This document shows positions 1-56,852 of a stretch of DNA of 56,852 nucleotides, one piece after another. Each line of letters begins with the position of its first letter. Position 1 is the stretch's first letter. This stretch comes from a virus, in the IMG/VR virus record IMGVR_UViG_3300044673_000155, positions 1-56,852 of that record; one strand, 5' to 3'. Made by a program: the position numbers and the translations under genes. A model generated the notes under the pieces. That model did not search any database, was not told the origin of the DNA, and worked only from the letters and a program-made list of their open reading frames with translations.

Positions 1-282
1 AGGATCGTGGCGTTGATGACCAGGAAGCCCACGACTTGGCGGTGAAGTATTCTACCGAAGGTAAGACCAACACCACCCACGAAATAGCTTCCCTGGCTGC
101 ATCGATCATGAAACAGGACGTTACCGGTAAGGTAACGCTTGAGGAAGCGATGGACCAGGCGCGAAAGGCTCTCAACACTGACCAGCCGGCCAAGAAGCAG
201 GCCAAGCCGCGCCCGCCGCTCGATGCGTTCGACACCAATAAGCAGCCGTCTGACACGCCACTTGCTGACGACTTTCTCTATC
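1..282. repeat. Direct repeat of the window ends, copy 1
   Basis: Positions 1-282 match 56571-56852 with eight substitutions, all between 128 and 209 (128, 134, 146, 149, 164, 200, 203, 209). Seven are synonymous in the shared gene and one changes Glu to Asp. The repeat sits inside a coding gene, so it looks like the overlap of a circular or circularly permuted molecule rather than a functional terminal repeat. Confidence 0.9.
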
Positions 283-293
283 CCAAGAAATAA
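1..293 (+). CDS. C-terminal part of virion-associated protein (5' truncated by window start)
   Basis: An open frame enters from the window edge (codons in phase from position 3) and stops at TAA 291-293. The same sequence, in the same frame, is the 3' end of the open gene starting at 55529, so this is the missing C-terminus of that gene. If the ends are joined at 56570/1 the full protein is about 444 residues. The tail is hydrophilic (lysine and proline rich, ending in LYPKK). It lies 14 bases upstream of the giant polyvalent gene and is probably co-transcribed with it. No domain is recognised. A TTG at 36 could be called as a start, but that would be an artefact of truncation. Confidence 0.85.
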   Translation, partial: DRGVDDQEAHDLAVKYSTEGKTNTTHEIASLAASIMKQDVTGKVTLEEAMDQARKALNTDQPAKKQAKPRPPLDAFDTNKQPSDTPLADDFLYPKK

Positions 294-307
294 CGGAGCC
301 TGAGAAC

Positions 308-3300
308 ATGCCTCTTGACATTATCAAAGCCCGACAAGCCGGTTACAGTGACGATGAAATAGCGGACTACCTTAACAAGGAACGCGAAGTCAGCGACCTT
401 GCTGCTACGTACAAGCGCCAGCGGTCCTTGGAGACGGAACCCCGCATTGACTTTGCAACTGCCGGAAGGGTCCAGCGACCGGCCGCCGAAGGGCTGACGG
501 ATGGCGTCAATATGTACCCGGCCGGGATTACTGCCGATCCACTTGGCCAGGATATGCAGAATCAGGCGCTCGCCCCGAGAATCCCGAGGCCGACACCGGT
601 TGTTGAGTCCGAGCAGCAGTCACCGGACCTGGTGGCAGCGTTCAACCTGTCGGGTATTTCCGACCGCCAACGGGCCACGTCCGGTTACCTCGAAGAGTCT
701 CCTGTTGTCCCGACCGCTGGTAATAATGACGTGGGGTGGATAGCCCCCGGGTCACCACGAAAAGGGCTCACGTATGACGCAAGCATAGCCACACCGAGAG
801 GCCGTGAAGAAGCTCAGTTCATCCGACAGGAGTATGGTAACAAGCCGATCCTCACCGCAGCGACACAGGCAGCGGAAACAGTCAGCCTGCTATCCTTCCC
901 CGTGGCCAGTGCTTTCGACAACATCACCGGCAACGATGCTCAGAAGGAGCGCATAGCCGGAAACATAGAAGACCTCCAGGGTTTCAAGCGTGAGCAGGCC
1001 CCGAGCGAAAAAGTCGGGCCGGTCGGAAAGTTCATCCGTACCGGGGAAGAGCTCGCAACAGGAATAGCCGCCATGGGACCGGCCGCCGGGATCACTTTCC
1101 CGGCCCAAGCGTTTACCGGTACCGCTCTTGACTCACTCGACCAGGGCATAGATCCGACCGTAGCAAGTGCAAGGGGGATACTGTCAGCTGCAGCAACCAC
1201 GGCCATGATGGCCGTTCCCTTGGCCGGTAAGTCGGTGGTGCAGGGGATTTCCCGGGGGGTTGCGTTCAACCCCGCCTTGGGCATTGCAGAGCGGACAGCA
1301 GACAAGGCGATCCTCGAAGGAGCCGGTTATGATCAGGCCGCTTCCGAGGTCAACCCGTTTGGAGCTGGTGAAATCAGCCACGATGCGCTCATGGGCGTTC
1401 TATTCAGTCTGCATCAAAACGTCGGCAAGTCGAACAGGACCATCCCGACAGAACGTGGCGATGTCGCAGTCAAAAAGCCATGGACAACCGGCGATGCTGT
1501 CGAAGACTTCATCCCGTTTGGTGATATTGCGAAGAGTTCCTGGAGCATGAAGGACATAAACTCTTTCTTTGCCGAAGAGCTCAAGCCCGTCAAGGAAGGT
1601 CTCAAGGAACGGGGCTGGTCCGCCAGGGAGATAAACGATTACATCTTGAACAAGTTCAAGAGCGCATCCGCCGACGCAAAGGCCAAGTACGACGCATGGC
1701 GAGCGGAGCAGAAGCACGACACTCCGACCATTGAAACCGCGAATACCGAACCGCCGGCAGAGACCGCACAAACGGCAGCACCCGAGCCGGAACCAAAACC
1801 GGCACCGAGCGGTGAAGCGGCTGCGGTGCCGATCACTTCCCAGCATGTCGGGGAAACAGTCACTGACGGGAACAGGACCGGGATACTCTCCGCAGCAAAG
1901 GGCAAGAAGGCTACGGTCTTCTGGCACGACACCGGATTGCCCGGGGCTGTATCCATCAGCAAATTGCAACTGTCACCGAATCAAACGGAGGTAAAAAGTA
2001 ATGGAGAACCCGATGCCAACATGCCCGGTGTGCAAGACGCCGGGAGTGCGGTGGACAATGGGCGGATGGAAGTGCCCGCACTGCAAGGTGAGACTGAGCG
2101 AAAAGGAGATGAATCTCAACCCCAGCCAGCCGCAACAGTAGAGGGGACAGTGGCCGGGCCAAAGGCCATCGGGTTGCTTGACGCCATACCCGACGCCCGT
2201 GCCCCCGAGAAAAGCACCCCCACCGCCGGCATGTATTCAGATTTTGCCAAGAAGCGGACACAGTTCAACCCTGCATCGCAGGGACTTTCAACCACGGAGG
2301 ACGCGACCAATGAAGTGCCCAAAATGCGGGAAGAAGCAAGGCAGAAGGAACAAGTGCCACCAGTGCGGGGAGCCGATGTAAAACAGCCGTGGGAAATGGA
2401 TGACGTTGCATGGTTCAAACATGCGGAGGGTGGCAAGCTGCACCAGGCTACCGGCAAGTCAATACCGGGTGAGGACCAGGTAAAAAACCCCGTGGTAATT
2501 GGCCGCATGAATGGATATCCGGAACAGGACATAGCCCATTTCTACGCAGCTCGGGAAGGTGCCTTCAACGGTTTAGGCGGCAATGACCTTATGGATGCCG
2601 TTGAACGAGCCTATGAGGCTTATAAGCGAGATGCCCTCGAAGCCAACAAAAACACCCCCGGCAAGGTGTCGAAAACCGATAAATGGGAAGAGGCTCAAAA
2701 AGAAGTAAACAGTATTTATCCGACTATCAAGGAATTGAAGAAGCCTGAGTCAAACCATATCGTCATGGACATACAAACCATGCACGGCGGGCAATCAGGA
2801 AAGAAAATAGCGGCCCCGTATGATGGCACTGAAAAAGACGCTTTGCGGGTAGCGAAGGCATTAAAGCTGTACGCCTCCGAAGAGTTCAACGCCTCCATGC
2901 GCGAGTCCGCTGTCTTCGCTACAGGTGCAAACGCTGAACCCGTGTACGCCTTCACCCAAGGGGAAGGAGTAACCGAGATTCATAAAATGGCACAGCCCGA
3001 CAATGCCCAGGCGGAACAGATCGAGACCACGCTCAAGCCTGAAAAGCAGGAGTTCGTCCGCTCTAAGATAACCGAACTCGGGGATCGCGAGTCTGCCCTC
3101 CAGTTCATCACCGAGAAGTATGGGAAAGGTTCGGAACTGGCCAAGTTCGCCATGAGGGTAACCGATCAGCTTTACCCTGAAACTGAAAAGCCAGTCCAGC
3201 GCAAGGATGGTGAACCCAAGGGGGCCAATGCAACAGAGCTAACAGTCTATCATGGTAGTTATTCTAAAACTCCAATGATCCCTGACTCAAATGGTAATAT

Positions 3301-6300
3301 CTATTATTCAACCAGTAAAAAAACTGCCCGCCTTTATGGCAAAGTAAGCGAAAGCACCATATCAGTTAATAATCCCATGGTAGTAGATGCCGGTGGAAAG
3401 CTTAAAGGTGAATGGGGAAATTACGATGAAGTAATAGACGAAGCACGTTCAAATGGTAATGACGCAGTAATAGTTAAAAACGTAATTGATGTGCCAAGTG
3501 ACATAGAGGAAGGTTATTATAGGGATAGGTTGTATAAATTTAAAAGCGACATAGTAATACCAATAAAAACCACGAAAGATAGTGTTAAACCTCAAGAGGT
3601 ACCTGCACAAGAAAAAGAGCAGGCATCCACTATCTCCAATCCAGCTAAAAAAATACACCCCGTAATTCAGGAGATGATCAACCGAGGGAGTGCAAAGGCT
3701 GACAAGGTCACTGTCTTCAACAAGCACCAGAAGGACATGGCCGGAGTCATGCAGAATTTTGTACGGCCCGAGGCCGGCAACGAGCGCAATCCCACGGTGA
3801 ATAAAACCGAGCTCCCCATCACCCCCGTCAAGCGCGACGAGAAGGCTGCGGCCAAGACCGACAACCCACCGCGGGAAGCCTTTACCGTCACAACGGACAG
3901 CGGGGAACTGCGCATCTTCCCCGGGGATAAGTATCGTATCGAGTTCCACCGTGGCACAGCTGCAGGGACTGATAACATTCCCGAGCAGTCACTCGATGAC
4001 ATCGCCAAGAAATATGCCGAAGCTCTTGGCAGCGGCACCGTCAATACGCTCCATAAAGATTTCGCTGTAGCCATTGTCAATAAGGATGCCGCAGCGTTGA
4101 GATACCTTGCCAACGGGTTAAACGATGTCGGCAAGAGAGTATTTTCAGAAGTCACCGGGGTACCATTGCCACGGCAACAGTCTAAAACATGGGATACCCT
4201 TATGGAGTGGGGCGGTATTGACCCACAGCAGCAAGCTCTGCAGGATGAGCACCGCCAAGCAGGGAGAGCGTGGACCCGGGCGGCCAAGGACCTGGAGGCG
4301 CTGAAAAACGGCGCTGAAGCCGTCAAGCACATTGACAGCTTGATAGAGCAGGGTTTCAATCACTACCACGAAGTAAAGACTGGTAAGGCAAAGATCAGCG
4401 CCTATTTATCAAAAGCCGATGACTTGTCTCACGGACACCTGCTGAACCCGAAAGGCCAGCCCGAAGCATTTAAGGCATACGCGAAGGCTGCGGCGAAATA
4501 TCGCGCAGCTGAAGCATCGTTGGGAGAAACTCCACAGCCGAAACCTGAAGCGGAAAAGAGTGAACCGGAAACCCACGAAGGTATCGCCATAGGCCACGAA
4601 TGGGACTCCCCTTACGGCCGGCAGCGTTTTGCCAGGGTTGACAATGACGGTCCCACCCCGATGTACGTTGTTGAAACCGTCGACAAGCCCGGGGAGATCC
4701 GCAATTACAGACACATTGCCGAAACGGTCAAGCGCGACGAATATGCACTGACTCCTGAGTACCAGACTGAACAAGAGCAACGGAAAGAGACCGCCCGCAA
4801 GAATCAGGAAGCCGCAGAGCAGAAAGCGGCTGCAGACGCCAAGACGGACAGCGAAATCGCCAAGTTCACCGAAGGCATGAGCACTCTCGCAGCCGGCAAG
4901 GCCCGGGCGGCACTGCTCAAGCGGTTCAGCTTTGACGGCAAGGAAATGTCCAGAAAGGAGATGATCGAGCAGCGCATTGCCAAGGGGTACCGCGTGACCG
5001 GGGAAGAGGGCTCACGCCGGTTCGAGACTGCCGATGGATCAGGGCTTGACGAGAAGACCATTGGCAAGACCGCCATGGAGTATGCCGAGTACCTAAGCAA
5101 CGAAACCGAGGAATCGTTACTTAGTGAGCCAGCTAAAGAAACGGAAGTTGTTGATTCACTCCCCGCCCCGGTACAGTCCGAGCCGCAGGCCGAGAAATCC
5201 CTTATTGAGCAGGAAGCAGACTCGCTTGATGCCGCCGGTATCGCCGACCTGATTCATTCAACGATGGAAGAAGAGGCATTGCAGGAGCCCAGCAAGACGA
5301 AAGAAACGAAGCCCGCCACAAAGCGAGCAGTCAAGATGGGAGAAACCACGGCCAAAAAGCGCACAGCGGCCGCAGGAGCGAAGAAAAAAAGAAGCGAGGG
5401 CAAACCTATCTCCCTTGTTGCCGACGCAGCCAGGGAAGCAGGAGAGGGCTTTGCGGAATCGTTCAAAGGTCTCGCCGCTGCATTCGGTGTGGATGAAAGC
5501 AAGCTCGTCACCTTTCCGCCGCACCTTGATCCGGACGCATACGAGAAAGCCCGCCCGCATTTTCAAAGCGCGTGGGAGCACTACAAAACCTCCGGTAAAT
5601 CACTGAAAGAGTTCATCCAGTACCTGGTTCGTACCCTTGGCCAGTACATCAAGAACTTTGCCGACTATCTTGGGTACTTCATTGGCGAAATGAAAGGTAC
5701 TGAAAATTTCGAGAAGGACATGGCAGAGCGTGATACAATAAAGAAAAAAGCGGAGGGGACCGCCCATGATGACACTCGAACAGCTGGCGAACAAAGCGAA
5801 GAAGCACTGGCGAGAGTTCCTACCGGAAATGACCAAGGAACTGGAAGAGGAAGGGACGTTCGAGCAGAACGCTCTGGCAGCGGCGAAAATGACCATGCGG
5901 GAAATAGAGGTCCTGAAAATGAAGGGGTATCAAGACCACGAAGCGGAAGAGGCCGCGCTCCCGTTGTTCATCCTGAAAAAGCCGGAAGTCAGCCTTTAAC
6001 CAGTGAACAGGCGGCGTCTGCTCCCGCGAACGTCCCTGCAGTAAATTTTGTCATCACTCCCGATCTTGGCCTTGGCAAAGGTGGCGAGGTTGCCAAGTTC
6101 AACGACAACATAGCAGCAATCAACATTCTTAAGACGCTTGGCCGCGAAAACCGCAGGGCGACTCCCGAAGAGCAAAAAGCTCTGGCGAAGTACGTCGGCT
6201 GGGGTGGTCTCGCAAACGCTTTCAGGGGCGAGGACGGCAAGCACAAGCCCGACTGGAGAGACAGGGGGGAGCAACTTGAATCGCTCCTGACTCCTGCTGA

Positions 6301-9300
6301 ACTGAAAGCTGCCAGGCGATCAACCCGTAACGCCCACTACACTTCCGAATCGATTGTCAGGGGGATGTGGGGCGCCGTCCAGCGCATGGGCTTTAAGAAC
6401 GGGATCGTTCTTGAACCGTCGGTGGGAACTGGTAACTTTGTGGGCATGACCCCCGAAGGAGTCAACCCCCGTTTCGTCGGCGTTGAATACGACAGCCTGA
6501 CCGCCCGCATTGCCACAGCACTCTATCCGCAATCTGCCGTACTCCATTCCGGTTTTCAAAAACTCGCCATCCCTGATGGTGCCTTCGACCTTGCCATAGG
6601 CAACCCACCGTTTGGTTCCGAGTCTCTTTCCTTCCAGTACAAGCCGGAACTGAAAGGCTTATCGATCCATAATCAATTTTTCATCGCCAGCATGGACGCC
6701 CTGAAGCCTGGGGGGGTTCAGGCGATGGTCGTTTCCCGCTACCTGATGGATGCCCAGGACAGCACAGCCCGCCTCGAACTGGCACAGCGGGCCAAGTTGC
6801 TCGGCGCCGTCCGCCTCCCTGACACCGCTTTCAAGGAGAACGCGAGAACCGAAGTCGTCACGGATATCATCTTCCTGCAGAAGTTGACGCCGGAAGAACA
6901 GCGCAGCATGAAAGACGCAGTGCAGGCGCTCCGGTCCAGGCCCGAAAAGAACGCCGACGATGAGCGAGCCCGTTTGGACCTTGCCGCCCAGGTTCCAGAA
7001 TGGGTGAACACGATAAAACTGGCCGACCCTCTCGGCGGCGAGGACATGGTGGTGAACCGCTACTTTGCCGAGAACCGGCACATGGTTGTCGGTGTGCTGG
7101 AGCGGTCGGGATCAATGCGAGGGAGCAGCGATATTACCGTGAGGTTCGCGGGCAAAGACTTCGATGCACAACTGAATGAAGCACTGCAGCGCCTCCCCCG
7201 GGATATCATCAAGAATGAAACCCCGCTTGAAGCCATCGAGAAGAGACACACCGACCTTGTCGGTTCTCTGCAAATAGGTCTCGAAGGGCTGGAGCACGGG
7301 TCGATTGTCTTCAACCGAAACGGCCAGATTGAGGAGGTCATCGAGAGAGAGACGCCCGAAGGAGGGTATGAGTTCCTGAGAAGGCCGCTCAACCCCGACG
7401 CCTCATGGTCCGACCGGCTTATCATGGGTGCCGACGGAAAGTGGTTCACCGTAGATGATCAGCTTGATGCCGAAGGAAACAAGGTAAAGCTGGTCGACGC
7501 TTCAGGGAAGGAAACGAAGCGCAACGCAAAGGTACGCAACACCTTTGAATCGGAGGCCGATATCCCCGCAACAATGCGCCTGGGGCAGTCCCGATACGAG
7601 CGCCTTGTTTCCCTTATCGGGATCCGCGACCTACTCAAGCGGCAAATCATCCTCGAAACCGAAGACAGCCCCGCGGCCGACATGGATTCGAACAGGGAGA
7701 AGCTGAACAAAGCCTACGACGATTTCGTGTCCAAGCACGGGTTACTTAACTCCCCCAAGAATGAAGGGCTGATATCTGACATGCCGGATGGGGCGCTGAT
7801 TGTGGCCCTTGAGAACAACTACAAGCCGACCATATCGAAAGAGCGGGCCAAGAAACTCGGGGAACTGCCCCGGGAAGAGTCAGCCGACAAGGCGCCCATA
7901 CTCAGCAAGCGCGTTGTCATTCCGTATGAACCACCTTCAAAAGCTGCGTCACCGGCAGACGCCCTTATCGTCACCATGGCGGAATCCGGACAGGTCGACC
8001 TTGACCGCCTTGCGGCACTCCTTGGAACCGATCACGATGGCGTTATCAAGTTGCTTCATAACGACATGACGGAACCGTTGATCTTCTTCGACCCTGAGTT
8101 AAAAAGTTGGCAGACCAGGGACCAGTACCTATCCGGCCAGGTTAAACGCAAACTGTTGGCGGCCCAAGAGACCGGCGTAGAAAAGAACATCGCCGCACTG
8201 GAGGCAGTCCAGCCGGAACCATGGACCGCTGATAAGGTAACTGCCATCATCTCCGGTACCTGGATACCCGTTGACGTGTACGAATCATTCATCGAGCACC
8301 TGACCGGAGAGCGTGGCAAAGTGGTTTTCTCTGCCATTACCAACTCGTTTTCGGCGGACGTGCCAAACACGGCGAAGGCAGCTGATTACAAGACCGCGCA
8401 CACTGACCTTCCCTACCTGCTGAACCAGATGCTCAACAGCATGTCGATCAAGGCCACGACAAAAGACGCGGACGGCAATACTATTTTCCTCGCAGACGAG
8501 ACGGCCCTTGCCAATATGAACGTGAAGCGAATCCATGAAGAGTTTTCCGATTGGGTCTTCGCGGACGGGGATCGCCGGCGACGGCTGGTGGATATCTTCA
8601 ACGAAAAATTCAATGTCAGGGTGCAGCGGCAATACGACGGCTCTCACCTGTTCCTCCCGGGTAAGGTCCCCGACATCATCATAAGCATGAGGCGACACCA
8701 GAAGAACGCAATATGGAGGGGCATACAGGAGCGGTTCACCCTCTACGACCACGCCGTAGGTGCCGGCAAGACATTTACCGCCATCGCCAGGGCCATGGAA
8801 CGTCGCCGCATGGGTCTTTCACGTAAGCCGATGATTGTTGTCCCGAATCACATGGTCGAGCAGTTCGCCTCCGACGTGTACCGTCTGTATCCTGGGGCGA
8901 AGATGCTCGCCGCGGGCAAGAAGGATTTCGACACACAGAACCGGCGCCGGCTCTTCGCCAAAATCGCAACCGGCGATTGGGATATCGTGATTGTCCCTCA
9001 TTCCTCGTTCAAATTCATTTCCATCTCACCTGAAGCCGAAGAGCGATACCTGGAAAAGGAGATCCAACTCGCCAAGGACGCCATTGCAGAAGCTGAAGAG
9101 CAGGCGGCAGAAGACGGGCACACCGGATGGCGCAAGCCGTTCAACGTGAAACAGGCTGAAGCACTGGCCGAGAAACTGGAAACCAGGATGGCCGGGTTGA
9201 AGGCAAAGAAGCACGACCGCCTGCTTACTTTCGAACAGCTGGGAGTTGATGACCTGACCGTTGACGAAGCCCATGAGTTCAAGAATCTGTTCTACTCTTC

Positions 9301-12300
9301 GCGCATGAGCGGCGTCAGGGGGATGGGCGATAGATCGGGATCAGAGAAAGCGTACGATCTTTACCAGAAGGTCCGTGTGCTCCGCGACTCCCCCACCGGG
9401 TCGGTCACCTTCATGACCGGGACGCCGATCAGTAACAGCGCTGTGGAGATGTACACCATGATGCGCTACCTTGCCGCCGACGAGCTCAAAGAGCAGGGGC
9501 TTGAACATTTCGACGCATGGCGGGCTCAGTATGTCGATGCGTCAACAGCATGGGAGCCGACAGAATCTGGCCGGTTGAAGGAAGTCACCCGCCTGGGCCG
9601 CAGCTGGTCGAACATGCGTTCACTGATGGACCTGTACTATTCATTCACCGATGCGGTGTCCATCGAGGATATACAGCGGTGGTACGAAGAGGACAACAAC
9701 GGTCAGCACTTCCCCATCCCGAAGGTAAAAGGTGGCACACGGACAAAGGTTATTGTCCAGCCGACCCAGGCGCAGAAGGACTTGCTGCAGGGTATTCTCG
9801 ACGGATTCGACGGGCTCGACAGCATCGAGAACCCGAACGAGCGCAACGCCGCACGTCTCCGCCTCATGGACAGAGCACGGAAAGTCTCTCTTGACGCTCG
9901 CGCCGTTGATCCTTCCCTCGATACCAAGGAAGTCGGCGGGAAACTCCAGGTTGTATCAGAACAGGCCAAACGCATTTACGACCAGTGGAACGAGGACAAA
10001 GGCACACAGCTTATTTTCCTCGATCGATCGGTACCGAAGAGCAAGGGCGATGACAAGATTCTGAAACAGTACGACGGGCTCATAACGAAGCGCGACGACG
10101 CAATGAGGCGCGGAGATGAAGCGGCATATATGGCCGTGGTCGAAGACCTTGAAAAGTACGACGCCAATGAGATGGAGGAACTGAGAAGGGCGCAGACTGG
10201 CGGCTGGAATGCCTATCAGCAGATAAAAGACAACCTTGTAGCCATGGGGATACCTGCCAAGGAAATACGCTTTGTGCAGGAGGCAACAACCGACGTTCAG
10301 AAGCAGGCCCTGTTCGATGCAGTCAGAGGCGGCGAGATTCGGATCCTTATCGGGTCGACACCGAGGATGGGCGCCGGCACGAACGTACAGGACCGGCTCG
10401 TTGCTCTGCATCACGTTGATGTTACCTGGAAGCCTTCAGACATCGAACAGCGCGAGGGTCGGATTGTCCGCCAGGGTAACAAGCTCCTGGAGAAGTACGG
10501 CGAAGATTTCGAAGTTGAGATACTGCCCTATGCGACAGAACTCACCGTTGACGCGAAGATGTGGAGCCTGAACTCGACCAAACTGAAGACGATCAACGGT
10601 ATCCGCAAGTACAGCGGCGAGTTCAACATGGATTTCGAAGACGAGGAATCGGTGAGCATGTCGGAAATAGCCGCTCTCGCTTCCGGCAATCCGTTGATGC
10701 TGGAGCGCGTCAAGCTCGACTCTGAAATAAACCAGCTTGAAATGCTGCGCAGAGGGTGGAACCGGCAGGCAATGGCCTTGAATGACCGTATTGATGAAGC
10801 GCAGAATATCATTGCCGATTATCCGGAGAAGATCGAGCAGGCGAAGCATGACGCCGAGGCCATCAGCCAGGCCCTTGACCAAGTGATAACGTCCTCCGCA
10901 GGCAAGGCAATCACCGTTGAAGGGACGAAATACAACACCCGTATCGATGCAGCCAAGGCAATATCTGCAGAAGTGGAGCGGCAGCAGGATGGCAACGAGA
11001 AGGCCCGTTATTCGGTTAACGTCGACGGAGAGCAGTTGACCTCGAAGATGGCCATAGAGGACGCGCTCGAACATGCCTATGGGGATGTTGAGCCTTTCTC
11101 GATGACAATCGGCAAGGTCGAAACCGCACAACGTAAAGTCGCAGCTAAGGAACTGGCAACCATCGCAAACGATATTGTCGCGAAGATGGACAGGGACGCA
11201 GCAAAAACCATGGCAAGGCGTGTCGGCTCCTGGCTCGGGATGCAGCTTGAAGTGGATGTCGCCAATTCGTGGGGTGATCTTGTCGCTGAAGTCAGCCTCG
11301 TTAACGGGGACAAAAAGACCGTCCTCACTGAGAGAGGTAAACGGATACTGCGGAAAGAGGCCAAGAGCGAAGGGGCATTCTCCCCGCAGTACTTCAGGGC
11401 GCTACTGAACGATGCTGAACGGAGCCTTAGCCAGCTGGCATCCGGCGGCTCTGCCCGGTATTACGAAAACAGGCTGGCAGCCGCAGAAAAGGACATGCCG
11501 CAACTCCAGGAGCAGGCCGCAACGAAAAAAGAGTTCCCGAAGCAACAGGAGCTCGAAGACAAGCGGGCGCGGCTGGAGGAAGTCATCACCCTCCTGTCAG
11601 ATAAGCAACAGGCTCCCGAAGAGGAAGGAGTCGCGGAAGATACCACAAGGAGTGCTCAGGCATCGAGCAGCGTGACTCTCGACATGCTGGGGCTCCAGCA
11701 GGCTTACGAACGCCTTGCCAACAGCAGCACGGCAAGAGACGGAGCGGAGGCGTTGAGGCAGGCCGGGGCACATTTCTACGCCAAGGGCAATCAGACGTGG
11801 CGCGAGTGGCGCGCCGCCATGAAAGAGTTCCTTGGCAAGTTGTTTAAGAAGTTCGCAGGGATGCTGGAAAAGCTGTACCGCGAGCTCAAGGCCGACGCGA
11901 AATGGTGGGGTCAGATTGCCAAGGAGGAAATTGACAATCTCTCTGCAGACATGAATGACATCTACGGTAAAGACCTGAAGCAGGCATACCTGAAGGGGAA
12001 AGGGCTTTACCAGCGCAGCCCCTTGAACAACGAGCGCGGCAGTTTCTCTATCAAGAAAGCGACCGGGGCCGAAGATGACATCATCCCGGCAATGAAAGCG
12101 GCCGGCGTCAGTCTGGTCAAATCGTGGGATAGCGTTCTCCGAGTGTTCGCCCCGGCATCCCGGGCGCCTGTCGCACGGCGCACGGCACTCAACCTGCGTG
12201 AGCTCGGCAGCAAGAAGGCAAGAAGGCTGGACCAGATCGCCGCGGCCATCGAACCGGCTCGGGAATACTTTGACCGCCATGGGGGGAAGATCACCGATCC

Positions 12301-15064
12301 CGCGAGTAAGTCGTTTCAGTTCATCCGCGCCGTGGAGCTCGGGGAAATAGACTCGCTCCCGAAGATTGAACAGCCGTTCGCCAGGCTGAACAATCTCATA
12401 TTCGATCGGTTGCTGCAGGAGATACAGAAACGTGGCCGGCTCCTGTCGCAAAAGACCAGTGCGCAGAAGATGGAAGACATGGGCCGTGAGTTCGAAATGT
12501 TCTATTTCCCTCGGCTCTGGAAGGACCCAAAGGAGGCGACAAACGTCTTGATGCAGTTGGCGTCAAAGCGGCCGTTCGAGGGGCGCAAGGCGTTTATGAA
12601 GCAACGGACCATCCAGGTGTTCGAAGACGGCATCAGGGCCGGACTGATACCGGCTTATGATAATCCCATGGACTTCATCTATCACAAGGCCGCAGAGATG
12701 GAGCAGTGGATTATGGCCCGGGACTGGATTGACGGCGAAATGCGCGAGGGGCGGATTATCGAAGTCCCGGCCGGTCACCGATCTCCGGAAGGATGGGCAC
12801 AGCTGGATGACCGCATGGGAACGATATGGGGCGGGTCGAATGTCCCCGCGTGGAAGGTACTCCAGGAGATAGCAAAAACCGGGAAGCAAGATCTTTACCT
12901 GGCGGACTTCGCTCGGGAAGCGTTCCCCTCCGGTCTCGCCGTGGCCATGGGCGCCGACGACACCATGAAGCAGGAGGCGAATGACCTCGTATGGCACGGG
13001 CGGGACGGCAAGACGTACAACATCCATGCCATGAAGCGTGGCAGCGGGAAGAGCTATAGCGTGTTAGTCCTGGAGAAGATGCTCGAAGACCAGGAGGATT
13101 TCCAGCGTGTGGCGCCGACCATCTACGCGAAGATTGAGGACATCGCCAACAACAGCGCGAAGCTGCAAAACATGCTCGATACACCGACATTCGAAAACCT
13201 GCAGCAAAAACTGCCGGTCGGGGGGATGATCGTCAAGGCACACCTGTATGCACCGGAGCCGTCGGCTAAGGTATTCAACAACCTCGTATCTCAGGGACTC
13301 AGGGGCAACGATGCGTTCCGCGCCTACCTGGGGGCCGCCAACGTGCTGAACCAGTTCCAGCTGGGACTGTCCCTATTCCATGCCGGCTTCACCTCCGTTG
13401 ACGCTGCAGTGTCCAGTACGGCCCTCGGGGTCATTCAGGCATCACACGGGGACGTGCTGAAAGCAATCAGATCGTTCATGGAGTTCCCTATTGCCCCGGT
13501 CACAAATGCAATCCGCGGGCATCAGATGATAAAGGAGTGGAACACCCCCGGGGCAGTGTCTAACCCGCTGATACCGATCCTGATTGAAGCAGCACAGGCC
13601 GGGGGGGCCCGGGCACAGATGGACCGGTTTTATCACACCGAAATCGCCAAGAAGATGATGCAGGCGTTTCGTTCCGGCAACATAGCCGGCGGGGTTGTGC
13701 GTATACCGTTTGCCACCATGGAGCGGGCCAGCAAGCCTATCCTCGAATGGCTGGTGCCACGGCAGAAAATGGGCATCATCGCGCAGGCGCTCTCTTATGC
13801 CCTGGAGCACAACCCGAACATGACCCATACTGAACTGCAAGAAGTTGCGGCCGAGATTGTAGATTCAGTGGATAACCGCATGGGGCAGCTGATTTACGAC
13901 AACCTCTTTTGGGACAAGGTGGCTAAGGACCTGGGTATGGCATCCGTGCGGTCCTTGGGCTGGAACGTCGGGACTATCCGCGAGCTCGGCGGTGGGATGA
14001 TCGATGTCCCGACAAAGCTCTTGATCGGTGAAAAACTCCCGGTGATCGAAATGGAAGAGGTCTCGCCGGTAATCAAGAAGTACCGGGAGCTCAAGGAGTT
14101 GCCGGAAGACAATTCATTGCACTCACGGCCAGCCGGCCGCAAACGTCGCGTGTCGAACCGGGCCGCGTACATGATCGCCTTGCCGATCATGGCCGGCGTC
14201 ATGGGCGCACTGTTTCAGTACCTGTCAGCCGATGGGTTATTGCCCGGTGAAGACGAGAACAACCGGGGCAAGTTCGGCGGGCCGGCCGAGATACTGAAAG
14301 ACCTGTATTACCCACGCAACGGCACAATAGGCGCCAACGGCCGGATGGCCCGCTCCGCGCTCCCGTCGTACATGAAAGACGTGTTCCACTACTGGAAGGC
14401 ACCGCTGACGACGATCACCAACAAACTGCATCCGGCGTTGTCTATCGTCGCGGAGATGATCAAGAACAAAGACTTCTACGGAACAGAGCTCAGACACGAA
14501 GACGACCCCATAGTCAAGCAGGCCGGCCAGGTCCTCGCCCACGTCGGCAAATCGTTCGAGCCCTTTGCTGTTCGCGGGTACCGGCAGAACTCCGAGCAGG
14601 GCGCAAGTATGACGCAGAAGCTCATGCCGTTCATAGGGATCACCCCGGCGCCTTCCGACGTGAACAAGACAGCAGCGGAAAAACTCGCTGACGAGATGAT
14701 CCGTGACCGCATGCCGCAAGGTGCCAGGACTCAAGATCAGTTCGACAGGTCGAAGGAGAAACAGAAGGTGGAGCGGGCGCTACGGGCAAAGGATCCGGCA
14801 GCATCGGATATGATCATGGACGTTCGCGCCCGGGGGCTGTTCAACGACCGGCAGTTGAAAGATATGCGGCAAGAGGCCGAGCGGCCGAACCTCTATAACA
14901 AGATGAAGCACCTTGACTGGCTCTCTGCCCTCAAGGTCTACGAGGTGGCCACACCTGAAGAACGCGACACCGTCAATAAGCTGATGCGGGATAAGGAGTT
15001 GAACTTCAAACAGGCAAACCCGATACGGTGGCGCGAAATCAAGGCAGCGCAGCAATCGAAATAA
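308..15064 (+). CDS. Giant polyvalent protein: ART-like, N6-adenine methyltransferase, SF2 helicase, virion-type C-terminus (DarB-like)
   Basis: A 4918-residue single frame; ATG 308 is preceded by GGAG at 295-298. Visible parts: (a) residues about 978-1087, an ADP-ribosyltransferase-like domain starting with YHGS at 981-984; (b) an N6-adenine methyltransferase with LEPSVGTGNF at 2035-2044 and catalytic NPPF at 2099-2102; (c) an SF2 helicase with GAGKT ending near 2822, VDEAH at 2985, TGTPISN at 3037 and a helicase C motif EQREGRIVRQG near 3380; (d) a helical C-terminal region (about 3950-4918) with one hydrophobic segment near 4620, resembling domains of large phage polyvalent proteins. Low-complexity linkers separate the parts. 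Proteins of this type (P1 DarB and relatives) are packaged and injected to modify or protect phage DNA against host restriction; that role here is inferred. It is the last gene before a terminator. Confidence 0.9.
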   Translation: MPLDIIKARQAGYSDDEIADYLNKEREVSDLAATYKRQRSLETEPRIDFATAGRVQRPAAEGLTDGVNMYPAGITADPLGQDMQNQALAPRIPRPTPVVESEQQSPDLVAAFNLSGISDRQRATSGYLEESPVVPTAGNNDVGWIAPGSPRKGLTYDASIATPRGREEAQFIRQEYGNKPILTAATQAAETVSLLSFPVASAFDNITGNDAQKERIAGNIEDLQGFKREQAPSEKVGPVGKFIRTGEELATGIAAMGPAAGITFPAQAFTGTALDSLDQGIDPTVASARGILSAAATTAMMAVPLAGKSVVQGISRGVAFNPALGIAERTADKAILEGAGYDQAASEVNPFGAGEISHDALMGVLFSLHQNVGKSNRTIPTERGDVAVKKPWTTGDAVEDFIPFGDIAKSSWSMKDINSFFAEELKPVKEGLKERGWSAREINDYILNKFKSASADAKAKYDAWRAEQKHDTPTIETANTEPPAETAQTAAPEPEPKPAPSGEAAAVPITSQHVGETVTDGNRTGILSAAKGKKATVFWHDTGLPGAVSISKLQLSPNQTEVKSNGEPDANMPGVQDAGSAVDNGRMEVPALQGETERKGDESQPQPAATVEGTVAGPKAIGLLDAIPDARAPEKSTPTAGMYSDFAKKRTQFNPASQGLSTTEDATNEVPKMREEARQKEQVPPVRGADVKQPWEMDDVAWFKHAEGGKLHQATGKSIPGEDQVKNPVVIGRMNGYPEQDIAHFYAAREGAFNGLGGNDLMDAVERAYEAYKRDALEANKNTPGKVSKTDKWEEAQKEVNSIYPTIKELKKPESNHIVMDIQTMHGGQSGKKIAAPYDGTEKDALRVAKALKLYASEEFNASMRESAVFATGANAEPVYAFTQGEGVTEIHKMAQPDNAQAEQIETTLKPEKQEFVRSKITELGDRESALQFITEKYGKGSELAKFAMRVTDQLYPETEKPVQRKDGEPKGANATELTVYHGSYSKTPMIPDSNGNIYYSTSKKTARLYGKVSESTISVNNPMVVDAGGKLKGEWGNYDEVIDEARSNGNDAVIVKNVIDVPSDIEEGYYRDRLYKFKSDIVIPIKTTKDSVKPQEVPAQEKEQASTISNPAKKIHPVIQEMINRGSAKADKVTVFNKHQKDMAGVMQNFVRPEAGNERNPTVNKTELPITPVKRDEKAAAKTDNPPREAFTVTTDSGELRIFPGDKYRIEFHRGTAAGTDNIPEQSLDDIAKKYAEALGSGTVNTLHKDFAVAIVNKDAAALRYLANGLNDVGKRVFSEVTGVPLPRQQSKTWDTLMEWGGIDPQQQALQDEHRQAGRAWTRAAKDLEALKNGAEAVKHIDSLIEQGFNHYHEVKTGKAKISAYLSKADDLSHGHLLNPKGQPEAFKAYAKAAAKYRAAEASLGETPQPKPEAEKSEPETHEGIAIGHEWDSPYGRQRFARVDNDGPTPMYVVETVDKPGEIRNYRHIAETVKRDEYALTPEYQTEQEQRKETARKNQEAAEQKAAADAKTDSEIAKFTEGMSTLAAGKARAALLKRFSFDGKEMSRKEMIEQRIAKGYRVTGEEGSRRFETADGSGLDEKTIGKTAMEYAEYLSNETEESLLSEPAKETEVVDSLPAPVQSEPQAEKSLIEQEADSLDAAGIADLIHSTMEEEALQEPSKTKETKPATKRAVKMGETTAKKRTAAAGAKKKRSEGKPISLVADAAREAGEGFAESFKGLAAAFGVDESKLVTFPPHLDPDAYEKARPHFQSAWEHYKTSGKSLKEFIQYLVRTLGQYIKNFADYLGYFIGEMKGTENFEKDMAERDTIKKKAEGTAHDDTRTAGEQSEEALARVPTGNDQGTGRGRDVRAERSGSGENDHAGNRGPENEGVSRPRSGRGRAPVVHPEKAGSQPLTSEQAASAPANVPAVNFVITPDLGLGKGGEVAKFNDNIAAINILKTLGRENRRATPEEQKALAKYVGWGGLANAFRGEDGKHKPDWRDRGEQLESLLTPAELKAARRSTRNAHYTSESIVRGMWGAVQRMGFKNGIVLEPSVGTGNFVGMTPEGVNPRFVGVEYDSLTARIATALYPQSAVLHSGFQKLAIPDGAFDLAIGNPPFGSESLSFQYKPELKGLSIHNQFFIASMDALKPGGVQAMVVSRYLMDAQDSTARLELAQRAKLLGAVRLPDTAFKENARTEVVTDIIFLQKLTPEEQRSMKDAVQALRSRPEKNADDERARLDLAAQVPEWVNTIKLADPLGGEDMVVNRYFAENRHMVVGVLERSGSMRGSSDITVRFAGKDFDAQLNEALQRLPRDIIKNETPLEAIEKRHTDLVGSLQIGLEGLEHGSIVFNRNGQIEEVIERETPEGGYEFLRRPLNPDASWSDRLIMGADGKWFTVDDQLDAEGNKVKLVDASGKETKRNAKVRNTFESEADIPATMRLGQSRYERLVSLIGIRDLLKRQIILETEDSPAADMDSNREKLNKAYDDFVSKHGLLNSPKNEGLISDMPDGALIVALENNYKPTISKERAKKLGELPREESADKAPILSKRVVIPYEPPSKAASPADALIVTMAESGQVDLDRLAALLGTDHDGVIKLLHNDMTEPLIFFDPELKSWQTRDQYLSGQVKRKLLAAQETGVEKNIAALEAVQPEPWTADKVTAIISGTWIPVDVYESFIEHLTGERGKVVFSAITNSFSADVPNTAKAADYKTAHTDLPYLLNQMLNSMSIKATTKDADGNTIFLADETALANMNVKRIHEEFSDWVFADGDRRRRLVDIFNEKFNVRVQRQYDGSHLFLPGKVPDIIISMRRHQKNAIWRGIQERFTLYDHAVGAGKTFTAIARAMERRRMGLSRKPMIVVPNHMVEQFASDVYRLYPGAKMLAAGKKDFDTQNRRRLFAKIATGDWDIVIVPHSSFKFISISPEAEERYLEKEIQLAKDAIAEAEEQAAEDGHTGWRKPFNVKQAEALAEKLETRMAGLKAKKHDRLLTFEQLGVDDLTVDEAHEFKNLFYSSRMSGVRGMGDRSGSEKAYDLYQKVRVLRDSPTGSVTFMTGTPISNSAVEMYTMMRYLAADELKEQGLEHFDAWRAQYVDASTAWEPTESGRLKEVTRLGRSWSNMRSLMDLYYSFTDAVSIEDIQRWYEEDNNGQHFPIPKVKGGTRTKVIVQPTQAQKDLLQGILDGFDGLDSIENPNERNAARLRLMDRARKVSLDARAVDPSLDTKEVGGKLQVVSEQAKRIYDQWNEDKGTQLIFLDRSVPKSKGDDKILKQYDGLITKRDDAMRRGDEAAYMAVVEDLEKYDANEMEELRRAQTGGWNAYQQIKDNLVAMGIPAKEIRFVQEATTDVQKQALFDAVRGGEIRILIGSTPRMGAGTNVQDRLVALHHVDVTWKPSDIEQREGRIVRQGNKLLEKYGEDFEVEILPYATELTVDAKMWSLNSTKLKTINGIRKYSGEFNMDFEDEESVSMSEIAALASGNPLMLERVKLDSEINQLEMLRRGWNRQAMALNDRIDEAQNIIADYPEKIEQAKHDAEAISQALDQVITSSAGKAITVEGTKYNTRIDAAKAISAEVERQQDGNEKARYSVNVDGEQLTSKMAIEDALEHAYGDVEPFSMTIGKVETAQRKVAAKELATIANDIVAKMDRDAAKTMARRVGSWLGMQLEVDVANSWGDLVAEVSLVNGDKKTVLTERGKRILRKEAKSEGAFSPQYFRALLNDAERSLSQLASGGSARYYENRLAAAEKDMPQLQEQAATKKEFPKQQELEDKRARLEEVITLLSDKQQAPEEEGVAEDTTRSAQASSSVTLDMLGLQQAYERLANSSTARDGAEALRQAGAHFYAKGNQTWREWRAAMKEFLGKLFKKFAGMLEKLYRELKADAKWWGQIAKEEIDNLSADMNDIYGKDLKQAYLKGKGLYQRSPLNNERGSFSIKKATGAEDDIIPAMKAAGVSLVKSWDSVLRVFAPASRAPVARRTALNLRELGSKKARRLDQIAAAIEPAREYFDRHGGKITDPASKSFQFIRAVELGEIDSLPKIEQPFARLNNLIFDRLLQEIQKRGRLLSQKTSAQKMEDMGREFEMFYFPRLWKDPKEATNVLMQLASKRPFEGRKAFMKQRTIQVFEDGIRAGLIPAYDNPMDFIYHKAAEMEQWIMARDWIDGEMREGRIIEVPAGHRSPEGWAQLDDRMGTIWGGSNVPAWKVLQEIAKTGKQDLYLADFAREAFPSGLAVAMGADDTMKQEANDLVWHGRDGKTYNIHAMKRGSGKSYSVLVLEKMLEDQEDFQRVAPTIYAKIEDIANNSAKLQNMLDTPTFENLQQKLPVGGMIVKAHLYAPEPSAKVFNNLVSQGLRGNDAFRAYLGAANVLNQFQLGLSLFHAGFTSVDAAVSSTALGVIQASHGDVLKAIRSFMEFPIAPVTNAIRGHQMIKEWNTPGAVSNPLIPILIEAAQAGGARAQMDRFYHTEIAKKMMQAFRSGNIAGGVVRIPFATMERASKPILEWLVPRQKMGIIAQALSYALEHNPNMTHTELQEVAAEIVDSVDNRMGQLIYDNLFWDKVAKDLGMASVRSLGWNVGTIRELGGGMIDVPTKLLIGEKLPVIEMEEVSPVIKKYRELKELPEDNSLHSRPAGRKRRVSNRAAYMIALPIMAGVMGALFQYLSADGLLPGEDENNRGKFGGPAEILKDLYYPRNGTIGANGRMARSALPSYMKDVFHYWKAPLTTITNKLHPALSIVAEMIKNKDFYGTELRHEDDPIVKQAGQVLAHVGKSFEPFAVRGYRQNSEQGASMTQKLMPFIGITPAPSDVNKTAAEKLADEMIRDRMPQGARTQDQFDRSKEKQKVERALRAKDPAASDMIMDVRARGLFNDRQLKDMRQEAERPNLYNKMKHLDWLSALKVYEVATPEERDTVNKLMRDKELNFKQANPIRWREIKAAQQSK
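2001..2141 (+). CDS. Nested zinc-ribbon protein, 46 aa, overprinted in the giant gene
   Basis: ATG 2001 is preceded by GGAGG at 1987-1991, and the frame ends at TAG 2139-2141. It lies in a different frame from the surrounding giant ORF. The product has two CxxC knuckles (CPVC and CPHC) about 15 residues apart, the pattern of a zinc ribbon, followed by a short polar tail. The giant protein's reading of the same DNA is a low-complexity linker rich in G, E, P and A, so selection may act mainly on the nested frame. No specific family is recognised and translation is not proven. Confidence 0.6.
   Translation: MENPMPTCPVCKTPGVRWTMGGWKCPHCKVRLSEKEMNLNPSQPQQ
2310..2381 (+). CDS. Nested zinc-ribbon microprotein, 23 aa
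   Basis: ATG 2310 follows GGAGG (2296-2300) at a spacing of 9 and ends at TAA 2379-2381. It uses the same overprinted frame as the gene at 2001. Nearly the whole product is two CxxC knuckles (CPKC and CHQC), so it could fold only as a minimal zinc ribbon. The giant protein's reading of this DNA is an unstructured linker. It may be a remnant of a longer zinc-ribbon gene or a true microprotein. Confidence 0.45.
   Translation: MKCPKCGKKQGRRNKCHQCGEPM
5766..5999 (+). CDS. Nested small helical protein, 77 aa, overprinted in the giant gene
   Basis: ATG 5766 is seven bases after GGAGGGG (5752-5758) and the frame ends at TAA 5997-5999, in the same alternative frame as the nested ORFs at 2001 and 2310. 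The product looks like a genuine globular helical protein: LEQLANKAKKHWREFLPEM, then an alanine/methionine-rich helix and a hydrophobic segment ALPLFILKKPE. The giant ORF reads this stretch as a Gly/Arg/Ser-rich disordered linker just before its methyltransferase domain. I recall similar small phage proteins but cannot name a family or function. Confidence 0.65.
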   Translation: MMTLEQLANKAKKHWREFLPEMTKELEEEGTFEQNALAAAKMTMREIEVLKMKGYQDHEAEEAALPLFILKKPEVSL

Positions 15065-15065
15065 C

Positions 15066-15095
15066 TTGCGTCGATAGCGAATTTTAACGTAATAT
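15066..15095 (+). promoter_or_regulatory. Possible sigma70-type promoter before the tail-fibre genes
   Basis: TTGCGT (15066-15071) and TAATAT (15090-15095) are 18 bases apart, directly after the giant gene stops. The -35 is weak. A strong terminator hairpin follows about 50 bases later, so if this promoter is real its transcript would have to pass that terminator. Confidence 0.3.
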
Positions 15096-15144
15096 CCGCA
15101 GCATCAGATAACGGTACCGTCGGCCCCCTTAAGGGGTACCCTAC

Positions 15145-15191
15145 GCCCGCAATATCCGCCTGACTCTTAGGTGTATATTGCGGGCTTTTTT
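15145..15191 (+). terminator. Rho-independent terminator after the giant gene
   Basis: GCCCGCAATAT (15145-15155) pairs perfectly with ATATTGCGGGC (15175-15185) and is followed by six T. It ends the transcript of the giant gene. The next gene's ribosome binding site (TTTTCAGGAG) starts immediately after the T tract, an arrangement repeated at 39635 and 55465. Confidence 0.9.
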
Positions 15192-15209
15192 GTTTTCAGG
15201 AGTATCGCA

Positions 15210-15557
15210 ATGGCACTGCAACAGGATTTGACACTTGAACAGGGCGCAACCTGGGACGATACGCAGTTCCCCCCTTTGGTAATCAAGAACCCCGACGGTA
15301 CCCTCTACGACCTGACCGGCTACACCGGGCGCTCGATGATCCGCAAGAAGTACAGCGATGCGGCCCCTGTTGTTACCCTTGCTGTTACTATCGATATTCC
15401 TACAGCGACCATCCGGCGGGCATACAGCGCCACACTTTCGAAGTCCGTACCTGCTGGTAGTTACGTTCACGACCTGGAAATATTCACGGCTGACGACGCC
15501 ATAGTACGCCGTGTGGTGCAGGGCACCATTACCGTTACTGCCGAGGCGACGAAGTGA
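15210..15557 (+). CDS. Phage tail-associated protein with EQGATW motif, 115 aa
   Basis: ATG 15210 has CAGGAG nine bases upstream; an in-frame ATG at 15171 lies inside the terminator and is rejected. The N-terminus (LTLEQGATWDD) and the alternating beta-type pattern resemble small proteins often encoded beside phage tail fibres, thought to be beta-sandwich adhesin or baseplate accessories. It is the first gene of a tightly overlapped set (15210-17545). The stop overlaps the GTG start of the next gene. The exact role is unknown. Confidence 0.7.
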   Translation: MALQQDLTLEQGATWDDTQFPPLVIKNPDGTLYDLTGYTGRSMIRKKYSDAAPVVTLAVTIDIPTATIRRAYSATLSKSVPAGSYVHDLEIFTADDAIVRRVVQGTITVTAEATK

Positions 15558-15733
15558 ATGTAGACGTGACCATCGGGGTGCTGGCGTCCCAAGCGGTAAC
15601 ATGCGGACCATTGGCGGCTGTAGCTGTTGCGCTTCCCGGCGGGCTCCCTGTTGTCACGGTTGCGGCATGGATCACCGACGCCATGGAGATATGGGTTACT
15701 GACGACGGTATCATGTGGGCGGGTACGGAATAA
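15554..15733 (+). CDS. Small hydrophobic protein in tail-fibre operon, 59 aa
   Basis: GTG 15554 overlaps the previous stop (GTGA) and the gene ends at TAA 15731-15733, which overlaps the ATG of the following gene. The product is rich in Val, Ala and Gly, with one Cys and a WVTDDGIMWAG ending. The overlaps on both sides suggest translational coupling. The hydrophobic stretch could be a membrane segment or a beta-rich structural domain. No family recognised. Confidence 0.6.
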   Translation: MNVDVTIGVLASQAVTCGPLAAVAVALPGGLPVVTVAAWITDAMEIWVTDDGIMWAGTE

Positions 15734-16035
15734 TGGCCGAGAATGTCAACCCAAAAAACTTCACCGACGCGGCAGAGATTGGCGGCTCCGAGATAGTCCC
15801 GGTTCATCAACCGGATGGCTGGCGCAAGACTACGCTGACTGCAATCAGGACATGGCTCGCACTGTCGTTTGCTGCAGTTGGCGACGGAGCAAACGCCGTG
15901 GCCGCTCACCTGATGGAACTGGACCCGCACACGCAGTATGCGCTGAAAACAGAGGTGCCGGGCTTTCCACCTAATGATGGCAATATCTACGTAATGAGGA
16001 ATGGGGCATGGGAAATTTTAAACATATCCTTATAG
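15733..16035 (+). CDS. Tail-fibre-like protein with LDPHTQY motif, 100 aa
   Basis: ATG 15733 overlaps the upstream stop (TAATG). The protein contains HLMELDPHTQYA (about residues 59-70), a motif common in the shafts of phage tail fibres, and ends in a region reading GNIYVMRNGAWEIL. It overlaps the start of the following larger fibre gene by 28 bases in another frame. It is probably a short fibre component or adaptor to the 450-residue protein that follows. Confidence 0.65.
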   Translation: MAENVNPKNFTDAAEIGGSEIVPVHQPDGWRKTTLTAIRTWLALSFAAVGDGANAVAAHLMELDPHTQYALKTEVPGFPPNDGNIYVMRNGAWEILNISL

Positions 16036-17360
16036 CATCGGCGGTGGCCGGTGTGCTGATTGCCAACGTGTCCTTGACCTCTCTAGTGCGGGCGGCGACG
16101 GTTATCGGTCAGCCGAAGTTCACGGCTAATAGCACATACACGGCGGACATTGATCGGAGATTTAAGAAATACACCTCAACCAAGCGGCTGACCACCCCGT
16201 TTGAGCGCCTTGATTTGACCGGCACATTACCGATCGTCGACGACTGGGCATCATCCGCGATATACGGCAAAAACGGCATCATATTCCCTGCCGGCACAGC
16301 AACCACCATAGGGCTGACCGATGTTGCCGCGATAGCTCCATCACCGTTCATCATCAACGGCCAGAACATTGCGGCACCTGGCTATACGGATGCAGGGCCG
16401 GTCAGGGTGCAGGGGGGTGGCTATTTCGGCCTGGCAAATCAGGGAGGGCGTGGCGGGGATGTGATAATAACCGGTGGGCCAGTCAGCCCGCCGACCGGGA
16501 ACATCCCCGGCAACGTTGTTCTTGCTCCTACGTTTGGCAATGTCGGCATAGGGACAGGGCCAGCCGCCCCGAATGAGAAACTGGAAGTGGTGGGCACCGT
16601 CAAAGCCACCGCGTTCTCCGGTTCCGGTGCTGGCTTGACCGGAGTCCTTGACGTCTGCGGGGCAACCGGCATCGGCACGCCGATTTATGACGGCGCTCGC
16701 GGTCCTGCCGGCCCTGCCGTCTTTTGCAACATCTCCGGCGGGGTGCGCTCAGTCACCTATGACTCTGCTGGTCTTAACCCCTCGGCCATGTCCGCCTTCG
16801 CTGTCCACCTGTTCGAGGGTTCTGCCGCCATTACTCCCCAGTACTGGAGCTGGTACACCGGGGGTGCTTCGAACCGCATCTACGGGACTGGCCTTTCCAG
16901 CACGTTTACCCCCTCCGTTAAGCCAGTTTTCTCCCTGGCGTCATCCAACAACTACGTTGCCGTGCAGGTACGGTACTCGACTGCCAACGGCGGTAACCGG
17001 TACTGCGTTGCCGGTGTTCCTATTGCGGTGACGAGGATAGGCGCCCAAGGACCGCAGGGCGCTCAGGGGGCCACCGATTTTACAGCAGTTCAGAATGCTC
17101 TCGGGACCGCCAACGACGGCACCATTACTCTGCTGTCGGCCACGGCCACGGAACACACCCGTTTCCAAATTAAAAAGGCTGGCAGCTACGTTGTGTTCGG
17201 AGTTACCGACCGAGGGCTGGTCACGGTCCTGCATCCTACGACCGGCTACCGGCTATTGACATTCGATCCGACCGGATCGGTCCTTACCGTTAAGAGTTCG
17301 AGCAACCGGACCATTTTTGACGTTAGAAGCAGTGCCGGTGGCGGGTTGGTGACGTTTTGA
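16008..17360 (+). CDS. Putative tail fibre / adhesin, 450 aa
   Basis: ATG 16008 begins a protein with a hydrophobic N-terminal segment (residues 5-30) ending in VRAA, which looks like a signal peptide or membrane anchor; that is odd for a virion fibre. The middle has the fibre/cell-surface repeat VGIGTGPAAPNEKLEVVGTV with SGSGAGLTGV. A short collagen-like stretch GAQGPQGAQG follows at about 345, and a beta-rich C-terminus closes the protein. These suggest a trimeric host-binding fibre. The N-terminal hydrophobic segment could instead come from a host gene or mark an exported protein. The stop overlaps the next TTG. Confidence 0.65.
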   Translation: MGNFKHILIASAVAGVLIANVSLTSLVRAATVIGQPKFTANSTYTADIDRRFKKYTSTKRLTTPFERLDLTGTLPIVDDWASSAIYGKNGIIFPAGTATTIGLTDVAAIAPSPFIINGQNIAAPGYTDAGPVRVQGGGYFGLANQGGRGGDVIITGGPVSPPTGNIPGNVVLAPTFGNVGIGTGPAAPNEKLEVVGTVKATAFSGSGAGLTGVLDVCGATGIGTPIYDGARGPAGPAVFCNISGGVRSVTYDSAGLNPSAMSAFAVHLFEGSAAITPQYWSWYTGGASNRIYGTGLSSTFTPSVKPVFSLASSNNYVAVQVRYSTANGGNRYCVAGVPIAVTRIGAQGPQGAQGATDFTAVQNALGTANDGTITLLSATATEHTRFQIKKAGSYVVFGVTDRGLVTVLHPTTGYRLLTFDPTGSVLTVKSSSNRTIFDVRSSAGGGLVTF

Positions 17361-17545
17361 GCGTCCCGGCCCGGATCATCATGGCAGTTGCCGGTGCAAT
17401 CTTTTCAGTCATCATGGGCGTGTGTTCTGGCCCGACCGAGGCCGAATGTCGCCCCGCATACTGCCCACGGCCGCCGTACATGATCGATACGCAGACGTGT
17501 AGCAGGGTACCGACGCTGGCCGCCCCGTATTGTCCAACCCCCTGA
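17357..17545 (+). CDS. Small Cys-rich exported or membrane protein, 62 aa
   Basis: The TTG at 17357 overlaps the previous stop (TTGA); an in-frame ATG at 17381 is an alternative. A hydrophobic segment (AVAGAIFSVIMG) precedes a Cys/Pro-rich tail with five cysteines. This fits a small exported protein, possibly a lysis accessory or a tail-tip peptide, but no perfect lipobox is present and no family is recognised. Confidence 0.5.
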   Translation: MSVPARIIMAVAGAIFSVIMGVCSGPTEAECRPAYCPRPPYMIDTQTCSRVPTLAAPYCPTP

Positions 17546-17557
17546 CAGGAGTAACGC

Positions 17558-18130
17558 ATGGGATACCAAGTCTACACAGTTCCCCAGGTAACGCCCCGGC
17601 AGATAGAGCGACCCGGCATCCTCGGCCCGGACATCATCGATAACCCGGAACAGGTAACGCTGCCGATCGGCGCCACGGTCATCTACCAGCCCGAGACGTT
17701 CGACCGCTTTGCCGACGATCCGGCACAGCGCCTGCTGCTCCTGGTCACGCCTGACGGCACGGCTACCGGCCCTGACATTTTCGCCGCTTTCCCCGGCATC
17801 AAAGCGCTCAAGCGGCAGGAGATTGACCGGGAGTGCGACAAGTGGCTCGATTACGTCACAGGCGACTACTCCGAAAAGGAAAAGCTGACCTTCAACACCC
17901 AGCAGCGGCAGGCGGAAGAATGGCTCCTGGACAACAACGCTCCCTGCCTCACCGTCCGGAACATGGCTGCCGACCGGGGGATAACGGTTGCCGAGATGGT
18001 TGCAAAGATCATGGAGAACGTGCCGCCGTTCGAGCGTGGCATCGGCATGATACTTGGCAAGAAACAGCGGCTGGTTGACCAGATCAACGCCACGACAGAC
18101 TACGATATTTTGCAAACTATACGGTGGTAA
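17558..18130 (+). CDS. Putative tail-fibre assembly/accessory protein, 190 aa
   Basis: ATG 17558 has CAGGAG upstream. The protein has no membrane segment; its C-terminal part is helical (KQRLVDQINATTDYDILQTI), a pattern I associate with DUF4376-like proteins found beside fibre genes. Position directly downstream of the fibre genes supports a fibre-assembly or chaperone role. This is inference from context and general pattern. Confidence 0.5.
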   Translation: MGYQVYTVPQVTPRQIERPGILGPDIIDNPEQVTLPIGATVIYQPETFDRFADDPAQRLLLLVTPDGTATGPDIFAAFPGIKALKRQEIDRECDKWLDYVTGDYSEKEKLTFNTQQRQAEEWLLDNNAPCLTVRNMAADRGITVAEMVAKIMENVPPFERGIGMILGKKQRLVDQINATTDYDILQTIRW

Positions 18131-18141
18131 TAGGAGACGGC

Positions 18142-18492
18142 ATGAAACGAATTGGGCTGCTTGTGGCGGTGATGATGAGCGTGTGGGCATGGGCCGCCTG
18201 GGCTGGCGATAAAGTCCCGGCCAACGACCTTCCTGACGATTTCTTCTGGAAAGTCATAGGCGGGGCCTGCGTTGTGGTGGTTGCCGTTGTCGGGTACCAA
18301 ACACGCCAGCGGGACGACCTGCTGGATAAGGTGGCCGGTATTGTCTACGGCAACGAAAATTCACCAGGCATGTTGACACGGATGACCCTCATTGAGGACC
18401 GTATTGACCGGTGTCCAGAATGTTCCGGCAACGCCGCCCACCAGCGACAGGGCGACGTAGTGCCGCACTATCACCGCAGAAACGGCGAGTGA
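18142..18492 (+). CDS. Membrane protein with signal peptide and one TM segment (lysis region), 116 aa
   Basis: ATG 18142 follows AGGAG at 18132. Residues 1-21 are a typical signal peptide ending in AWA, and residues about 39-53 (IGGACVVVVAVVGYQ) form a transmembrane helix. A polar, partly charged C-terminal tail follows with Cys, His and Arg. It lies directly before the endolysin, so a holin, antiholin or inner-membrane spanin role is plausible but undecided. Confidence 0.6.
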   Translation: MKRIGLLVAVMMSVWAWAAWAGDKVPANDLPDDFFWKVIGGACVVVVAVVGYQTRQRDDLLDKVAGIVYGNENSPGMLTRMTLIEDRIDRCPECSGNAAHQRQGDVVPHYHRRNGE

Positions 18493-18508
18493 ATAAAGGA
18501 GACAAACG

Positions 18509-19135
18509 ATGAAGAGATTTGTGTTTGCACTGCTGCTCTGTCTGATCCTTCCGGTATCTGTTCCGGCCGCCGATATTAAAGCTGCCCTGGTCGAAGTATT
18601 CGGCCACGAAGGTGGCCTGCAGTGCGACCGTGATGATCCGGGCAACTGGACGGGCGGAGTTATCGGCAAGGGCCGCGCCGGCTGCACCAAGTATGGGATT
18701 GCCACTAATACCTACCCACATGAGGACATCCGCAACCTTTCCTTGGAGCGAGCAGGAGAGCTCTACAAGCGGGATTTCTGGGATCAGCTGCGCCTGTCGG
18801 AAGTTCGCAGCCAGATCAATGCTACCGAGATATTCGATGCGGCAGTCAACCAGGGGGCCGGAACCCTCGCCCGCAGGATGCAGGAAGCGGTGAACCTGTC
18901 CAACGAAAGCAGCGACGACATCACTGTTGATGGAGCAGTGGGGCCACTCACAATTGCCAAGCTCAATGCCGTCAATCAGCCGCTCTTGTACGTCAACCTG
19001 GTGGGGCTTCGCTACGAGCGTTACCACGCCATTGCCGTGAAGAATCCTCGGATGATGAAGTATTTCAAGTCCTGGCTGTTCCGGGTCAAGGCCAATGTCA
19101 CCAAGGCTGTCCACACCATAGAGGCAAGGAGGTAG
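18509..19135 (+). CDS. Endolysin, GH108 muramidase with signal peptide
   Basis: ATG 18509 follows AAGGAG. The 208-residue protein starts with a signal peptide or signal-arrest-release segment (FVFALLLCLILPVSVPA). It then has the catalytic HEGG motif (residues 33-36, glutamate 34) and the TKYGIA signature of glycoside hydrolase 108. A C-terminal peptidoglycan-binding-type region includes VDGAVGPLTIAKLN. It cleaves host peptidoglycan at lysis. The N-terminal signal suggests Sec-dependent export, so lysis may not need a large-hole holin. It sits between small membrane proteins in a lysis cassette. Confidence 0.9.
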   Translation: MKRFVFALLLCLILPVSVPAADIKAALVEVFGHEGGLQCDRDDPGNWTGGVIGKGRAGCTKYGIATNTYPHEDIRNLSLERAGELYKRDFWDQLRLSEVRSQINATEIFDAAVNQGAGTLARRMQEAVNLSNESSDDITVDGAVGPLTIAKLNAVNQPLLYVNLVGLRYERYHAIAVKNPRMMKYFKSWLFRVKANVTKAVHTIEARR

Positions 19136-19140
19136 TCATA

Positions 19141-19293
19141 ATGGATATCGAATCTTTCAAACAGGGGACGATTGTGATCGGGGTTGCTGTCATCGGGATT
19201 ATAGCCGCCAGCTATCAGAATTGGGCAGTGGTCGGGTCGATCCTGACGGGCGCCTTTGCCATCCTGCAGAACAACAAGCCGAGGCAAGCATGA
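19141..19293 (+). CDS. Small two-helix membrane protein, probable holin, 50 aa
   Basis: ATG 19141 is six bases after the endolysin stop and has GGAGG within the endolysin's last codons. Two hydrophobic segments (IVIGVAVIGIIAASY and WAVVGSILTGAFAIL) are joined by a short turn and end in a basic tail, NNKPRQA. Size, topology and location next to the endolysin suit a holin or pinholin. It ends in ATGA overlapping the next gene. Confidence 0.7.
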   Translation: MDIESFKQGTIVIGVAVIGIIAASYQNWAVVGSILTGAFAILQNNKPRQA

Positions 19294-19685
19294 AACTGAA
19301 AATTGATGACCCCATCATAGCCCTGCACCCTCGCGACCCGGATAACTGGGTTGTCATGCAGGAGTTCCGCTATCAAAAGCACGGTTTCGATATCACGATT
19401 CCGAAAGGGTTCGTCACTGATCTGGCCAGCATCCCCCGGGGGCTCTGGTGGCTGATCGCTCCCTTCGAGTTGTCCACCACGGCACCAATCGTTCATGACT
19501 GGGGGTACCGGCACGGGCTCAAAACCCGGGCGGAAATAGACGACCTGTTCCTCGCCATCATGAAGGATGAGGGCGTGTCCTACTGGAGACGCTACGCCGC
19601 CTACTGGGGTGTCCGCATGGGCGGCACGTCATCGTTTGGTAGCGGCAAGGTCGTGATTGAAGAGATCGAACTGGAGGGCGTATGA
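19290..19685 (+). CDS. DUF1353 family protein
   Basis: ATG 19290 overlaps the upstream stop. The 131-residue product has the family signature FVTDLASIPRGLWWLI and the following HDWGY motif. DUF1353 proteins are common in phage lysis regions; their biochemical role is not established, although metal binding or peptidase-like folds have been suggested. Its neighbours (endolysin, holin, lipoprotein) support a late-lysis role. The ATGA overlap with the next gene suggests coupled translation. Confidence 0.8.
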   Translation: MKLKIDDPIIALHPRDPDNWVVMQEFRYQKHGFDITIPKGFVTDLASIPRGLWWLIAPFELSTTAPIVHDWGYRHGLKTRAEIDDLFLAIMKDEGVSYWRRYAAYWGVRMGGTSSFGSGKVVIEEIELEGV

Positions 19686-19927
19686 AATATCTCATCGTGA
19701 CGTTATTCATAGTTCTCCCCGCCTGCTCCCAGGTCATGGTGAAAACCGTTGACCCGAAAACCAATATCAGCTGCGAGGCCAGCTATTCCCGCTTCTGGTA
19801 CGATCAGGAGGGGCTGAAAGTGGAGGTGTGCGGCGGCAAGGCTTCCGTGGACCGGTCGAACAACAACACCGAAGCGCTGAACTCGCTGCTTCCGCTGATC
19901 GTCAAGGCCGCGGCCGTGGTGCCATAG
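19682..19927 (+). CDS. Small outer-membrane lipoprotein, putative o-spanin-like, 81 aa
   Basis: ATG 19682 overlaps the DUF1353 stop. A signal sequence ends in the lipobox LPAC (Cys15), giving a mature lipoprotein of about 67 residues with two more cysteines and a hydrophobic C-terminus. In a lysis cassette of a Gram-negative phage this suggests an outer-membrane spanin-type protein, but no matching inner-membrane spanin is obvious. It is the last rightward gene before the convergent integrase fusion. Confidence 0.6.
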   Translation: MKYLIVTLFIVLPACSQVMVKTVDPKTNISCEASYSRFWYDQEGLKVEVCGGKASVDRSNNNTEALNSLLPLIVKAAAVVP

Positions 19928-19932
19928 GGAAA

Positions 19933-20149
19933 TTACGCCGTTTTGGCCAACCGTCTCCGTACTTTTGCCGCGTCCAAGTCAATCACGTTTGGGCGCGGTT
20001 CGTTTCTCCCCGCCATCATTTCCGTGAACGCCGCCCGCTGTTCATCATTCAGCCCTTGCCAGAAAGCAGTACCGGTGATCTGGTCCGCCTGTTCGGTTGA
20101 CAGGGGAGCGGATACAGTAGGCCTGTAGGCAGTCCCGCGTTTGTCAAAA
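19933..20149 (-). pseudogene. Displaced C-terminal tail of the integrase-like gene (frameshifted)
   Basis: On the minus strand, downstream of the integrase catalytic domain but one frame away, an open stretch encodes a natural-looking sequence (TEQADQITGTAFWQGLNDEQ, then an Arg-rich end RRRLAKTA) to TAA at 19933-19935. It has no plausible start of its own. The simplest reading is that a single indel near 20140-20150, at a TTTT run, cut the original C-terminal extension off the integrase, which now stops at 20049. A sequencing error is also possible. Confidence 0.55.
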
Positions 20150-20978
20150 TGAACTCCGCAATCCGTTCGATGATCGCCCGCAGTTTCTCCATGTTGAAGA
20201 ACGTGTACCCTTCTGTAACGTCCAGGGGGATAGCGTGGTTCGCCAGTCTTTTGCGGCTGAACAGAGTGATTTCCAATTCTTCACAGTACGTGATGAACGA
20301 GCGCCGAAGATCGTGGTGGGTGGCCATCACTCCGCTTTTCGAGTGGATCGCGCTCAGTGCGGTTCGTGCGTCAACGATATGGCCGGTCTTCCCGTAGGAA
20401 GGAAACACATAAGAGTCTGGTCCGTCGCAGTAAAATGGTTTTCGCTTTTCCAGGCGCTCGATGATGAACCGCGAGAGCGGAACCTCTAGTGCAACCCCCG
20501 TTTTCGTCTCCCTGAATACCGCCGTACCGGCGTCGAGGTTAATATCCTTCCATCGGAGGGTTGCCGTTTCCGTTTTCCTGGAGCCCTGAAACAGCATCAA
20601 GAGCAAGAAGTCGCTCGAAGTATCGTAGCCAAGTTGCAACGCCGCGGGGATCCAGCTGCAGAGCTCCCCGGGTTTTATGTAAGTCTCGCGCCTGGGCACC
20701 TTGTACCACCCATTGATGTCAGTTCCGTTGGTCCTTCCGGCTCCGCTCATTGACCCGAGCGCCTCCGCTCTATACAGGGGTATGGTCACAATGTTGTCAT
20801 CAATGACCTCCTGGAGACATCCCCCCATTAGTTCGAGCAATTCTCTTTCCGCCTTCGCCGGGATCGCCCCCGATGTCCTCCATTTGCTGATGGTGGATTT
20901 GTCCTTGCCGAGTTTCTTCGCAAGTCCGGTGTCATCGGAACATCCCAAAACCTTTATCGCCCTATCGATGAGTTGCAT
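20049..20978 (-). CDS. CI-type repressor head fused to tyrosine integrase catalytic domain, 309 aa
   Basis: The minus-strand start is ATG at 20978 with GGAG upstream; an earlier Met at 21107 would run through the divergent promoter. Residues 1-52 match the phage CI repressor HTH (LIDRAIKVLG ... STISKW). Residues 62-97 resemble the beginning of a LexA/S24 domain (TIPLYRAEA ... WYKVPR). From about 98 on it is a tyrosine recombinase catalytic domain: Arg134 (GSRKTE), Lys159, His222-x-x-Arg225, His248 and nucleophile Tyr258 (VTEGYTFF). The usual core-binding domain of integrases and the S24 catalytic part are absent. It may be a functional DNA-binding recombinase or the product of a deletion joining cI to int. 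Confidence 0.8.
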   Translation of the reverse strand: MQLIDRAIKVLGCSDDTGLAKKLGKDKSTISKWRTSGAIPAKAERELLELMGGCLQEVIDDNIVTIPLYRAEALGSMSGAGRTNGTDINGWYKVPRRETYIKPGELCSWIPAALQLGYDTSSDFLLLMLFQGSRKTETATLRWKDINLDAGTAVFRETKTGVALEVPLSRFIIERLEKRKPFYCDGPDSYVFPSYGKTGHIVDARTALSAIHSKSGVMATHHDLRRSFITYCEELEITLFSRKRLANHAIPLDVTEGYTFFNMEKLRAIIERIAEFILTNAGLPTGLLYPLPCQPNRRTRSPVLLSGKG

Positions 20979-21006
20979 AAAATTCCACTCCAATTCATTT
21001 TTACTC

Positions 21007-21051
21007 TTGACAGTTGAATTTTCGTAAACTACTGTTGAAATACATTCAACA
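21007..21051 (+). promoter_or_regulatory. Divergent early promoter with palindromic operator
   Basis: TTGACA (21007-21012) and TACTGT (21030-21035) are 17 bases apart and face the rightward gene at 21088. A 19-base palindrome, TGTTGAA-N5-TTCAACA (21033-21051), overlaps the -10 and start region, so a dimeric repressor binding there would block rightward transcription. The leftward fusion gene begins at 20978, so this is the lysis-lysogeny switch region. The likely binders are the CI-type head of the fusion protein or the ribbon-helix-helix-like protein. Confidence 0.65.
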
Positions 21052-21087
21052 CACATGCAACTGGCACCGAAAGGAGGTGTAAAACAA

Positions 21088-21276
21088 ATGGAGAATACAG
21101 CAACCAAACAAAAGCGTCAATGCGCAGAGGACAAAACCAAATTTCAAATAACCATCAGTAAGGACCTCAAGACCAGGCTAAAAAAGCTGGCAAGGAGTAA
21201 AGAACTCCCCCTGACGCGCCTTATCTGCACGACGCTGGCGGACCTGGCGAACCGGGAAGACCGCAAGACCGCATAA
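21088..21276 (+). CDS. Ribbon-helix-helix-like DNA-binding protein, Cro-position, 62 aa
   Basis: ATG 21088 follows a strong AAAGGAGG. Residues about 19-55 (FQITISKDLKTRLKKLARS ... RLICTTLADLANRE) have the strand-helix-helix pattern of CopG/Arc-type proteins. As the first gene rightward of the operator it occupies the position of Cro or an Arc-like anti-repressor. The flanks are lysine rich. The function as an early transcription regulator is inferred from fold and position. Confidence 0.65.
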   Translation: MENTATKQKRQCAEDKTKFQITISKDLKTRLKKLARSKELPLTRLICTTLADLANREDRKTA

Positions 21277-21312
21277 AAAAACCCCGGTCCTGTAGGCGCA
21301 GGTGGCCGGGGT
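21275..21312 (-). terminator. Hairpin with A-tract: terminator for leftward transcription
   Basis: ACCCCGG (21281-21287) pairs with CCGGGGT (21306-21312), with an inner CCTG/CAGG pair. Seven A precede it on the plus strand, so the U tract lies on the leftward transcript. It would shield the regulator gene and switch region from leftward transcription. It has no T tract on the plus strand. Confidence 0.6.
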
Positions 21313-21388
21313 AAGACAACAACCTTTAGAAGAAGGTCACCTTGACTGTATCGCAGATATCCAATTTTGGCAACCAAGAGGCTGAGTG

Positions 21389-21589
21389 ATGGCGGAACGA
21401 TTCCTAACCCTTGAACAGATTTGCGAGCGGGCCGGCTACACGCCGAAAACAGTCCGCACTTACCGGGCACGATCCATGTCCCATAAGTTGAAACTGCCGG
21501 AACTGATGAAACGCGGCGATGGCAGGCTCGGGTGCCTGGAAAGCACCCTCGATAAATACCTGCAAGACACGTATGGGAGGGGTGCATGA
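21389..21589 (+). CDS. AlpA/MerR-like helix-turn-helix protein, possible excisionase, 66 aa
   Basis: ATG 21389 has AGAGG upstream. LTLEQICERAGYTPKTVRTY (residues 6-25) is a winged-helix/MerR-type HTH of the AlpA or excisionase class, and the rest (RARSMSHKLKLPEL ... YLQD) continues the fold. Such proteins act as excisionases or activators beside phage integrase switches. Its stop overlaps the next ATG. Which role applies is not visible. Confidence 0.65.
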   Translation: MAERFLTLEQICERAGYTPKTVRTYRARSMSHKLKLPELMKRGDGRLGCLESTLDKYLQDTYGRGA

Positions 21590-21738
21590 AACGGGATAAG
21601 GAAATCAATCCTGCATGGTTGGTGATTGGATTCATCTTATCGATGATCATCACTGGAGCGATCGATCGATACGACAAAACTGCAGCGGCCGAACATTCGA
21701 AGAAGTGCCAGCACAGCCAACGGGGTACCACCTTATGA
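21586..21738 (+). CDS. Small single-pass membrane protein, 50 aa
   Basis: ATG 21586 overlaps the previous stop (ATGA). A hydrophobic helix (WLVIGFILSMIITGAI, residues 11-26) is followed by a short basic/His/Cys tail. It ends at TGA 21736-21738, overlapping the next small gene. It is an early phage membrane peptide of unknown role; superinfection exclusion or membrane remodelling are possible but unsupported. Confidence 0.6.
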   Translation: MKRDKEINPAWLVIGFILSMIITGAIDRYDKTAAAEHSKKCQHSQRGTTL

Positions 21739-21845
21739 GTCACATGGCAGCATTTACGCTGGGGGGAATACTCGGGGTGATTGTCGGTGCCGGTGGTTTG
21801 GCCGCGGTGCTCTTGTTCATGAACCGCACAGAAAGGAGGGGTTAA
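21735..21845 (+). CDS. Small membrane protein, 36 aa
   Basis: ATG 21735 overlaps the upstream TGA; a second in-frame ATG is at 21744. Almost the whole peptide is one Gly/Ala-rich transmembrane helix with a short positively charged end (NRTERRG). It is translated in tandem with the preceding membrane peptide. No family recognised. Confidence 0.55.
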   Translation: MSHMAAFTLGGILGVIVGAGGLAAVLLFMNRTERRG

Positions 21846-21846
21846 G

Positions 21847-22188
21847 GTGGGACGCAAAGAAATCACCATAGAAGGTTGCGACGTCCCGACACTCGATCTG
21901 ACGTTTGACGTCGAATATCGGTACTACTACCGACCGGCCGTTATGTCCGGCCCGCCGGACCAGTGCTCAGAAGAAGAGAGTGAATCATCTATCGAGCCCA
22001 TTGGGGTTGAGTCCGTAATTGAAGGTTACCTCTCAGCACTGCGCCCGCTGATAAGCAAAGCCATCATGAGTAAATGCATGGATATGGAGATTGACGGTTA
22101 TCCGAAGAAGTGGACAGAGGACGACCGGCAATCGGCAGCAGATGACAAAGCAGAATCTATTTACGAAGAAAGGAGATTACGCGCATGA
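21847..22188 (+). CDS. Hypothetical acidic early protein, 113 aa
   Basis: The GTG start at 21847 lies nine bases after AGGAGG (21835-21840, within the previous gene's end). The product is acidic, with a beta-type N-terminus (LDLTFDVEYRYYYRP) and a helical, charged C-terminus. The next gene starts inside its stop. No recognised domain; it belongs to the early recombination operon by overlap. Confidence 0.6.
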   Translation: MGRKEITIEGCDVPTLDLTFDVEYRYYYRPAVMSGPPDQCSEEESESSIEPIGVESVIEGYLSALRPLISKAIMSKCMDMEIDGYPKKWTEDDRQSAADDKAESIYEERRLRA

Positions 22189-23396
22189 GTGCGGAAAATG
22201 TTGTCGTAACAATCGCAGAATATAATCCAACTGCGGCTACGCTCGCTGAACTGGCAAAGAAATTCGCAGGGGTCACCTACGATGTAACAACCACGGCAGG
22301 GATGGAGACCGCCAGGGTAGACCGGCGGGCACTGGTCACCTTGCGGACAACCCTTGAAACAAAGCGCAAGGAACTCAAGGCCCCGGCCCTGGAGCGGTGC
22401 CGGTTGATAGACGAAGAGGCGAAGCGCCTCACCTCCGAGATACTGAAGCTCGAAGCCCCCATTGACACCGTCATCAAGGCGGAAGAGCAGCGCAAGGAAG
22501 AACTCAGGCAACAGAAGGCCCGGGAAGAGCAGGAGCGCCAGCAGTTACTGAATGACCGGATTATCGAAATCGGTAAGCTACCCCTCCGCTGCATCAGCAT
22601 GTCAGTTGACGAAGTCCAGTTATTCCTCGGGACACTCGAAGCCAAGGAAATCGGCGCCGAATTTACGGGGGATTTCAAGGCCCGGGCAGAGACCGCCAGG
22701 GCCGAAGCTATAAGCGAAATACGCAATATGTTGTCCGCCAAGAAGCTGCAAGAAGAGCAGCAGCGCATAGAACGGATCAGGAAAGAGATTGACGAGTTGC
22801 GCAGTTTGGCAACAACAGCCCCGTTTTTGTCCATTGATACGCTGGAGCGTTCGCTCGAAAGGCTGGAAACAATGCCAATCGGTGAAGACTTTTACCAGGA
22901 GTTCAGAGCGGAAGCGCAAGACGAGAAGACCAACGCAATTCAGGTATTGACCGATACTCTCCAGGAGAAGAAGACCGCCGCGGAATTGCAGGCACGGCAA
23001 CAGGCCGAACTTGCACAGCAGCAGGAACAGCTCAGGCTGGAGCGTGAAGCCCTTGAACGTGATGCTGCAGAACTGAAACGCCAGCGTGATGAAAAGGAGC
23101 AACAGGAGCAGGCACAGCGGGAAGCGGCAGAGGCTGAAGAGCGCGAGAAGGAGCGGAAAGCTCGGGAAGAGCAGGAAGCCAGGGACCGTGAAGCTCTTGA
23201 GAAAGCCGAGGCTGACCGGAAAGAATCCGAGCGAAAAGCCAAGGCGGAAGCGAAAGCCAGGAAACTTGCCGAGGCCAAGTGCGCTGATGCTACCACTGCG
23301 TTCCGCAAGATACTCGCTGTCTGCGAGGATCAATCCATAAGCGATGTAGAGGCCCGGGCACAGATTGCCATCATCGCGGAAGGGAATATTTTATGA
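22185..23396 (+). CDS. DUF1351-like coiled-coil protein, 403 aa
   Basis: ATG 22185 has GGAG upstream. The N-terminal 100 residues (including RRALVTLRTTLETKRKELKA and EEAKRLTSEI) match the pattern of DUF1351 phage proteins. Residues about 100-385 are an extremely long charged helix, rich in EEQE, AKAEA and ERKA repeats, hence a coiled coil. Members lie next to RecE/RecT or ERF genes and are believed to assist phage recombination, although their action is unknown. It overlaps the exonuclease gene by four bases. Confidence 0.7.
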   Translation: MSAENVVVTIAEYNPTAATLAELAKKFAGVTYDVTTTAGMETARVDRRALVTLRTTLETKRKELKAPALERCRLIDEEAKRLTSEILKLEAPIDTVIKAEEQRKEELRQQKAREEQERQQLLNDRIIEIGKLPLRCISMSVDEVQLFLGTLEAKEIGAEFTGDFKARAETARAEAISEIRNMLSAKKLQEEQQRIERIRKEIDELRSLATTAPFLSIDTLERSLERLETMPIGEDFYQEFRAEAQDEKTNAIQVLTDTLQEKKTAAELQARQQAELAQQQEQLRLEREALERDAAELKRQRDEKEQQEQAQREAAEAEEREKERKAREEQEARDREALEKAEADRKESERKAKAEAKARKLAEAKCADATTAFRKILAVCEDQSISDVEARAQIAIIAEGNIL

Positions 23397-24055
23397 GGGC
23401 TATTATTTTTGATACTGAAACAACTGGGATCAATGCCCCTGAAATAATTGAAGCTGCATGGATTGATATTCACGGCAATCATCAATATCACGAGCGGTTC
23501 AAACCTTCCAAGCAGATCGAGCTCGGCGCCATGGCAACTCACCATATTATTCCTGCCGATTTGACAGATTGCCGCCCAAGTTCCGAGTTCAAGCTCCCTG
23601 AAGATATTACATATCTGGTGGGTCACAACATTGATTTCGACTGGAAAGCTGCAGGCTCTCCAGACGTAAAAAGAATTTGCACCCTCGCGCTAAGTAGGTG
23701 GCTGTTTCCTGAAGCTGACTCACATAAACAGTCCGCCATGATGTATTACCTATTCCCGCACGAAGACGCCCGAACCAGTTGCAAGGAAGCTCATTCTGCA
23801 TTGGCAGATGTCCATATGTGCCTGACTCTCCTTAATGCTCTTGTCGCAGAATTGAAGTCCAGAAGTATCCCGGCATCAAATGTAGAGGAAATATGGCAAG
23901 CATCAGAGATTGCCCGCATCCCCACGATCATGACGTTTGGAAAGCACAAGGGGACCGCCATCAAAGATATCCCGTCAGATTACAAAAGATGGTTGCTGGG
24001 GCAGTCTGACATTGATCCGTATCTGATAAAGGCATTGAAAGGAGATAAGCCATGA
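23393..24055 (+). CDS. DEDDh 3'-5' exonuclease, ExoX-like, 220 aa
   Basis: ATG 23393 overlaps the previous stop. Exo I is FDTETTG (Asp7, Glu9), Exo II is GHNIDFD (78-83) and Exo III is HSALAD (His134, Asp139), giving a DEDDh catalytic set. The C-terminus has FGKHKGTAIKDIP (about 185), the small domain found in ExoX-like and related phage nucleases. It probably trims 3' ends in recombination or mismatch handling. The stop overlaps the RecE-like gene. Confidence 0.85.
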   Translation: MRAIIFDTETTGINAPEIIEAAWIDIHGNHQYHERFKPSKQIELGAMATHHIIPADLTDCRPSSEFKLPEDITYLVGHNIDFDWKAAGSPDVKRICTLALSRWLFPEADSHKQSAMMYYLFPHEDARTSCKEAHSALADVHMCLTLLNALVAELKSRSIPASNVEEIWQASEIARIPTIMTFGKHKGTAIKDIPSDYKRWLLGQSDIDPYLIKALKGDKP

Positions 24056-24981
24056 ATGACGACATCGGCGCTCTTTTCGGGATATCTGGCAGCGTTGCGC
24101 TCACCGAAGGCAACACGGCCCTGAAACTTACCGATATATCGCTGGAACCCGGTATCTATCCGGGAATAAGCGAGGACACATACCATGCCCTCCCCTATGT
24201 CGGGAGCACCACGCTGAAAAACTATGCGAAGAACCCGGCCGGGTCTCTCCTGCCGTTCACCCCCACCGATGACATGAATCTTGGGAGCGCGATCCACAGC
24301 TATTCACTGCAGGGTGAAAGCCACTTCGCTGAGAACTTCGCCATCATGTTCTCGTCTCCGCTCAACAAGAACACCAACGAGTACAAGGCACTGAAGGCCG
24401 ATTTTGTCCAGCACAACGATGGCAAGACCATACTCCCCGAATCTTACTACAAAACCCCGACCATGGAGATTATCAAGGGGGTCGACGCGGCTCTCCGCTC
24501 CCATGACGTGGCCGGGATGTTCCTCAAGCAAGGAACGGAAGAACTCACGCTGATATGGGATGACAAGGACACGGGAGTACGGTGCAAGGCCCGTATCGAC
24601 TTCAATCCCGGCCGGTTCCTGCTGGTCGACCTCAAGAAAACCGCCAACGTGCTGAAGTTCAGAAACCAGATGTGTGATCTGTATTACGACATCCAGGCGG
24701 GGCACTACACCAACGGGGCGAGAGCTCTCGGGATGAAGATCGACACGTTTGCGCTCATCGCCGTCGAGGCAGAGCCCCCCTACCCCGTGCTTACCGGATA
24801 CCTGTCAGAGTCGTGGCTGTCCTGGGCATGTCATGAGGCGCACAGACAGTTATCACTCTACAACGAGAGCCGCACGACCGGGAACTGGCCTAACTATCAG
24901 GTGCCTGGTCACATATTCAGCCTGTCGCAAATCGTTCCCGACGATCTGTTCGTTGAGTTCGATATGCCACCGTGGAGGTGA
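24052..24981 (+). CDS. RecE-like PD-(D/E)xK exonuclease, 309 aa
   Basis: ATG 24052 overlaps the ExoX-like stop. It has the GSAIHS motif (His82) and a PD-(D/E)xK core CKARIDF (Asp183) then LLVDLKKT (Asp193, Lys195), followed by the helix motif QAGHY. The family (RecE C-terminal type) degrades 5' strands of double-stranded DNA to give 3' tails for annealing by RecT. RecT is the next gene, completing a two-gene recombination pair. Confidence 0.85.
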   Translation: MNDDIGALFGISGSVALTEGNTALKLTDISLEPGIYPGISEDTYHALPYVGSTTLKNYAKNPAGSLLPFTPTDDMNLGSAIHSYSLQGESHFAENFAIMFSSPLNKNTNEYKALKADFVQHNDGKTILPESYYKTPTMEIIKGVDAALRSHDVAGMFLKQGTEELTLIWDDKDTGVRCKARIDFNPGRFLLVDLKKTANVLKFRNQMCDLYYDIQAGHYTNGARALGMKIDTFALIAVEAEPPYPVLTGYLSESWLSWACHEAHRQLSLYNESRTTGNWPNYQVPGHIFSLSQIVPDDLFVEFDMPPWR

Positions 24982-24986
24982 TCACC

Positions 24987-25889
24987 ATGTCAGAAGAAAA
25001 AGCTATTCAAGAGCGCCCTGTCTTTGAGAAGTGCGCACTCGCTGCAAAGGGTATGTTTCTCCAGGTGGCCGGGGGCGAAGAAACTCTCTGGTTGAAGGAA
25101 ATCGGTTTTGCGCTTCAGATGCTTCGCAATTCCGACCGGCTGCAGGACGTAGCGAAGACCCGTGATGGCGCTCAGTCCATTACCAACGCAGTGACCAATA
25201 TCGCATTGATCGGGATCACGCTGAACCCGGCCATGGCGCTTGCGTACCTGGTCCCGAGAGACGGCAAGTGCTGTCTGGATGTCTCCTATCGCGGCCTTAT
25301 CAAGATCGCTACCGACAGCGGTAGTGTCAAGCACTTGGCAGCACACCTTGTCTACAAGGGCGATGATTTCAGCTGGGAAGAGATTGACGGCGAAGTGCAT
25401 GTAACACGTCGGCCAAATCTCAACCCCACCGAGGACCTGCTCGACCCCCGCAAGTTTTGGGACAACGTCGTGTGCGGCTACACCGTGGCCATCCTGCACG
25501 ACGGCACCAAGATAATTTCAAGCCCCTTCCCTATCTGGAAGCTCAAGAAGGCCCGGGATACCAGCAAGGCAAAAAACGGCCCATGGGCTACTCATCCTGA
25601 CGAGATGTGCCTCAAGACAATGATCAAGCACACGTACAAGACCCTCCCCTGCACTGATCGGATGGCCGAGGCCGTGGCCATCCTCAATGAGCAGGAAGGT
25701 CTCGACAGGGAGGCCGGAAAAAAGGACCGAAAGCGGGACATACTCAGCCGGTTCGAAAATGAATGTTCAGACGCTGAGTTCTCGGAAATAGGTGATGGGC
25801 CGCAACTCTGTGGCCAGTGCGGGAAGCTCCTGGTAGAGGGCAAGTGCCACAATCCAGCGTGTCCCGAAGCAGAGCCACCTGAAGCATAA
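24987..25889 (+). CDS. recT: RecT single-strand annealing protein, 300 aa
   Basis: ATG 24987 follows GGAGGTG. The RecT core is clear: LRNSDRLQ, then IGITLNPAMALAYLVPRDGKC with LDVSYRGLIKIA, and later a region with HPDEMCLKTMIKHTYKTLP. The last 30 residues add a zinc-ribbon-like tail (CGQCGKLL ... CHNPAC), which is not part of the classic RecT core and may help protein contacts. It binds single-stranded DNA made by the neighbouring nuclease and anneals it to homologous strands. Confidence 0.88.
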   Translation: MSEEKAIQERPVFEKCALAAKGMFLQVAGGEETLWLKEIGFALQMLRNSDRLQDVAKTRDGAQSITNAVTNIALIGITLNPAMALAYLVPRDGKCCLDVSYRGLIKIATDSGSVKHLAAHLVYKGDDFSWEEIDGEVHVTRRPNLNPTEDLLDPRKFWDNVVCGYTVAILHDGTKIISSPFPIWKLKKARDTSKAKNGPWATHPDEMCLKTMIKHTYKTLPCTDRMAEAVAILNEQEGLDREAGKKDRKRDILSRFENECSDAEFSEIGDGPQLCGQCGKLLVEGKCHNPACPEAEPPEA

Positions 25890-25921
25890 ATTTCACTCAA
25901 ATAACTTGCACGGAGGATTGC

Positions 25922-26692
25922 ATGAGTCTGCCAATTATCAGAAATTTCCCTGTTGAACTGACTGAAGCCGAGCTCATAGAGCGCGGGGAGGAAATGTCAA
26001 AGTGCGTCATGAATGTCGTGTCGCTGAAGATAGAGCGGAGCGGCCTGAATAAGAAAATCAAGCCCCTTGAAATCCGGACGGAAGAACTCGCCGGCATCAT
26101 CGAGTCAGGCATTGAACACCGCGACATCGAATGTGTGTGGCAATACGACTGGAGAACGAACTTGCGCCATTTGATCAGGACCGACACCGGGGAGGTCATC
26201 GACACGTCTATCATTCCTCCGGATAAAAAGCAGATGGATATGTTCACTTACGACCTGGCTGCGGAGGAAATCGGGATGTTCGCCGGCTGTCCCGAGGATC
26301 CGGCCGGATGTCCTCATGTCAAAGTCGGCAACGCTTGTGCTCCGATACTGTGCGGCAAGAATCTTGCCCCCTTGCAGAGAGTCACCGTAGTTTGCCGGCA
26401 CCCCGAGGACCAGCGCGTAATTGAAAGCAACGCAGTGTCGTGCGGGGTGTGTAAAACGGTCCTGGAAGTATCGGAGGTAACACGCCAGTTGCAGCCCGAA
26501 GAAGCAGAAGAGCAGAAGTGTTGCCAGCCGTTCCACCTCGATACGAGCGTGAAGTCTGAAGTGCGCTTCACTTACTGCCGGGTATGCGGCCGGCTCCATC
26601 GGAAAGCATTGCTTGATCAGACACCCATTAAGATTGTCGAAGTCCTCCCGGGCGAAAAGGTCGACCTTGAGACCATCAAGGGGGCAGCATGA
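25922..26692 (+). CDS. Hypothetical Cys-rich early protein, 256 aa
   Basis: ATG 25922 follows GGAGG. The N-terminal third is a charged helical region (VELTEAELIERGEEM, then KIERSGLNKKIK) resembling small phage proteins near recombination genes. The middle is Cys-rich (CPEDPAGCP, CAPILCGK, CGVCKTV, CCQPFH, YCRVCGRLH), so several zinc-binding sites are likely. The fused, multi-finger second half is unusual. It ends in ATGA overlap with rusA. Function unknown. Confidence 0.55.
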   Translation: MSLPIIRNFPVELTEAELIERGEEMSKCVMNVVSLKIERSGLNKKIKPLEIRTEELAGIIESGIEHRDIECVWQYDWRTNLRHLIRTDTGEVIDTSIIPPDKKQMDMFTYDLAAEEIGMFAGCPEDPAGCPHVKVGNACAPILCGKNLAPLQRVTVVCRHPEDQRVIESNAVSCGVCKTVLEVSEVTRQLQPEEAEEQKCCQPFHLDTSVKSEVRFTYCRVCGRLHRKALLDQTPIKIVEVLPGEKVDLETIKGAA

Positions 26693-27135
26693 AACCGGTA
26701 TTGTCATTTTTCGTACCGGGGGAACCGGTACCAAAAGGCAGCGGCCGCGCTGTCACGAACCGCCATACCGGGAAAGCGCACGTTATTCAGGACAACAGGG
26801 AACGGCAAAAGCCGTGGGCGTCCAAAATCTCTTACGCTGCAGCACAGGCGATGGGGCCGTTGACTCCGTTCAAAGGCGCGATCCGATTGGAACTCTATTT
26901 CGTCATGCCGCGGCCGAAGAGTCATTTCGGGACGGGTAAAAATGCCGACAAACTGAAGGCTAGTTCGCCAACGCATCACACGATCAAACCGGACCTGGAC
27001 AAGTTGATCCGGTGTGTAAAGGACGCGCTTACCCGAGAAGTGTGGCTGGATGATTCCCAGGTTGTGACAATCGGTTATGCCAGCAAGGTTTACGGAGATA
27101 AGCCCGGGGTCTCCATCGTGGTAGGTGAAATATGA
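26689..27135 (+). CDS. rusA: RusA-type Holliday junction resolvase, 148 aa
   Basis: ATG 26689 overlaps the upstream stop. Family features: an N-terminal strand LSFFVPGEPVPKGSGR, then KPDLDKLIRCVKDAL (residues 100-114) and VWLDDSQV (118-125), with acidic residues Asp102, Asp104, Asp112 and Asp122 for metal-dependent cleavage. It resolves recombination junctions made by the RecE/RecT-like system and trims branched replication products. The end overlaps the next gene. Confidence 0.88.
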   Translation: MKPVLSFFVPGEPVPKGSGRAVTNRHTGKAHVIQDNRERQKPWASKISYAAAQAMGPLTPFKGAIRLELYFVMPRPKSHFGTGKNADKLKASSPTHHTIKPDLDKLIRCVKDALTREVWLDDSQVVTIGYASKVYGDKPGVSIVVGEI

Positions 27136-27554
27136 GCCAGATACCGAAACCTATCATCCCCCACCCCTGCGTGATCTGCAAAGAGATGCTGATAAAAATG
27201 GAGAGGGAAAGCAACGCGAGATTCAACGCACGGAAGACTTGCGATCCATCCACGGGCAGAGGCTGCAGGGACGACCGGAAGCGCCAGGCGGCCGCCATGG
27301 GTGGCAAGAACCGCAGGAAGGAAAAAGAAATGTCAGCCTGTCAGGCGAAGAAGCAGCCTCCCCGGGTAAAAAGCGAGCGTGTGCCAGTCAAACCATTGGA
27401 CTTATCCCCGGCGCAGTTGCGGGCACGGAGCCTTGAACTCCATCACACCGTTGTTTACCGGCCAATATGCCTGAGAGACCTTGGGGCACAGTTACCGCAA
27501 GGGGCCATCGCCAAGTACATTACTGGCGAAGAGGCCAGGCAGATATATCGATAA
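27132..27554 (+). CDS. Hypothetical protein with zinc-binding Cys pairs, 140 aa, stop codon inside attC-like site
   Basis: ATG 27132 overlaps the rusA stop. An N-terminal CVIC pair and CDPSTGRGC could bind zinc; a basic linker follows, then a C-terminal segment (LRDLGAQLPQGAIAKYITGEEARQIY) that looks like a helix-turn-helix. Its TAA lies in the first box of the first attC-like element (27549), as for the cassette genes that follow. The C-terminus may therefore have been redefined by cassette insertion. Confidence 0.6.
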   Translation: MSQIPKPIIPHPCVICKEMLIKMERESNARFNARKTCDPSTGRGCRDDRKRQAAAMGGKNRRKEKEMSACQAKKQPPRVKSERVPVKPLDLSPAQLRARSLELHHTVVYRPICLRDLGAQLPQGAIAKYITGEEARQIYR

Positions 27555-27608
27555 CGGCTGGCGTTTGACCCGTCCGGCTTCTTGGTCGGGTCGGAACGCT
27601 GGTTATAT
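27549..27608 (+). repeat. attC-like site 1
   Basis: R'' box CGATAAC (27549-27555, containing the upstream stop) and R' box GTTATAT (27602-27608) pair through ATAAC/GTTAT. Inner complementary arms GCGTT/AACGC and GACCCG/CGGGTC enclose the loop. A GGAGG and start codon follow. This is the layout of an integron 59-base element. Confidence 0.75.
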
Positions 27609-27624
27609 TTCGTAGGAGGAAATT

Positions 27625-27927
27625 ATGACAAAAAATGAAGCAATCCAGAAAGCCGCTAGACTCGAAAAAGATATTGAACAACTTCGGGTACAACTCGCCG
27701 GTTGCGGAGTTGCGGCAATGCAGAACACGGAGAGAACAATCAAGGCTAGAGCGAAGGAAGGCGACTACGGTTACAGCGCCTCTTACTCCGATGTATGCAA
27801 AGCCGTGGACAGGGAAATGCGTTACCGTGAGGCGCTAAAAGACATTGCTGTTGCAGGCGAAAGCGGCAGTAACTTTCCGCAAGATGGCCGAATGTACGAT
27901 ATTGCCAAAGCTGCATTAGAAATATAA
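27625..27927 (+). CDS. Cassette gene: hypothetical protein, 100 aa
   Basis: ATG 27625 follows TAGGAGG placed just after attC-like site 1. The stop is inside the R'' box of site 2, so gene plus site form one compact cassette. The protein starts with a coiled-coil helix (RLEKDIEQLRVQLA), then a stretch GDYGYSASYSDVC and a helical end. No known domain. Confidence 0.7.
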   Translation: MTKNEAIQKAARLEKDIEQLRVQLAGCGVAAMQNTERTIKARAKEGDYGYSASYSDVCKAVDREMRYREALKDIAVAGESGSNFPQDGRMYDIAKAALEI

Positions 27928-27978
27928 CGGCTTGAGTACAGCGGCAGGTTTATCGTCCGCTGCTACGTTTGGTTATCT
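27922..27978 (+). repeat. attC-like site 2
   Basis: R'' ATATAAC (27922-27928) and R' GTTATCT (27972-27978). Inner arms GTA/TAC and CAGCGG/CCGCTG pair with one extrahelical base, as in attC sites. The sequence TAACGGCTTGAGTACAGC is nearly identical to the start of site 32671. Confidence 0.85.
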
Positions 27979-28004
27979 CTCGCTGTAGAATCTAGGAGGA
28001 ATAG

Positions 28005-28487
28005 ATGCACCAAAATCAATTACCACCAGAGGACAACAAATTTCACCAAGGCAACGGTGATGACGGGAAGCATTATTGGCTGACACCGCCTGAACTGATG
28101 GCGGATCTCGAGGCAGAATTTAACTTTGACTTTGACCCCTGTCCGTTTCCGAAACCGGATGATTTCGACGGTCTGACGTGCGAATGGGGGCAGAGCAACT
28201 ATGTAAATCCTCCATTTGGATCCATCATGCACAACGGCAAAAAGAAAGGCCCGACTGCCTGGATGCGGAAAGCTATCGAAGAGAACAAAAAGGGCAAGCG
28301 GGTTGTGATCGTGTACCCCGTTGACAAATGGGTGCTGATGATGATGGCCGCAATCGGAGCAGAAAAGGTGCGGAACCTTGGAGACGTTCGTTGGTGTGCC
28401 ACGGAGGACGGATCTCGAGGCAAAGGAACCGGCAGACACATAGCGGCTTTTATTTTGGATCCACCGGAAGTGTCGGAAGAGAGATAA
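28005..28487 (+). CDS. Cassette gene: phage N6-adenine DNA methyltransferase (Dam-type), 160 aa
   Basis: ATG 28005 follows TAGGAGG. The protein has the phage Dam family pattern: WLTPPELMADL near residue 25, FDFDPC (41-46), and the catalytic NPPF (68-71), plus a C-terminal GKGTGRHIAAF. It methylates adenine in DNA, protecting phage DNA or altering regulation. It follows site 2; its stop lies in a partial attC-like box (28482). It is independent of the methyltransferase domain in the giant protein. Confidence 0.85.
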   Translation: MHQNQLPPEDNKFHQGNGDDGKHYWLTPPELMADLEAEFNFDFDPCPFPKPDDFDGLTCEWGQSNYVNPPFGSIMHNGKKKGPTAWMRKAIEENKKGKRVVIVYPVDKWVLMMMAAIGAEKVRNLGDVRWCATEDGSRGKGTGRHIAAFILDPPEVSEER

Positions 28488-28513
28488 CTACTGATTATGT
28501 AGCAAGGTTGCGG
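28482..28513 (+). repeat. Partial attC-like site 3 (R'' box plus short hairpin)
   Basis: R'' AGATAAC (28482-28488) contains the Dam-gene stop, as in the full sites, but no matching GTTRRRY partner is found. The following CTACTGATTATGTAG is a short hairpin. The block ATAACTACTGATTRTGYAG recurs at 35995. This may be a truncated or recombined site. Confidence 0.45.
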
Positions 28514-28536
28514 CTTAATACAAAAGGAGGTGTGTC

Positions 28537-28656
28537 ATGGGAAGTCGTTGGAATCACAAACATAACTATCCAAATCTCACTGATAATATCCTCTTCAAAC
28601 CACGCAACAAAGATGAAGTGTTGGCGGCACTAGCGCATATCTACAAACATGCGTGA
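28537..28656 (+). CDS. Small hypothetical ORF, 39 aa
   Basis: ATG 28537 is preceded by AAAGGAGG and the frame ends at TGA 28654-28656. The peptide (N-terminal MGSRWNHKHNYPNL; ending AALAHIYKHA) matches nothing I know. It ends exactly where the recombinase relic begins in the same frame, so it may be the 5' part of a gene broken by rearrangement. Confidence 0.4.
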   Translation: MGSRWNHKHNYPNLTDNILFKPRNKDEVLAALAHIYKHA

Positions 28657-28866
28657 CCTCACAACCTGCGCCATACGTTCGCTACTCACCTCTTGGAACG
28701 AGGTGTCGACGTCAAGATGGTGCAGGAATTGATGGGCCACAAGGATCTGAAAACTACGCAGGAGTATTTTCACGTCGCAAAAACTAGATTCAAGGGCATA
28801 GTTTCGCCTGCAGATGCGCTTTATGAGGATAATCACGTATGTCCTCATTGTGGTGGATTGCTGTGA
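28657..28866 (+). pseudogene. Relic of a tyrosine recombinase, integron-integrase-like C-terminus
   Basis: No start codon is available; the frame directly continues after a TGA. The 69 residues hold the catalytic end of a tyrosine recombinase: [12 protein letters not shown] (HxxR box), [19 protein letters not shown] (second His and nucleophile Tyr), then GIVSPADAL. IntI integrases end with GVRSPxDxL after the tyrosine, so the resemblance is to integron integrases, although other XerD-like recombinases end with KSPLD. It terminates in a small zinc knuckle, CPHC. Lying among attC-like sites, it may be the remains of the enzyme that built the array. Confidence 0.75.
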
Positions 28867-28882
28867 TTCAAGGAGAGGATAA

Positions 28883-29737
28883 ATGAACGTAGACATTCGC
28901 ATATCCGTATCGTTCAAAGGTCATCGGAAACGCCAAAAGTTGAAGCTCATGCTTGGAGAGGATGGCACAGGGTATTTGCTAGACCTGTGGATAGCTACTG
29001 CCATGGAGCGGCCGGACGGAAATCTGTCTGGTCTGGATGATATGGATATCGCTCTTATGGCGGGATGGGCTAACGATCCTTCAACGTTCGTTACAACGCT
29101 CGTTAAACTGTCGTTGCTCGACGTTGACGAAGAAGGTAATTACCATCTGCATGACTGGTCTACGCATAACGGTTACGCTTCATCTGCTGCTGATAGATCA
29201 GATAAATCACGGTTTTCAAGGATGGCTAGGACGCATCCACATGTATACTCCGAACTGAAAAGACAAGGAATATCGAGTATTTCAACGGAAGAATACAAAC
29301 GTTTAACGACCGTTGAACGACCGTTAACGAATCGTTTAAGCCCATCTCCATCTCCATCTCCATCTCCATCTCCATCTCCATCTATAACGGTAGGAATAAA
29401 TAACACTGAAAAGGCCATCAGGGAAATGATCGAAGAAAAGCGCCAATTCATTCGTGAAAATTACAAAATGGATGACAAGGCAATAAACATCGAGATGGAG
29501 GAAATCGTGGTTAAAACAAGGTCTCGACCACCAGGTCCCGACGTTTGGCTTTTCATCAGCCGATGGTTCAAAAACAGTGCGGAGATAAAAAATGAATGTG
29601 CCGGTAACTCAAGAAATATCAGAAGAAATACTTCAGGGGCAACTACGGCTAGAAACGGCTCGCCTTCGTTTACAGATTCCAAAACCGAGGCGTTCTGTAA
29701 ACGATCAGCAGATCGAAAGCAAACCGAAAACATGTAG
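28883..29737 (+). CDS. Putative phage replication initiator (O-like), 284 aa
   Basis: ATG 28883 follows AGGAGAGG. The N-terminal 110 residues (GYLLDLWIATAMERPDGNL, then LVKLSLLDVDEEGNYHLHDW) have the winged-helix pattern of phage replication-organiser proteins. A Ser-Pro hexanucleotide repeat follows (residues about 154-168). The C-terminal helical part ends in a stretch overlapping the helicase-loader gene for 146 bases in another frame. Together with that loader it should open the phage origin and recruit the host helicase. The repeated linker may also mark the replication origin, as in lambda O, but this is only analogy. Confidence 0.65.
   Translation: MNVDIRISVSFKGHRKRQKLKLMLGEDGTGYLLDLWIATAMERPDGNLSGLDDMDIALMAGWANDPSTFVTTLVKLSLLDVDEEGNYHLHDWSTHNGYASSAADRSDKSRFSRMARTHPHVYSELKRQGISSISTEEYKRLTTVERPLTNRLSPSPSPSPSPSPSPSITVGINNTEKAIREMIEEKRQFIRENYKMDDKAINIEMEEIVVKTRSRPPGPDVWLFISRWFKNSAEIKNECAGNSRNIRRNTSGATTARNGSPSFTDSKTEAFCKRSADRKQTENM
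29342..29383 (+). repeat. Seven tandem CCATCT hexamers
   Basis: CCATCT is repeated seven times without interruption inside the replication initiator gene and encodes a Ser-Pro linker. The 6-base unit keeps the frame, so expansion or contraction changes linker length rather than switching the gene off. Confidence 0.95.
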
Positions 29738-30479
29738 TTTCTGCGGAGAACTTTTGAGGCCGCTGTCAGTTGGAGAGATAGTAAGTAGCATTTCCCTTCC
29801 GTGTAGGTGCCCTGAAGCATTGCAATTTGCTGATGATCAATATCGCATCCAGGAGCAACAGGACAAGCAGTCAGAACAAGAGGCACAGCGGCGTAATGTC
29901 TCTAACCGAATAACCGCACTATTCAACCAAGCACAGATGCCAACCAGATTTCAGAAGCGGACTTTTGCTAGTTTCGAAGTGAACAATAAGACGCACGTTG
30001 TCCGTGAAGCGTTTGATATGGCAAGGTCCTACTCGCTGCCATCAACAACTGGACTCTTGTTTATGGGGCCTCCTGGCACTGGCAAAACCCATCTGGCGGC
30101 AGCAATTGCTAATAAGCACCTGCAGCAGGGACACTCGGTAATTTTCGGCACGGTACCAGGGATCCTTTCCCGGCTTAAAGCGACGTTCAGTGGAGGTAAA
30201 GAGACTGAAGCTGAACTGATGCACCTGTTCAAGCGTTGCGATTTATTGGTCTTGGATGATTTTGGAAAAGAAAAGGTTTCGGATTGGGTGGAAGAACAGG
30301 TCTATGAGCTCATTAATACTCGGTACGAGTGGGAACTCCCGGTCATTGTAACGGCAAACGTTGGTTTTGAGTCTATTGAGACACGGTACCGGTGGAGCGG
30401 TCAGGCTATTGTATCCAGGCTCACGGAGATGTGCCGAGGGATTATCATGGATGGTGAAGATCAAAGGGGGCAGATGTGA
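29592..30479 (+). CDS. DnaC-like AAA+ helicase loader, 295 aa
   Basis: ATG 29592 follows GGAG. An N-terminal zinc finger (CSFC at 48-51, CRC at 71-73) precedes a charged helix. The AAA+ domain has Walker A GPPGTGKT (159-166), Walker B LLVLDDFG (Asp222, Asp223) and a sensor-1 region VIVTANV. Relatives (DnaC, lambda P-like, DnaI) load the host replicative helicase onto phage DNA. The first 48 codons overlap the initiator gene. The stop overlaps the next GTG. Confidence 0.88.
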   Translation: MNVPVTQEISEEILQGQLRLETARLRLQIPKPRRSVNDQQIESKPKTCSFCGELLRPLSVGEIVSSISLPCRCPEALQFADDQYRIQEQQDKQSEQEAQRRNVSNRITALFNQAQMPTRFQKRTFASFEVNNKTHVVREAFDMARSYSLPSTTGLLFMGPPGTGKTHLAAAIANKHLQQGHSVIFGTVPGILSRLKATFSGGKETEAELMHLFKRCDLLVLDDFGKEKVSDWVEEQVYELINTRYEWELPVIVTANVGFESIETRYRWSGQAIVSRLTEMCRGIIMDGEDQRGQM

Positions 30480-30799
30480 TTTTTAATTTCCCGGCAACAA
30501 TTTATGTTGAGACTACCACGGTGGACGGGCAACTATCCCACGCCTTGTCAGAAGTCATTGAAGCACAGGCAGAAGCAGAGGCATGTCGCCAACTGGACTG
30601 TGACCGAGAAGCCATGGACGCATTGCATTCACTGGAAACTTATTTCCGCAAGAGGATCAACGAAAGCGGAGAGCAGTACGTTGACGACATCATCACCTGG
30701 GTGGAACTGAAAAACAGAGTAAGGGGCTATTACCCGGTTGACGTCCAGTTGAAAAATATTCAACAGCCCTCCTCCTTGCCTTCAGGCGTGGAGAACTGA
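30476..30799 (+). CDS. Hypothetical replication-module protein, 107 aa
   Basis: GTG 30476 overlaps the loader's TGA, with AGGGGG upstream. The sequence is helical and acidic in its first half (LSEVIEAQAEAEACRQLDCD), then VDDIITWVELKNRVRGYY. It sits between the helicase loader and a YbcO-like nuclease. I do not recognise a family. Confidence 0.6.
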   Translation: MIFNFPATIYVETTTVDGQLSHALSEVIEAQAEAEACRQLDCDREAMDALHSLETYFRKRINESGEQYVDDIITWVELKNRVRGYYPVDVQLKNIQQPSSLPSGVEN

Positions 30800-30802
30800 C
30801 AC

Positions 30803-31171
30803 ATGAACGATGTCGGACAAGCGCCGGGGGGAAGAAAACCAATCCTAGGGCAAATTTCGCGTTCTGAGTTTCGCGGTTCGTTTTGGAAAGAAAAGCCTGA
30901 ACGTGATGAAAAGTACCTGGCCTGGATTCGGACCTTGCCATGCCTTGAGTGCATGTGTCCTGCAGAGGTCAACGGGGAGAAGATGATCGACGCCCACCAC
31001 ATCGAGACCGGAGGGACTGCAACGAAATGCTCTGATTACCTCACGGTCCCGCTTTGTCGAGCAACGGCCAGGGGATGTCATGCAAAGGCCGACAAGCGCA
31101 AGGAGAGCGCGAGATTGTATCGAGATGCAGCTGAAAGACTTCATAAACTCTGGAGTAGCATAACAGCCTGA
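30803..31171 (+). CDS. YbcO/DUF968-like HNH-type nuclease, 122 aa
   Basis: ATG 30803 has GGAG upstream. Cys47, Cys50 and Cys52 (CLECMC), then DAHHIETG (His65, His66) and CRATARGCHAKAD (Cys85, Cys92, His93) form the zinc and active-site pattern of the DUF968/YbcO recombination nucleases, found in lambdoid phages near replication genes. It probably cuts branched or double-stranded DNA. A short inverted repeat, AGCCTGATGGCT, follows but is not an attC site. Confidence 0.75.
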   Translation: MNDVGQAPGGRKPILGQISRSEFRGSFWKEKPERDEKYLAWIRTLPCLECMCPAEVNGEKMIDAHHIETGGTATKCSDYLTVPLCRATARGCHAKADKRKESARLYRDAAERLHKLWSSITA

Positions 31172-31191
31172 TGGCTAAGGAGAGAGGATTA

Positions 31192-31974
31192 ATGGACCTG
31201 TCAGAGATATTGGAAAAAGAACTACTGGAAGGGCGTTTCTGGACGCACAGTAAGGCACTTGTGGAGGGATGCACGAAAGTCTCCCCAGGCTGTCAAAACT
31301 GCTGGAGCGAGGCAATGCAGATGCGCTTCAATGGCGGCAAACCGTTTGACGGAACTATCGTTGAACGTCCTGAACGCCTGTTGGATATCATGCCAAAAAA
31401 CTTTTACAGCAAGCGGAGGCCCCGCGTCTGGACATACTGGAACGATCTTTTCCATCCTGGAGTGTCGGACAAAATGCGGGACAGTTTGCACCGGCTCATA
31501 GGTCACGGTCCCGACTATCACATTATCTGCACGAAACGGCCGGAAGAGGTTGTCAAGTATTGGCAAAGACAGCACGGAGCGGGGAACCTGTTGATAAGGC
31601 GCGAGAAGCTGATTTATCTGGTGACGATGGAGAATCAGCAGCAGGCAGACCAGCGAGCACCGGAAGCCGTGAAACTGGCCCGTATGGGTTGGAAAGTGGG
31701 GGCGCTAGTTGAGCCGATGCTTGGGCCGGTGGATTTGGGATACTGGCCAAAGTTCTGTAACACTCACGATTTTGACGGCGGTTTCTGCGTCGATTGTCCT
31801 GACCAGCAGCCGGTGTTTTCCTGGATCATATGCGGCCCCGAGAATGGCAAGGGCAAGCGTCCCTTTGATGGCGCATGGGCAATGCGGCTGCAAGCACAGG
31901 CGAAGGCGGGGCATGTACCGTTTTTTTACAAGGCCGGTTTGCTAAACGGAAAGCGGTACATCGAGACACCATAA
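31192..31974 (+). CDS. DUF5131 (phage Gp37/Gp68) family protein, 260 aa
   Basis: ATG 31192 follows AAGGAGAGAGG; an in-frame ATG at 31171 lacks a binding site. Near the N-terminus GCTKVSPGCQNCWSEAM gives three cysteines (27, 34, 37), and further motifs WNDLFHPG and FFYKAG follow. The family is widespread in phages; the three-Cys patch suggests an iron-sulfur cluster, possibly radical-SAM-like, but the activity is unknown. The stop is inside attC-like site 4. Confidence 0.8.
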   Translation: MDLSEILEKELLEGRFWTHSKALVEGCTKVSPGCQNCWSEAMQMRFNGGKPFDGTIVERPERLLDIMPKNFYSKRRPRVWTYWNDLFHPGVSDKMRDSLHRLIGHGPDYHIICTKRPEEVVKYWQRQHGAGNLLIRREKLIYLVTMENQQQADQRAPEAVKLARMGWKVGALVEPMLGPVDLGYWPKFCNTHDFDGGFCVDCPDQQPVFSWIICGPENGKGKRPFDGAWAMRLQAQAKAGHVPFFYKAGLLNGKRYIETP

Positions 31975-32029
31975 CGGCTACCGCTTGACGCGGGAGCGCT
32001 GCGAATCGCAGTCCGAGCGGTGGTTATAG
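31969..32029 (+). repeat. attC-like site 4
   Basis: R'' CCATAAC (31969-31975, contains the DUF5131 stop) and R' GTTATAG (32023-32029). Inner arms ACCGCT/AGCGGT, with a terminal stem CTGCG/CGCAG. The outer GGCTA and TAGCC extend the symmetry. Confidence 0.8.
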
Positions 32030-32052
32030 CCTCAGCGCCACCGCTTTACGAC

Positions 32053-32076
32053 AAAAAAAGCCCCCTAATTGGGGGC
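32053..32076 (-). terminator. Terminator of the reversed cassette operon
   Basis: GCCCCC (32060-32065) pairs with GGGGGC (32071-32076); seven A precede it on the plus strand, i.e. seven U after the hairpin on the leftward transcript. It overlaps the stop codon of the leftward HTH gene. Confidence 0.8.
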
Positions 32077-32274
32077 CGGAGAGTTGGATGGATGCAGCTG
32101 GCTGTACATATCGAGCCATGAAAACGCGATGGGCGGGGGGCGGCGGCTCCGCGTTGTTCCCTCAGATTCCCATCCCTGCCAGGTATCGTAGGGGGTCCCG
32201 GAGAGCCGGGAGCATTCAGCTATGGAAAGGCCCGTCTTGCGACGGGCTTCCCGGAGATCGGCGGCGGTTTTCAT
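32065..32274 (-). CDS. Cassette gene: small XRE-type HTH protein, 69 aa
   Basis: The minus-strand ATG at 32274 overlaps the upstream TGA (ATGA). The helix-turn-helix is clear: LREARRKTGLSIAECSRLSG followed by TPYDTWQGWESEG and the end AFSWLDMY. The protein at 33111 is a clear paralogue (shared SGTPY-TW, RRPP-IAFSWL). It is the second gene of a two-gene leftward operon with its own promoter and terminator, resembling an antitoxin or autoregulator. The toxin-antitoxin idea is inference. Confidence 0.75.
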   Translation of the reverse strand: MKTAADLREARRKTGLSIAECSRLSGTPYDTWQGWESEGTTRSRRPPPIAFSWLDMYSQLHPSNSPAPN

Positions 32275-32531
32275 TTTTCCCACTCCACATTCTGCGAGGG
32301 GTTGAAGCTGAGGCGGGGGTAAGGGCCGTCAAATTCGGGGTTGTGACTTCGGCGGAGATATTTGCGAATAGCGGTTTTGATTCTGCGGAGGGACTGAAAA
32401 CCACTTTCGCAGGAGATCTGGCTGTTGGAAGAAACGCCGATGAACAGGTAACAGCCGCTGTCGTTGGTGCGGAAGGTGTGCTCAATTTTTTCTCCGTTGG
32501 CCTTGATTTCTACTACGTCGATCCGTTTCAT
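32271..32531 (-). CDS. Cassette gene: hypothetical partner of HTH protein, 86 aa
   Basis: The minus-strand start ATG at 32531 follows AGGAGGG; an upstream Met at 32624 precedes the promoter and is rejected. The product is basic, with an internal helix RRIKTAIRKYLRRS and a beta-type N-terminus. It overlaps the HTH gene by four bases. Its order (partner first, HTH second) matches the pair at 32854/33111, but the two partner proteins look unrelated. Possible toxin or effector; unproven. Confidence 0.65.
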   Translation of the reverse strand: MKRIDVVEIKANGEKIEHTFRTNDSGCYLFIGVSSNSQISCESGFQSLRRIKTAIRKYLRRSHNPEFDGPYPRLSFNPSQNVEWEK

Positions 32532-32570
32532 GATGTCCCTCCTAAGTCGTTGTGTGTTGCTGATGATTTG

Positions 32571-32623
32571 AGTATACGGGCATTGAACATGGATTGCAAG
32601 AAAAAAAATACGGGCATTGCACA
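32571..32623 (-). promoter_or_regulatory. Leftward promoter with 16-base direct-repeat operators
   Basis: On the minus strand TTGCAA (32594-32599) and TATACT (32571-32576) are 17 bases apart. Two copies of ATACGGGCATTGNACA (plus-strand 32574-32589 and 32608-32623, 15 of 16 identical) flank and overlap the -35/-10 spacer. They are likely operators for the HTH protein of the same operon. Confidence 0.65.
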
Positions 32624-32670
32624 TTTTTTTTGAAAAAAGTTTTGCGCCGGGAAAAGGTACGTCCGCGAGA

Positions 32671-32728
32671 CTATAACGGCTTGAGTACAGCAGCGGGCTT
32701 CATCGCCTGCTGCTACGTTTTGTTATGA
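32671..32728 (+). repeat. attC-like site 5
   Basis: R'' CTATAAC (32671-32677) and R' GTTATGA (32722-32728); arms CAGCAG/CTGCTG with GTA/TAC. It closes the cassette whose genes run leftward, yet points the same way as all other sites, as expected if orientation is set by the site and not by the gene. Confidence 0.85.
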
Positions 32729-32761
32729 TCCGCTTGCCACTGTTACCGGCACAAAATAAAA

Positions 32762-32813
32762 ATGCACAATGTGAAAATAAATGCTTGACTCTATGCACAA
32801 TGTGCATTATAGT
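32762..32813 (+). promoter_or_regulatory. Rightward promoter with palindromic operator
   Basis: TTGACT (32785-32790), 17-base spacer, TATAGT (32808-32813). The spacer is filled by the palindrome ATGCACAATGTGCAT (32793-32807); a second copy of ATGCACAATGTG lies upstream at 32762-32773. This is a strong, tightly controllable promoter for the operon at 32854, probably repressed by its HTH protein. Confidence 0.8.
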
Positions 32814-32853
32814 TAACTCAGATGGAAACAAAAACCACTGAGGAGAAAACAAA

Positions 32854-33111
32854 ATGAAAAAGATCACTTTGACAAACGATTTTCACAACACCGAAGCAAC
32901 CGTTATCCCGCAGCTTATCACGGAAGGCCGGAACAAGGGGCTTTACAAAATCAGCCGCAAAACAGCTCTTCGACTCCGTAGTAAACTTTGTGGCAACTCT
33001 GATTGCACCTGCGGCGGGAACTTTGGCGAGCGCGGCGGCGCATACCTCAATGTCGTGAATGAGGATTATGACCGCAACTACATCATTGATCTTGGCGGGA
33101 GCAACATATAA
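32854..33111 (+). CDS. Cassette gene: hypothetical partner of HTH protein, 85 aa
   Basis: ATG 32854 follows GAGGAG. The protein has KISRKTALRLRSKLCG, then CTCGG and an NVVNEDYDRNYIIDL end. The two Cys groups may bind a metal. The stop TAA overlaps the ATG of the HTH gene (TAATG). With its own promoter-operator the pair forms an autonomous unit inside one cassette. I recall similar small phage proteins, without known function. Confidence 0.7.
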   Translation: MKKITLTNDFHNTEATVIPQLITEGRNKGLYKISRKTALRLRSKLCGNSDCTCGGNFGERGGAYLNVVNEDYDRNYIIDLGGSNI

Positions 33112-33299
33112 TGACTGCCAAGGAACTGACAGAGGCCCGCGAAGCTGCGGGCCTCACCGTAAAACAGGCGGCGGAACTTTCGGGGACGCCCTACCGGACT
33201 TGGAATAGCTGGGAGCGAGTAGGCGAAAATGGTAGGCGTCCGCCGGGGATCGCTTTTTCCTGGCTCGAACTCTGGAAAGCGCAACATCAAGGGTCATAA
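33111..33299 (+). CDS. Cassette gene: small XRE-type HTH protein, 62 aa
   Basis: ATG 33111 overlaps the upstream stop. The HTH reads LTEAREAAGLTVKQAAELSG, followed by TPYRTWNSWE and RRPPGIAFSWLELW; about half of the residues match the leftward protein at 32065. It is likely the repressor of the ATGCACAATGTGCAT operator. Its stop is in the R'' box of attC-like site 6. Confidence 0.75.
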   Translation: MTAKELTEAREAAGLTVKQAAELSGTPYRTWNSWERVGENGRRPPGIAFSWLELWKAQHQGS

Positions 33300-33352
33300 C
33301 GGCCAGACGGTGAACAGCCGGTTTTAGGGCTGTTCCACTGTTCTGGTTATCT
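33294..33352 (+). repeat. attC-like site 6
   Basis: R'' TCATAAC (33294-33300, contains the HTH-gene stop) and R' GTTATCT (33346-33352). Arms AGA/TCT and GAACAGCC/GGCTGTTC pair around a TTTA loop. Confidence 0.85.
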
Positions 33353-33361
33353 GGAGGTTTT

Positions 33362-33655
33362 GTGATCGTTAAAATTTTTGCCGCAATCGGCGCAATCTGG
33401 GTAGGTTGGAACATCGTATGGCCATTGATGGACGCTCTGTTCTACGCCATCGGATACACGCTGTTCATGTGGGTGTCTACTGATTGGAGGGCCGGTAAAT
33501 GGTGGCAGCGTCCGCACCGGGCCGCATGGTTTCTGTTCCTACGGTGGCCTATCAAATCATTTTGGGAGAGGATGACGGATTTCGGAACGGTCACTGATAT
33601 TCGTCACGGGAATTGGCATTGGCAACCATACTGCCACATTCGGAAGTCCAGATAA
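33362..33655 (+). CDS. Cassette gene: Trp-rich membrane protein, 97 aa
   Basis: GTG 33362 follows TGGAGG, ten bases after site 6. Two hydrophobic stretches (IFAAIGAIWVGWNIVWPLM and ALFYAIGYTLFMWV) precede a cytoplasm-like basic, Trp-rich tail. The stop lies in the R'' box of site 7. Small membrane proteins are common phage accessory genes; no family recognised. Confidence 0.65.
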   Translation: MIVKIFAAIGAIWVGWNIVWPLMDALFYAIGYTLFMWVSTDWRAGKWWQRPHRAAWFLFLRWPIKSFWERMTDFGTVTDIRHGNWHWQPYCHIRKSR

Positions 33656-33699
33656 CGGCTTGAACACAGCGGCTTGACCGCTGCTGTGTTTTGTTATCT
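33650..33699 (+). repeat. attC-like site 7 (most symmetrical)
   Basis: R'' AGATAAC (33650-33656) and R' GTTATCT (33693-33699) are perfect complements. Inner arms ACACAGCGGC/GCTGCTGTGT pair with one extra base, and between them and the boxes lie unpaired spacers, as in attC. Confidence 0.9.
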
Positions 33700-33717
33700 G
33701 TCGTAAGGAGGTTTGCA

Positions 33718-34338
33718 GTGGTAGCAGCACTTTTCGTGGAGACAGACGGCGCTTACTTCGGACTTCCCGGCGTTGACCCTTGGGACGAATCGAGAGACGC
33801 CCGGAAATACCAAGGGCCGACTCCGGTTGTGGCACATCCACCCTGCCAGCGTTGGGGCCGGTACTGGCATGGAGCGCCGAACAAACCGAACCAGTACCGA
33901 CTTGGCGAGGATGGCGGTTGCTTTGCCTCTGCGCTGACTGCGGTACGGAATTACGGCGGCATTCTGGAGCATCCGGCACATTCTCACGCCTGGCGTTTCT
34001 TTGGGCTGATGGCGCCGCCGAAGTCTGGCGGATGGGTAAAGGCTGACGAGTTCGGCGGCTGGACGTGCCACGTTGAACAGGGGCATTACGGCCACATGAG
34101 CAGGAAAGCAACCTGGCTGTATGCCGTTGGTGTGGAACTGCCGGAACTGGTATGGGGAACGTCCGGCCAGCGTATTCATCCGGTTGCCCTGGAGCGGTAC
34201 GGGTACGAGAAGGCCCGACGCATTGGGATGATGGCGATGGTAGGCGGCAAGGATAAGACCAGGATCAGAAACGCAACCCCGGAGGCATTCCGCGACATCC
34301 TGTTGCGAATCGCAGAAACTGCCGAGGTAGACAGATAA
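33718..34338 (+). CDS. Cassette gene: phage protein with HPPCQRW motif, 206 aa
   Basis: GTG 33718 follows AAGGAGG; an ATG at 33691 lies in the attC-like site and is rejected. The N-terminus (VAALFVETDGAYFGLPGVDPW) leads to VVAHPPCQRWGRY near residue 45. PPCQ is the catalytic motif of C5-cytosine methyltransferases, but no SAM-binding FxGxGG motif is seen, so the resemblance may be superficial. Later ILEHPAHSHAW also recalls a nucleic-acid-modifying fold. Function unknown. The stop is inside site 8. Confidence 0.6.
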   Translation: MVAALFVETDGAYFGLPGVDPWDESRDARKYQGPTPVVAHPPCQRWGRYWHGAPNKPNQYRLGEDGGCFASALTAVRNYGGILEHPAHSHAWRFFGLMAPPKSGGWVKADEFGGWTCHVEQGHYGHMSRKATWLYAVGVELPELVWGTSGQRIHPVALERYGYEKARRIGMMAMVGGKDKTRIRNATPEAFRDILLRIAETAEVDR

Positions 34339-34388
34339 CGGGCCTGTGGCTGACCCGCCGTAGGGCGGAGTCTGGCCACTGGTTAAAT
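34333..34388 (+). repeat. attC-like site 8
   Basis: R'' AGATAAC (34333-34339) and R' GTTAAAT (34382-34388), which fits GTTRRRY exactly. Arms GTGGC/GCCAC and CCGCC/GGCGG. Confidence 0.85.
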
Positions 34389-34398
34389 GGAGGGTTTT

Positions 34399-34704
34399 AT
34401 GACGAAAGAGGCAGACAAGAAAATAGCCGAATGGCTTGGGTGGCAGTATGACGAAGGGTCTGACTGCTGGATGATACCTACTGCGGCGGGAATATTTGAG
34501 TGCCAAGATGGATGGCAACCCCGATTATCGGCAGAAATCATCCTGACCGAGTTGGTTAAGCGGGGTTTCTTCCCCGAACTTTATTACACGGTGGATTCGG
34601 AGGGGTTCGCAGCATGGTACTTCACCGAAAACCCGGGGCAACCATACTTTCTGGGAAAGACTGCTATTGAGGCGATCAAGGCGGCAGTCAGCGTGATGAA
34701 GTAA
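34399..34704 (+). CDS. Cassette gene: phage ABA-sandwich-like protein, 101 aa
   Basis: ATG 34399 follows TGGAGGG. The start DKKIAEWLGWQ, then GWQPRLSAEIILTEL and TAIEAIKAAVSVM resemble small phage proteins of the ABA-sandwich class, whose function is unknown. It ends at TAA 34702-34704, just before site 9. Confidence 0.65.
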   Translation: MTKEADKKIAEWLGWQYDEGSDCWMIPTAAGIFECQDGWQPRLSAEIILTELVKRGFFPELYYTVDSEGFAAWYFTENPGQPYFLGKTAIEAIKAAVSVMK

Positions 34705-34708
34705 TTCC

Positions 34709-34769
34709 ATTTAACGGCCACGGCGCTGAACCGCCGTCTTTTGGGCGGCTTCCAGCGTCCTGGTTATCC
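34709..34769 (+). repeat. attC-like site 9
   Basis: R'' ATTTAAC (34709-34715) and R' GTTATCC (34763-34769). Arms GCGCTG/CAGCGT and ACCGCC/GGCGGC around a TTTT loop. Here the preceding gene's stop lies just before the box instead of in it. Confidence 0.8.
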
Positions 34770-34794
34770 CATTTCGGTGGACTAGGAGGAAGAT

Positions 34795-35100
34795 TTGCAA
34801 AACACAGTTGCAGGAAAAACAGTCTACATCAGCGGCGCAATTTCGTCTGACCCTAATTATGGGGAGAAATTCCACCGGGCACACATTGCCCTAATGGGAG
34901 CGGGTGCGCGAAAAATACTTAATCCCACAGAACTTCCTGCTGGATGGGAATATGACGAGTACATGGAACACTGCATGTTGATGGTACGTCGTGCTGATGT
35001 CCTTGTCATGCTGCCATGCTGGACGGCTTCACCGGGGGCGCAGGCGGAAAGAGCTTATGCTCTGAGTCTGCGGCGGACAGTGATTGATTTTGAGGGATAA
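34795..35100 (+). CDS. Cassette gene: DUF4406 / nucleoside-deoxyribosyltransferase-like protein, 101 aa
   Basis: The TTG at 34795 follows TAGGAGG at seven bases. VYISGAIS (10-17) and LVMLPCWTASPGAQAERAYA (residues about 70-89) are the signature ends of DUF4406, a family with the nucleoside 2-deoxyribosyltransferase fold. Phage members may act on nucleotides. The stop lies in the R'' box of site 10. Confidence 0.8.
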   Translation: MQNTVAGKTVYISGAISSDPNYGEKFHRAHIALMGAGARKILNPTELPAGWEYDEYMEHCMLMVRRADVLVMLPCWTASPGAQAERAYALSLRRTVIDFEG

Positions 35101-35154
35101 CGGCTTGAGCTGTGCTGCAAGCGCAGCGCAGACAGCACCAGCGTTTTGTTATAA
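35095..35154 (+). repeat. attC-like site 10
   Basis: R'' GGATAAC (35095-35101) and R' GTTATAA (35148-35154). Arms GCTGTGCTG/CAGCACCAGC with a terminal CTGC/GCAG stem. Confidence 0.8.
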
Positions 35155-35187
35155 ATCGTTGGTGCCTCGGAGCAAAGGAGCTGCAAA

Positions 35188-35979
35188 ATGATAGAGGTTT
35201 TTTCATCCGGTGGTGGGACACAGAGCGCGTGTATTTCTGCCCTGATAGTGCAGGGGAAGTTACCGAAGCCTGACTTCTTTGTGATTGCTGATACTGGATA
35301 TGAATGCGGGACTACGTGGCAATATCTGGATGCGGTGATCCGGCCAGCAATGGAATCCGTGGGGGTGGAAGTGCATCGCATTGGACCTGAATGGAAAAGC
35401 ATTCCTGCACATGGCCGCGACTGGCAAAGCCACAACGAGGAAACGATTTTGTTGCCGCTATTTACGAACCAGAGCGGAGAGACAGGGAAGTTGAGCGGAT
35501 TTTGCAGTAAGACGTGGAAAGTTGAAGTTGTAAACCGCTTCCTTTCTCAGAAATTCGGTATTACTCGAAGCCAGTATCGGAAATGGATAGGGTTTAGCCT
35601 GGACGAATGGCGAAGAGCGCAAAGGATGATGTCCGGCGAAGAATACCGGAAGGGGCAAATCAGGTTTCCGCTTATCACTGATACGCCACTGAAACGGCAC
35701 GAATCCATTTTGACGGTTGAGCGCATGGGGTGGCCTACTCCGCCCCGTTCACGGTGCAAAATTTGTTCAAACCAAGGCGATCCGGAATGGTTGGACATGA
35801 AAGACAATACCCCTGATGAATTTGCAGAGGCCGTTGCATTGGAAAAGGAAATTCAGCGGATCGACCCTTTCGCATGGATGCACGAGGCGTGTATTCCTCT
35901 GGATCAGGTTGACCTCTCACCGGAGCCGACACTTTTCGACCCAGGGAGATATTGCAGCAGCGGTGTGTGTTTCGTCTGA
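35188..35979 (+). CDS. Cassette gene: PP-loop (PAPS-reductase-like) ATP pyrophosphatase, 263 aa
   Basis: ATG 35188 follows AAAGGAG. VFSSGGGTQSACISAL (4-19) is a PP-loop; FFVIADTGYECGTTW follows as in PAPS reductase-type enzymes. SRCKICSNQGDPEW and a C-terminal GRYCSSGVCFV add Cys pairs that may hold a cluster. Such phage proteins are proposed to adenylate or modify a substrate (sulfur chemistry, DNA or tRNA thiolation), but this is unproven. It is the last gene of the array. Confidence 0.75.
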   Translation: MIEVFSSGGGTQSACISALIVQGKLPKPDFFVIADTGYECGTTWQYLDAVIRPAMESVGVEVHRIGPEWKSIPAHGRDWQSHNEETILLPLFTNQSGETGKLSGFCSKTWKVEVVNRFLSQKFGITRSQYRKWIGFSLDEWRRAQRMMSGEEYRKGQIRFPLITDTPLKRHESILTVERMGWPTPPRSRCKICSNQGDPEWLDMKDNTPDEFAEAVALEKEIQRIDPFAWMHEACIPLDQVDLSPEPTLFDPGRYCSSGVCFV

Positions 35980-35992
35980 CACACGGAGAGAT

Positions 35993-36036
35993 TTATAACT
36001 ACTGATTGTGCAGGGGGGGGGGCTGCATAACCCCCC
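35993..36036 (+). repeat. Partial attC-like end with G10 run
   Basis: TTATAAC (35993-35999) resembles an R'' box. The block ATAACTACTGATTGTGCAG repeats the one at 28484 with two changes. It runs into ten consecutive G, then CTGCATAACCCCCC; the G run and C6 could fold together. No R' box is found, so this may be the broken end of the array. The homopolymer may be a sequencing weak point. Confidence 0.5.
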
Positions 36037-36081
36037 AAATTGGTCACAAAAGCGGAATGCAAACATAACTCCAAAAAATCT

Positions 36082-36110
36082 TTGACTTATAACCTTTTGC
36101 TGAATAAAAT
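36082..36110 (+). promoter_or_regulatory. Late/morphogenesis promoter, sigma70 type
   Basis: TTGACT (36082-36087), 17-base spacer, TAAAAT (36105-36110), 31 bases before the GTG of the small terminase gene. It is one of the best promoter matches in the window and heads the structural operon. Confidence 0.8.
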
Positions 36111-36140
36111 CTTATGCGTTCATTCGGCAAGGGGGGATAG

Positions 36141-36998
36141 GTGGAAGAAACAAAGAAGAGAGCCCGCAAGAAAACAACAGATACGGCGCCGGTCACGACC
36201 AGAAAGAAGAAGGTCAAGGCCGGCGTTTCTGTTTCAGACGCCCCCCCACCGGAAAAGGCTAAGAAAACTTCCCCCCCCATCCAGAAGACGCGGGTCAAAA
36301 AAGAGAAGCCCGCGGCCCCACAATCTGATAAGCGCATGGTCAACTGTCAGCTTCCCGGCGCCGAGCTCCTATCACAGGGAAAAAGCGTTGCCGAGGTCAT
36401 GGAGACGCTGGAGAAGGAACTCTCCCCCCAGCATGAACGTTTCTGTCGTGAGTATATTATCGATGAAAACGGGACCAGAGCGTATATGCGGGCCTACCCA
36501 AAATCCAGCTATGATTCCGCCAGAAACAGCGCCAGTGAGCTCCTTGCGAAACCTTGCATTAAAGCCCGTATCGAAGAGCTCCGCGACGAACGCAACCGGC
36601 GTCTGGAAATTTCATCCGACAAGGTACTTCGCAAACTCGCCGCGCTGATCCATTTCGACCCGCGAGATCTGTACGACGAAACCGGAGCATTGAAGCCGAT
36701 ACATGAGCTCGATTATGACGTTGCCCTGGCCATCCAGTCCATCGAGGTTGATGAGATCATGAGCGGCCGCGGGGAAGATCGCACGTCCATAGGGCAGACG
36801 AAAAAGGTGAAGTTCGTCGGGATCCGCGAGACGCTTGAGCTTGCCGGACGGTATCTGAAGCTCTGGAAGGACGTGGGGAGTGCTGACAACCCAGTGAAGG
36901 GTGATATCACGGTCAAGGACATGACGCCAGTGCAGCGGGCCGCCCGGGTGGGTTTTCTCCTGCGCACGGCCAAGGATCGCGCCGAGGGTAAGAAGTGA
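36141..36998 (+). CDS. terS: Terminase small subunit, 285 aa
   Basis: GTG 36141 follows AAGGGGGG. After a basic N-terminal region of about 65 residues comes the terminase-2-type core: LSPQHERFCREYIIDENGTR, AYPKSSYDSARNSASELL and IKARIEELRDERNRRLEI. It recognises phage DNA for packaging. The long basic N-terminal extension is unusual for the family. GTGA overlap links it to the large subunit. Confidence 0.85.
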   Translation: MEETKKRARKKTTDTAPVTTRKKKVKAGVSVSDAPPPEKAKKTSPPIQKTRVKKEKPAAPQSDKRMVNCQLPGAELLSQGKSVAEVMETLEKELSPQHERFCREYIIDENGTRAYMRAYPKSSYDSARNSASELLAKPCIKARIEELRDERNRRLEISSDKVLRKLAALIHFDPRDLYDETGALKPIHELDYDVALAIQSIEVDEIMSGRGEDRTSIGQTKKVKFVGIRETLELAGRYLKLWKDVGSADNPVKGDITVKDMTPVQRAARVGFLLRTAKDRAEGKK

Positions 36999-38521
36999 GC
37001 AGCGAAATCGAAAAGATAACCGAGCTCCTCGATTACCTCACCGCCGACGAGCAGGCCGAGCTCGACGCGCTGCTGGCTGTTGATGCTCCCCTGTGGGTGC
37101 CGCTCCCTGGTCCTCAAACCGAGGCGTTCAATTCCCAGGCTGACGAACTCTTCTATGGTGGATCGGCCGGCGGTGGAAAAACTGACCTGATCTGCGGTCT
37201 TGCTCTCACCACCCACCGTAGGAGCGCGATATTCCGCCGGGTAGGTACCGAGGTCTCCGGTATCGTTGATCGTCTGGTTGAGATTGTCGGGGATCGTAGC
37301 GGCCTGAATATGAGCCCTCCGATAACCTGGAGGCGTCCCGATAACCGGTTCATCGAAATAGGAGCATGCCCGAACGCTGGAGACGAGCGGAAATACCAGG
37401 GCCGGCCGCATGACCTCAAGGCGTTTGACGAGATTACCAACTTCACTGAGTTTCAGTATCGGTTCCTGATCACCTGGCTACGGACCACGGAGCAAGGTCA
37501 GCGGTGCCGAGTTGTTGCCGCCGGCAATCCCCCGCTTGACGCCGAAGGGGAGTGGGTCATCTCCTATTGGGCGCCATGGCTGGACCCAAACCATCCGGAC
37601 TACCCCGAAATCCCGGGCAAGCTCAGGTATTACGCCGTGATCGGTGGCAAAGATATCGAGCGGCCCAATGGTGAGCCGTTCGAGTTTGAGGGGGATATCA
37701 TCATCCCCCGGTCCAGGACGTTTATCCCCTCCAGCGTCGAAGACAATCCGTTCCTCATGTCCACCGGTTATAAGGCCACGCTGCAATCTCTCCCCGAGCC
37801 GCTGCGCTCCAGGATGCTCAAGGGCGATTTCTCTGCCGGCAAAGAGGCGGACCCGTGGCAAGTCATCCCGACCGAGTGGGTCAAGGCCGCCCAGGCTCGC
37901 TGGACAGAAGACGGGAAACAGGGCCCCATGGACTCCGTGGGACTCGACGTGGCCAGGGGGGGGCGTGACAAGACCAGTATTTCCCGCCGGCACGGCAGCT
38001 GGTACGACCGGCTGTTGGTTTATCCAGGGGTTGAGACTCCGGACGGGGCGACAACTGCAGGTTTGGCTACGGCCGCAACGCGCAACGGGGCACCGATCCA
38101 TGTTGACATTATCGGCGTCGGGACGTCTCCATATGATCATCTCGACGGGGCCGGCGTTCACGTTGTAGGCGTCAACGGCGCCGAGAAGTGCGAACAGCTG
38201 GACAGCACCGGGACTCTGCGTTTTTACAACCTGCGGGCGTTTCTCTGGTGGCACATGAGGGAACTGCTCGACCCGGCCTCGCCATATCCGGTTGCGCTCC
38301 CCCCCGGGCAATCTCTCATGGCCGACCTATGCGCACCACGGTGGAAACTCAAGAACGGCCGGATCCTCGTTGAGAGCAAAGACGATATCATTCTCAGGCT
38401 GCAGCGGTCACCGGACGAAGGGGAGTCAATCATTTACGCGAGCATCGATACGCCTAAGCGCGTCACCAGTGCCGCCAGGTCACGCGAGTCTCGCAGCCGC
38501 GGAAGTTGGAGGTCACGATGA
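36995..38521 (+). CDS. terL: Terminase large subunit, 508 aa
   Basis: GTG 36995 overlaps the terS stop. Walker A is GGSAGGGKTD (about 55-64), Walker B-like DLKAFDEITNF lies near 133-143, and the nuclease half starts with VGLDVARGGRDKTSI (about 314), giving the RNase-H-fold metal Asp. It is the packaging ATPase and nuclease. The last 20 residues are Arg/Ser rich. Headful packaging is possible given the permuted ends, but the sequence alone does not decide this. Confidence 0.93.
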   Translation: MSSEIEKITELLDYLTADEQAELDALLAVDAPLWVPLPGPQTEAFNSQADELFYGGSAGGGKTDLICGLALTTHRRSAIFRRVGTEVSGIVDRLVEIVGDRSGLNMSPPITWRRPDNRFIEIGACPNAGDERKYQGRPHDLKAFDEITNFTEFQYRFLITWLRTTEQGQRCRVVAAGNPPLDAEGEWVISYWAPWLDPNHPDYPEIPGKLRYYAVIGGKDIERPNGEPFEFEGDIIIPRSRTFIPSSVEDNPFLMSTGYKATLQSLPEPLRSRMLKGDFSAGKEADPWQVIPTEWVKAAQARWTEDGKQGPMDSVGLDVARGGRDKTSISRRHGSWYDRLLVYPGVETPDGATTAGLATAATRNGAPIHVDIIGVGTSPYDHLDGAGVHVVGVNGAEKCEQLDSTGTLRFYNLRAFLWWHMRELLDPASPYPVALPPGQSLMADLCAPRWKLKNGRILVESKDDIILRLQRSPDEGESIIYASIDTPKRVTSAARSRESRSRGSWRSR

Positions 38522-38658
38522 AACAGTGCCAGCACTATGCACGGATGAAGCGAATCAGAGGAACAGTGTTCGGCAAGCTCGACAGGATATGCCGGGATAT
38601 TGACCTCAAAGCATTGAATGTGGTCAGGACAATCAAAGGAGGAGTGCCAAGTGAGTAG
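38518..38658 (+). CDS. Small basic hypothetical protein, 46 aa
   Basis: ATG 38518 overlaps the terL stop (ATGA) and the frame ends at TAG 38656-38658 inside the next gene. The peptide is basic, with a helix KRIRGTVFGKLDRICRDIDL. No family recognised; short length and overlap make it a plausible but unproven gene. Confidence 0.5.
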   Translation: MKQCQHYARMKRIRGTVFGKLDRICRDIDLKALNVVRTIKGGVPSE

Positions 38659-38926
38659 CACAATCAGAGTGACAATATGCCCCCCTATCGATGTGGCAGC
38701 ATTACCCGAGGCCGTGGCTGCTGTAGAGACAAAAGCGAACTACTTCGAAATGCCGACTGAAATTTATTACGAAATCAGAGAGCGGGCTATGCGCGACGTG
38801 AAAGCACAGCTTTGTGCGGCGTTCAGAAACGAATACGCTCCTGGATTCCCGCTTGTGAACTCGGACTGTGCCGACTTCGTTTCTAGTCGCATTGATACCA
38901 TGCTGGAAAAAGAGAGGAGGGGCTAA
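38651..38926 (+). CDS. Hypothetical protein, 91 aa
   Basis: The GTG at 38651 follows AAAGGAGG at nine bases; an in-frame earlier GTG/ATG-like start at 38618 lacks a binding site. The helical middle reads IRERAMRDVKAQLCAAFRNEY. It sits between terminase and portal genes. TAATG overlap with the next gene. Function unknown. Confidence 0.6.
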   Translation: MSSTIRVTICPPIDVAALPEAVAAVETKANYFEMPTEIYYEIRERAMRDVKAQLCAAFRNEYAPGFPLVNSDCADFVSSRIDTMLEKERRG

Positions 38927-39447
38927 TGCAAACTACCATCAGTTTCTTCGCAGCCAGGAACATTCACTGGAGAGTCGGGTACTTTGGAGAGAACAACGAC
39001 CCGGCACTTTTCATCAACAACCACGCAAGGCGCCTGACCGCGATCATCCCGCTTAACTGCGCCTACAAGTACAACGAGCCGGTAGCCCGTGAGCAGGATG
39101 AAATGGACGGGATATTCTCCGTGTTGCGGGCTCATGAGCCTGAAATTCGTGTCAACGAGTGGCTGACCATGCAGACTCTGGAGGCAATGGCGCAAGGTGA
39201 TTTCCAGTTCGACATTGCTCTTAGCCTGTTCAAGATGGCAATCGCCTTGGAGATCCAGACGGACAACACGACCCTGCACAAGCTCCGCGAGTACATTGCC
39301 GACCGTCTTGACTACCTGATCCATGCCAAGCCGTATGTTGCGGAGGCGAAACCGGTCATCGGTGAGTACGATCTGACCATTGACGGGGAGAAGGTAAAGT
39401 CGGGCGAGTTAACGGAAAGGGTGACAGCAAATGGCGCAAACACCTAG
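38926..39447 (+). CDS. Hypothetical protein, 173 aa
   Basis: ATG 38926 overlaps the upstream stop, with GAGGAGG before it. It is a soluble mixed alpha/beta protein with no recognised motif; the centre is helical (MQTLEAMAQGDFQFDIALSL). It overlaps the following small gene by 17 bases. Location suggests a packaging or head-assembly accessory. Confidence 0.6.
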   Translation: MQTTISFFAARNIHWRVGYFGENNDPALFINNHARRLTAIIPLNCAYKYNEPVAREQDEMDGIFSVLRAHEPEIRVNEWLTMQTLEAMAQGDFQFDIALSLFKMAIALEIQTDNTTLHKLREYIADRLDYLIHAKPYVAEAKPVIGEYDLTIDGEKVKSGELTERVTANGANT

Positions 39448-39595
39448 AGAGGTCACTGAAGCACTGAAAAAAGAGTTGACAAATGTGCTACGTCGATACA
39501 AAATTTGTCCCGACCCATGTGGAAGTGTTACGCTTCACGTCACAAATGGCGTAGTGGGTACCATCGAGACAATAGCTAAGGTCACCATAAAATAA
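39431..39595 (+). CDS. Hypothetical protein, 54 aa
   Basis: ATG 39431 lies within the end of the previous gene, with AAAGGGTG upstream, and stops at TAA 39593-39595 before a terminator. The peptide has a basic helix (VTEALKKELTNVLRRY) and a Cys pair CPDPC. It is the last gene of the terminase transcript unit. No family recognised. Confidence 0.55.
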   Translation: MAQTPREVTEALKKELTNVLRRYKICPDPCGSVTLHVTNGVVGTIETIAKVTIK

Positions 39596-39634
39596 AGCGG
39601 CACCCGTTGCCCACCCTTACCGGTGGCACCAATG

Positions 39635-39680
39635 GTCCGGTTGGTTTGAGATTCCACTCTCACACTGACCGGGCTTTTTT
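39635..39680 (+). terminator. Rho-independent terminator before the portal gene
   Basis: GTCCGGT (39635-39641) pairs with ACCGGGC (39668-39674); an inner TGAGA/TCTCA stem extends it. Six T follow, then the portal gene's binding site TTTCTGGAG. It has the same terminator-then-binding-site layout as at 15145 and 55465. Confidence 0.8.
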
Positions 39681-39697
39681 CGTTTCTGGAGCCCAGC

Positions 39698-41914
39698 ATG
39701 GCTGAGCAGGTAACCATATCCCCGAGGAAAAAGACTCCCTCCACCGGAGTCACTGCACCTGTCCGCCAGAAAAAGCGGAACTCGTTCAAGGCATACCTGG
39801 AGAGCGACGAGGTCAAGGAGCGAGCTCGGAAGGTCATGCAGTTCCGCCGGCAGGCGCGTTTGAACCAGGCCGAGAACCGGGAAGAGATGCACCGGGACCA
39901 GGAGTATTTCGACAACAACCCATGGAGCGACGAAGACCTGAAGGTCATGGAAGACCGCGGACAAGCTCCCCTCGTTTTCAATCTCCCCGCAATAACCATC
40001 CGGTGGGTGACCGGTACCGAGAAACGAACCAGGATCGATTACCGAGTTCTGCCGCGAAAATCTGCCGGTGGGAAAGCCGCACAGGGCAAGACTTCCCTGC
40101 TGAAGTACCTCCAGGACGTCAACAAGGCACAGTTCGAGCGGTCCCGGGCATTTGCTGACTCGGCAATAGTCGGCCTTGGCTGGTTGGAGGACGGGATTCG
40201 CAACGATCCGGAAGACGAGCCGCTTTATTCCCGGTCAGAATCCTGGCGCTGTATCTGGTACGACCCGTTCTCAACGGCCCCTGACCTGTCAGACTGCCGG
40301 TACCTAATCAGGGAAAAGAGCCTGGACACCGACATTACTCAGGCCATGTTCCCCGACTTCAAGGAAGAGCTCGAACACGCTGCTGACAACATCGTCACCC
40401 TGTCGCAGATGTCAGGGGAGTTCGGTTCATCGTTCAATCCCTACCTGTACGGCGACCCCGAGACATTCGGTTCGGTGTTTGGCGAGCCTGGCGACATGCT
40501 GGGGGTAGGTGACCGCAAGCGGAACCTTATTTGCGAGTGCTGGTATCGGGTACCCGAGCGGGTAAAAGTCCTGCGTGGTGATGGCACCTGGAACGGCGCC
40601 GTGTTCAACAAGGATGACGGGATTCACAAGTGGGCTCTGGAGAACGGCCTCGCAACCACGTATGACGCCGTGAAGATGACCATGCGCGTCATGATCCTTT
40701 GTATCAACAAAAATGGCTTCATCGTGCTGCAGGACTGTCTCAGCCCCTACTGGCACAATCGTTTCCCCTTCACCCCGGTTTGGGGATACCGCCGGGGTAA
40801 AGATGGGGCGCCTTACGGCATGATGCGCGGTCTACGTGACGCCTATGACGACTACAACAAACGCCGCGCCGTTGCCTTGCACCTCCTGTCAACGCGCCGT
40901 GTCATTGCCGACAAGGGCGCAGTGGACAACAAAGCGGAGGCCATGGACGAAGTGGCACGGGTTGACGGATGGATAGAGACCAACCCGGGGAAACGGTTCG
41001 AGGTCGACCAGAACGCGGAACTCGCTGCATCCCATATCGCTCTGATGGAACACGATGCCCGATTTATCCAGGAGGCGGCCGGCGTCACTGACGAGAATCT
41101 TGGCCGGCAGACGAACGCAATCAGCGGTGAAGCAATCAAGGCGCGGCAGAACCAGGGGTATACGGCGACCTCCGACCTGTTCGACAATCTGCGTCTCGCC
41201 ATCCAGCTGACCGGCGAGCGTCAGTTGTCTCTGATCGAGCAGTTCTACGACGACGAGAAGGTAATCCGGCTGGTAGGTGAGCGCCGTTCCGATTTGCAGT
41301 TCATCACGCTCAACGATCCCGAGGGCGTGAACATCATCACCGAGCACCAGGCCGATTTCGTTGTAGACGAGCAAGACTTCCGCTCGACCATTCGGCAGGC
41401 CATGTTCGACACAATCCTAGAAATGGTGCCGAAACTCGACCCATCGGTAGGGCTCAAGATTCTCACTCTTGCTTTCGAGATGTCAGACATCCCCATGAAA
41501 GACGAGTTCCTGAAGGTACTCAGGGAAGCGGCCGGCATGGAAGACCCGGGCGCGGAGATGACCCCCGACCAGCTAGCAGAGAAGCAGCGCAGGGAGATGG
41601 TCTCGGCACAGGAGCAAGAAACGTCGAGAGCAATCCAGCTGCGTACACTGCAGGCAAACCTGGCAATCATCGAAGGCAAGGCGAAAGAAGCCATCGCCAG
41701 GGGGAACAAGGCCGAGCTCGACACGCTGATTTCAAAGCTCGACACCTTCAAGCGGTCCCTCGAAGTGGCCGGCGGTGCAGCCGCTCACCCAGGACTCGCC
41801 CGGGCCGCGGATCAGATACTCACCGACATCACCGGGGTCCCAGCAGTGCATAACGTCGCGCCTGCGCTCCCTGAAAAAGTTTATCAGCCGTCAGTTAGCA
41901 ATGTTGCTCAATAA
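39698..41914 (+). CDS. Portal protein, P22-type, 738 aa
   Basis: ATG 39698 follows TGGAG. The pattern EYFDNNPWSDEDLKVMEDRG, PLVFNLPAITIRWVTGTEKR and the conserved core NAISGEAIKARQNQGY are those of the large podoviral portal family. It forms the dodecameric DNA gate of the head. The C-terminal third is a long helix (EMVSAQEQETSRAIQLRTL ...), the barrel region of P22-like portals. Length is normal for the family. Confidence 0.88.
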   Translation: MAEQVTISPRKKTPSTGVTAPVRQKKRNSFKAYLESDEVKERARKVMQFRRQARLNQAENREEMHRDQEYFDNNPWSDEDLKVMEDRGQAPLVFNLPAITIRWVTGTEKRTRIDYRVLPRKSAGGKAAQGKTSLLKYLQDVNKAQFERSRAFADSAIVGLGWLEDGIRNDPEDEPLYSRSESWRCIWYDPFSTAPDLSDCRYLIREKSLDTDITQAMFPDFKEELEHAADNIVTLSQMSGEFGSSFNPYLYGDPETFGSVFGEPGDMLGVGDRKRNLICECWYRVPERVKVLRGDGTWNGAVFNKDDGIHKWALENGLATTYDAVKMTMRVMILCINKNGFIVLQDCLSPYWHNRFPFTPVWGYRRGKDGAPYGMMRGLRDAYDDYNKRRAVALHLLSTRRVIADKGAVDNKAEAMDEVARVDGWIETNPGKRFEVDQNAELAASHIALMEHDARFIQEAAGVTDENLGRQTNAISGEAIKARQNQGYTATSDLFDNLRLAIQLTGERQLSLIEQFYDDEKVIRLVGERRSDLQFITLNDPEGVNIITEHQADFVVDEQDFRSTIRQAMFDTILEMVPKLDPSVGLKILTLAFEMSDIPMKDEFLKVLREAAGMEDPGAEMTPDQLAEKQRREMVSAQEQETSRAIQLRTLQANLAIIEGKAKEAIARGNKAELDTLISKLDTFKRSLEVAGGAAAHPGLARAADQILTDITGVPAVHNVAPALPEKVYQPSVSNVAQ

Positions 41915-41925
41915 AGGAGTCAGTC

Positions 41926-42129
41926 ATGGGAAAAGCAGAAGTATGGAACCCCAAGAAATGGGAGACGGAACAGGACCTTGACGCGATGTGCCGTGCCAAG
42001 GCGGTAATGAAGGACCCCAAGCGCATGGAAGAGTGTAAGAAACTGGCCAAGGAACGTCTCGATGAAAACAAGAACCGCCGCGATCAACTGCAGATGATGG
42101 TCGACATGGGCGAGGGAAAGAACCCGTAA
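41926..42129 (+). CDS. Small helical charged protein, 67 aa
   Basis: ATG 41926 follows AAAGGAG. The peptide is highly charged and helical (MCRAKAVMKDPKRMEECKK). It lies between portal and scaffold, a usual place for small head accessory proteins. No family recognised. Confidence 0.65.
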   Translation: MGKAEVWNPKKWETEQDLDAMCRAKAVMKDPKRMEECKKLAKERLDENKNRRDQLQMMVDMGEGKNP

Positions 42130-42141
42130 AGGAGAATTGCC

Positions 42142-42447
42142 ATGTTTGGTAAGGAAAACGAATCGCAGACACCGCCTGAAACAAGCGCCCCGGTTGCTAC
42201 CGGTGAGGGTGATGGATCCGCCGTCGACGCCGTGAACATTCCCATAGTCGACCAGGAGCAGGCGCCGCCTGTTGCAGACACTGCCGCCGCCCCCACGGGC
42301 GACGAACCTCTCGTCGGTGATGAAGAAAGCCCAGATGTCACCGGACCCACCATTGCCGGGGATGAAGACGCCGCACCGCAAACAGTAACCGAGGTCTGGA
42401 ACCTCAAGTCTGATGGTACCTACGCCGTGAGCGTCAGGGAGCCGTAA
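42142..42447 (+). CDS. Acidic, disordered hypothetical protein, 101 aa
   Basis: ATG 42142 follows AAAGGAG. It is almost entirely Pro/Ala/Asp/Glu rich and acidic, ending in a short beta-like segment EVWNLKSDGTYAVSV. The composition suggests a disordered linker or a scaffold helper; the C-terminal segment may bind a head protein. Function unknown. Confidence 0.6.
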   Translation: MFGKENESQTPPETSAPVATGEGDGSAVDAVNIPIVDQEQAPPVADTAAAPTGDEPLVGDEESPDVTGPTIAGDEDAAPQTVTEVWNLKSDGTYAVSVREP

Positions 42448-42470
42448 CTATATCCAGGAGGATACAGCCG

Positions 42471-43403
42471 ATGTTGAAACACACTGAAGAAGAAATGGCC
42501 GCCGCTGGTCTGTCCCAGGAAGAGATGGACGCCCTCAACGATGATGAAACCGTTGATGACGATATCCTGAGCGAGATTGTCGGTGGGGATGAAGAAGAGG
42601 AAGACGAGCTATCCGCCGAAGAGCAGGCCGCCATTGCCGCCGCTGCTGGGAAGGTAGAAGCGACCGACGACAAGGTGGTAACCAACGAAGACGCAGCCGC
42701 CGCCGAGGCTGCAGCTGCTGAGGCCGCTGCTGAAGCTGCCGCTGCCGTGGGCACTGAAAAGGGCACCGAGACAAAGACCTATTCAGTTGACGAACTCCCA
42801 CCGGTCAATTTCCACCCAGTGATGTCCGGTGAACTGCTCCCCGAGTATCGCGAGGCCGAGGCTGCGCTCAATGCCAGGCTGGATGAAGGCGATATTTCAA
42901 TGTCCGAGCACAGGGCAGAACTGCGCAAGGTTGAAGCAGCCAGCCAGAACGCGGAGATACAGGCGCAGCGGTGGAAGGCGGAACAGGAGACGTTCTTCAA
43001 GCACAATCCGGAGTTCTCCAGTTCCGGTAACCGCGTTGTGTGGGGGGCACTGAATCAGGAAGTCATCCGCCTGGCGAACGATCCCGAAACAGCGGAGTTG
43101 AGCGGTCTGCAACTGCTCTACATGGCCCGGGACAACGTCAAGGGGGCGTTCACTTCCATCGGCAAAGAGAATGGCAAGGTAGACACGCCCTCCCAAACTC
43201 CAGGCAAAGAGACAATCGCTCCGAAGCCGAAGGCCGATAAGAAAGGCCCGACGACCATCGGAGGGCTTCCGGCTGCTGATACCGCTGAAGTCGGCGCTGA
43301 CAAGTTCGCGGCCCTGGACAAGCTCGACGGCATGGAGCTCGAAAAAGCCCTTGAGCGTCTGTCTCCTGCTGAACGTGAAGCATATATCTCAGGGGCGTAC
43401 TGA
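42471..43403 (+). CDS. Putative scaffold protein, 310 aa
   Basis: ATG 42471 follows CAGGAGG. The N-terminal third is strongly acidic with an Ala/Glu-rich helix, the middle is helical (YREAEAALNARLDEGDISM) and the C-terminus is charged (LERLSPAEREAYI). Position just before the capsid gene and composition are those of phage scaffold proteins, which guide capsid assembly and leave the head. No protease motif is visible. Confidence 0.75.
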   Translation: MLKHTEEEMAAAGLSQEEMDALNDDETVDDDILSEIVGGDEEEEDELSAEEQAAIAAAAGKVEATDDKVVTNEDAAAAEAAAAEAAAEAAAAVGTEKGTETKTYSVDELPPVNFHPVMSGELLPEYREAEAALNARLDEGDISMSEHRAELRKVEAASQNAEIQAQRWKAEQETFFKHNPEFSSSGNRVVWGALNQEVIRLANDPETAELSGLQLLYMARDNVKGAFTSIGKENGKVDTPSQTPGKETIAPKPKADKKGPTTIGGLPAADTAEVGADKFAALDKLDGMELEKALERLSPAEREAYISGAY

Positions 43404-43404
43404 T

Positions 43405-43566
43405 ATGGCGCTCTTTGTTGACATAGGCGCCAACGACACGCTCACGGTGGGTGAAACGACCGTCAAGCTGCAATATAAGAAGGGGTCCAAGGTCCGCCTG
43501 AAGATCGACGCACCGAAAGACATTGCCGTAAAGCTGCACAAGGACACTGCTGAAACGAAATCATAG
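43405..43566 (+). CDS. CsrA-like small protein between scaffold and capsid, 53 aa
   Basis: ATG 43405 follows the scaffold stop (TGATATG); a longer in-frame start at 43351 would overlap the scaffold. TLTVGETTVKLQYKKGSKVRL then KIDAPKDIAVKLHK aligns well with the CsrA core (xxVGETxxxG ... KGNQVRIGVNAPKEVAVHR). The N-terminal Arg pair and the conserved HRE segment of CsrA are not kept. A CsrA fold is likely; binding of GGA RNA motifs is uncertain. It could modulate translation of the nearby capsid transcripts. Confidence 0.7.
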   Translation: MALFVDIGANDTLTVGETTVKLQYKKGSKVRLKIDAPKDIAVKLHKDTAETKS

Positions 43567-43644
43567 AATCGGGATTGGTATCAATTACCCCCGCAATTGG
43601 CGCATGAGTGCTGCCCCAAAATACTCCCGAAGGAGGACAGTACC

Positions 43645-44766
43645 ATGGCAAGAACAATAGTGGGGGTCAACGACCCCAAGGCAGTCAAGAGGTATTCCAG
43701 CCTCTTGGCAATCGACACTCCGAAGGAATCATATTTCGGGCCGCGCTTCATCGGTGAAGGGGAACCCGCCCGCCTGCCGATCCAGCGGCTGACCGAGCTC
43801 GAAAATGATGCCGGCGAGCAGATCACCTTCGACCTCTCCGTCCAGTTGAAGCAGCAGCCTATCGAGGGCGACGACATCCAGGAGGGGACCGAAGAGGATC
43901 TCAATTTCTACAGCGATGGGGTTTACATCGACCAGCAGCGTGGTGGTGTCAACTCCGGTGGCCGCATGACCCGCAAGAGAACTCTGCGGAAAATGCGCGA
44001 CATCGCCCGTGTTCGTCAGTCCGAGTGGTGGGCCCGCCTCTTTGACGAGGTTCGTTTCATCTACCTGTCCGGCGCCCGCGGCGTGAACACCGGCTTCATC
44101 TACGGCACCAGCTGGGCCGGCAGAGCGAACAATCCCATCAGCGCCCCTGACTCCAGCCACCTCATGCTCCCGCGCCTGGCCGGTGGCACTCTGGCCACCA
44201 AGGCAACGCTCACCGCTGCGGAGACCATGAAGCTCTCCATGATAGATCGGCTCGTCGCTCACGCCGGCACCATGGGTGGCGGTAATCAGGAAGTACCGCG
44301 TATCCAGCCGATCAAGATCGATGGCGAAACCCGCTATGTGCTCGTTATGCACAAGTGGCAGGAGTACAACCTCAGAACCGATACCGGTACCGGCGGCTGG
44401 CTGGACATTCAGAAGGCCCTCGCCACGTCTATCGGCAAGGACTCGCCCATCGTCAAGGGTGGTTCCGGTATGCACAACAACGTCGTGCTTCACTCGCATG
44501 AGAACCTGATCCGGTTCAGCGATTACGGTGCAGGCGGGAACCTCCCGGCCGCCCGTGCTCTGTTCCTCGGCGTCCAGGCTCTCGTTGAAGCCTACGGCTC
44601 CCCCGGCACGAACCAGCGTTTCGACTGGTACGAAGAGGCCCGTGACAACGGCAACCAGGTCGTTATTGCCACCTCCTGCATTTGGGGTTGCAAGAAGGTT
44701 ACGTTCAACGGTCTCGACTATGGTGTCATTGCTGTCGACACCTACGCCGCCGACCCCAATGCGTAA
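43645..44766 (+). CDS. Major capsid protein, N4-gp56 type, 373 aa
   Basis: ATG 43645 follows GGAGGACAG; the upstream ATG at 43597 is rejected. The sequence ITFDLSVQLKQQPIEGDD, then RKMRDIARVRQSEWWARLFDE and VMHKWQEYNLRTDTG, matches the N4-gp56 family of HK97-fold capsid proteins. It forms the head shell. A GNRA-loop hairpin follows its stop. Confidence 0.85.
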   Translation: MARTIVGVNDPKAVKRYSSLLAIDTPKESYFGPRFIGEGEPARLPIQRLTELENDAGEQITFDLSVQLKQQPIEGDDIQEGTEEDLNFYSDGVYIDQQRGGVNSGGRMTRKRTLRKMRDIARVRQSEWWARLFDEVRFIYLSGARGVNTGFIYGTSWAGRANNPISAPDSSHLMLPRLAGGTLATKATLTAAETMKLSMIDRLVAHAGTMGGGNQEVPRIQPIKIDGETRYVLVMHKWQEYNLRTDTGTGGWLDIQKALATSIGKDSPIVKGGSGMHNNVVLHSHENLIRFSDYGAGGNLPAARALFLGVQALVEAYGSPGTNQRFDWYEEARDNGNQVVIATSCIWGCKKVTFNGLDYGVIAVDTYAADPNA

Positions 44767-44774
44767 TTGATCCA

Positions 44775-44794
44775 GGGGGAGTGAAAACTCCCCC
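44775..44794 (+). terminator. GAAA-tetraloop hairpin after capsid gene
   Basis: GGGGGAGT (44775-44782) pairs perfectly with ACTCCCCC (44787-44794) around GAAA. Only a weak T-run follows, so it is a stabilising or attenuating hairpin rather than a full terminator. Confidence 0.7.
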
Positions 44795-44825
44795 GCCACT
44801 TTTACCCGAAAGGAGGCCATAACCC

Positions 44826-45359
44826 ATGGCACGTTATATCAGTTCCAAAATCGCCAACAAGCTCCCTGCCACTACTCCTGATGACAAGGGCACCGTGTTG
44901 GTCGACAAGACTACCGTCGCTCTTGATGTCAATCTCGCGGCCAACGACATCATTATTTTCAGCAAGATCCCGAGCGGCTGCGAGCCTGTTGACCTTACGG
45001 CCATCTGCGACCAGCTGGACAGCAACGTGGCTCCGACGCTGACACTGACGTTCGGTATCCTGAACGATGCCGGCACCGACCTTGTGGCAAGCACCGACTT
45101 CATCACCGACACCGCCACGCTTGGCCGCACCGCCGCACAGAGCATGAACCGCGCCGCAAATCCCCTCGGCCTGATGCTCTCCGCCGTCGACGCCGTCAAC
45201 ACCGCTTCCGATATCGGGACCAAAGAAACCGGTACCGTAGCGACATCCCTGCTCGGCCGCCGTCATGGCGACCGGATCCTCGCCGCCAAGGTGACCAACG
45301 TCGCAGCAACCAAGAAGGCCGGCAACATCACCGCGTTTTTCTCGTACACCGCGAAGTAA
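44826..45359 (+). CDS. Putative head decoration or major virion protein, 177 aa
   Basis: ATG 44826 follows AAAGGAGG. It is a small Ala/Thr-rich protein with beta-type alternation (TLTLTFGILNDAGTDL) and no cysteines beyond two. It is encoded directly after the capsid gene and is flanked by tetraloop hairpins, as for an abundant structural protein. It is probably a capsid decoration or vertex protein; a minor structural role is an alternative. Confidence 0.55.
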   Translation: MARYISSKIANKLPATTPDDKGTVLVDKTTVALDVNLAANDIIIFSKIPSGCEPVDLTAICDQLDSNVAPTLTLTFGILNDAGTDLVASTDFITDTATLGRTAAQSMNRAANPLGLMLSAVDAVNTASDIGTKETGTVATSLLGRRHGDRILAAKVTNVAATKKAGNITAFFSYTAK

Positions 45360-45368
45360 AGCGGCACC

Positions 45369-45388
45369 GGGGGGGAGCAATCCCCCCC
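45369..45388 (+). terminator. GCAA-tetraloop hairpin after decoration gene
   Basis: GGGGGGGA (45369-45376) pairs perfectly with TCCCCCCC (45381-45388) around GCAA, followed by TTATTT. It resembles the hairpin at 44775 and may be a partial terminator. Confidence 0.7.
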
Positions 45389-45410
45389 TTATTTCGTCCA
45401 GGAGGACACC

Positions 45411-45902
45411 GTGAGCACAACCGTATTCAGAGAAAAGTCCTGTCCGAAATGCGGACGCAATCATAGCAATGAGGGGAACCTCTGTTCATTCTGTAAGCGC
45501 GAGCACGAAGCCGCGCTCGAAAAGCAGAAAATCTCCCCTGACCATATGTGGGTTGAATGCCTCATTGAACGTGACGGCGACACCGTGTTGAACATCGGGC
45601 AGATTCGTTATCTGTTCAAGAAGAACGAGCAGGGGCATTCCGTATGCGAAGTAATCAACATGGGGCATTACCGGCAGATCGTGAAATCAGGCTATTACGT
45701 TCCTTACGATTTCCGCACTGCAGAAGAAGAACAAAAGCCGGCGCGGCCGATCCTCAGTCCAGAAGACGCTGAAGTAGCAAAAGCAATGGCGAGCTCGGGG
45801 AAGGGCAACGTCGAAATAGCCGCTGTGCTCTCAGTAGGCAAAGAGAAGCCGATCACCTGGCAACGTGTTGCCAAGTACCTCAGTTCGATCAAAGAGGCAT
45901 GA
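45411..45902 (+). CDS. Zinc-ribbon head-region protein, 163 aa
   Basis: GTG 45411 follows CAGGAGG. An N-terminal zinc ribbon (CPKCGRNHSNEGNLCSFC, residues 10-27) precedes a mixed region and a helical C-terminus with an HTH-like end (EIAAVLSVGKEKPITWQRVA). It may be a regulator or a zinc-bound adaptor; the placement among head genes is unusual. Function unknown. Confidence 0.55.
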   Translation: MSTTVFREKSCPKCGRNHSNEGNLCSFCKREHEAALEKQKISPDHMWVECLIERDGDTVLNIGQIRYLFKKNEQGHSVCEVINMGHYRQIVKSGYYVPYDFRTAEEEQKPARPILSPEDAEVAKAMASSGKGNVEIAAVLSVGKEKPITWQRVAKYLSSIKEA

Positions 45903-45903
45903 C

Positions 45904-46581
45904 ATGAACTTGAAGGCGTTACGCGATGCAGTTCGGTCAGACTTGCGGGACACTATCGGCCCCGACTGTGACAAATACTGGAAAGACGCAGAAATAAACG
46001 GGGACCTGAATGAGGCGAGTAACATTTTATGCCGGTCGACAAAGATCATTATCGACTCGCTCACCGCGTCAATCTGTACGATCGCTGTCGACATCGGTAC
46101 TCAGCACGTACCTATAAGCCCGCTGATAATCGACATCAACCGGGCAAAATCAACCTGGTCCTCCGCTCTCCTCGTAGCGGCCACAGTCAAGGAACTCGAT
46201 ACTTACGACTCCGAGTGGGAGGGTAAGAGCGGAATCCCGACGAAGTTCGCCACCGATTATAGTAACGGGTACCTGACATTCAACCGGAAAGCGTCAGCAA
46301 CAGGGACAGTCAAGCTCACCGTTCGCCGTCTCCCGCTCAAGGATATGATCGCAGACTCTGACGAACCAGAGTTCAATCCGGCGTATCACTGGATGCTCAA
46401 GGATTACGCGCTTTACCGGGCGTTCATGCGCCAGGACTCTGAAGTGTACCGGCCCGAGAAGGCGGAAAAACACCGCCTCCTGTTCATGGGCAACGATGAA
46501 ACGAGCCCTGGCGGCCATGTCTTGCGAGTTCTCACCGAGCTCGACCAATTACCGAACCGCCGTCCCGTTAATTTCCTCTGA
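45904..46581 (+). CDS. Putative head-tail connector/adaptor protein, 225 aa
   Basis: ATG 45904 directly follows the previous stop. The helical start (LRDAVRSDLRDTIGPDC) and the middle YHWMLKDYALYRAFMRQDSE resemble adaptor proteins that bind under the portal in podoviruses (P22 gp4-like). Placement after capsid genes supports this. Role inferred. Confidence 0.6.
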   Translation: MNLKALRDAVRSDLRDTIGPDCDKYWKDAEINGDLNEASNILCRSTKIIIDSLTASICTIAVDIGTQHVPISPLIIDINRAKSTWSSALLVAATVKELDTYDSEWEGKSGIPTKFATDYSNGYLTFNRKASATGTVKLTVRRLPLKDMIADSDEPEFNPAYHWMLKDYALYRAFMRQDSEVYRPEKAEKHRLLFMGNDETSPGGHVLRVLTELDQLPNRRPVNFL

Positions 46582-46588
46582 GGTCAGC

Positions 46589-47590
46589 ATGTCTACTGCC
46601 AAATATCTCATAAGCGGGCAAAGCAACCGGGTCGACGCCTTCAACCTGCCAATGTCTCCTGACAGCCGCACTCCGCTTTTTACCGAGTGGGCACGGCTGG
46701 CAAACGTGGACGTTGACGATTTCGGCGGTTGTGCGCTGCGCAAGGGATACATTGCGGCAACTGCGGGGAACGGCGTTCACTCCCTCTGGAGCAACCCGTT
46801 ACACCCGACAGACGGGTATTTTGTGGAACAGGGCACTCTGAAGGTCCGGCGGGCCGACGGGATCGTTATTCCCCTCCGCTCCGGTCTCACCCTCGGGATG
46901 CGCATGTTCTACTGCCAGGTAAACAATGTGGTGGCGTACAGCAATGGCATGGAGCGGGGAATCATTGAGGACTACATCGACTGTGGACCCTTCGTGCCCA
47001 CCGACGAGTTCAAGCTACCATTCCCTGCCGGACGCTGCCTGGAGTGGCACAACGGCAGGCTCTACACCGGCATTGAAGAGAACGGCGCCTATGCTCTGGT
47101 TTGCTCCGATTCCCTGGACACTCCCGGCGGGGTCGAGTCCATGGATGACCGGCAGTGCAACGTGGCGCAGTTCGATGGTCCCATTACCATGATCCAGCAT
47201 GTCGAGGCGCCTGGGGGGACTGGTCTCTTCATCGGTGCCGGCGGGGCAACGTTCTACCTCCCAGGTTCCGACCCGGTGGCAGCGGAGGACATGGGGGAAT
47301 ATCAGGTTGACCGCTATGGCGCTGTTCTCGGCTCCAATGTGCCGGTACAGGCGGGGCTGGTGGGCAAGGGTGGTACAGGTTTCGGCGCGTTTTGGGTGGC
47401 CGGCGACCGGGTTTGCTACGGTGCTCCCTCGGGTGAGGTCGTAGCACTGGACAAACTGGCGGTACCGGTGGCGACAGAAGGCACCGGCATGATCAGGGAA
47501 GCAAACGGGGCGGCACATTACGTGTTCACCCTGAGCGGGATCGGCGGCACAGCAAACACATTCGAACCGTGGCAGATTGACGAACAATAA
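46589..47590 (+). CDS. Putative head-closure or tail protein, 333 aa
   Basis: ATG 46589 follows GAGGTC. It is rich in Gly and beta strands with repeated short motifs (GMRMFYCQVNNVVAYSNG, CLEWHNGRLYTGIEENG, FGAFWVAGDRVCYG) that look like blades of a beta-propeller. Several podoviral DNA-stabilising or needle proteins have such folds. The role is inferred from position between adaptor and tail genes. Confidence 0.55.
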   Translation: MSTAKYLISGQSNRVDAFNLPMSPDSRTPLFTEWARLANVDVDDFGGCALRKGYIAATAGNGVHSLWSNPLHPTDGYFVEQGTLKVRRADGIVIPLRSGLTLGMRMFYCQVNNVVAYSNGMERGIIEDYIDCGPFVPTDEFKLPFPAGRCLEWHNGRLYTGIEENGAYALVCSDSLDTPGGVESMDDRQCNVAQFDGPITMIQHVEAPGGTGLFIGAGGATFYLPGSDPVAAEDMGEYQVDRYGAVLGSNVPVQAGLVGKGGTGFGAFWVAGDRVCYGAPSGEVVALDKLAVPVATEGTGMIREANGAAHYVFTLSGIGGTANTFEPWQIDEQ

Positions 47591-47601
47591 AGGAGACACA
47601 C

Positions 47602-48627
47602 ATGAAAAACTGGTCTGATGGGGCAATCAATTTTCTGGCCGCTGGCGGTTCGCTGCATCGGCTCGCCGCCAATGCACGGGCGTTTCTCTTTGCCGGGGCG
47701 CAGCCGACGAGCGCGAACAACGCCATTACCACCACCATGCTGGTGCCGCTCACTGCCGGGGCCGCTGCCTATGTGGGCGAGACACTGGCCGAGTGGAAGC
47801 TAACCCTTTCCGGCGCTCTCTCCGGTGCGATTGCCGGGGTCGTGCTGGGTGGTCTGGTACGCAGCGGGACTGCGCAGGCTGGCGCTGCCGCTTCCATCAC
47901 CCTGGATGCCGGCGCGTCGGCCACGGATGACGAATACACCGGGGCATATCTGCTGGCAACCGGTGGCACCGGAACGGGGCAGATTCGGCAGATTCTGGAC
48001 TATGTGGGGTCAACCAAGGTTGCGACGGTTGCGGCCTGGGGAACGGCACCTGACGCCACCACCACGTTCAGCATCGTGGCCGGGACGCTCCTGACCTCCG
48101 CGGCTGTTCCGTTCGGTACTGACCTGTCAACCACGGCAACAGCCCTGGCAACGAACGTGACCGCAGCCGTCACCACTCCCGATCTTACGGGCCGGACAGT
48201 GGGCGCCGACGTGTACTTCACCGCACCGAAGGCCAGCGGAGACGCTATGAACGGGCTGCGCCTGTTCGCGGTCGGTACCGGCATGACCATTACCATTGCC
48301 AGCAACGGCCAGCCGACCACCGCAGGGGTGAGCGGGTCCGGCGGGTCCAAGTGGATCGCACCGGCCACCGGGGGCACCATTGCCAAGGAATCAACAGCCA
48401 TGCAGGGCAACGCGGTTGCCGCCGGCAACATCGGGTTCATGCGGATATGTTTCGACCCCGGCGACGATGGCACCACGCAGTCAACGACCTACAAGCGCCT
48501 CGACCTGGATTGCGGTATCAACGCAGGTTCGGTCCAACTGCCGCGCCTGGACGTCGTGGCAACGGGGGGCGGGACACCGGTTGTCATTGCCACCCTGCCG
48601 ATTTCCGCAGCATCCACCAGCGCGTAA
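47602..48627 (+). CDS. Hypothetical tail/virion protein, 341 aa
   Basis: ATG 47602 follows AAAGGAG. An Ala/Gly/Thr-rich beta-type protein with a repeated T-G-x-x-G pattern (YLLATGGTGTGQIRQIL) and a C-terminal strand-rich part. No catalytic motif. The composition is typical of structural tail proteins or adhesins. Confidence 0.55.
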   Translation: MKNWSDGAINFLAAGGSLHRLAANARAFLFAGAQPTSANNAITTTMLVPLTAGAAAYVGETLAEWKLTLSGALSGAIAGVVLGGLVRSGTAQAGAAASITLDAGASATDDEYTGAYLLATGGTGTGQIRQILDYVGSTKVATVAAWGTAPDATTTFSIVAGTLLTSAAVPFGTDLSTTATALATNVTAAVTTPDLTGRTVGADVYFTAPKASGDAMNGLRLFAVGTGMTITIASNGQPTTAGVSGSGGSKWIAPATGGTIAKESTAMQGNAVAAGNIGFMRICFDPGDDGTTQSTTYKRLDLDCGINAGSVQLPRLDVVATGGGTPVVIATLPISAASTSA

Positions 48628-48639
48628 AGGAGACACGTC

Positions 48640-49317
48640 ATGGCACTGGTATATGCCGACCGAGTGAAAGAAACCGTCACCACCACCGGCACCAGCAGTT
48701 TTGCCATTACCGGCACCGCTGCAACAGGGTATCGCACGTTTGCCAGCGCCATGAGCAACAACGATACGTGCCGGTACTGCTGTGTCGATACCACCGCCGG
48801 TACGTGGGAAGTCGGCACCGGCACCTATGACTCGGCAAACGCCCTGCTGTCTCGGGACACGGTTCACGCAAGTTCCAATGCCGGCGCGAAGATCGCCTTC
48901 GCGTCCGGCTCCAAGGACCTGTTCATAACAGTGGCCGGGTACGACCTCAACACGATCATGACCGCCATCAACGCCACGAACAACAGCGTTCAGGTGCTGG
49001 GCACGAAGTCGGCCGATTTCAGTGTTGACGCGTCAAGCGGAGCCTATGCCACCGTTACCACCGGGGCGGCATGTAACATGTCGCTCACGGCACAGGGGGC
49101 GACCATCCGCCGGCTGACTGTGGCAATTACACAAGGGGCAACGCCGTACACCGTTACGCTCAAGGCGGCTGACGCCAACGTGATATCAGCGGGGAGCCTC
49201 CTGTCTTCCGGTGACTCCCTGCCGAACAGCGGGGCGAACACGACGGACGTGTTTGTTTTCGAATGGAACGGGACGAAGTGGGAAACGCTGGATGCACGTT
49301 ACGACGTGAAGGCGTAA
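48640..49317 (+). CDS. Hypothetical tail protein, 225 aa
   Basis: ATG 48640 follows AAAGGAG. The first half (ETVTTTGTSSFAITGTAATG ... TWEVGTGTYDSANALLSRDTV) matches a recurring phage tail-fibre knob module in which a time/date-like beta motif TGTYD precedes LSRDTV. The second half is Ala/Thr-rich beta. Probably a tail-fibre or spike component. Confidence 0.55.
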   Translation: MALVYADRVKETVTTTGTSSFAITGTAATGYRTFASAMSNNDTCRYCCVDTTAGTWEVGTGTYDSANALLSRDTVHASSNAGAKIAFASGSKDLFITVAGYDLNTIMTAINATNNSVQVLGTKSADFSVDASSGAYATVTTGAACNMSLTAQGATIRRLTVAITQGATPYTVTLKAADANVISAGSLLSSGDSLPNSGANTTDVFVFEWNGTKWETLDARYDVKA

Positions 49318-49321
49318 CGCT

Positions 49322-49987
49322 ATGCGATACCATCCGAACCTCAAGCTCTGGTACAACGGCCAGAATCCGTCAGCCCCTCCCGACCTGAGCGGGAACGGGC
49401 TGAACGGTACCCAGGCCGGGACCATCGGCAACCGTGCCGGGATCATGGGGAGCGCCCTGGTTACCAGCGCGTCAAACTACCCCTACAACACCTCGGCGTC
49501 CTCGCTGTTTGTCAACAGCTATACCCTCTGCGCCTGGGTCTACATGGACAGCGGAGCGGCCACCGAGAACTGCATCATGAGTGTCGGGGGAGATACCGGG
49601 GATCAAATCATAGCCATCACCACGGCTATGAAGATCAACATCTCCTCCTATGGCACCGTGGCTAAGGTTGCCACCGGAACGGCCACCCTTGCCACCGGAA
49701 CCTGGTATTTCGTTGTCGGCACTCGGGATTACACGAACCAACTGCTCTCCGTCCACGTCTACGGCACGAACATGCAACTGGTTGACACCGCCTCCATTGC
49801 GCTCGGAGCGGCAAACACAGCGAACTATACCGGTGCGGGTTTGGGGGTCTACATCGGGAGCCGTACCGGTGGTGCCGGACGGGCAATCATCGGCGCCATC
49901 GACAATCCCATGATTTACAACTGCGCTCTGCCGACCATCGAGCATCGCCGCCTGATGCTCTGCAAAGCGCCTCTGCGCAGATACTGA
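49322..49987 (+). CDS. LamG/concanavalin-like lectin protein, 221 aa
   Basis: ATG 49322 starts four bases after the preceding stop. Features: NPSAPPDLSGNGLNGTQ, YTLCAWVYMDSGAATENC, TGTWYFVVGTRDYTNQLLS and IGAIDNPMIYNCALP, the ordered signature of LamG/concanavalin jelly-roll domains. It probably binds host surface sugars. Pairs with the neighbouring beta-rich virion proteins. Confidence 0.75.
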   Translation: MRYHPNLKLWYNGQNPSAPPDLSGNGLNGTQAGTIGNRAGIMGSALVTSASNYPYNTSASSLFVNSYTLCAWVYMDSGAATENCIMSVGGDTGDQIIAITTAMKINISSYGTVAKVATGTATLATGTWYFVVGTRDYTNQLLSVHVYGTNMQLVDTASIALGAANTANYTGAGLGVYIGSRTGGAGRAIIGAIDNPMIYNCALPTIEHRRLMLCKAPLRRY

Positions 49988-49998
49988 CGGAGGGGTGA

Positions 49999-50898
49999 AT
50001 GATATCAGATCAGCCACTTTCATCATCGCCACTCAGCAGCCTTCCGGCGGTAACGAGCGATACCATCCCCACCATCACCGGGGCCGGGACCGCAGCAGTC
50101 ACCCTCAACGGGGCCGGGTCGGGTAACACCGGCATTGTCGGCGCCGGCACTGGCACGTTCAACGCTTCCGCAACGGGGAGTGCAGCGGCCATCGGATCGG
50201 GAGCCATCACCGCCGACTTCACCGCGTCGGGCGTGGGGGTGCTCGCCCTGGTCGGTGCCGGTACGGTTACCGCCTCATTCGGGGCCGGTGCCGTGGCAAG
50301 CGTTGCTCTGGCCGGGTACGGGTCCGCCTCGATCACGTTCAGTGCCGATTCCGTGGGGGTGCTCACCCTGGTCGGTTCCGGCGCGGCCAGCGTCCAGTAT
50401 ACCACCGGTTACGCCGCCGTCAGCATGTCGGCCACGGACACAGTGGCCTTTGCCGTCAACTGCCGTACCCTCATGGGGAGCGAGTATGAGCACTTCCCGT
50501 TTACCTCCCTGGCGCGGCAGGGGCGGGAGTACTACGGCGCCATAGCGGATGGTATTTACCGGCTCACCGGGCCTACGGATGCCGGTACGCCCATCAATGC
50601 CAACCTGATTGGTGCAATTTCCGATTTTGGCAACCGCAACGAGAAGTACTTCCCCTATGCCCATGTCTTCCTGCGCGGAGAAGGGGCACTCTCCCTCACT
50701 CTGGTAACCGACGAGACCAAGCCACGCGACTACCCGGTGACTGCCCGCGAAGGCCAGCAGGGACTGCACACGAAGCGGTGCAAGCTGGCGCGGGGCATTA
50801 AGGGGCGTTCCGCACAACTCAAGATTAGCAACGTTGACGGTTGCGACTTCGACCTGCAAGAGATCCAACTGACCTACGATGCAACGGGCCGCTCATGA
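49999..50898 (+). CDS. Repeat-containing tail protein, 299 aa
   Basis: ATG 49999 follows GGAGGGG. Residues about 30-150 contain six tandem units of about 20 residues ending in G-[AS]-G (TAAVTLNGAGSGNTGIVGAG ... SITFSADSVGVLTLVGSG), giving a regular beta solenoid or shaft. The C-terminal 130 residues are a different mixed domain. Probably a fibre shaft or spike protein. Confidence 0.65.
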   Translation: MISDQPLSSSPLSSLPAVTSDTIPTITGAGTAAVTLNGAGSGNTGIVGAGTGTFNASATGSAAAIGSGAITADFTASGVGVLALVGAGTVTASFGAGAVASVALAGYGSASITFSADSVGVLTLVGSGAASVQYTTGYAAVSMSATDTVAFAVNCRTLMGSEYEHFPFTSLARQGREYYGAIADGIYRLTGPTDAGTPINANLIGAISDFGNRNEKYFPYAHVFLRGEGALSLTLVTDETKPRDYPVTAREGQQGLHTKRCKLARGIKGRSAQLKISNVDGCDFDLQEIQLTYDATGRS

Positions 50899-52901
50899 TT
50901 CGGCGGATCGTGCCCACCTCGGAAGCGGCGACGGAGCACATACCCATTGCCGAAGACCTCTTGAAGCGGGGTATCAGGGCGTGGGAGACCAGCGGCCTCG
51001 ACGTGTGGCAGCGGCAGTACAGCGTTGACGACACCGGCACCATCATCGAAGTACGATGCACTGCCGACGAGGCGCGGGCGGTCATCATCAGCGGCGGGAT
51101 CACCGGGTTTCTGTTCCATCCCCGCACCGGGGAGATTGCCACCGATGATAACGGCCTCCGGTATGTGCATGGCACTGGCGGTCAGCCGGACGGCACACCG
51201 GTTGCTGGCGGGCCGTACCTTTACCCCCTGGTGGATGATGATGGCGGTACCCGCAATATCTCATGGGACGCGGATACGGCGGCATGGGAGTATGACGAGA
51301 ACCCACCGGAGAACTACGGCAACATCTGGTGGTTTGGGCCTGACGGTGAAGTGCTGTCATGGCGCGGTCCCGCCGGTCGGCTCCTGCCGGTGGATGCGGA
51401 CAAGAACTATACCGGGCTGTCGCAGTTTGACGAGGACCTGCTGACCGGGGGCACGAAGTACACGCCGTTTGGTGGATCGATCTACGAGGGGGGCACGGCC
51501 ATAGCGGCACCGGCAGGGTACAAGGTCCTGGGGGCTGCGTACTACAATGGCGAACTGGTGGCTGTGCTGGGGGGGAACTACCGGGACCTGACCAACCCGC
51601 TTGGCGGTACCGGCGGATTCTTCGCGGAGTTGCACGTTCTGACCGGAGGGGAATGGTCCCGCATGGCGTTCATTGCCACCGGTCGGCCTCTCTCTCCATG
51701 GATGTTCAGCCAGGACGGCTCACAGGCGGTCGGGATCGATGCGGGGATACCGATCACCGTGAGCGTCCCGGCTCGCACGTTCAGCAAGGGGAGCGCAAAC
51801 GCCCTGAGCACGTCCGTTTCAGCCAACGGGAGCCGTACCGCACTCCCCGACACAAAAGAGTCCTGCGATACCTGCGGCAAGGATGAAGCGGATACGGCGG
51901 GTAGTTTCGTATCAGACGGAGTGGTGACAATCACCCACAGCGGGTCACTGGTGGCCGCGTCCGAGTTCTTGGGCAATGAGTTGGTAACGGCCACCATCGA
52001 GGCCAGCGTGACGGTTACGGCTAAGAACCATTACCGCCGGCAAGGGATACTGGTAGGGTCCTATGTCGTGCCGGACGTTCCCGAGTATTCAGCGGAGCCT
52101 CACCCGTCCATATCCCTCAGCCCCATGAGTTCGCCGTACATCAAGATCGGTGAGACGGGAGTCGGCTCGCAGTGGATATGCAACCCGGTCTACACCACGA
52201 ACTCAGGCGCAATCATCGTCAACCCGAAGTCCCATATGTTCGAAGCGGTCCCGGGAATGTGCCTGCCCGAGAAGTTGACGGTCACCGCAACCGGCGATTA
52301 CGGGGCTAAAGCATCACTGACCGTTCCGGTCCTGCGCATCGGCGTTGTCGTCTCGGCGCCGGGGCTGATCGTCATCGGCTCACAGGTGGTCGTGTCCGGC
52401 GGTATAGGTCCCTACACCCTATCCAGCAGCGGGAATGTCACCGTCACGTTCAACGCCACCAGCAGCGACAGCGGCGTGTTCACCGTGACCGGGATCAGCT
52501 GCACCGCCTCCGGTTCAACTCCGACGACGAGCCTTGTTGGGACTGACCATTGCGGCGTGAACGGTCAAACCTCAGCACTGGTCGATATTGGCGACAACTG
52601 GACTGCCGACTCCACTACGCTCTACTCCAACACCGGCCAATGCTATTGGGCAGACATGTGGACCGGTTCCTGCCTCTGCGTCAACGGCATTTACGTGGTC
52701 GGCGGCGTCATCAACGGGATACCCTACCGTACCTACTTCAAGCAGCAGGGTGTCACGACGTTGACGGAAATGCTGTACCGGCTCTCGCAGCAGAAGTTCG
52801 GCGGATGTCCGAACCAGTACCCGGCAGCGTGCAACTCCTACGCCGCCGATGTCATGACCTACAACGTGGTACAGACGATCCGGCACTACATCTGCCCATA
52901 G
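50895..52901 (+). CDS. Large tail/spike protein with Ig-like region, 668 aa
   Basis: ATG 50895 overlaps the previous stop (ATGA). A first domain (1-230) includes EVRCTADEARAVIISGGITG, followed by a beta region with CDTCGKDEADTAGSF (a Cys knuckle) and Ig-like repeats (LTVTATGDYGAKASLTVPVL). Several cysteines lie in the C-terminus. A large adhesin or spike is likely. No enzymatic motif recognised. Confidence 0.6.
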   Translation: MIRRIVPTSEAATEHIPIAEDLLKRGIRAWETSGLDVWQRQYSVDDTGTIIEVRCTADEARAVIISGGITGFLFHPRTGEIATDDNGLRYVHGTGGQPDGTPVAGGPYLYPLVDDDGGTRNISWDADTAAWEYDENPPENYGNIWWFGPDGEVLSWRGPAGRLLPVDADKNYTGLSQFDEDLLTGGTKYTPFGGSIYEGGTAIAAPAGYKVLGAAYYNGELVAVLGGNYRDLTNPLGGTGGFFAELHVLTGGEWSRMAFIATGRPLSPWMFSQDGSQAVGIDAGIPITVSVPARTFSKGSANALSTSVSANGSRTALPDTKESCDTCGKDEADTAGSFVSDGVVTITHSGSLVAASEFLGNELVTATIEASVTVTAKNHYRRQGILVGSYVVPDVPEYSAEPHPSISLSPMSSPYIKIGETGVGSQWICNPVYTTNSGAIIVNPKSHMFEAVPGMCLPEKLTVTATGDYGAKASLTVPVLRIGVVVSAPGLIVIGSQVVVSGGIGPYTLSSSGNVTVTFNATSSDSGVFTVTGISCTASGSTPTTSLVGTDHCGVNGQTSALVDIGDNWTADSTTLYSNTGQCYWADMWTGSCLCVNGIYVVGGVINGIPYRTYFKQQGVTTLTEMLYRLSQQKFGGCPNQYPAACNSYAADVMTYNVVQTIRHYICP

Positions 52902-52911
52902 GAGATCCACC

Positions 52912-53382
52912 ATGCACATAGTCACCATCATGGCGCAGCTGGAAAATATCATGGACCACGGCGAGTATATACGGTTCTGCGCCGGGGCTGGCCTGTTCGC
53001 CCTCCCCCCGGTTGACTATTACGCTCAGGTGGGGATTTTCATGGGTGCCTGCCTGACTTACCCCGAGTTACCCCCCATGGAGGCATACGCGCATCTGGCG
53101 CACAGTGCCGTCCGGGTGGCCGATACTCCACCGGTACCGGTCACGCTGCTGGATATGGTGAAGTCAGCCGGGACCGAGTTCGGCGCCTGGATCAAAGCGG
53201 GGATGCCGAAGCGCAGTCAGGAGGAAGTGGACGCTGCCCTTGCCATCTGCCGGGGCTGTGACTTCCGCCAGGAGCTACCGGGCGGGCTGCTCCGGTGCGA
53301 CCAGCGCAAGGGGGGGTGCGGCTGCATGGCCGATATCAAGGCATGGATGGCAACCGCCAGCTGCCCGCAGGGGAAGTGGTAA
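52912..53382 (+). CDS. Cys-cluster virion protein, 156 aa
   Basis: ATG 52912 follows AGGAG. The N-terminus is helical and hydrophobic; the C-terminus has CRGCDFRQELPG, then CDQRKGGCGCMADIKAW, a Cys cluster that may bind a metal or cluster. I recall similar Cys ends in phage tail proteins but not their function. The next gene begins with GTG right after its stop. Confidence 0.55.
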   Translation: MHIVTIMAQLENIMDHGEYIRFCAGAGLFALPPVDYYAQVGIFMGACLTYPELPPMEAYAHLAHSAVRVADTPPVPVTLLDMVKSAGTEFGAWIKAGMPKRSQEEVDAALAICRGCDFRQELPGGLLRCDQRKGGCGCMADIKAWMATASCPQGKW

Positions 53383-54411
53383 GTGGGTGCCTTCTTCCTG
53401 GAAGATTACCGGAACTGCTACCCTCGGGTTTACAGTTCCGGCGGCTACGATCTGACGCGGACGGCAGGGAACAGCCTGGACAAGTCGCTCCTATTCCGGT
53501 TCGGGCCGGGGGGCTGGACTATCCCCGTCGTGCAGCGGACCAGGGAGTATGATTCAGCCGTCAGCCTCACCTTTCGCGGTCACGGTTTCTCCTGGGAAAC
53601 GTGGCTGATTCAGAAGCATAGCAACAACTTCACAAAAGGGTGGTGGGTGGATGCGTTCAGCGGTCACCTTACCGACAGCTTCAAGGAGGAGCGCGGGACG
53701 CTCTATTACCTGGACCTGGCAAGCAACGTTGCCGCGTACCGGATCACGGAGACGGTCATCACCGTCAAATCGGATGCCGTGGAACTGCCATGGAGCGCAC
53801 CAAAGGGAAGCAACATCGTTGCCGATGCGAAATACTGGCACTTCCTCAAGTTCCCGAAGACCACCTTTACTAAGACCGTGACAATATCCGAGTACGTGCG
53901 ACATGGTGAGACGCTGCACACGGTTTACACCGGGGCGCCGGTCATATCGCAGTGGCAGCAGAACATGGTGCTCGACTTCAGCGCCGGGTACCTGCCGGAT
54001 ATAGCGCACCTAGGGGCGGAATTGGGCGACTACTACCAGTGGGAACCGTACTCGCTCGATGGAGTGCCGAACGAGACGCCGGACGGCTGGGACTTTTTCC
54101 GGCCCAGCTGGCTCCCCCTGGATGCGTTCGACCGTTTGACTGCCGAACTGTTCAAGGACTTTTACCCCGATCTGACCGACGTAAACCGGCAGGAGGAATA
54201 CCCGCACGGAGTTTCGGCACTGGTGGCAACTGACCAGTTTTCCGACAGTTCGCCCCGTGGCTCATGGGCGGTGGACGCCGCCGGCAATCTGTTCGTGTCG
54301 CAGATGACCGCCGGGGGGAAGGTTTACAACTACCTGACCGGGGGCGACCCGGTGACCGTAACGCAACTCAGTGGCAACAACCCGGCATTTTTCCCCATTG
54401 CCCCGGTATAA
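53383..54411 (+). CDS. Hypothetical virion protein, 342 aa
   Basis: GTG 53383 immediately follows the previous stop. A Trp/Tyr-rich mixed protein (PGGWTIPVVQRTREYD; GHGFSWETWLIQKH). The aromatic content and lack of catalytic motif suggest a structural or host-binding role at the tail. Not recognised. Confidence 0.55.
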   Translation: MGAFFLEDYRNCYPRVYSSGGYDLTRTAGNSLDKSLLFRFGPGGWTIPVVQRTREYDSAVSLTFRGHGFSWETWLIQKHSNNFTKGWWVDAFSGHLTDSFKEERGTLYYLDLASNVAAYRITETVITVKSDAVELPWSAPKGSNIVADAKYWHFLKFPKTTFTKTVTISEYVRHGETLHTVYTGAPVISQWQQNMVLDFSAGYLPDIAHLGAELGDYYQWEPYSLDGVPNETPDGWDFFRPSWLPLDAFDRLTAELFKDFYPDLTDVNRQEEYPHGVSALVATDQFSDSSPRGSWAVDAAGNLFVSQMTAGGKVYNYLTGGDPVTVTQLSGNNPAFFPIAPV

Positions 54412-54423
54412 AGGAGACCCATC

Positions 54424-55389
54424 ATGGCCGACATTCTGAATGATGCCATCAGCGCAATCCAGACCATGCGCAGCGAGGCAATGACCGCGTATGACAAGCT
54501 GGAGAGCATCGCACAGCTCCCGTTCCTCTCATGGTTCGACTTCTCGGCACTGCCGGGATTCCAGCCCGAGTCACCGGGTAAGATCGAACTCGGCACGGCA
54601 TTGCCGCTGCTGGAAAAAGCTTCGGTGCCGCTCCTGGATGCCCTCGGCCCCGAGACGCTGGAACGGTACCGGGCACACATCTGGCAGGGCGTCAACCTGG
54701 ATTCCATGCAAGGTAAGATCATGCAGTGGATTGAGAACGGCGGGGTCGGGATCAGTCCGGAGTTACAGGACGCCATTTTCGACCAGGGCCGGGAGCGGGA
54801 CCTCCGCACACTCAAAGACGAAATGGACATGGCCGGGGCTAGAACTGGAGCGCGGGGATTCCGCTATCCCAACTCCATGACGCGGACACTTCAGAACCAG
54901 GCGCTTGCCCGGTACAGCGACAAGAAAGCGGACCTGTCGCGGGAGATTATCAAGGTCATTGCCGACCTGGCACAGAAGAACGTGCAGTTCGCCATGGCGC
55001 AGGACGTGGACATTGAAAAGCTCCATGCGGATTTTGCCATCCGATATGCCGACCTGTACCGGAACATCAACAAGGATATTCTGGACCGCTTCAGGGTGGA
55101 GCAGGAGGCGCGGATTGTCGAGTTTGAGGGCAAACTGAAAACGCTCGGGCTGGATATCGAGATCCAGCTGAAGAACGCCACCCTGTCCATGGAACACCAG
55201 CAGCAGTTACTGGAGACATGGAAAACGCAGGTGAGCATCCTTACCGAGCGTGGTAAAGCGCAGATCGAGCAGAGCAAGCAGGCGAGCGCCGTCAAACTTT
55301 CCGCCGCGTCGAAGATTGCCGAAGTCTACTCACGGACCATCCAAGGGCTCACCGGCTCCGCTATCAAGGTGGAGACGAGCAAGAAATAA
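54424..55389 (+). CDS. Long-helix virion protein, 321 aa
   Basis: ATG 54424 follows AAAGGAG. The N-terminal 120 residues are mixed, then one long amphipathic helix (RVEQEARIVEFEGKLKTLGL and more) forms a coiled coil. Such proteins in podoviruses are internal virion or ejection proteins. Position before the terminator and the gene upstream of the giant polyvalent protein suits an injected or core protein. Confidence 0.6.
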   Translation: MADILNDAISAIQTMRSEAMTAYDKLESIAQLPFLSWFDFSALPGFQPESPGKIELGTALPLLEKASVPLLDALGPETLERYRAHIWQGVNLDSMQGKIMQWIENGGVGISPELQDAIFDQGRERDLRTLKDEMDMAGARTGARGFRYPNSMTRTLQNQALARYSDKKADLSREIIKVIADLAQKNVQFAMAQDVDIEKLHADFAIRYADLYRNINKDILDRFRVEQEARIVEFEGKLKTLGLDIEIQLKNATLSMEHQQQLLETWKTQVSILTERGKAQIEQSKQASAVKLSAASKIAEVYSRTIQGLTGSAIKVETSKK

Positions 55390-55464
55390 CTTTTCCGCAG
55401 TCTTTTCAGATGGTATAGTCACACAAATTATACGGCACTCACGACCCGCAACGCGGTACTCATG

Positions 55465-55508
55465 ACCCGCATACGCCAACCTCAATGGTTTCTGTATGCG
55501 GGTTTTTT
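55465..55508 (+). terminator. Rho-independent terminator before the final gene
   Basis: ACCCGCATAC (55465-55474) pairs with GTATGCGGGT (55494-55503), followed by T. It separates the virion genes from the gene at 55529, whose GGAGG lies right after the T tract. A TATAGT at 55414-55419 upstream could be a -10 element, but no good -35 is present. Confidence 0.8.
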
Positions 55509-55528
55509 CGTTTTCAGGAGGTAATATC

Positions 55529-56852
55529 ATGGCCGGACCAGCATACGGGCTCTTTCCCGATGATCCAGCAGCTTCGCCTGTCAAACCACGGGCAGCAGTA
55601 GCAAGCCCAGCGTCAACCATGCAAACCGACCTTGGCGCTACCAATAGCACTATCGCCCCTGCATCGCAGCCGACCAACCTGCTCACCCCCCCGGCCATGG
55701 CACCCGCAGCACAGCGGCCAGCAAACCCGAACGCGGTCCTGTTCCAGGTGGAGCCGGGGAACGGGCAGGCGGCGTACACGCTTACCAACGGGAACATGCA
55801 GCAGGGACTGGATAACCAGGCCTCCAGAGGGGTGATGTCCAATGGGCAGAAAACCGGTGGCCTTTTCAACAACTCCGGAGATATTGCCTCAACGGTGAAG
55901 GCGATCACCGACCAGGGTTCGGGGACCGACATCTCCCAGGACAAAGGCACCGCCCCCATGGCCATAATCCGTGGGGAGCTCGATCCGCAGACCGCGGCAA
56001 ACCTCCATGCGAAAGTTGATTTCTCCCAGCCGGCAATAGCCGCCAATGCGGCACAGCGTAATGCTGCAGTTGCCGGACTCGCGCAGAGCACAGCCGCAGC
56101 GGAGGGCGCCACCGTCTCACCGGTCGGCAATGGGGATATGCTCCTATCCGGCCAGCCCGCCGGTTACTCCCCCGAGGGCAAGACCATCATGGTTGAAGCG
56201 AACCGCGCCGGGACCATGGCCACAGCCAATAAGGAGGCGTTTCAGGCCCGGTATGGTTTCATCCCGGCCGATTACGACAGCAACCCGGCGAAGTATCAGG
56301 ACATGATGATAAGCCAGGCCGCTAGTTTTGACGCCAACGCCAAGGGGCTCGAAGGCCATAAGGTAGCTGCGCAGCAAGGTCTTGAAGGGCACAAGGTAAC
56401 GGCCAAGCTCGCCGCAGATGCCAGGGTGGAAGCGGCAAAGGAACTGGCGATGTCACGAATCGAAGCGGCAAAGCTCAACGCCGAAGCGAAGAAAGCAGCA
56501 GCCGATCACATCAAGGCGCTGAAAGATCCTGCATCGATCGCCACCTACAACGGGTGGTACAAGATCATGAAGGATCGTGGCGTTGATGACCAGGAAGCCC
56601 ACGACTTGGCGGTGAAGTATTCTACCGAAGGTAAGACCAACACCACCCACGAAATAGCTTCCCTGGCTGCATCGATCATGAAACAGGACGTTACCGGAAA
56701 GGTTACGCTTGAGGACGCAATGGACCAGGCGCGGAAGGCTCTCAACACTGACCAGCCGGCCAAGAAGCAAGCAAAGCCACGCCCGCCGCTCGATGCGTTC
56801 GACACCAATAAGCAGCCGTCTGACACGCCACTTGCTGACGACTTTCTCTATC
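55529..56852 (+). CDS. Virion-associated protein, 3' end cut by window end
   Basis: ATG 55529 follows CAGGAGG. The open frame runs to the window end without a stop and continues in phase in the segment at 1-293; joined it would be about 444 residues. The first 75 residues are Pro/Ala rich and disordered; the middle has strands (AVLFQVEPGNGQAAYTLTNG), then a long Ala/Lys helix (about 270-345). The helix resembles that of internal virion/ejection proteins. Together with the giant gene that follows, it is probably part of an ejected set. Confidence 0.7.
   Translation, partial: MAGPAYGLFPDDPAASPVKPRAAVASPASTMQTDLGATNSTIAPASQPTNLLTPPAMAPAAQRPANPNAVLFQVEPGNGQAAYTLTNGNMQQGLDNQASRGVMSNGQKTGGLFNNSGDIASTVKAITDQGSGTDISQDKGTAPMAIIRGELDPQTAANLHAKVDFSQPAIAANAAQRNAAVAGLAQSTAAAEGATVSPVGNGDMLLSGQPAGYSPEGKTIMVEANRAGTMATANKEAFQARYGFIPADYDSNPAKYQDMMISQAASFDANAKGLEGHKVAAQQGLEGHKVTAKLAADARVEAAKELAMSRIEAAKLNAEAKKAAADHIKALKDPASIATYNGWYKIMKDRGVDDQEAHDLAVKYSTEGKTNTTHEIASLAASIMKQDVTGKVTLEDAMDQARKALNTDQPAKKQAKPRPPLDAFDTNKQPSDTPLADDFLY
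56571..56852. repeat. Direct repeat of the window ends, copy 2
   Basis: Counterpart of positions 1-282, with eight scattered differences confined to a stretch of about 80 bases (56698-56779). Both copies keep the reading frame of the same gene. Confidence 0.9.

Follow-up and report, generated by a model that had tools for sequence, protein, structure and literature searches.

The window, by which we mean the whole analysed stretch of 56,852 bases, is an IMG/VR virus record and represents a podovirus-like phage. Among its genes, those for the terminase, portal, capsid, RecT, RusA, and helicase loader have matches in PHROG families, and the nearest relatives of the portal, at 40–44% identity, are those of Itty13, PBC5, JC1, PEp14, and similar phages. 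A search for close relatives with the portal as the query found none in IMG/VR and, elsewhere, distant podoviruses only. A giant ORF of 4918 aa, identified from the ORF list, PHROG profiles, and tblastn, occupies positions 308–15064 on the + strand. The piece of it at 6299–9301 matches the profile phrog_10089, 'DarB-like antirestriction', with E = 6e-281, and in tblastn the giant shows about 40% identity to VvAW1, SopranoGao, and Itty13 and matches PLxRFG/DarB phage proteins. With its DarB-like profile and its methylase and helicase regions, it is a member of the polyvalent, DarB-like proteins (PMC5512222). The N-terminal region of the giant was also used as a query against IMG/VR, GTDB genomes, and phages, and no relatives were found.

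Two complete short ORFs lie inside this open frame, on the same strand and both in its +1 frame. The first, n1 (2001–2141, +), encodes 46 residues, MENPMPTCPVCKTPGVRWTMGGWKCPHCKVRLSEKEMNLNPSQPQQ, and is preceded by a Shine-Dalgarno sequence, GGAGG, at 1987–1991 (+), 9 nt 5′ of the ATG, in a style shared with other genes of the window. The second, n2 (2310–2381, +), encodes 23 residues, MKCPKCGKKQGRRNKCHQCGEPM, and also has GGAGG, at 2296–2300 (+), 9 nt 5′ of its ATG. The two starts are 309 nt apart, and the 168-nt spacer between the genes (2142–2309, +) is read through by the giant frame alone. The sequence thus confirms the original prediction of two short ORFs in one alternate frame, each with GGAGG and two CxxC knuckles. 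The same prediction had described the giant frame here as a low-complexity linker, and this holds both in the window and in the homologues that carry n2. Each ORF is complete and brings its own start codon and ribosome-binding site within the open giant frame, as expected of a nested gene.

Both predicted products have the two CxxC knuckles of a C4 zinc ribbon, apparently set on a β-hairpin, and the cysteines are invariant in alignment A2. The structural model of n1, of moderate confidence (pLDDT 73.6), has strands at E17–19 and E22–24, and its fold matches were ribosomal L37Ae, TFIIB, and similar ribbons, all with E above 1. The n2 sequence matches Zn_ribbon_3 (PF13248) with E = 2.4e-4, and n1-like proteins give weak matches to TiaS, L37Ae, and similar ribbons. 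The knuckles are thus shared with Zn_ribbon_3 and other C4 families, although neither protein reaches the Pfam gathering cut-offs (n2, best 20.9 bits vs 27; n1, 19.5 vs 25), and no convincing match to n1 was seen among PHROG families. The products probably bind zinc. We suggest, with low confidence, that they might be small accessory proteins which are produced along with the giant and bind nucleic acids or other proteins.

Homologues were sought by scanning IMG/VR for a pattern of GGAGG, a short spacer, ATG, and two knuckles, which gave 111 stretches. Among these, an n2-like zinc ribbon was found in the +1 frame of a long ORF (at least 553 aa within the available stretch) in nine further records, which we label L126/L185, L179, L183, L200, L203, L208, L236, L266, and L284, and none of the 111 had a zinc ribbon in the +2 frame inside an ORF of at least 200 aa. 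In L200, L203, L208, L236, and L266, an n1 homologue, for example MALQIQCPHCQGRPKWNGREWECPKCKARIPDQKIIYLNPEE, is nested just 5′ of n2 in the same frame and is led by AGGAG, GGGAGG, or a similar Shine-Dalgarno sequence. The presence of this sequence in the n2 homologues is partly ascertained because the n2 scan demanded GGAGG and ATG; the n1 starts lay outside the search pattern. When profiles were built without the window and run against its six-frame translation, they recovered n1 with E = 4.4e-8 and n2 with E = 6.1e-9, and the n1 of L208 used alone as the query found the n1 of the window with E = 2.4e-5.

The 168-nt spacer is absent from these five records, where n1 stops 0–1 codon 5′ of the n2 start and the Shine-Dalgarno sequence of n2 lies within the last codons of n1 (AAC CCG GAG G). 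Because of this arrangement, n2 in the compact copies would probably be made by translational coupling or re-initiation. The original prediction had named the free loss of nested starts or stops among homologues as an observation that would count against it. The starts are kept in all n1 and n2 members found, so that this refutation fails, although for n2 the scan itself asked for an ATG; the n2 stop is less fixed, and in L208, L236, and L284 it is lost and the ORF continues. The genes are sparse, with n2 in 2 of 116 giants in a set picked by homology in the helicase/methylase region. Searches by tblastn with n1 and n2 in phages, and with n1 also in plasmids, returned nothing but unrelated zinc ribbons with E > 0.1, and the DNA pattern for WTMGGW had 59 matches, none of them in a zinc ribbon.

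Variation in the two frames was compared across the homologues, as the original prediction had proposed, and inside n1 and n2 the variable position switches to the nested wobble base. For the n1 core set, the fractions of differences at nested positions 1, 2, and 3 are 0.28, 0.22, and 0.44, and for the pair L200/L266 they are 0.14, 0.05, and 0.32 (Fisher p = 2.8e-4). The third codon position of the giant, which is the most variable one in the flanks (0.49–0.69), is the least variable inside n1, because it coincides with nested position 2. The n1 and n2 alignments were built on the nested proteins and so lean to the nested frame; those of L200/L266 and L203/L208/L236 are gap-free inside n1. Read from the same bases, the n1 proteins of L203 and L208 have an identity of 0.67 in the nested frame vs 0.40 in the giant frame, and the n2 proteins of the window and L236 have 0.71 vs 0.38.

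Where a nested codon precedes AA, AG, or GA, a T as its third base creates a stop in the giant frame. Such a T occurs at 0 of 100 of these places, compared with 45 of 235 other places (p = 2.9e-8), and resampling of the nested codons without this avoidance would be expected to give 10–17 giant stops. The lack of stop-making T codons indicates that both frames are maintained. These comparisons of aligned sequences show the nested frame of n1 and n2 to be conserved in the homologues under stronger protein selection than the giant frame, which is kept too. The claim that n1 and n2 are still translated is supported, at the sequence level, by the conserved frame, start, and Shine-Dalgarno sequence, by the pattern of nested-codon substitutions, and by the avoidance of giant stops.

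A third nested gene, n3, which did not figure in the original prediction, was detected by an all-against-all comparison of the alternate frames of 124 giants, in which the n3 family was more conserved than the giant frame. In the window, n3 (5766–5999, +) encodes 77 aa in the +1 frame, in the linker 5′ of the methylase-like domain, and its Shine-Dalgarno sequence, GGAGG, is at 5752–5756 (+). The n3 profile HMM matched 87 giants, and in 87 of 87 the match lies in the +1 frame of an open giant; since the loci were chosen by their helicase/methylase region, this frequency is valid for that family only. Among isolates, n3 is present in SopranoGao, Atu_ph08, PEp14, Itty13, and PBC5, and in the annotated regions inspected for the first four it is unannotated. 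An ATG start is found in 70 of 81 confident n3 genes; 62 of the 81 have a Shine-Dalgarno sequence, compared with 8.5% of the control ATGs. The AlphaFold prediction for the nested translation has four helices, with pLDDT 95.1 and pTM 0.83. A fold search gave no PDB match below E 0.001 and a single viral match, Q8W6J4 (TM 0.92), which may, we presume, be a PBC5 protein, and a PHROG 'endolysin' profile includes the n3 segment near the C-terminal end of the profile. In PBC5 (L294), the giant is represented by two ORFs in different frames, 919–7476 and 8133–16682. The n3 segment falls at the junction between them, where it shares the reading frame of the C-terminal end of the upstream ORF, orf33, and is overlapped by the methylase frame. 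The PBC5 sequence is old, and the split may be a sequencing error. Judged from its sequence, n3 is the same phenomenon as n1 and n2 and is far more widespread.

When two genes overlap in different frames, the frame with normal codon usage is usually taken to be the older one. The scores for synonymous codon usage in the window are +0.14 for nested n1 vs −0.14 for the giant frame over the same bases (mean of the giant gene +0.14, sd 0.11), +0.04 vs −0.09 for n2, and +0.15 vs −0.26 for n3. Across the n3 family, the nested frame beats the giant frame in 66 of 68 cases. A coding score based on average codon composition did not separate the frames at n1 and n2, whereas synonymous usage did. Because the usage is normal in the nested frame and abnormal in the giant frame, the nested frame at n1 and n2 would be the older, which suggests that the small genes predate the giant frame over them. 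Stand-alone copies of n1 and n2, which the original prediction had proposed looking for between two shorter giant-protein genes, were not found in 50,697 phage records, in 72,556 plasmids (n1 only), or among the pattern matches, which leaves codon usage as the basis for judging the direction of origin. The idea of former small genes swallowed by the giant is thus favoured, indirectly, by nested codon usage and by the n3 junction of PBC5; the stand-alone ancestors that would have strengthened it did not appear.

We think it very likely that n1 and n2 are real genes for small proteins which share their DNA with the linker of the giant and would use internal starts, and we hold it most likely that the small genes came first. 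They were probably swallowed by the giant frame and are still translated. Ribosomes would initiate internally at GGAGG-ATG on the giant mRNA to give two small zinc-ribbon proteins, whose DNA the giant frame reads in another phase, as a low-complexity linker. The order of events, with the small genes first and the giant frame later extended over n1 and n2, is most likely because the giant frame, which combines nested position 3 with the first two positions of the following codon, is an easily opened one. A frame so easily opened across small genes would make the linker mostly a by-product, needing only freedom from stops.

The strongest competitor differs on the origin only. By de novo overprinting, the giant frame would be ancestral, and the zinc ribbons would have arisen later in a tolerant linker and then spread. 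The segment is indeed a variable linker, n1 and n2 are missing from most DarB-like giants, and the phage and plasmid searches yielded no stand-alone ancestor. However, a young overprint predicts the reverse of the codon usage seen in the n1, n2, and n3 of the window and in 66 of 68 n3 genes, and the genes encode ordinary C4 zinc ribbons or, for n3, a helical protein predicted to be well folded. We regard overprinting as unlikely, but as deserving serious consideration.

An in-frame insertion of a mobile element that carries a hidden gene and leaves the giant open is rather improbable. It has a precedent in the ShiLan domain, an out-of-frame HNH endonuclease within a phage DNA methylase ORF (PMC11855218), and the patchy spread of n1 and n2 among otherwise different giants would fit it. 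ShiLan and the three nested genes are alike in that a complete small gene occupies an alternate frame, the large phage ORF stays open, and the nested frame folds sensibly. However, the ShiLan element inserts by homing, encodes an HNH enzyme, and has empty sites that are clear, whereas n1, n2, and n3 code for zinc ribbons and a helical protein, are led by Shine-Dalgarno sequences, and lie in linkers of the polyvalent giants; n3 also occurs widely across a large family. Pfam and PHROG scans found neither an HNH nor another homing domain in n1 and n2, and alignments to giants that lack them contain no clean empty site, though linker conservation is too low for this to be certain.

A programmed +1 frameshift would make the zinc ribbons the C-terminal ends of a shortened giant and not separate proteins. 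Every nested gene is in the +1 frame, and the n3 segment of PBC5 is in frame with the upstream ORF, as a frameshift would have it. Nevertheless, an in-frame stop lies 0–2 codons 5′ of n1 in the window and L236 and of n2 in L200, L203, L208, L236, and L266, so that in these seven copies there is almost no room for entry, and n1 and n2 each have their own start and Shine-Dalgarno sequence. Shuffled giants also show the +1 bias, which is, therefore, largely an effect of frame openness. We consider frameshifting into n1 and n2 very improbable.

The chance occurrence of such genes was assessed by recoding the giant, with its protein held fixed and synonymous codons resampled, and scoring alternate-frame ORFs in which a CxxC pair occurred together with a start and a 5-nt Shine-Dalgarno sequence. 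One such ORF was obtained in 2 of 1500 trials and two in 0 of 1500, while the window has two. The same scan, run over 1.51 Mb of giant frame from 116 related loci, gave one extra case, the n2 homologue of L126, and the first 697 kb of related giants had none. The nested zinc-ribbon pair thus exceeds the chance expectation given the giant protein. The count of +1 ORFs with a Shine-Dalgarno sequence and ATG was rejected as evidence in itself: for ORFs of at least 18 aa in related giants, there are 146 real cases vs 105–158 in synonymous permutations (and 3 in the +2 frame), and only long ORFs, of at least 60 aa, are enriched (72 vs 18–45). The case for n1 and n2 is, therefore, made by their zinc-ribbon content and conservation, since GGAGG alone is insufficient. 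That two of these common ORFs merely happen to resemble zinc ribbons would agree with the unremarkable number of short ones, but the recoding trials, the same-frame homologues in nine further records, and the codon-position and stop-avoidance tests contradict it, and we consider it negligible.

Nested genes as such are known. Rz1 inside Rz, annotated in PEp14, is likewise a small gene wholly nested in another frame with its own start; its protein is unrelated to those of n1 and n2, and the outer gene is small and not the linker of a giant. Relative to the polyvalent proteins to which the host giant belongs, n1, n2, and n3 form a separate coding layer, and a search for terms in the main text of PMC5512222 showed that it mentions neither overlapping genes nor linkers nor zinc ribbons. 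In the open-access papers searched, we saw no description of genes nested in DarB-like giants, and the novelty is to that extent provisional. Within this scope, giant phage proteins whose linkers recurrently code in two frames appear not to have been described.

The chances seem to us about even that polyvalent giants generally owe their linkers to the out-of-frame reading of small genes, and that they grew across small genes which are still expressed from within them. If this is true, n3 (87 giants), n1 and n2, and the smaller families would constitute a largely unannotated second coding layer in one of the largest phage genes. Conserved phage genes such as n3 would have been missed by annotation pipelines, the low-complexity linkers of the giants would be explained as by-products, and there would be a concrete route to the formation of giant proteins. 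The reality of alternate-frame ORFs in phages thereby becomes a question that can be tested on cultured phages.

Other nested ORFs were seen in the related giants. L183 has a second nested zinc ribbon, of a different kind, at 7168. In L007, the site that holds n1 and n2 in L208 contains another, cysteine-free +1 ORF, MSMEMYDPVIWTPELQGKMIKAELTTQAELSVMF..., at about 6491–6679, perhaps a further nested gene at a hot spot common to both. A basic, helical-looking +1 family, MPKSAAETLKRIKNRAKKMPPEKRKAFMSAVKVILRTKVRQVQEKM, occurs in L200 at 13025 and L266 at 929 (both on the reverse complement) and in L289 at 5550. Two different +1 families lie at or by the n3 site: MATRPQIQQDLMKDLRRNPKYKKMSNEELTPIAQALAKKTRARED..., in L150, L160, L161, and L169 near 9771–10050, and MDYEEMMQFAPKDCQPTVIDTGKDYQEALKQ..., in L027, L029, L030, L031, L036, and L051 near 9700–10150, the latter more conserved than the giant frame. 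A nested peptide in L173 and L175, MPYKSRAQQGYF..., considered as a possible stand-alone phage gene, had no match in Pfam, PHROGs, or phages, and this candidate was dropped. In the deposited annotation of Itty13 (L293), the region 2871–15206, where one strand holds an open giant frame of 4112 aa, has three hypothetical genes assigned to the other strand, which is probably a mis-annotation. A basic short +1 nested ORF, MAVKPTKPSKLARNRRKKEQ..., is found in L119 at 7935, in L147 at 7860, and in L014 near 7439.
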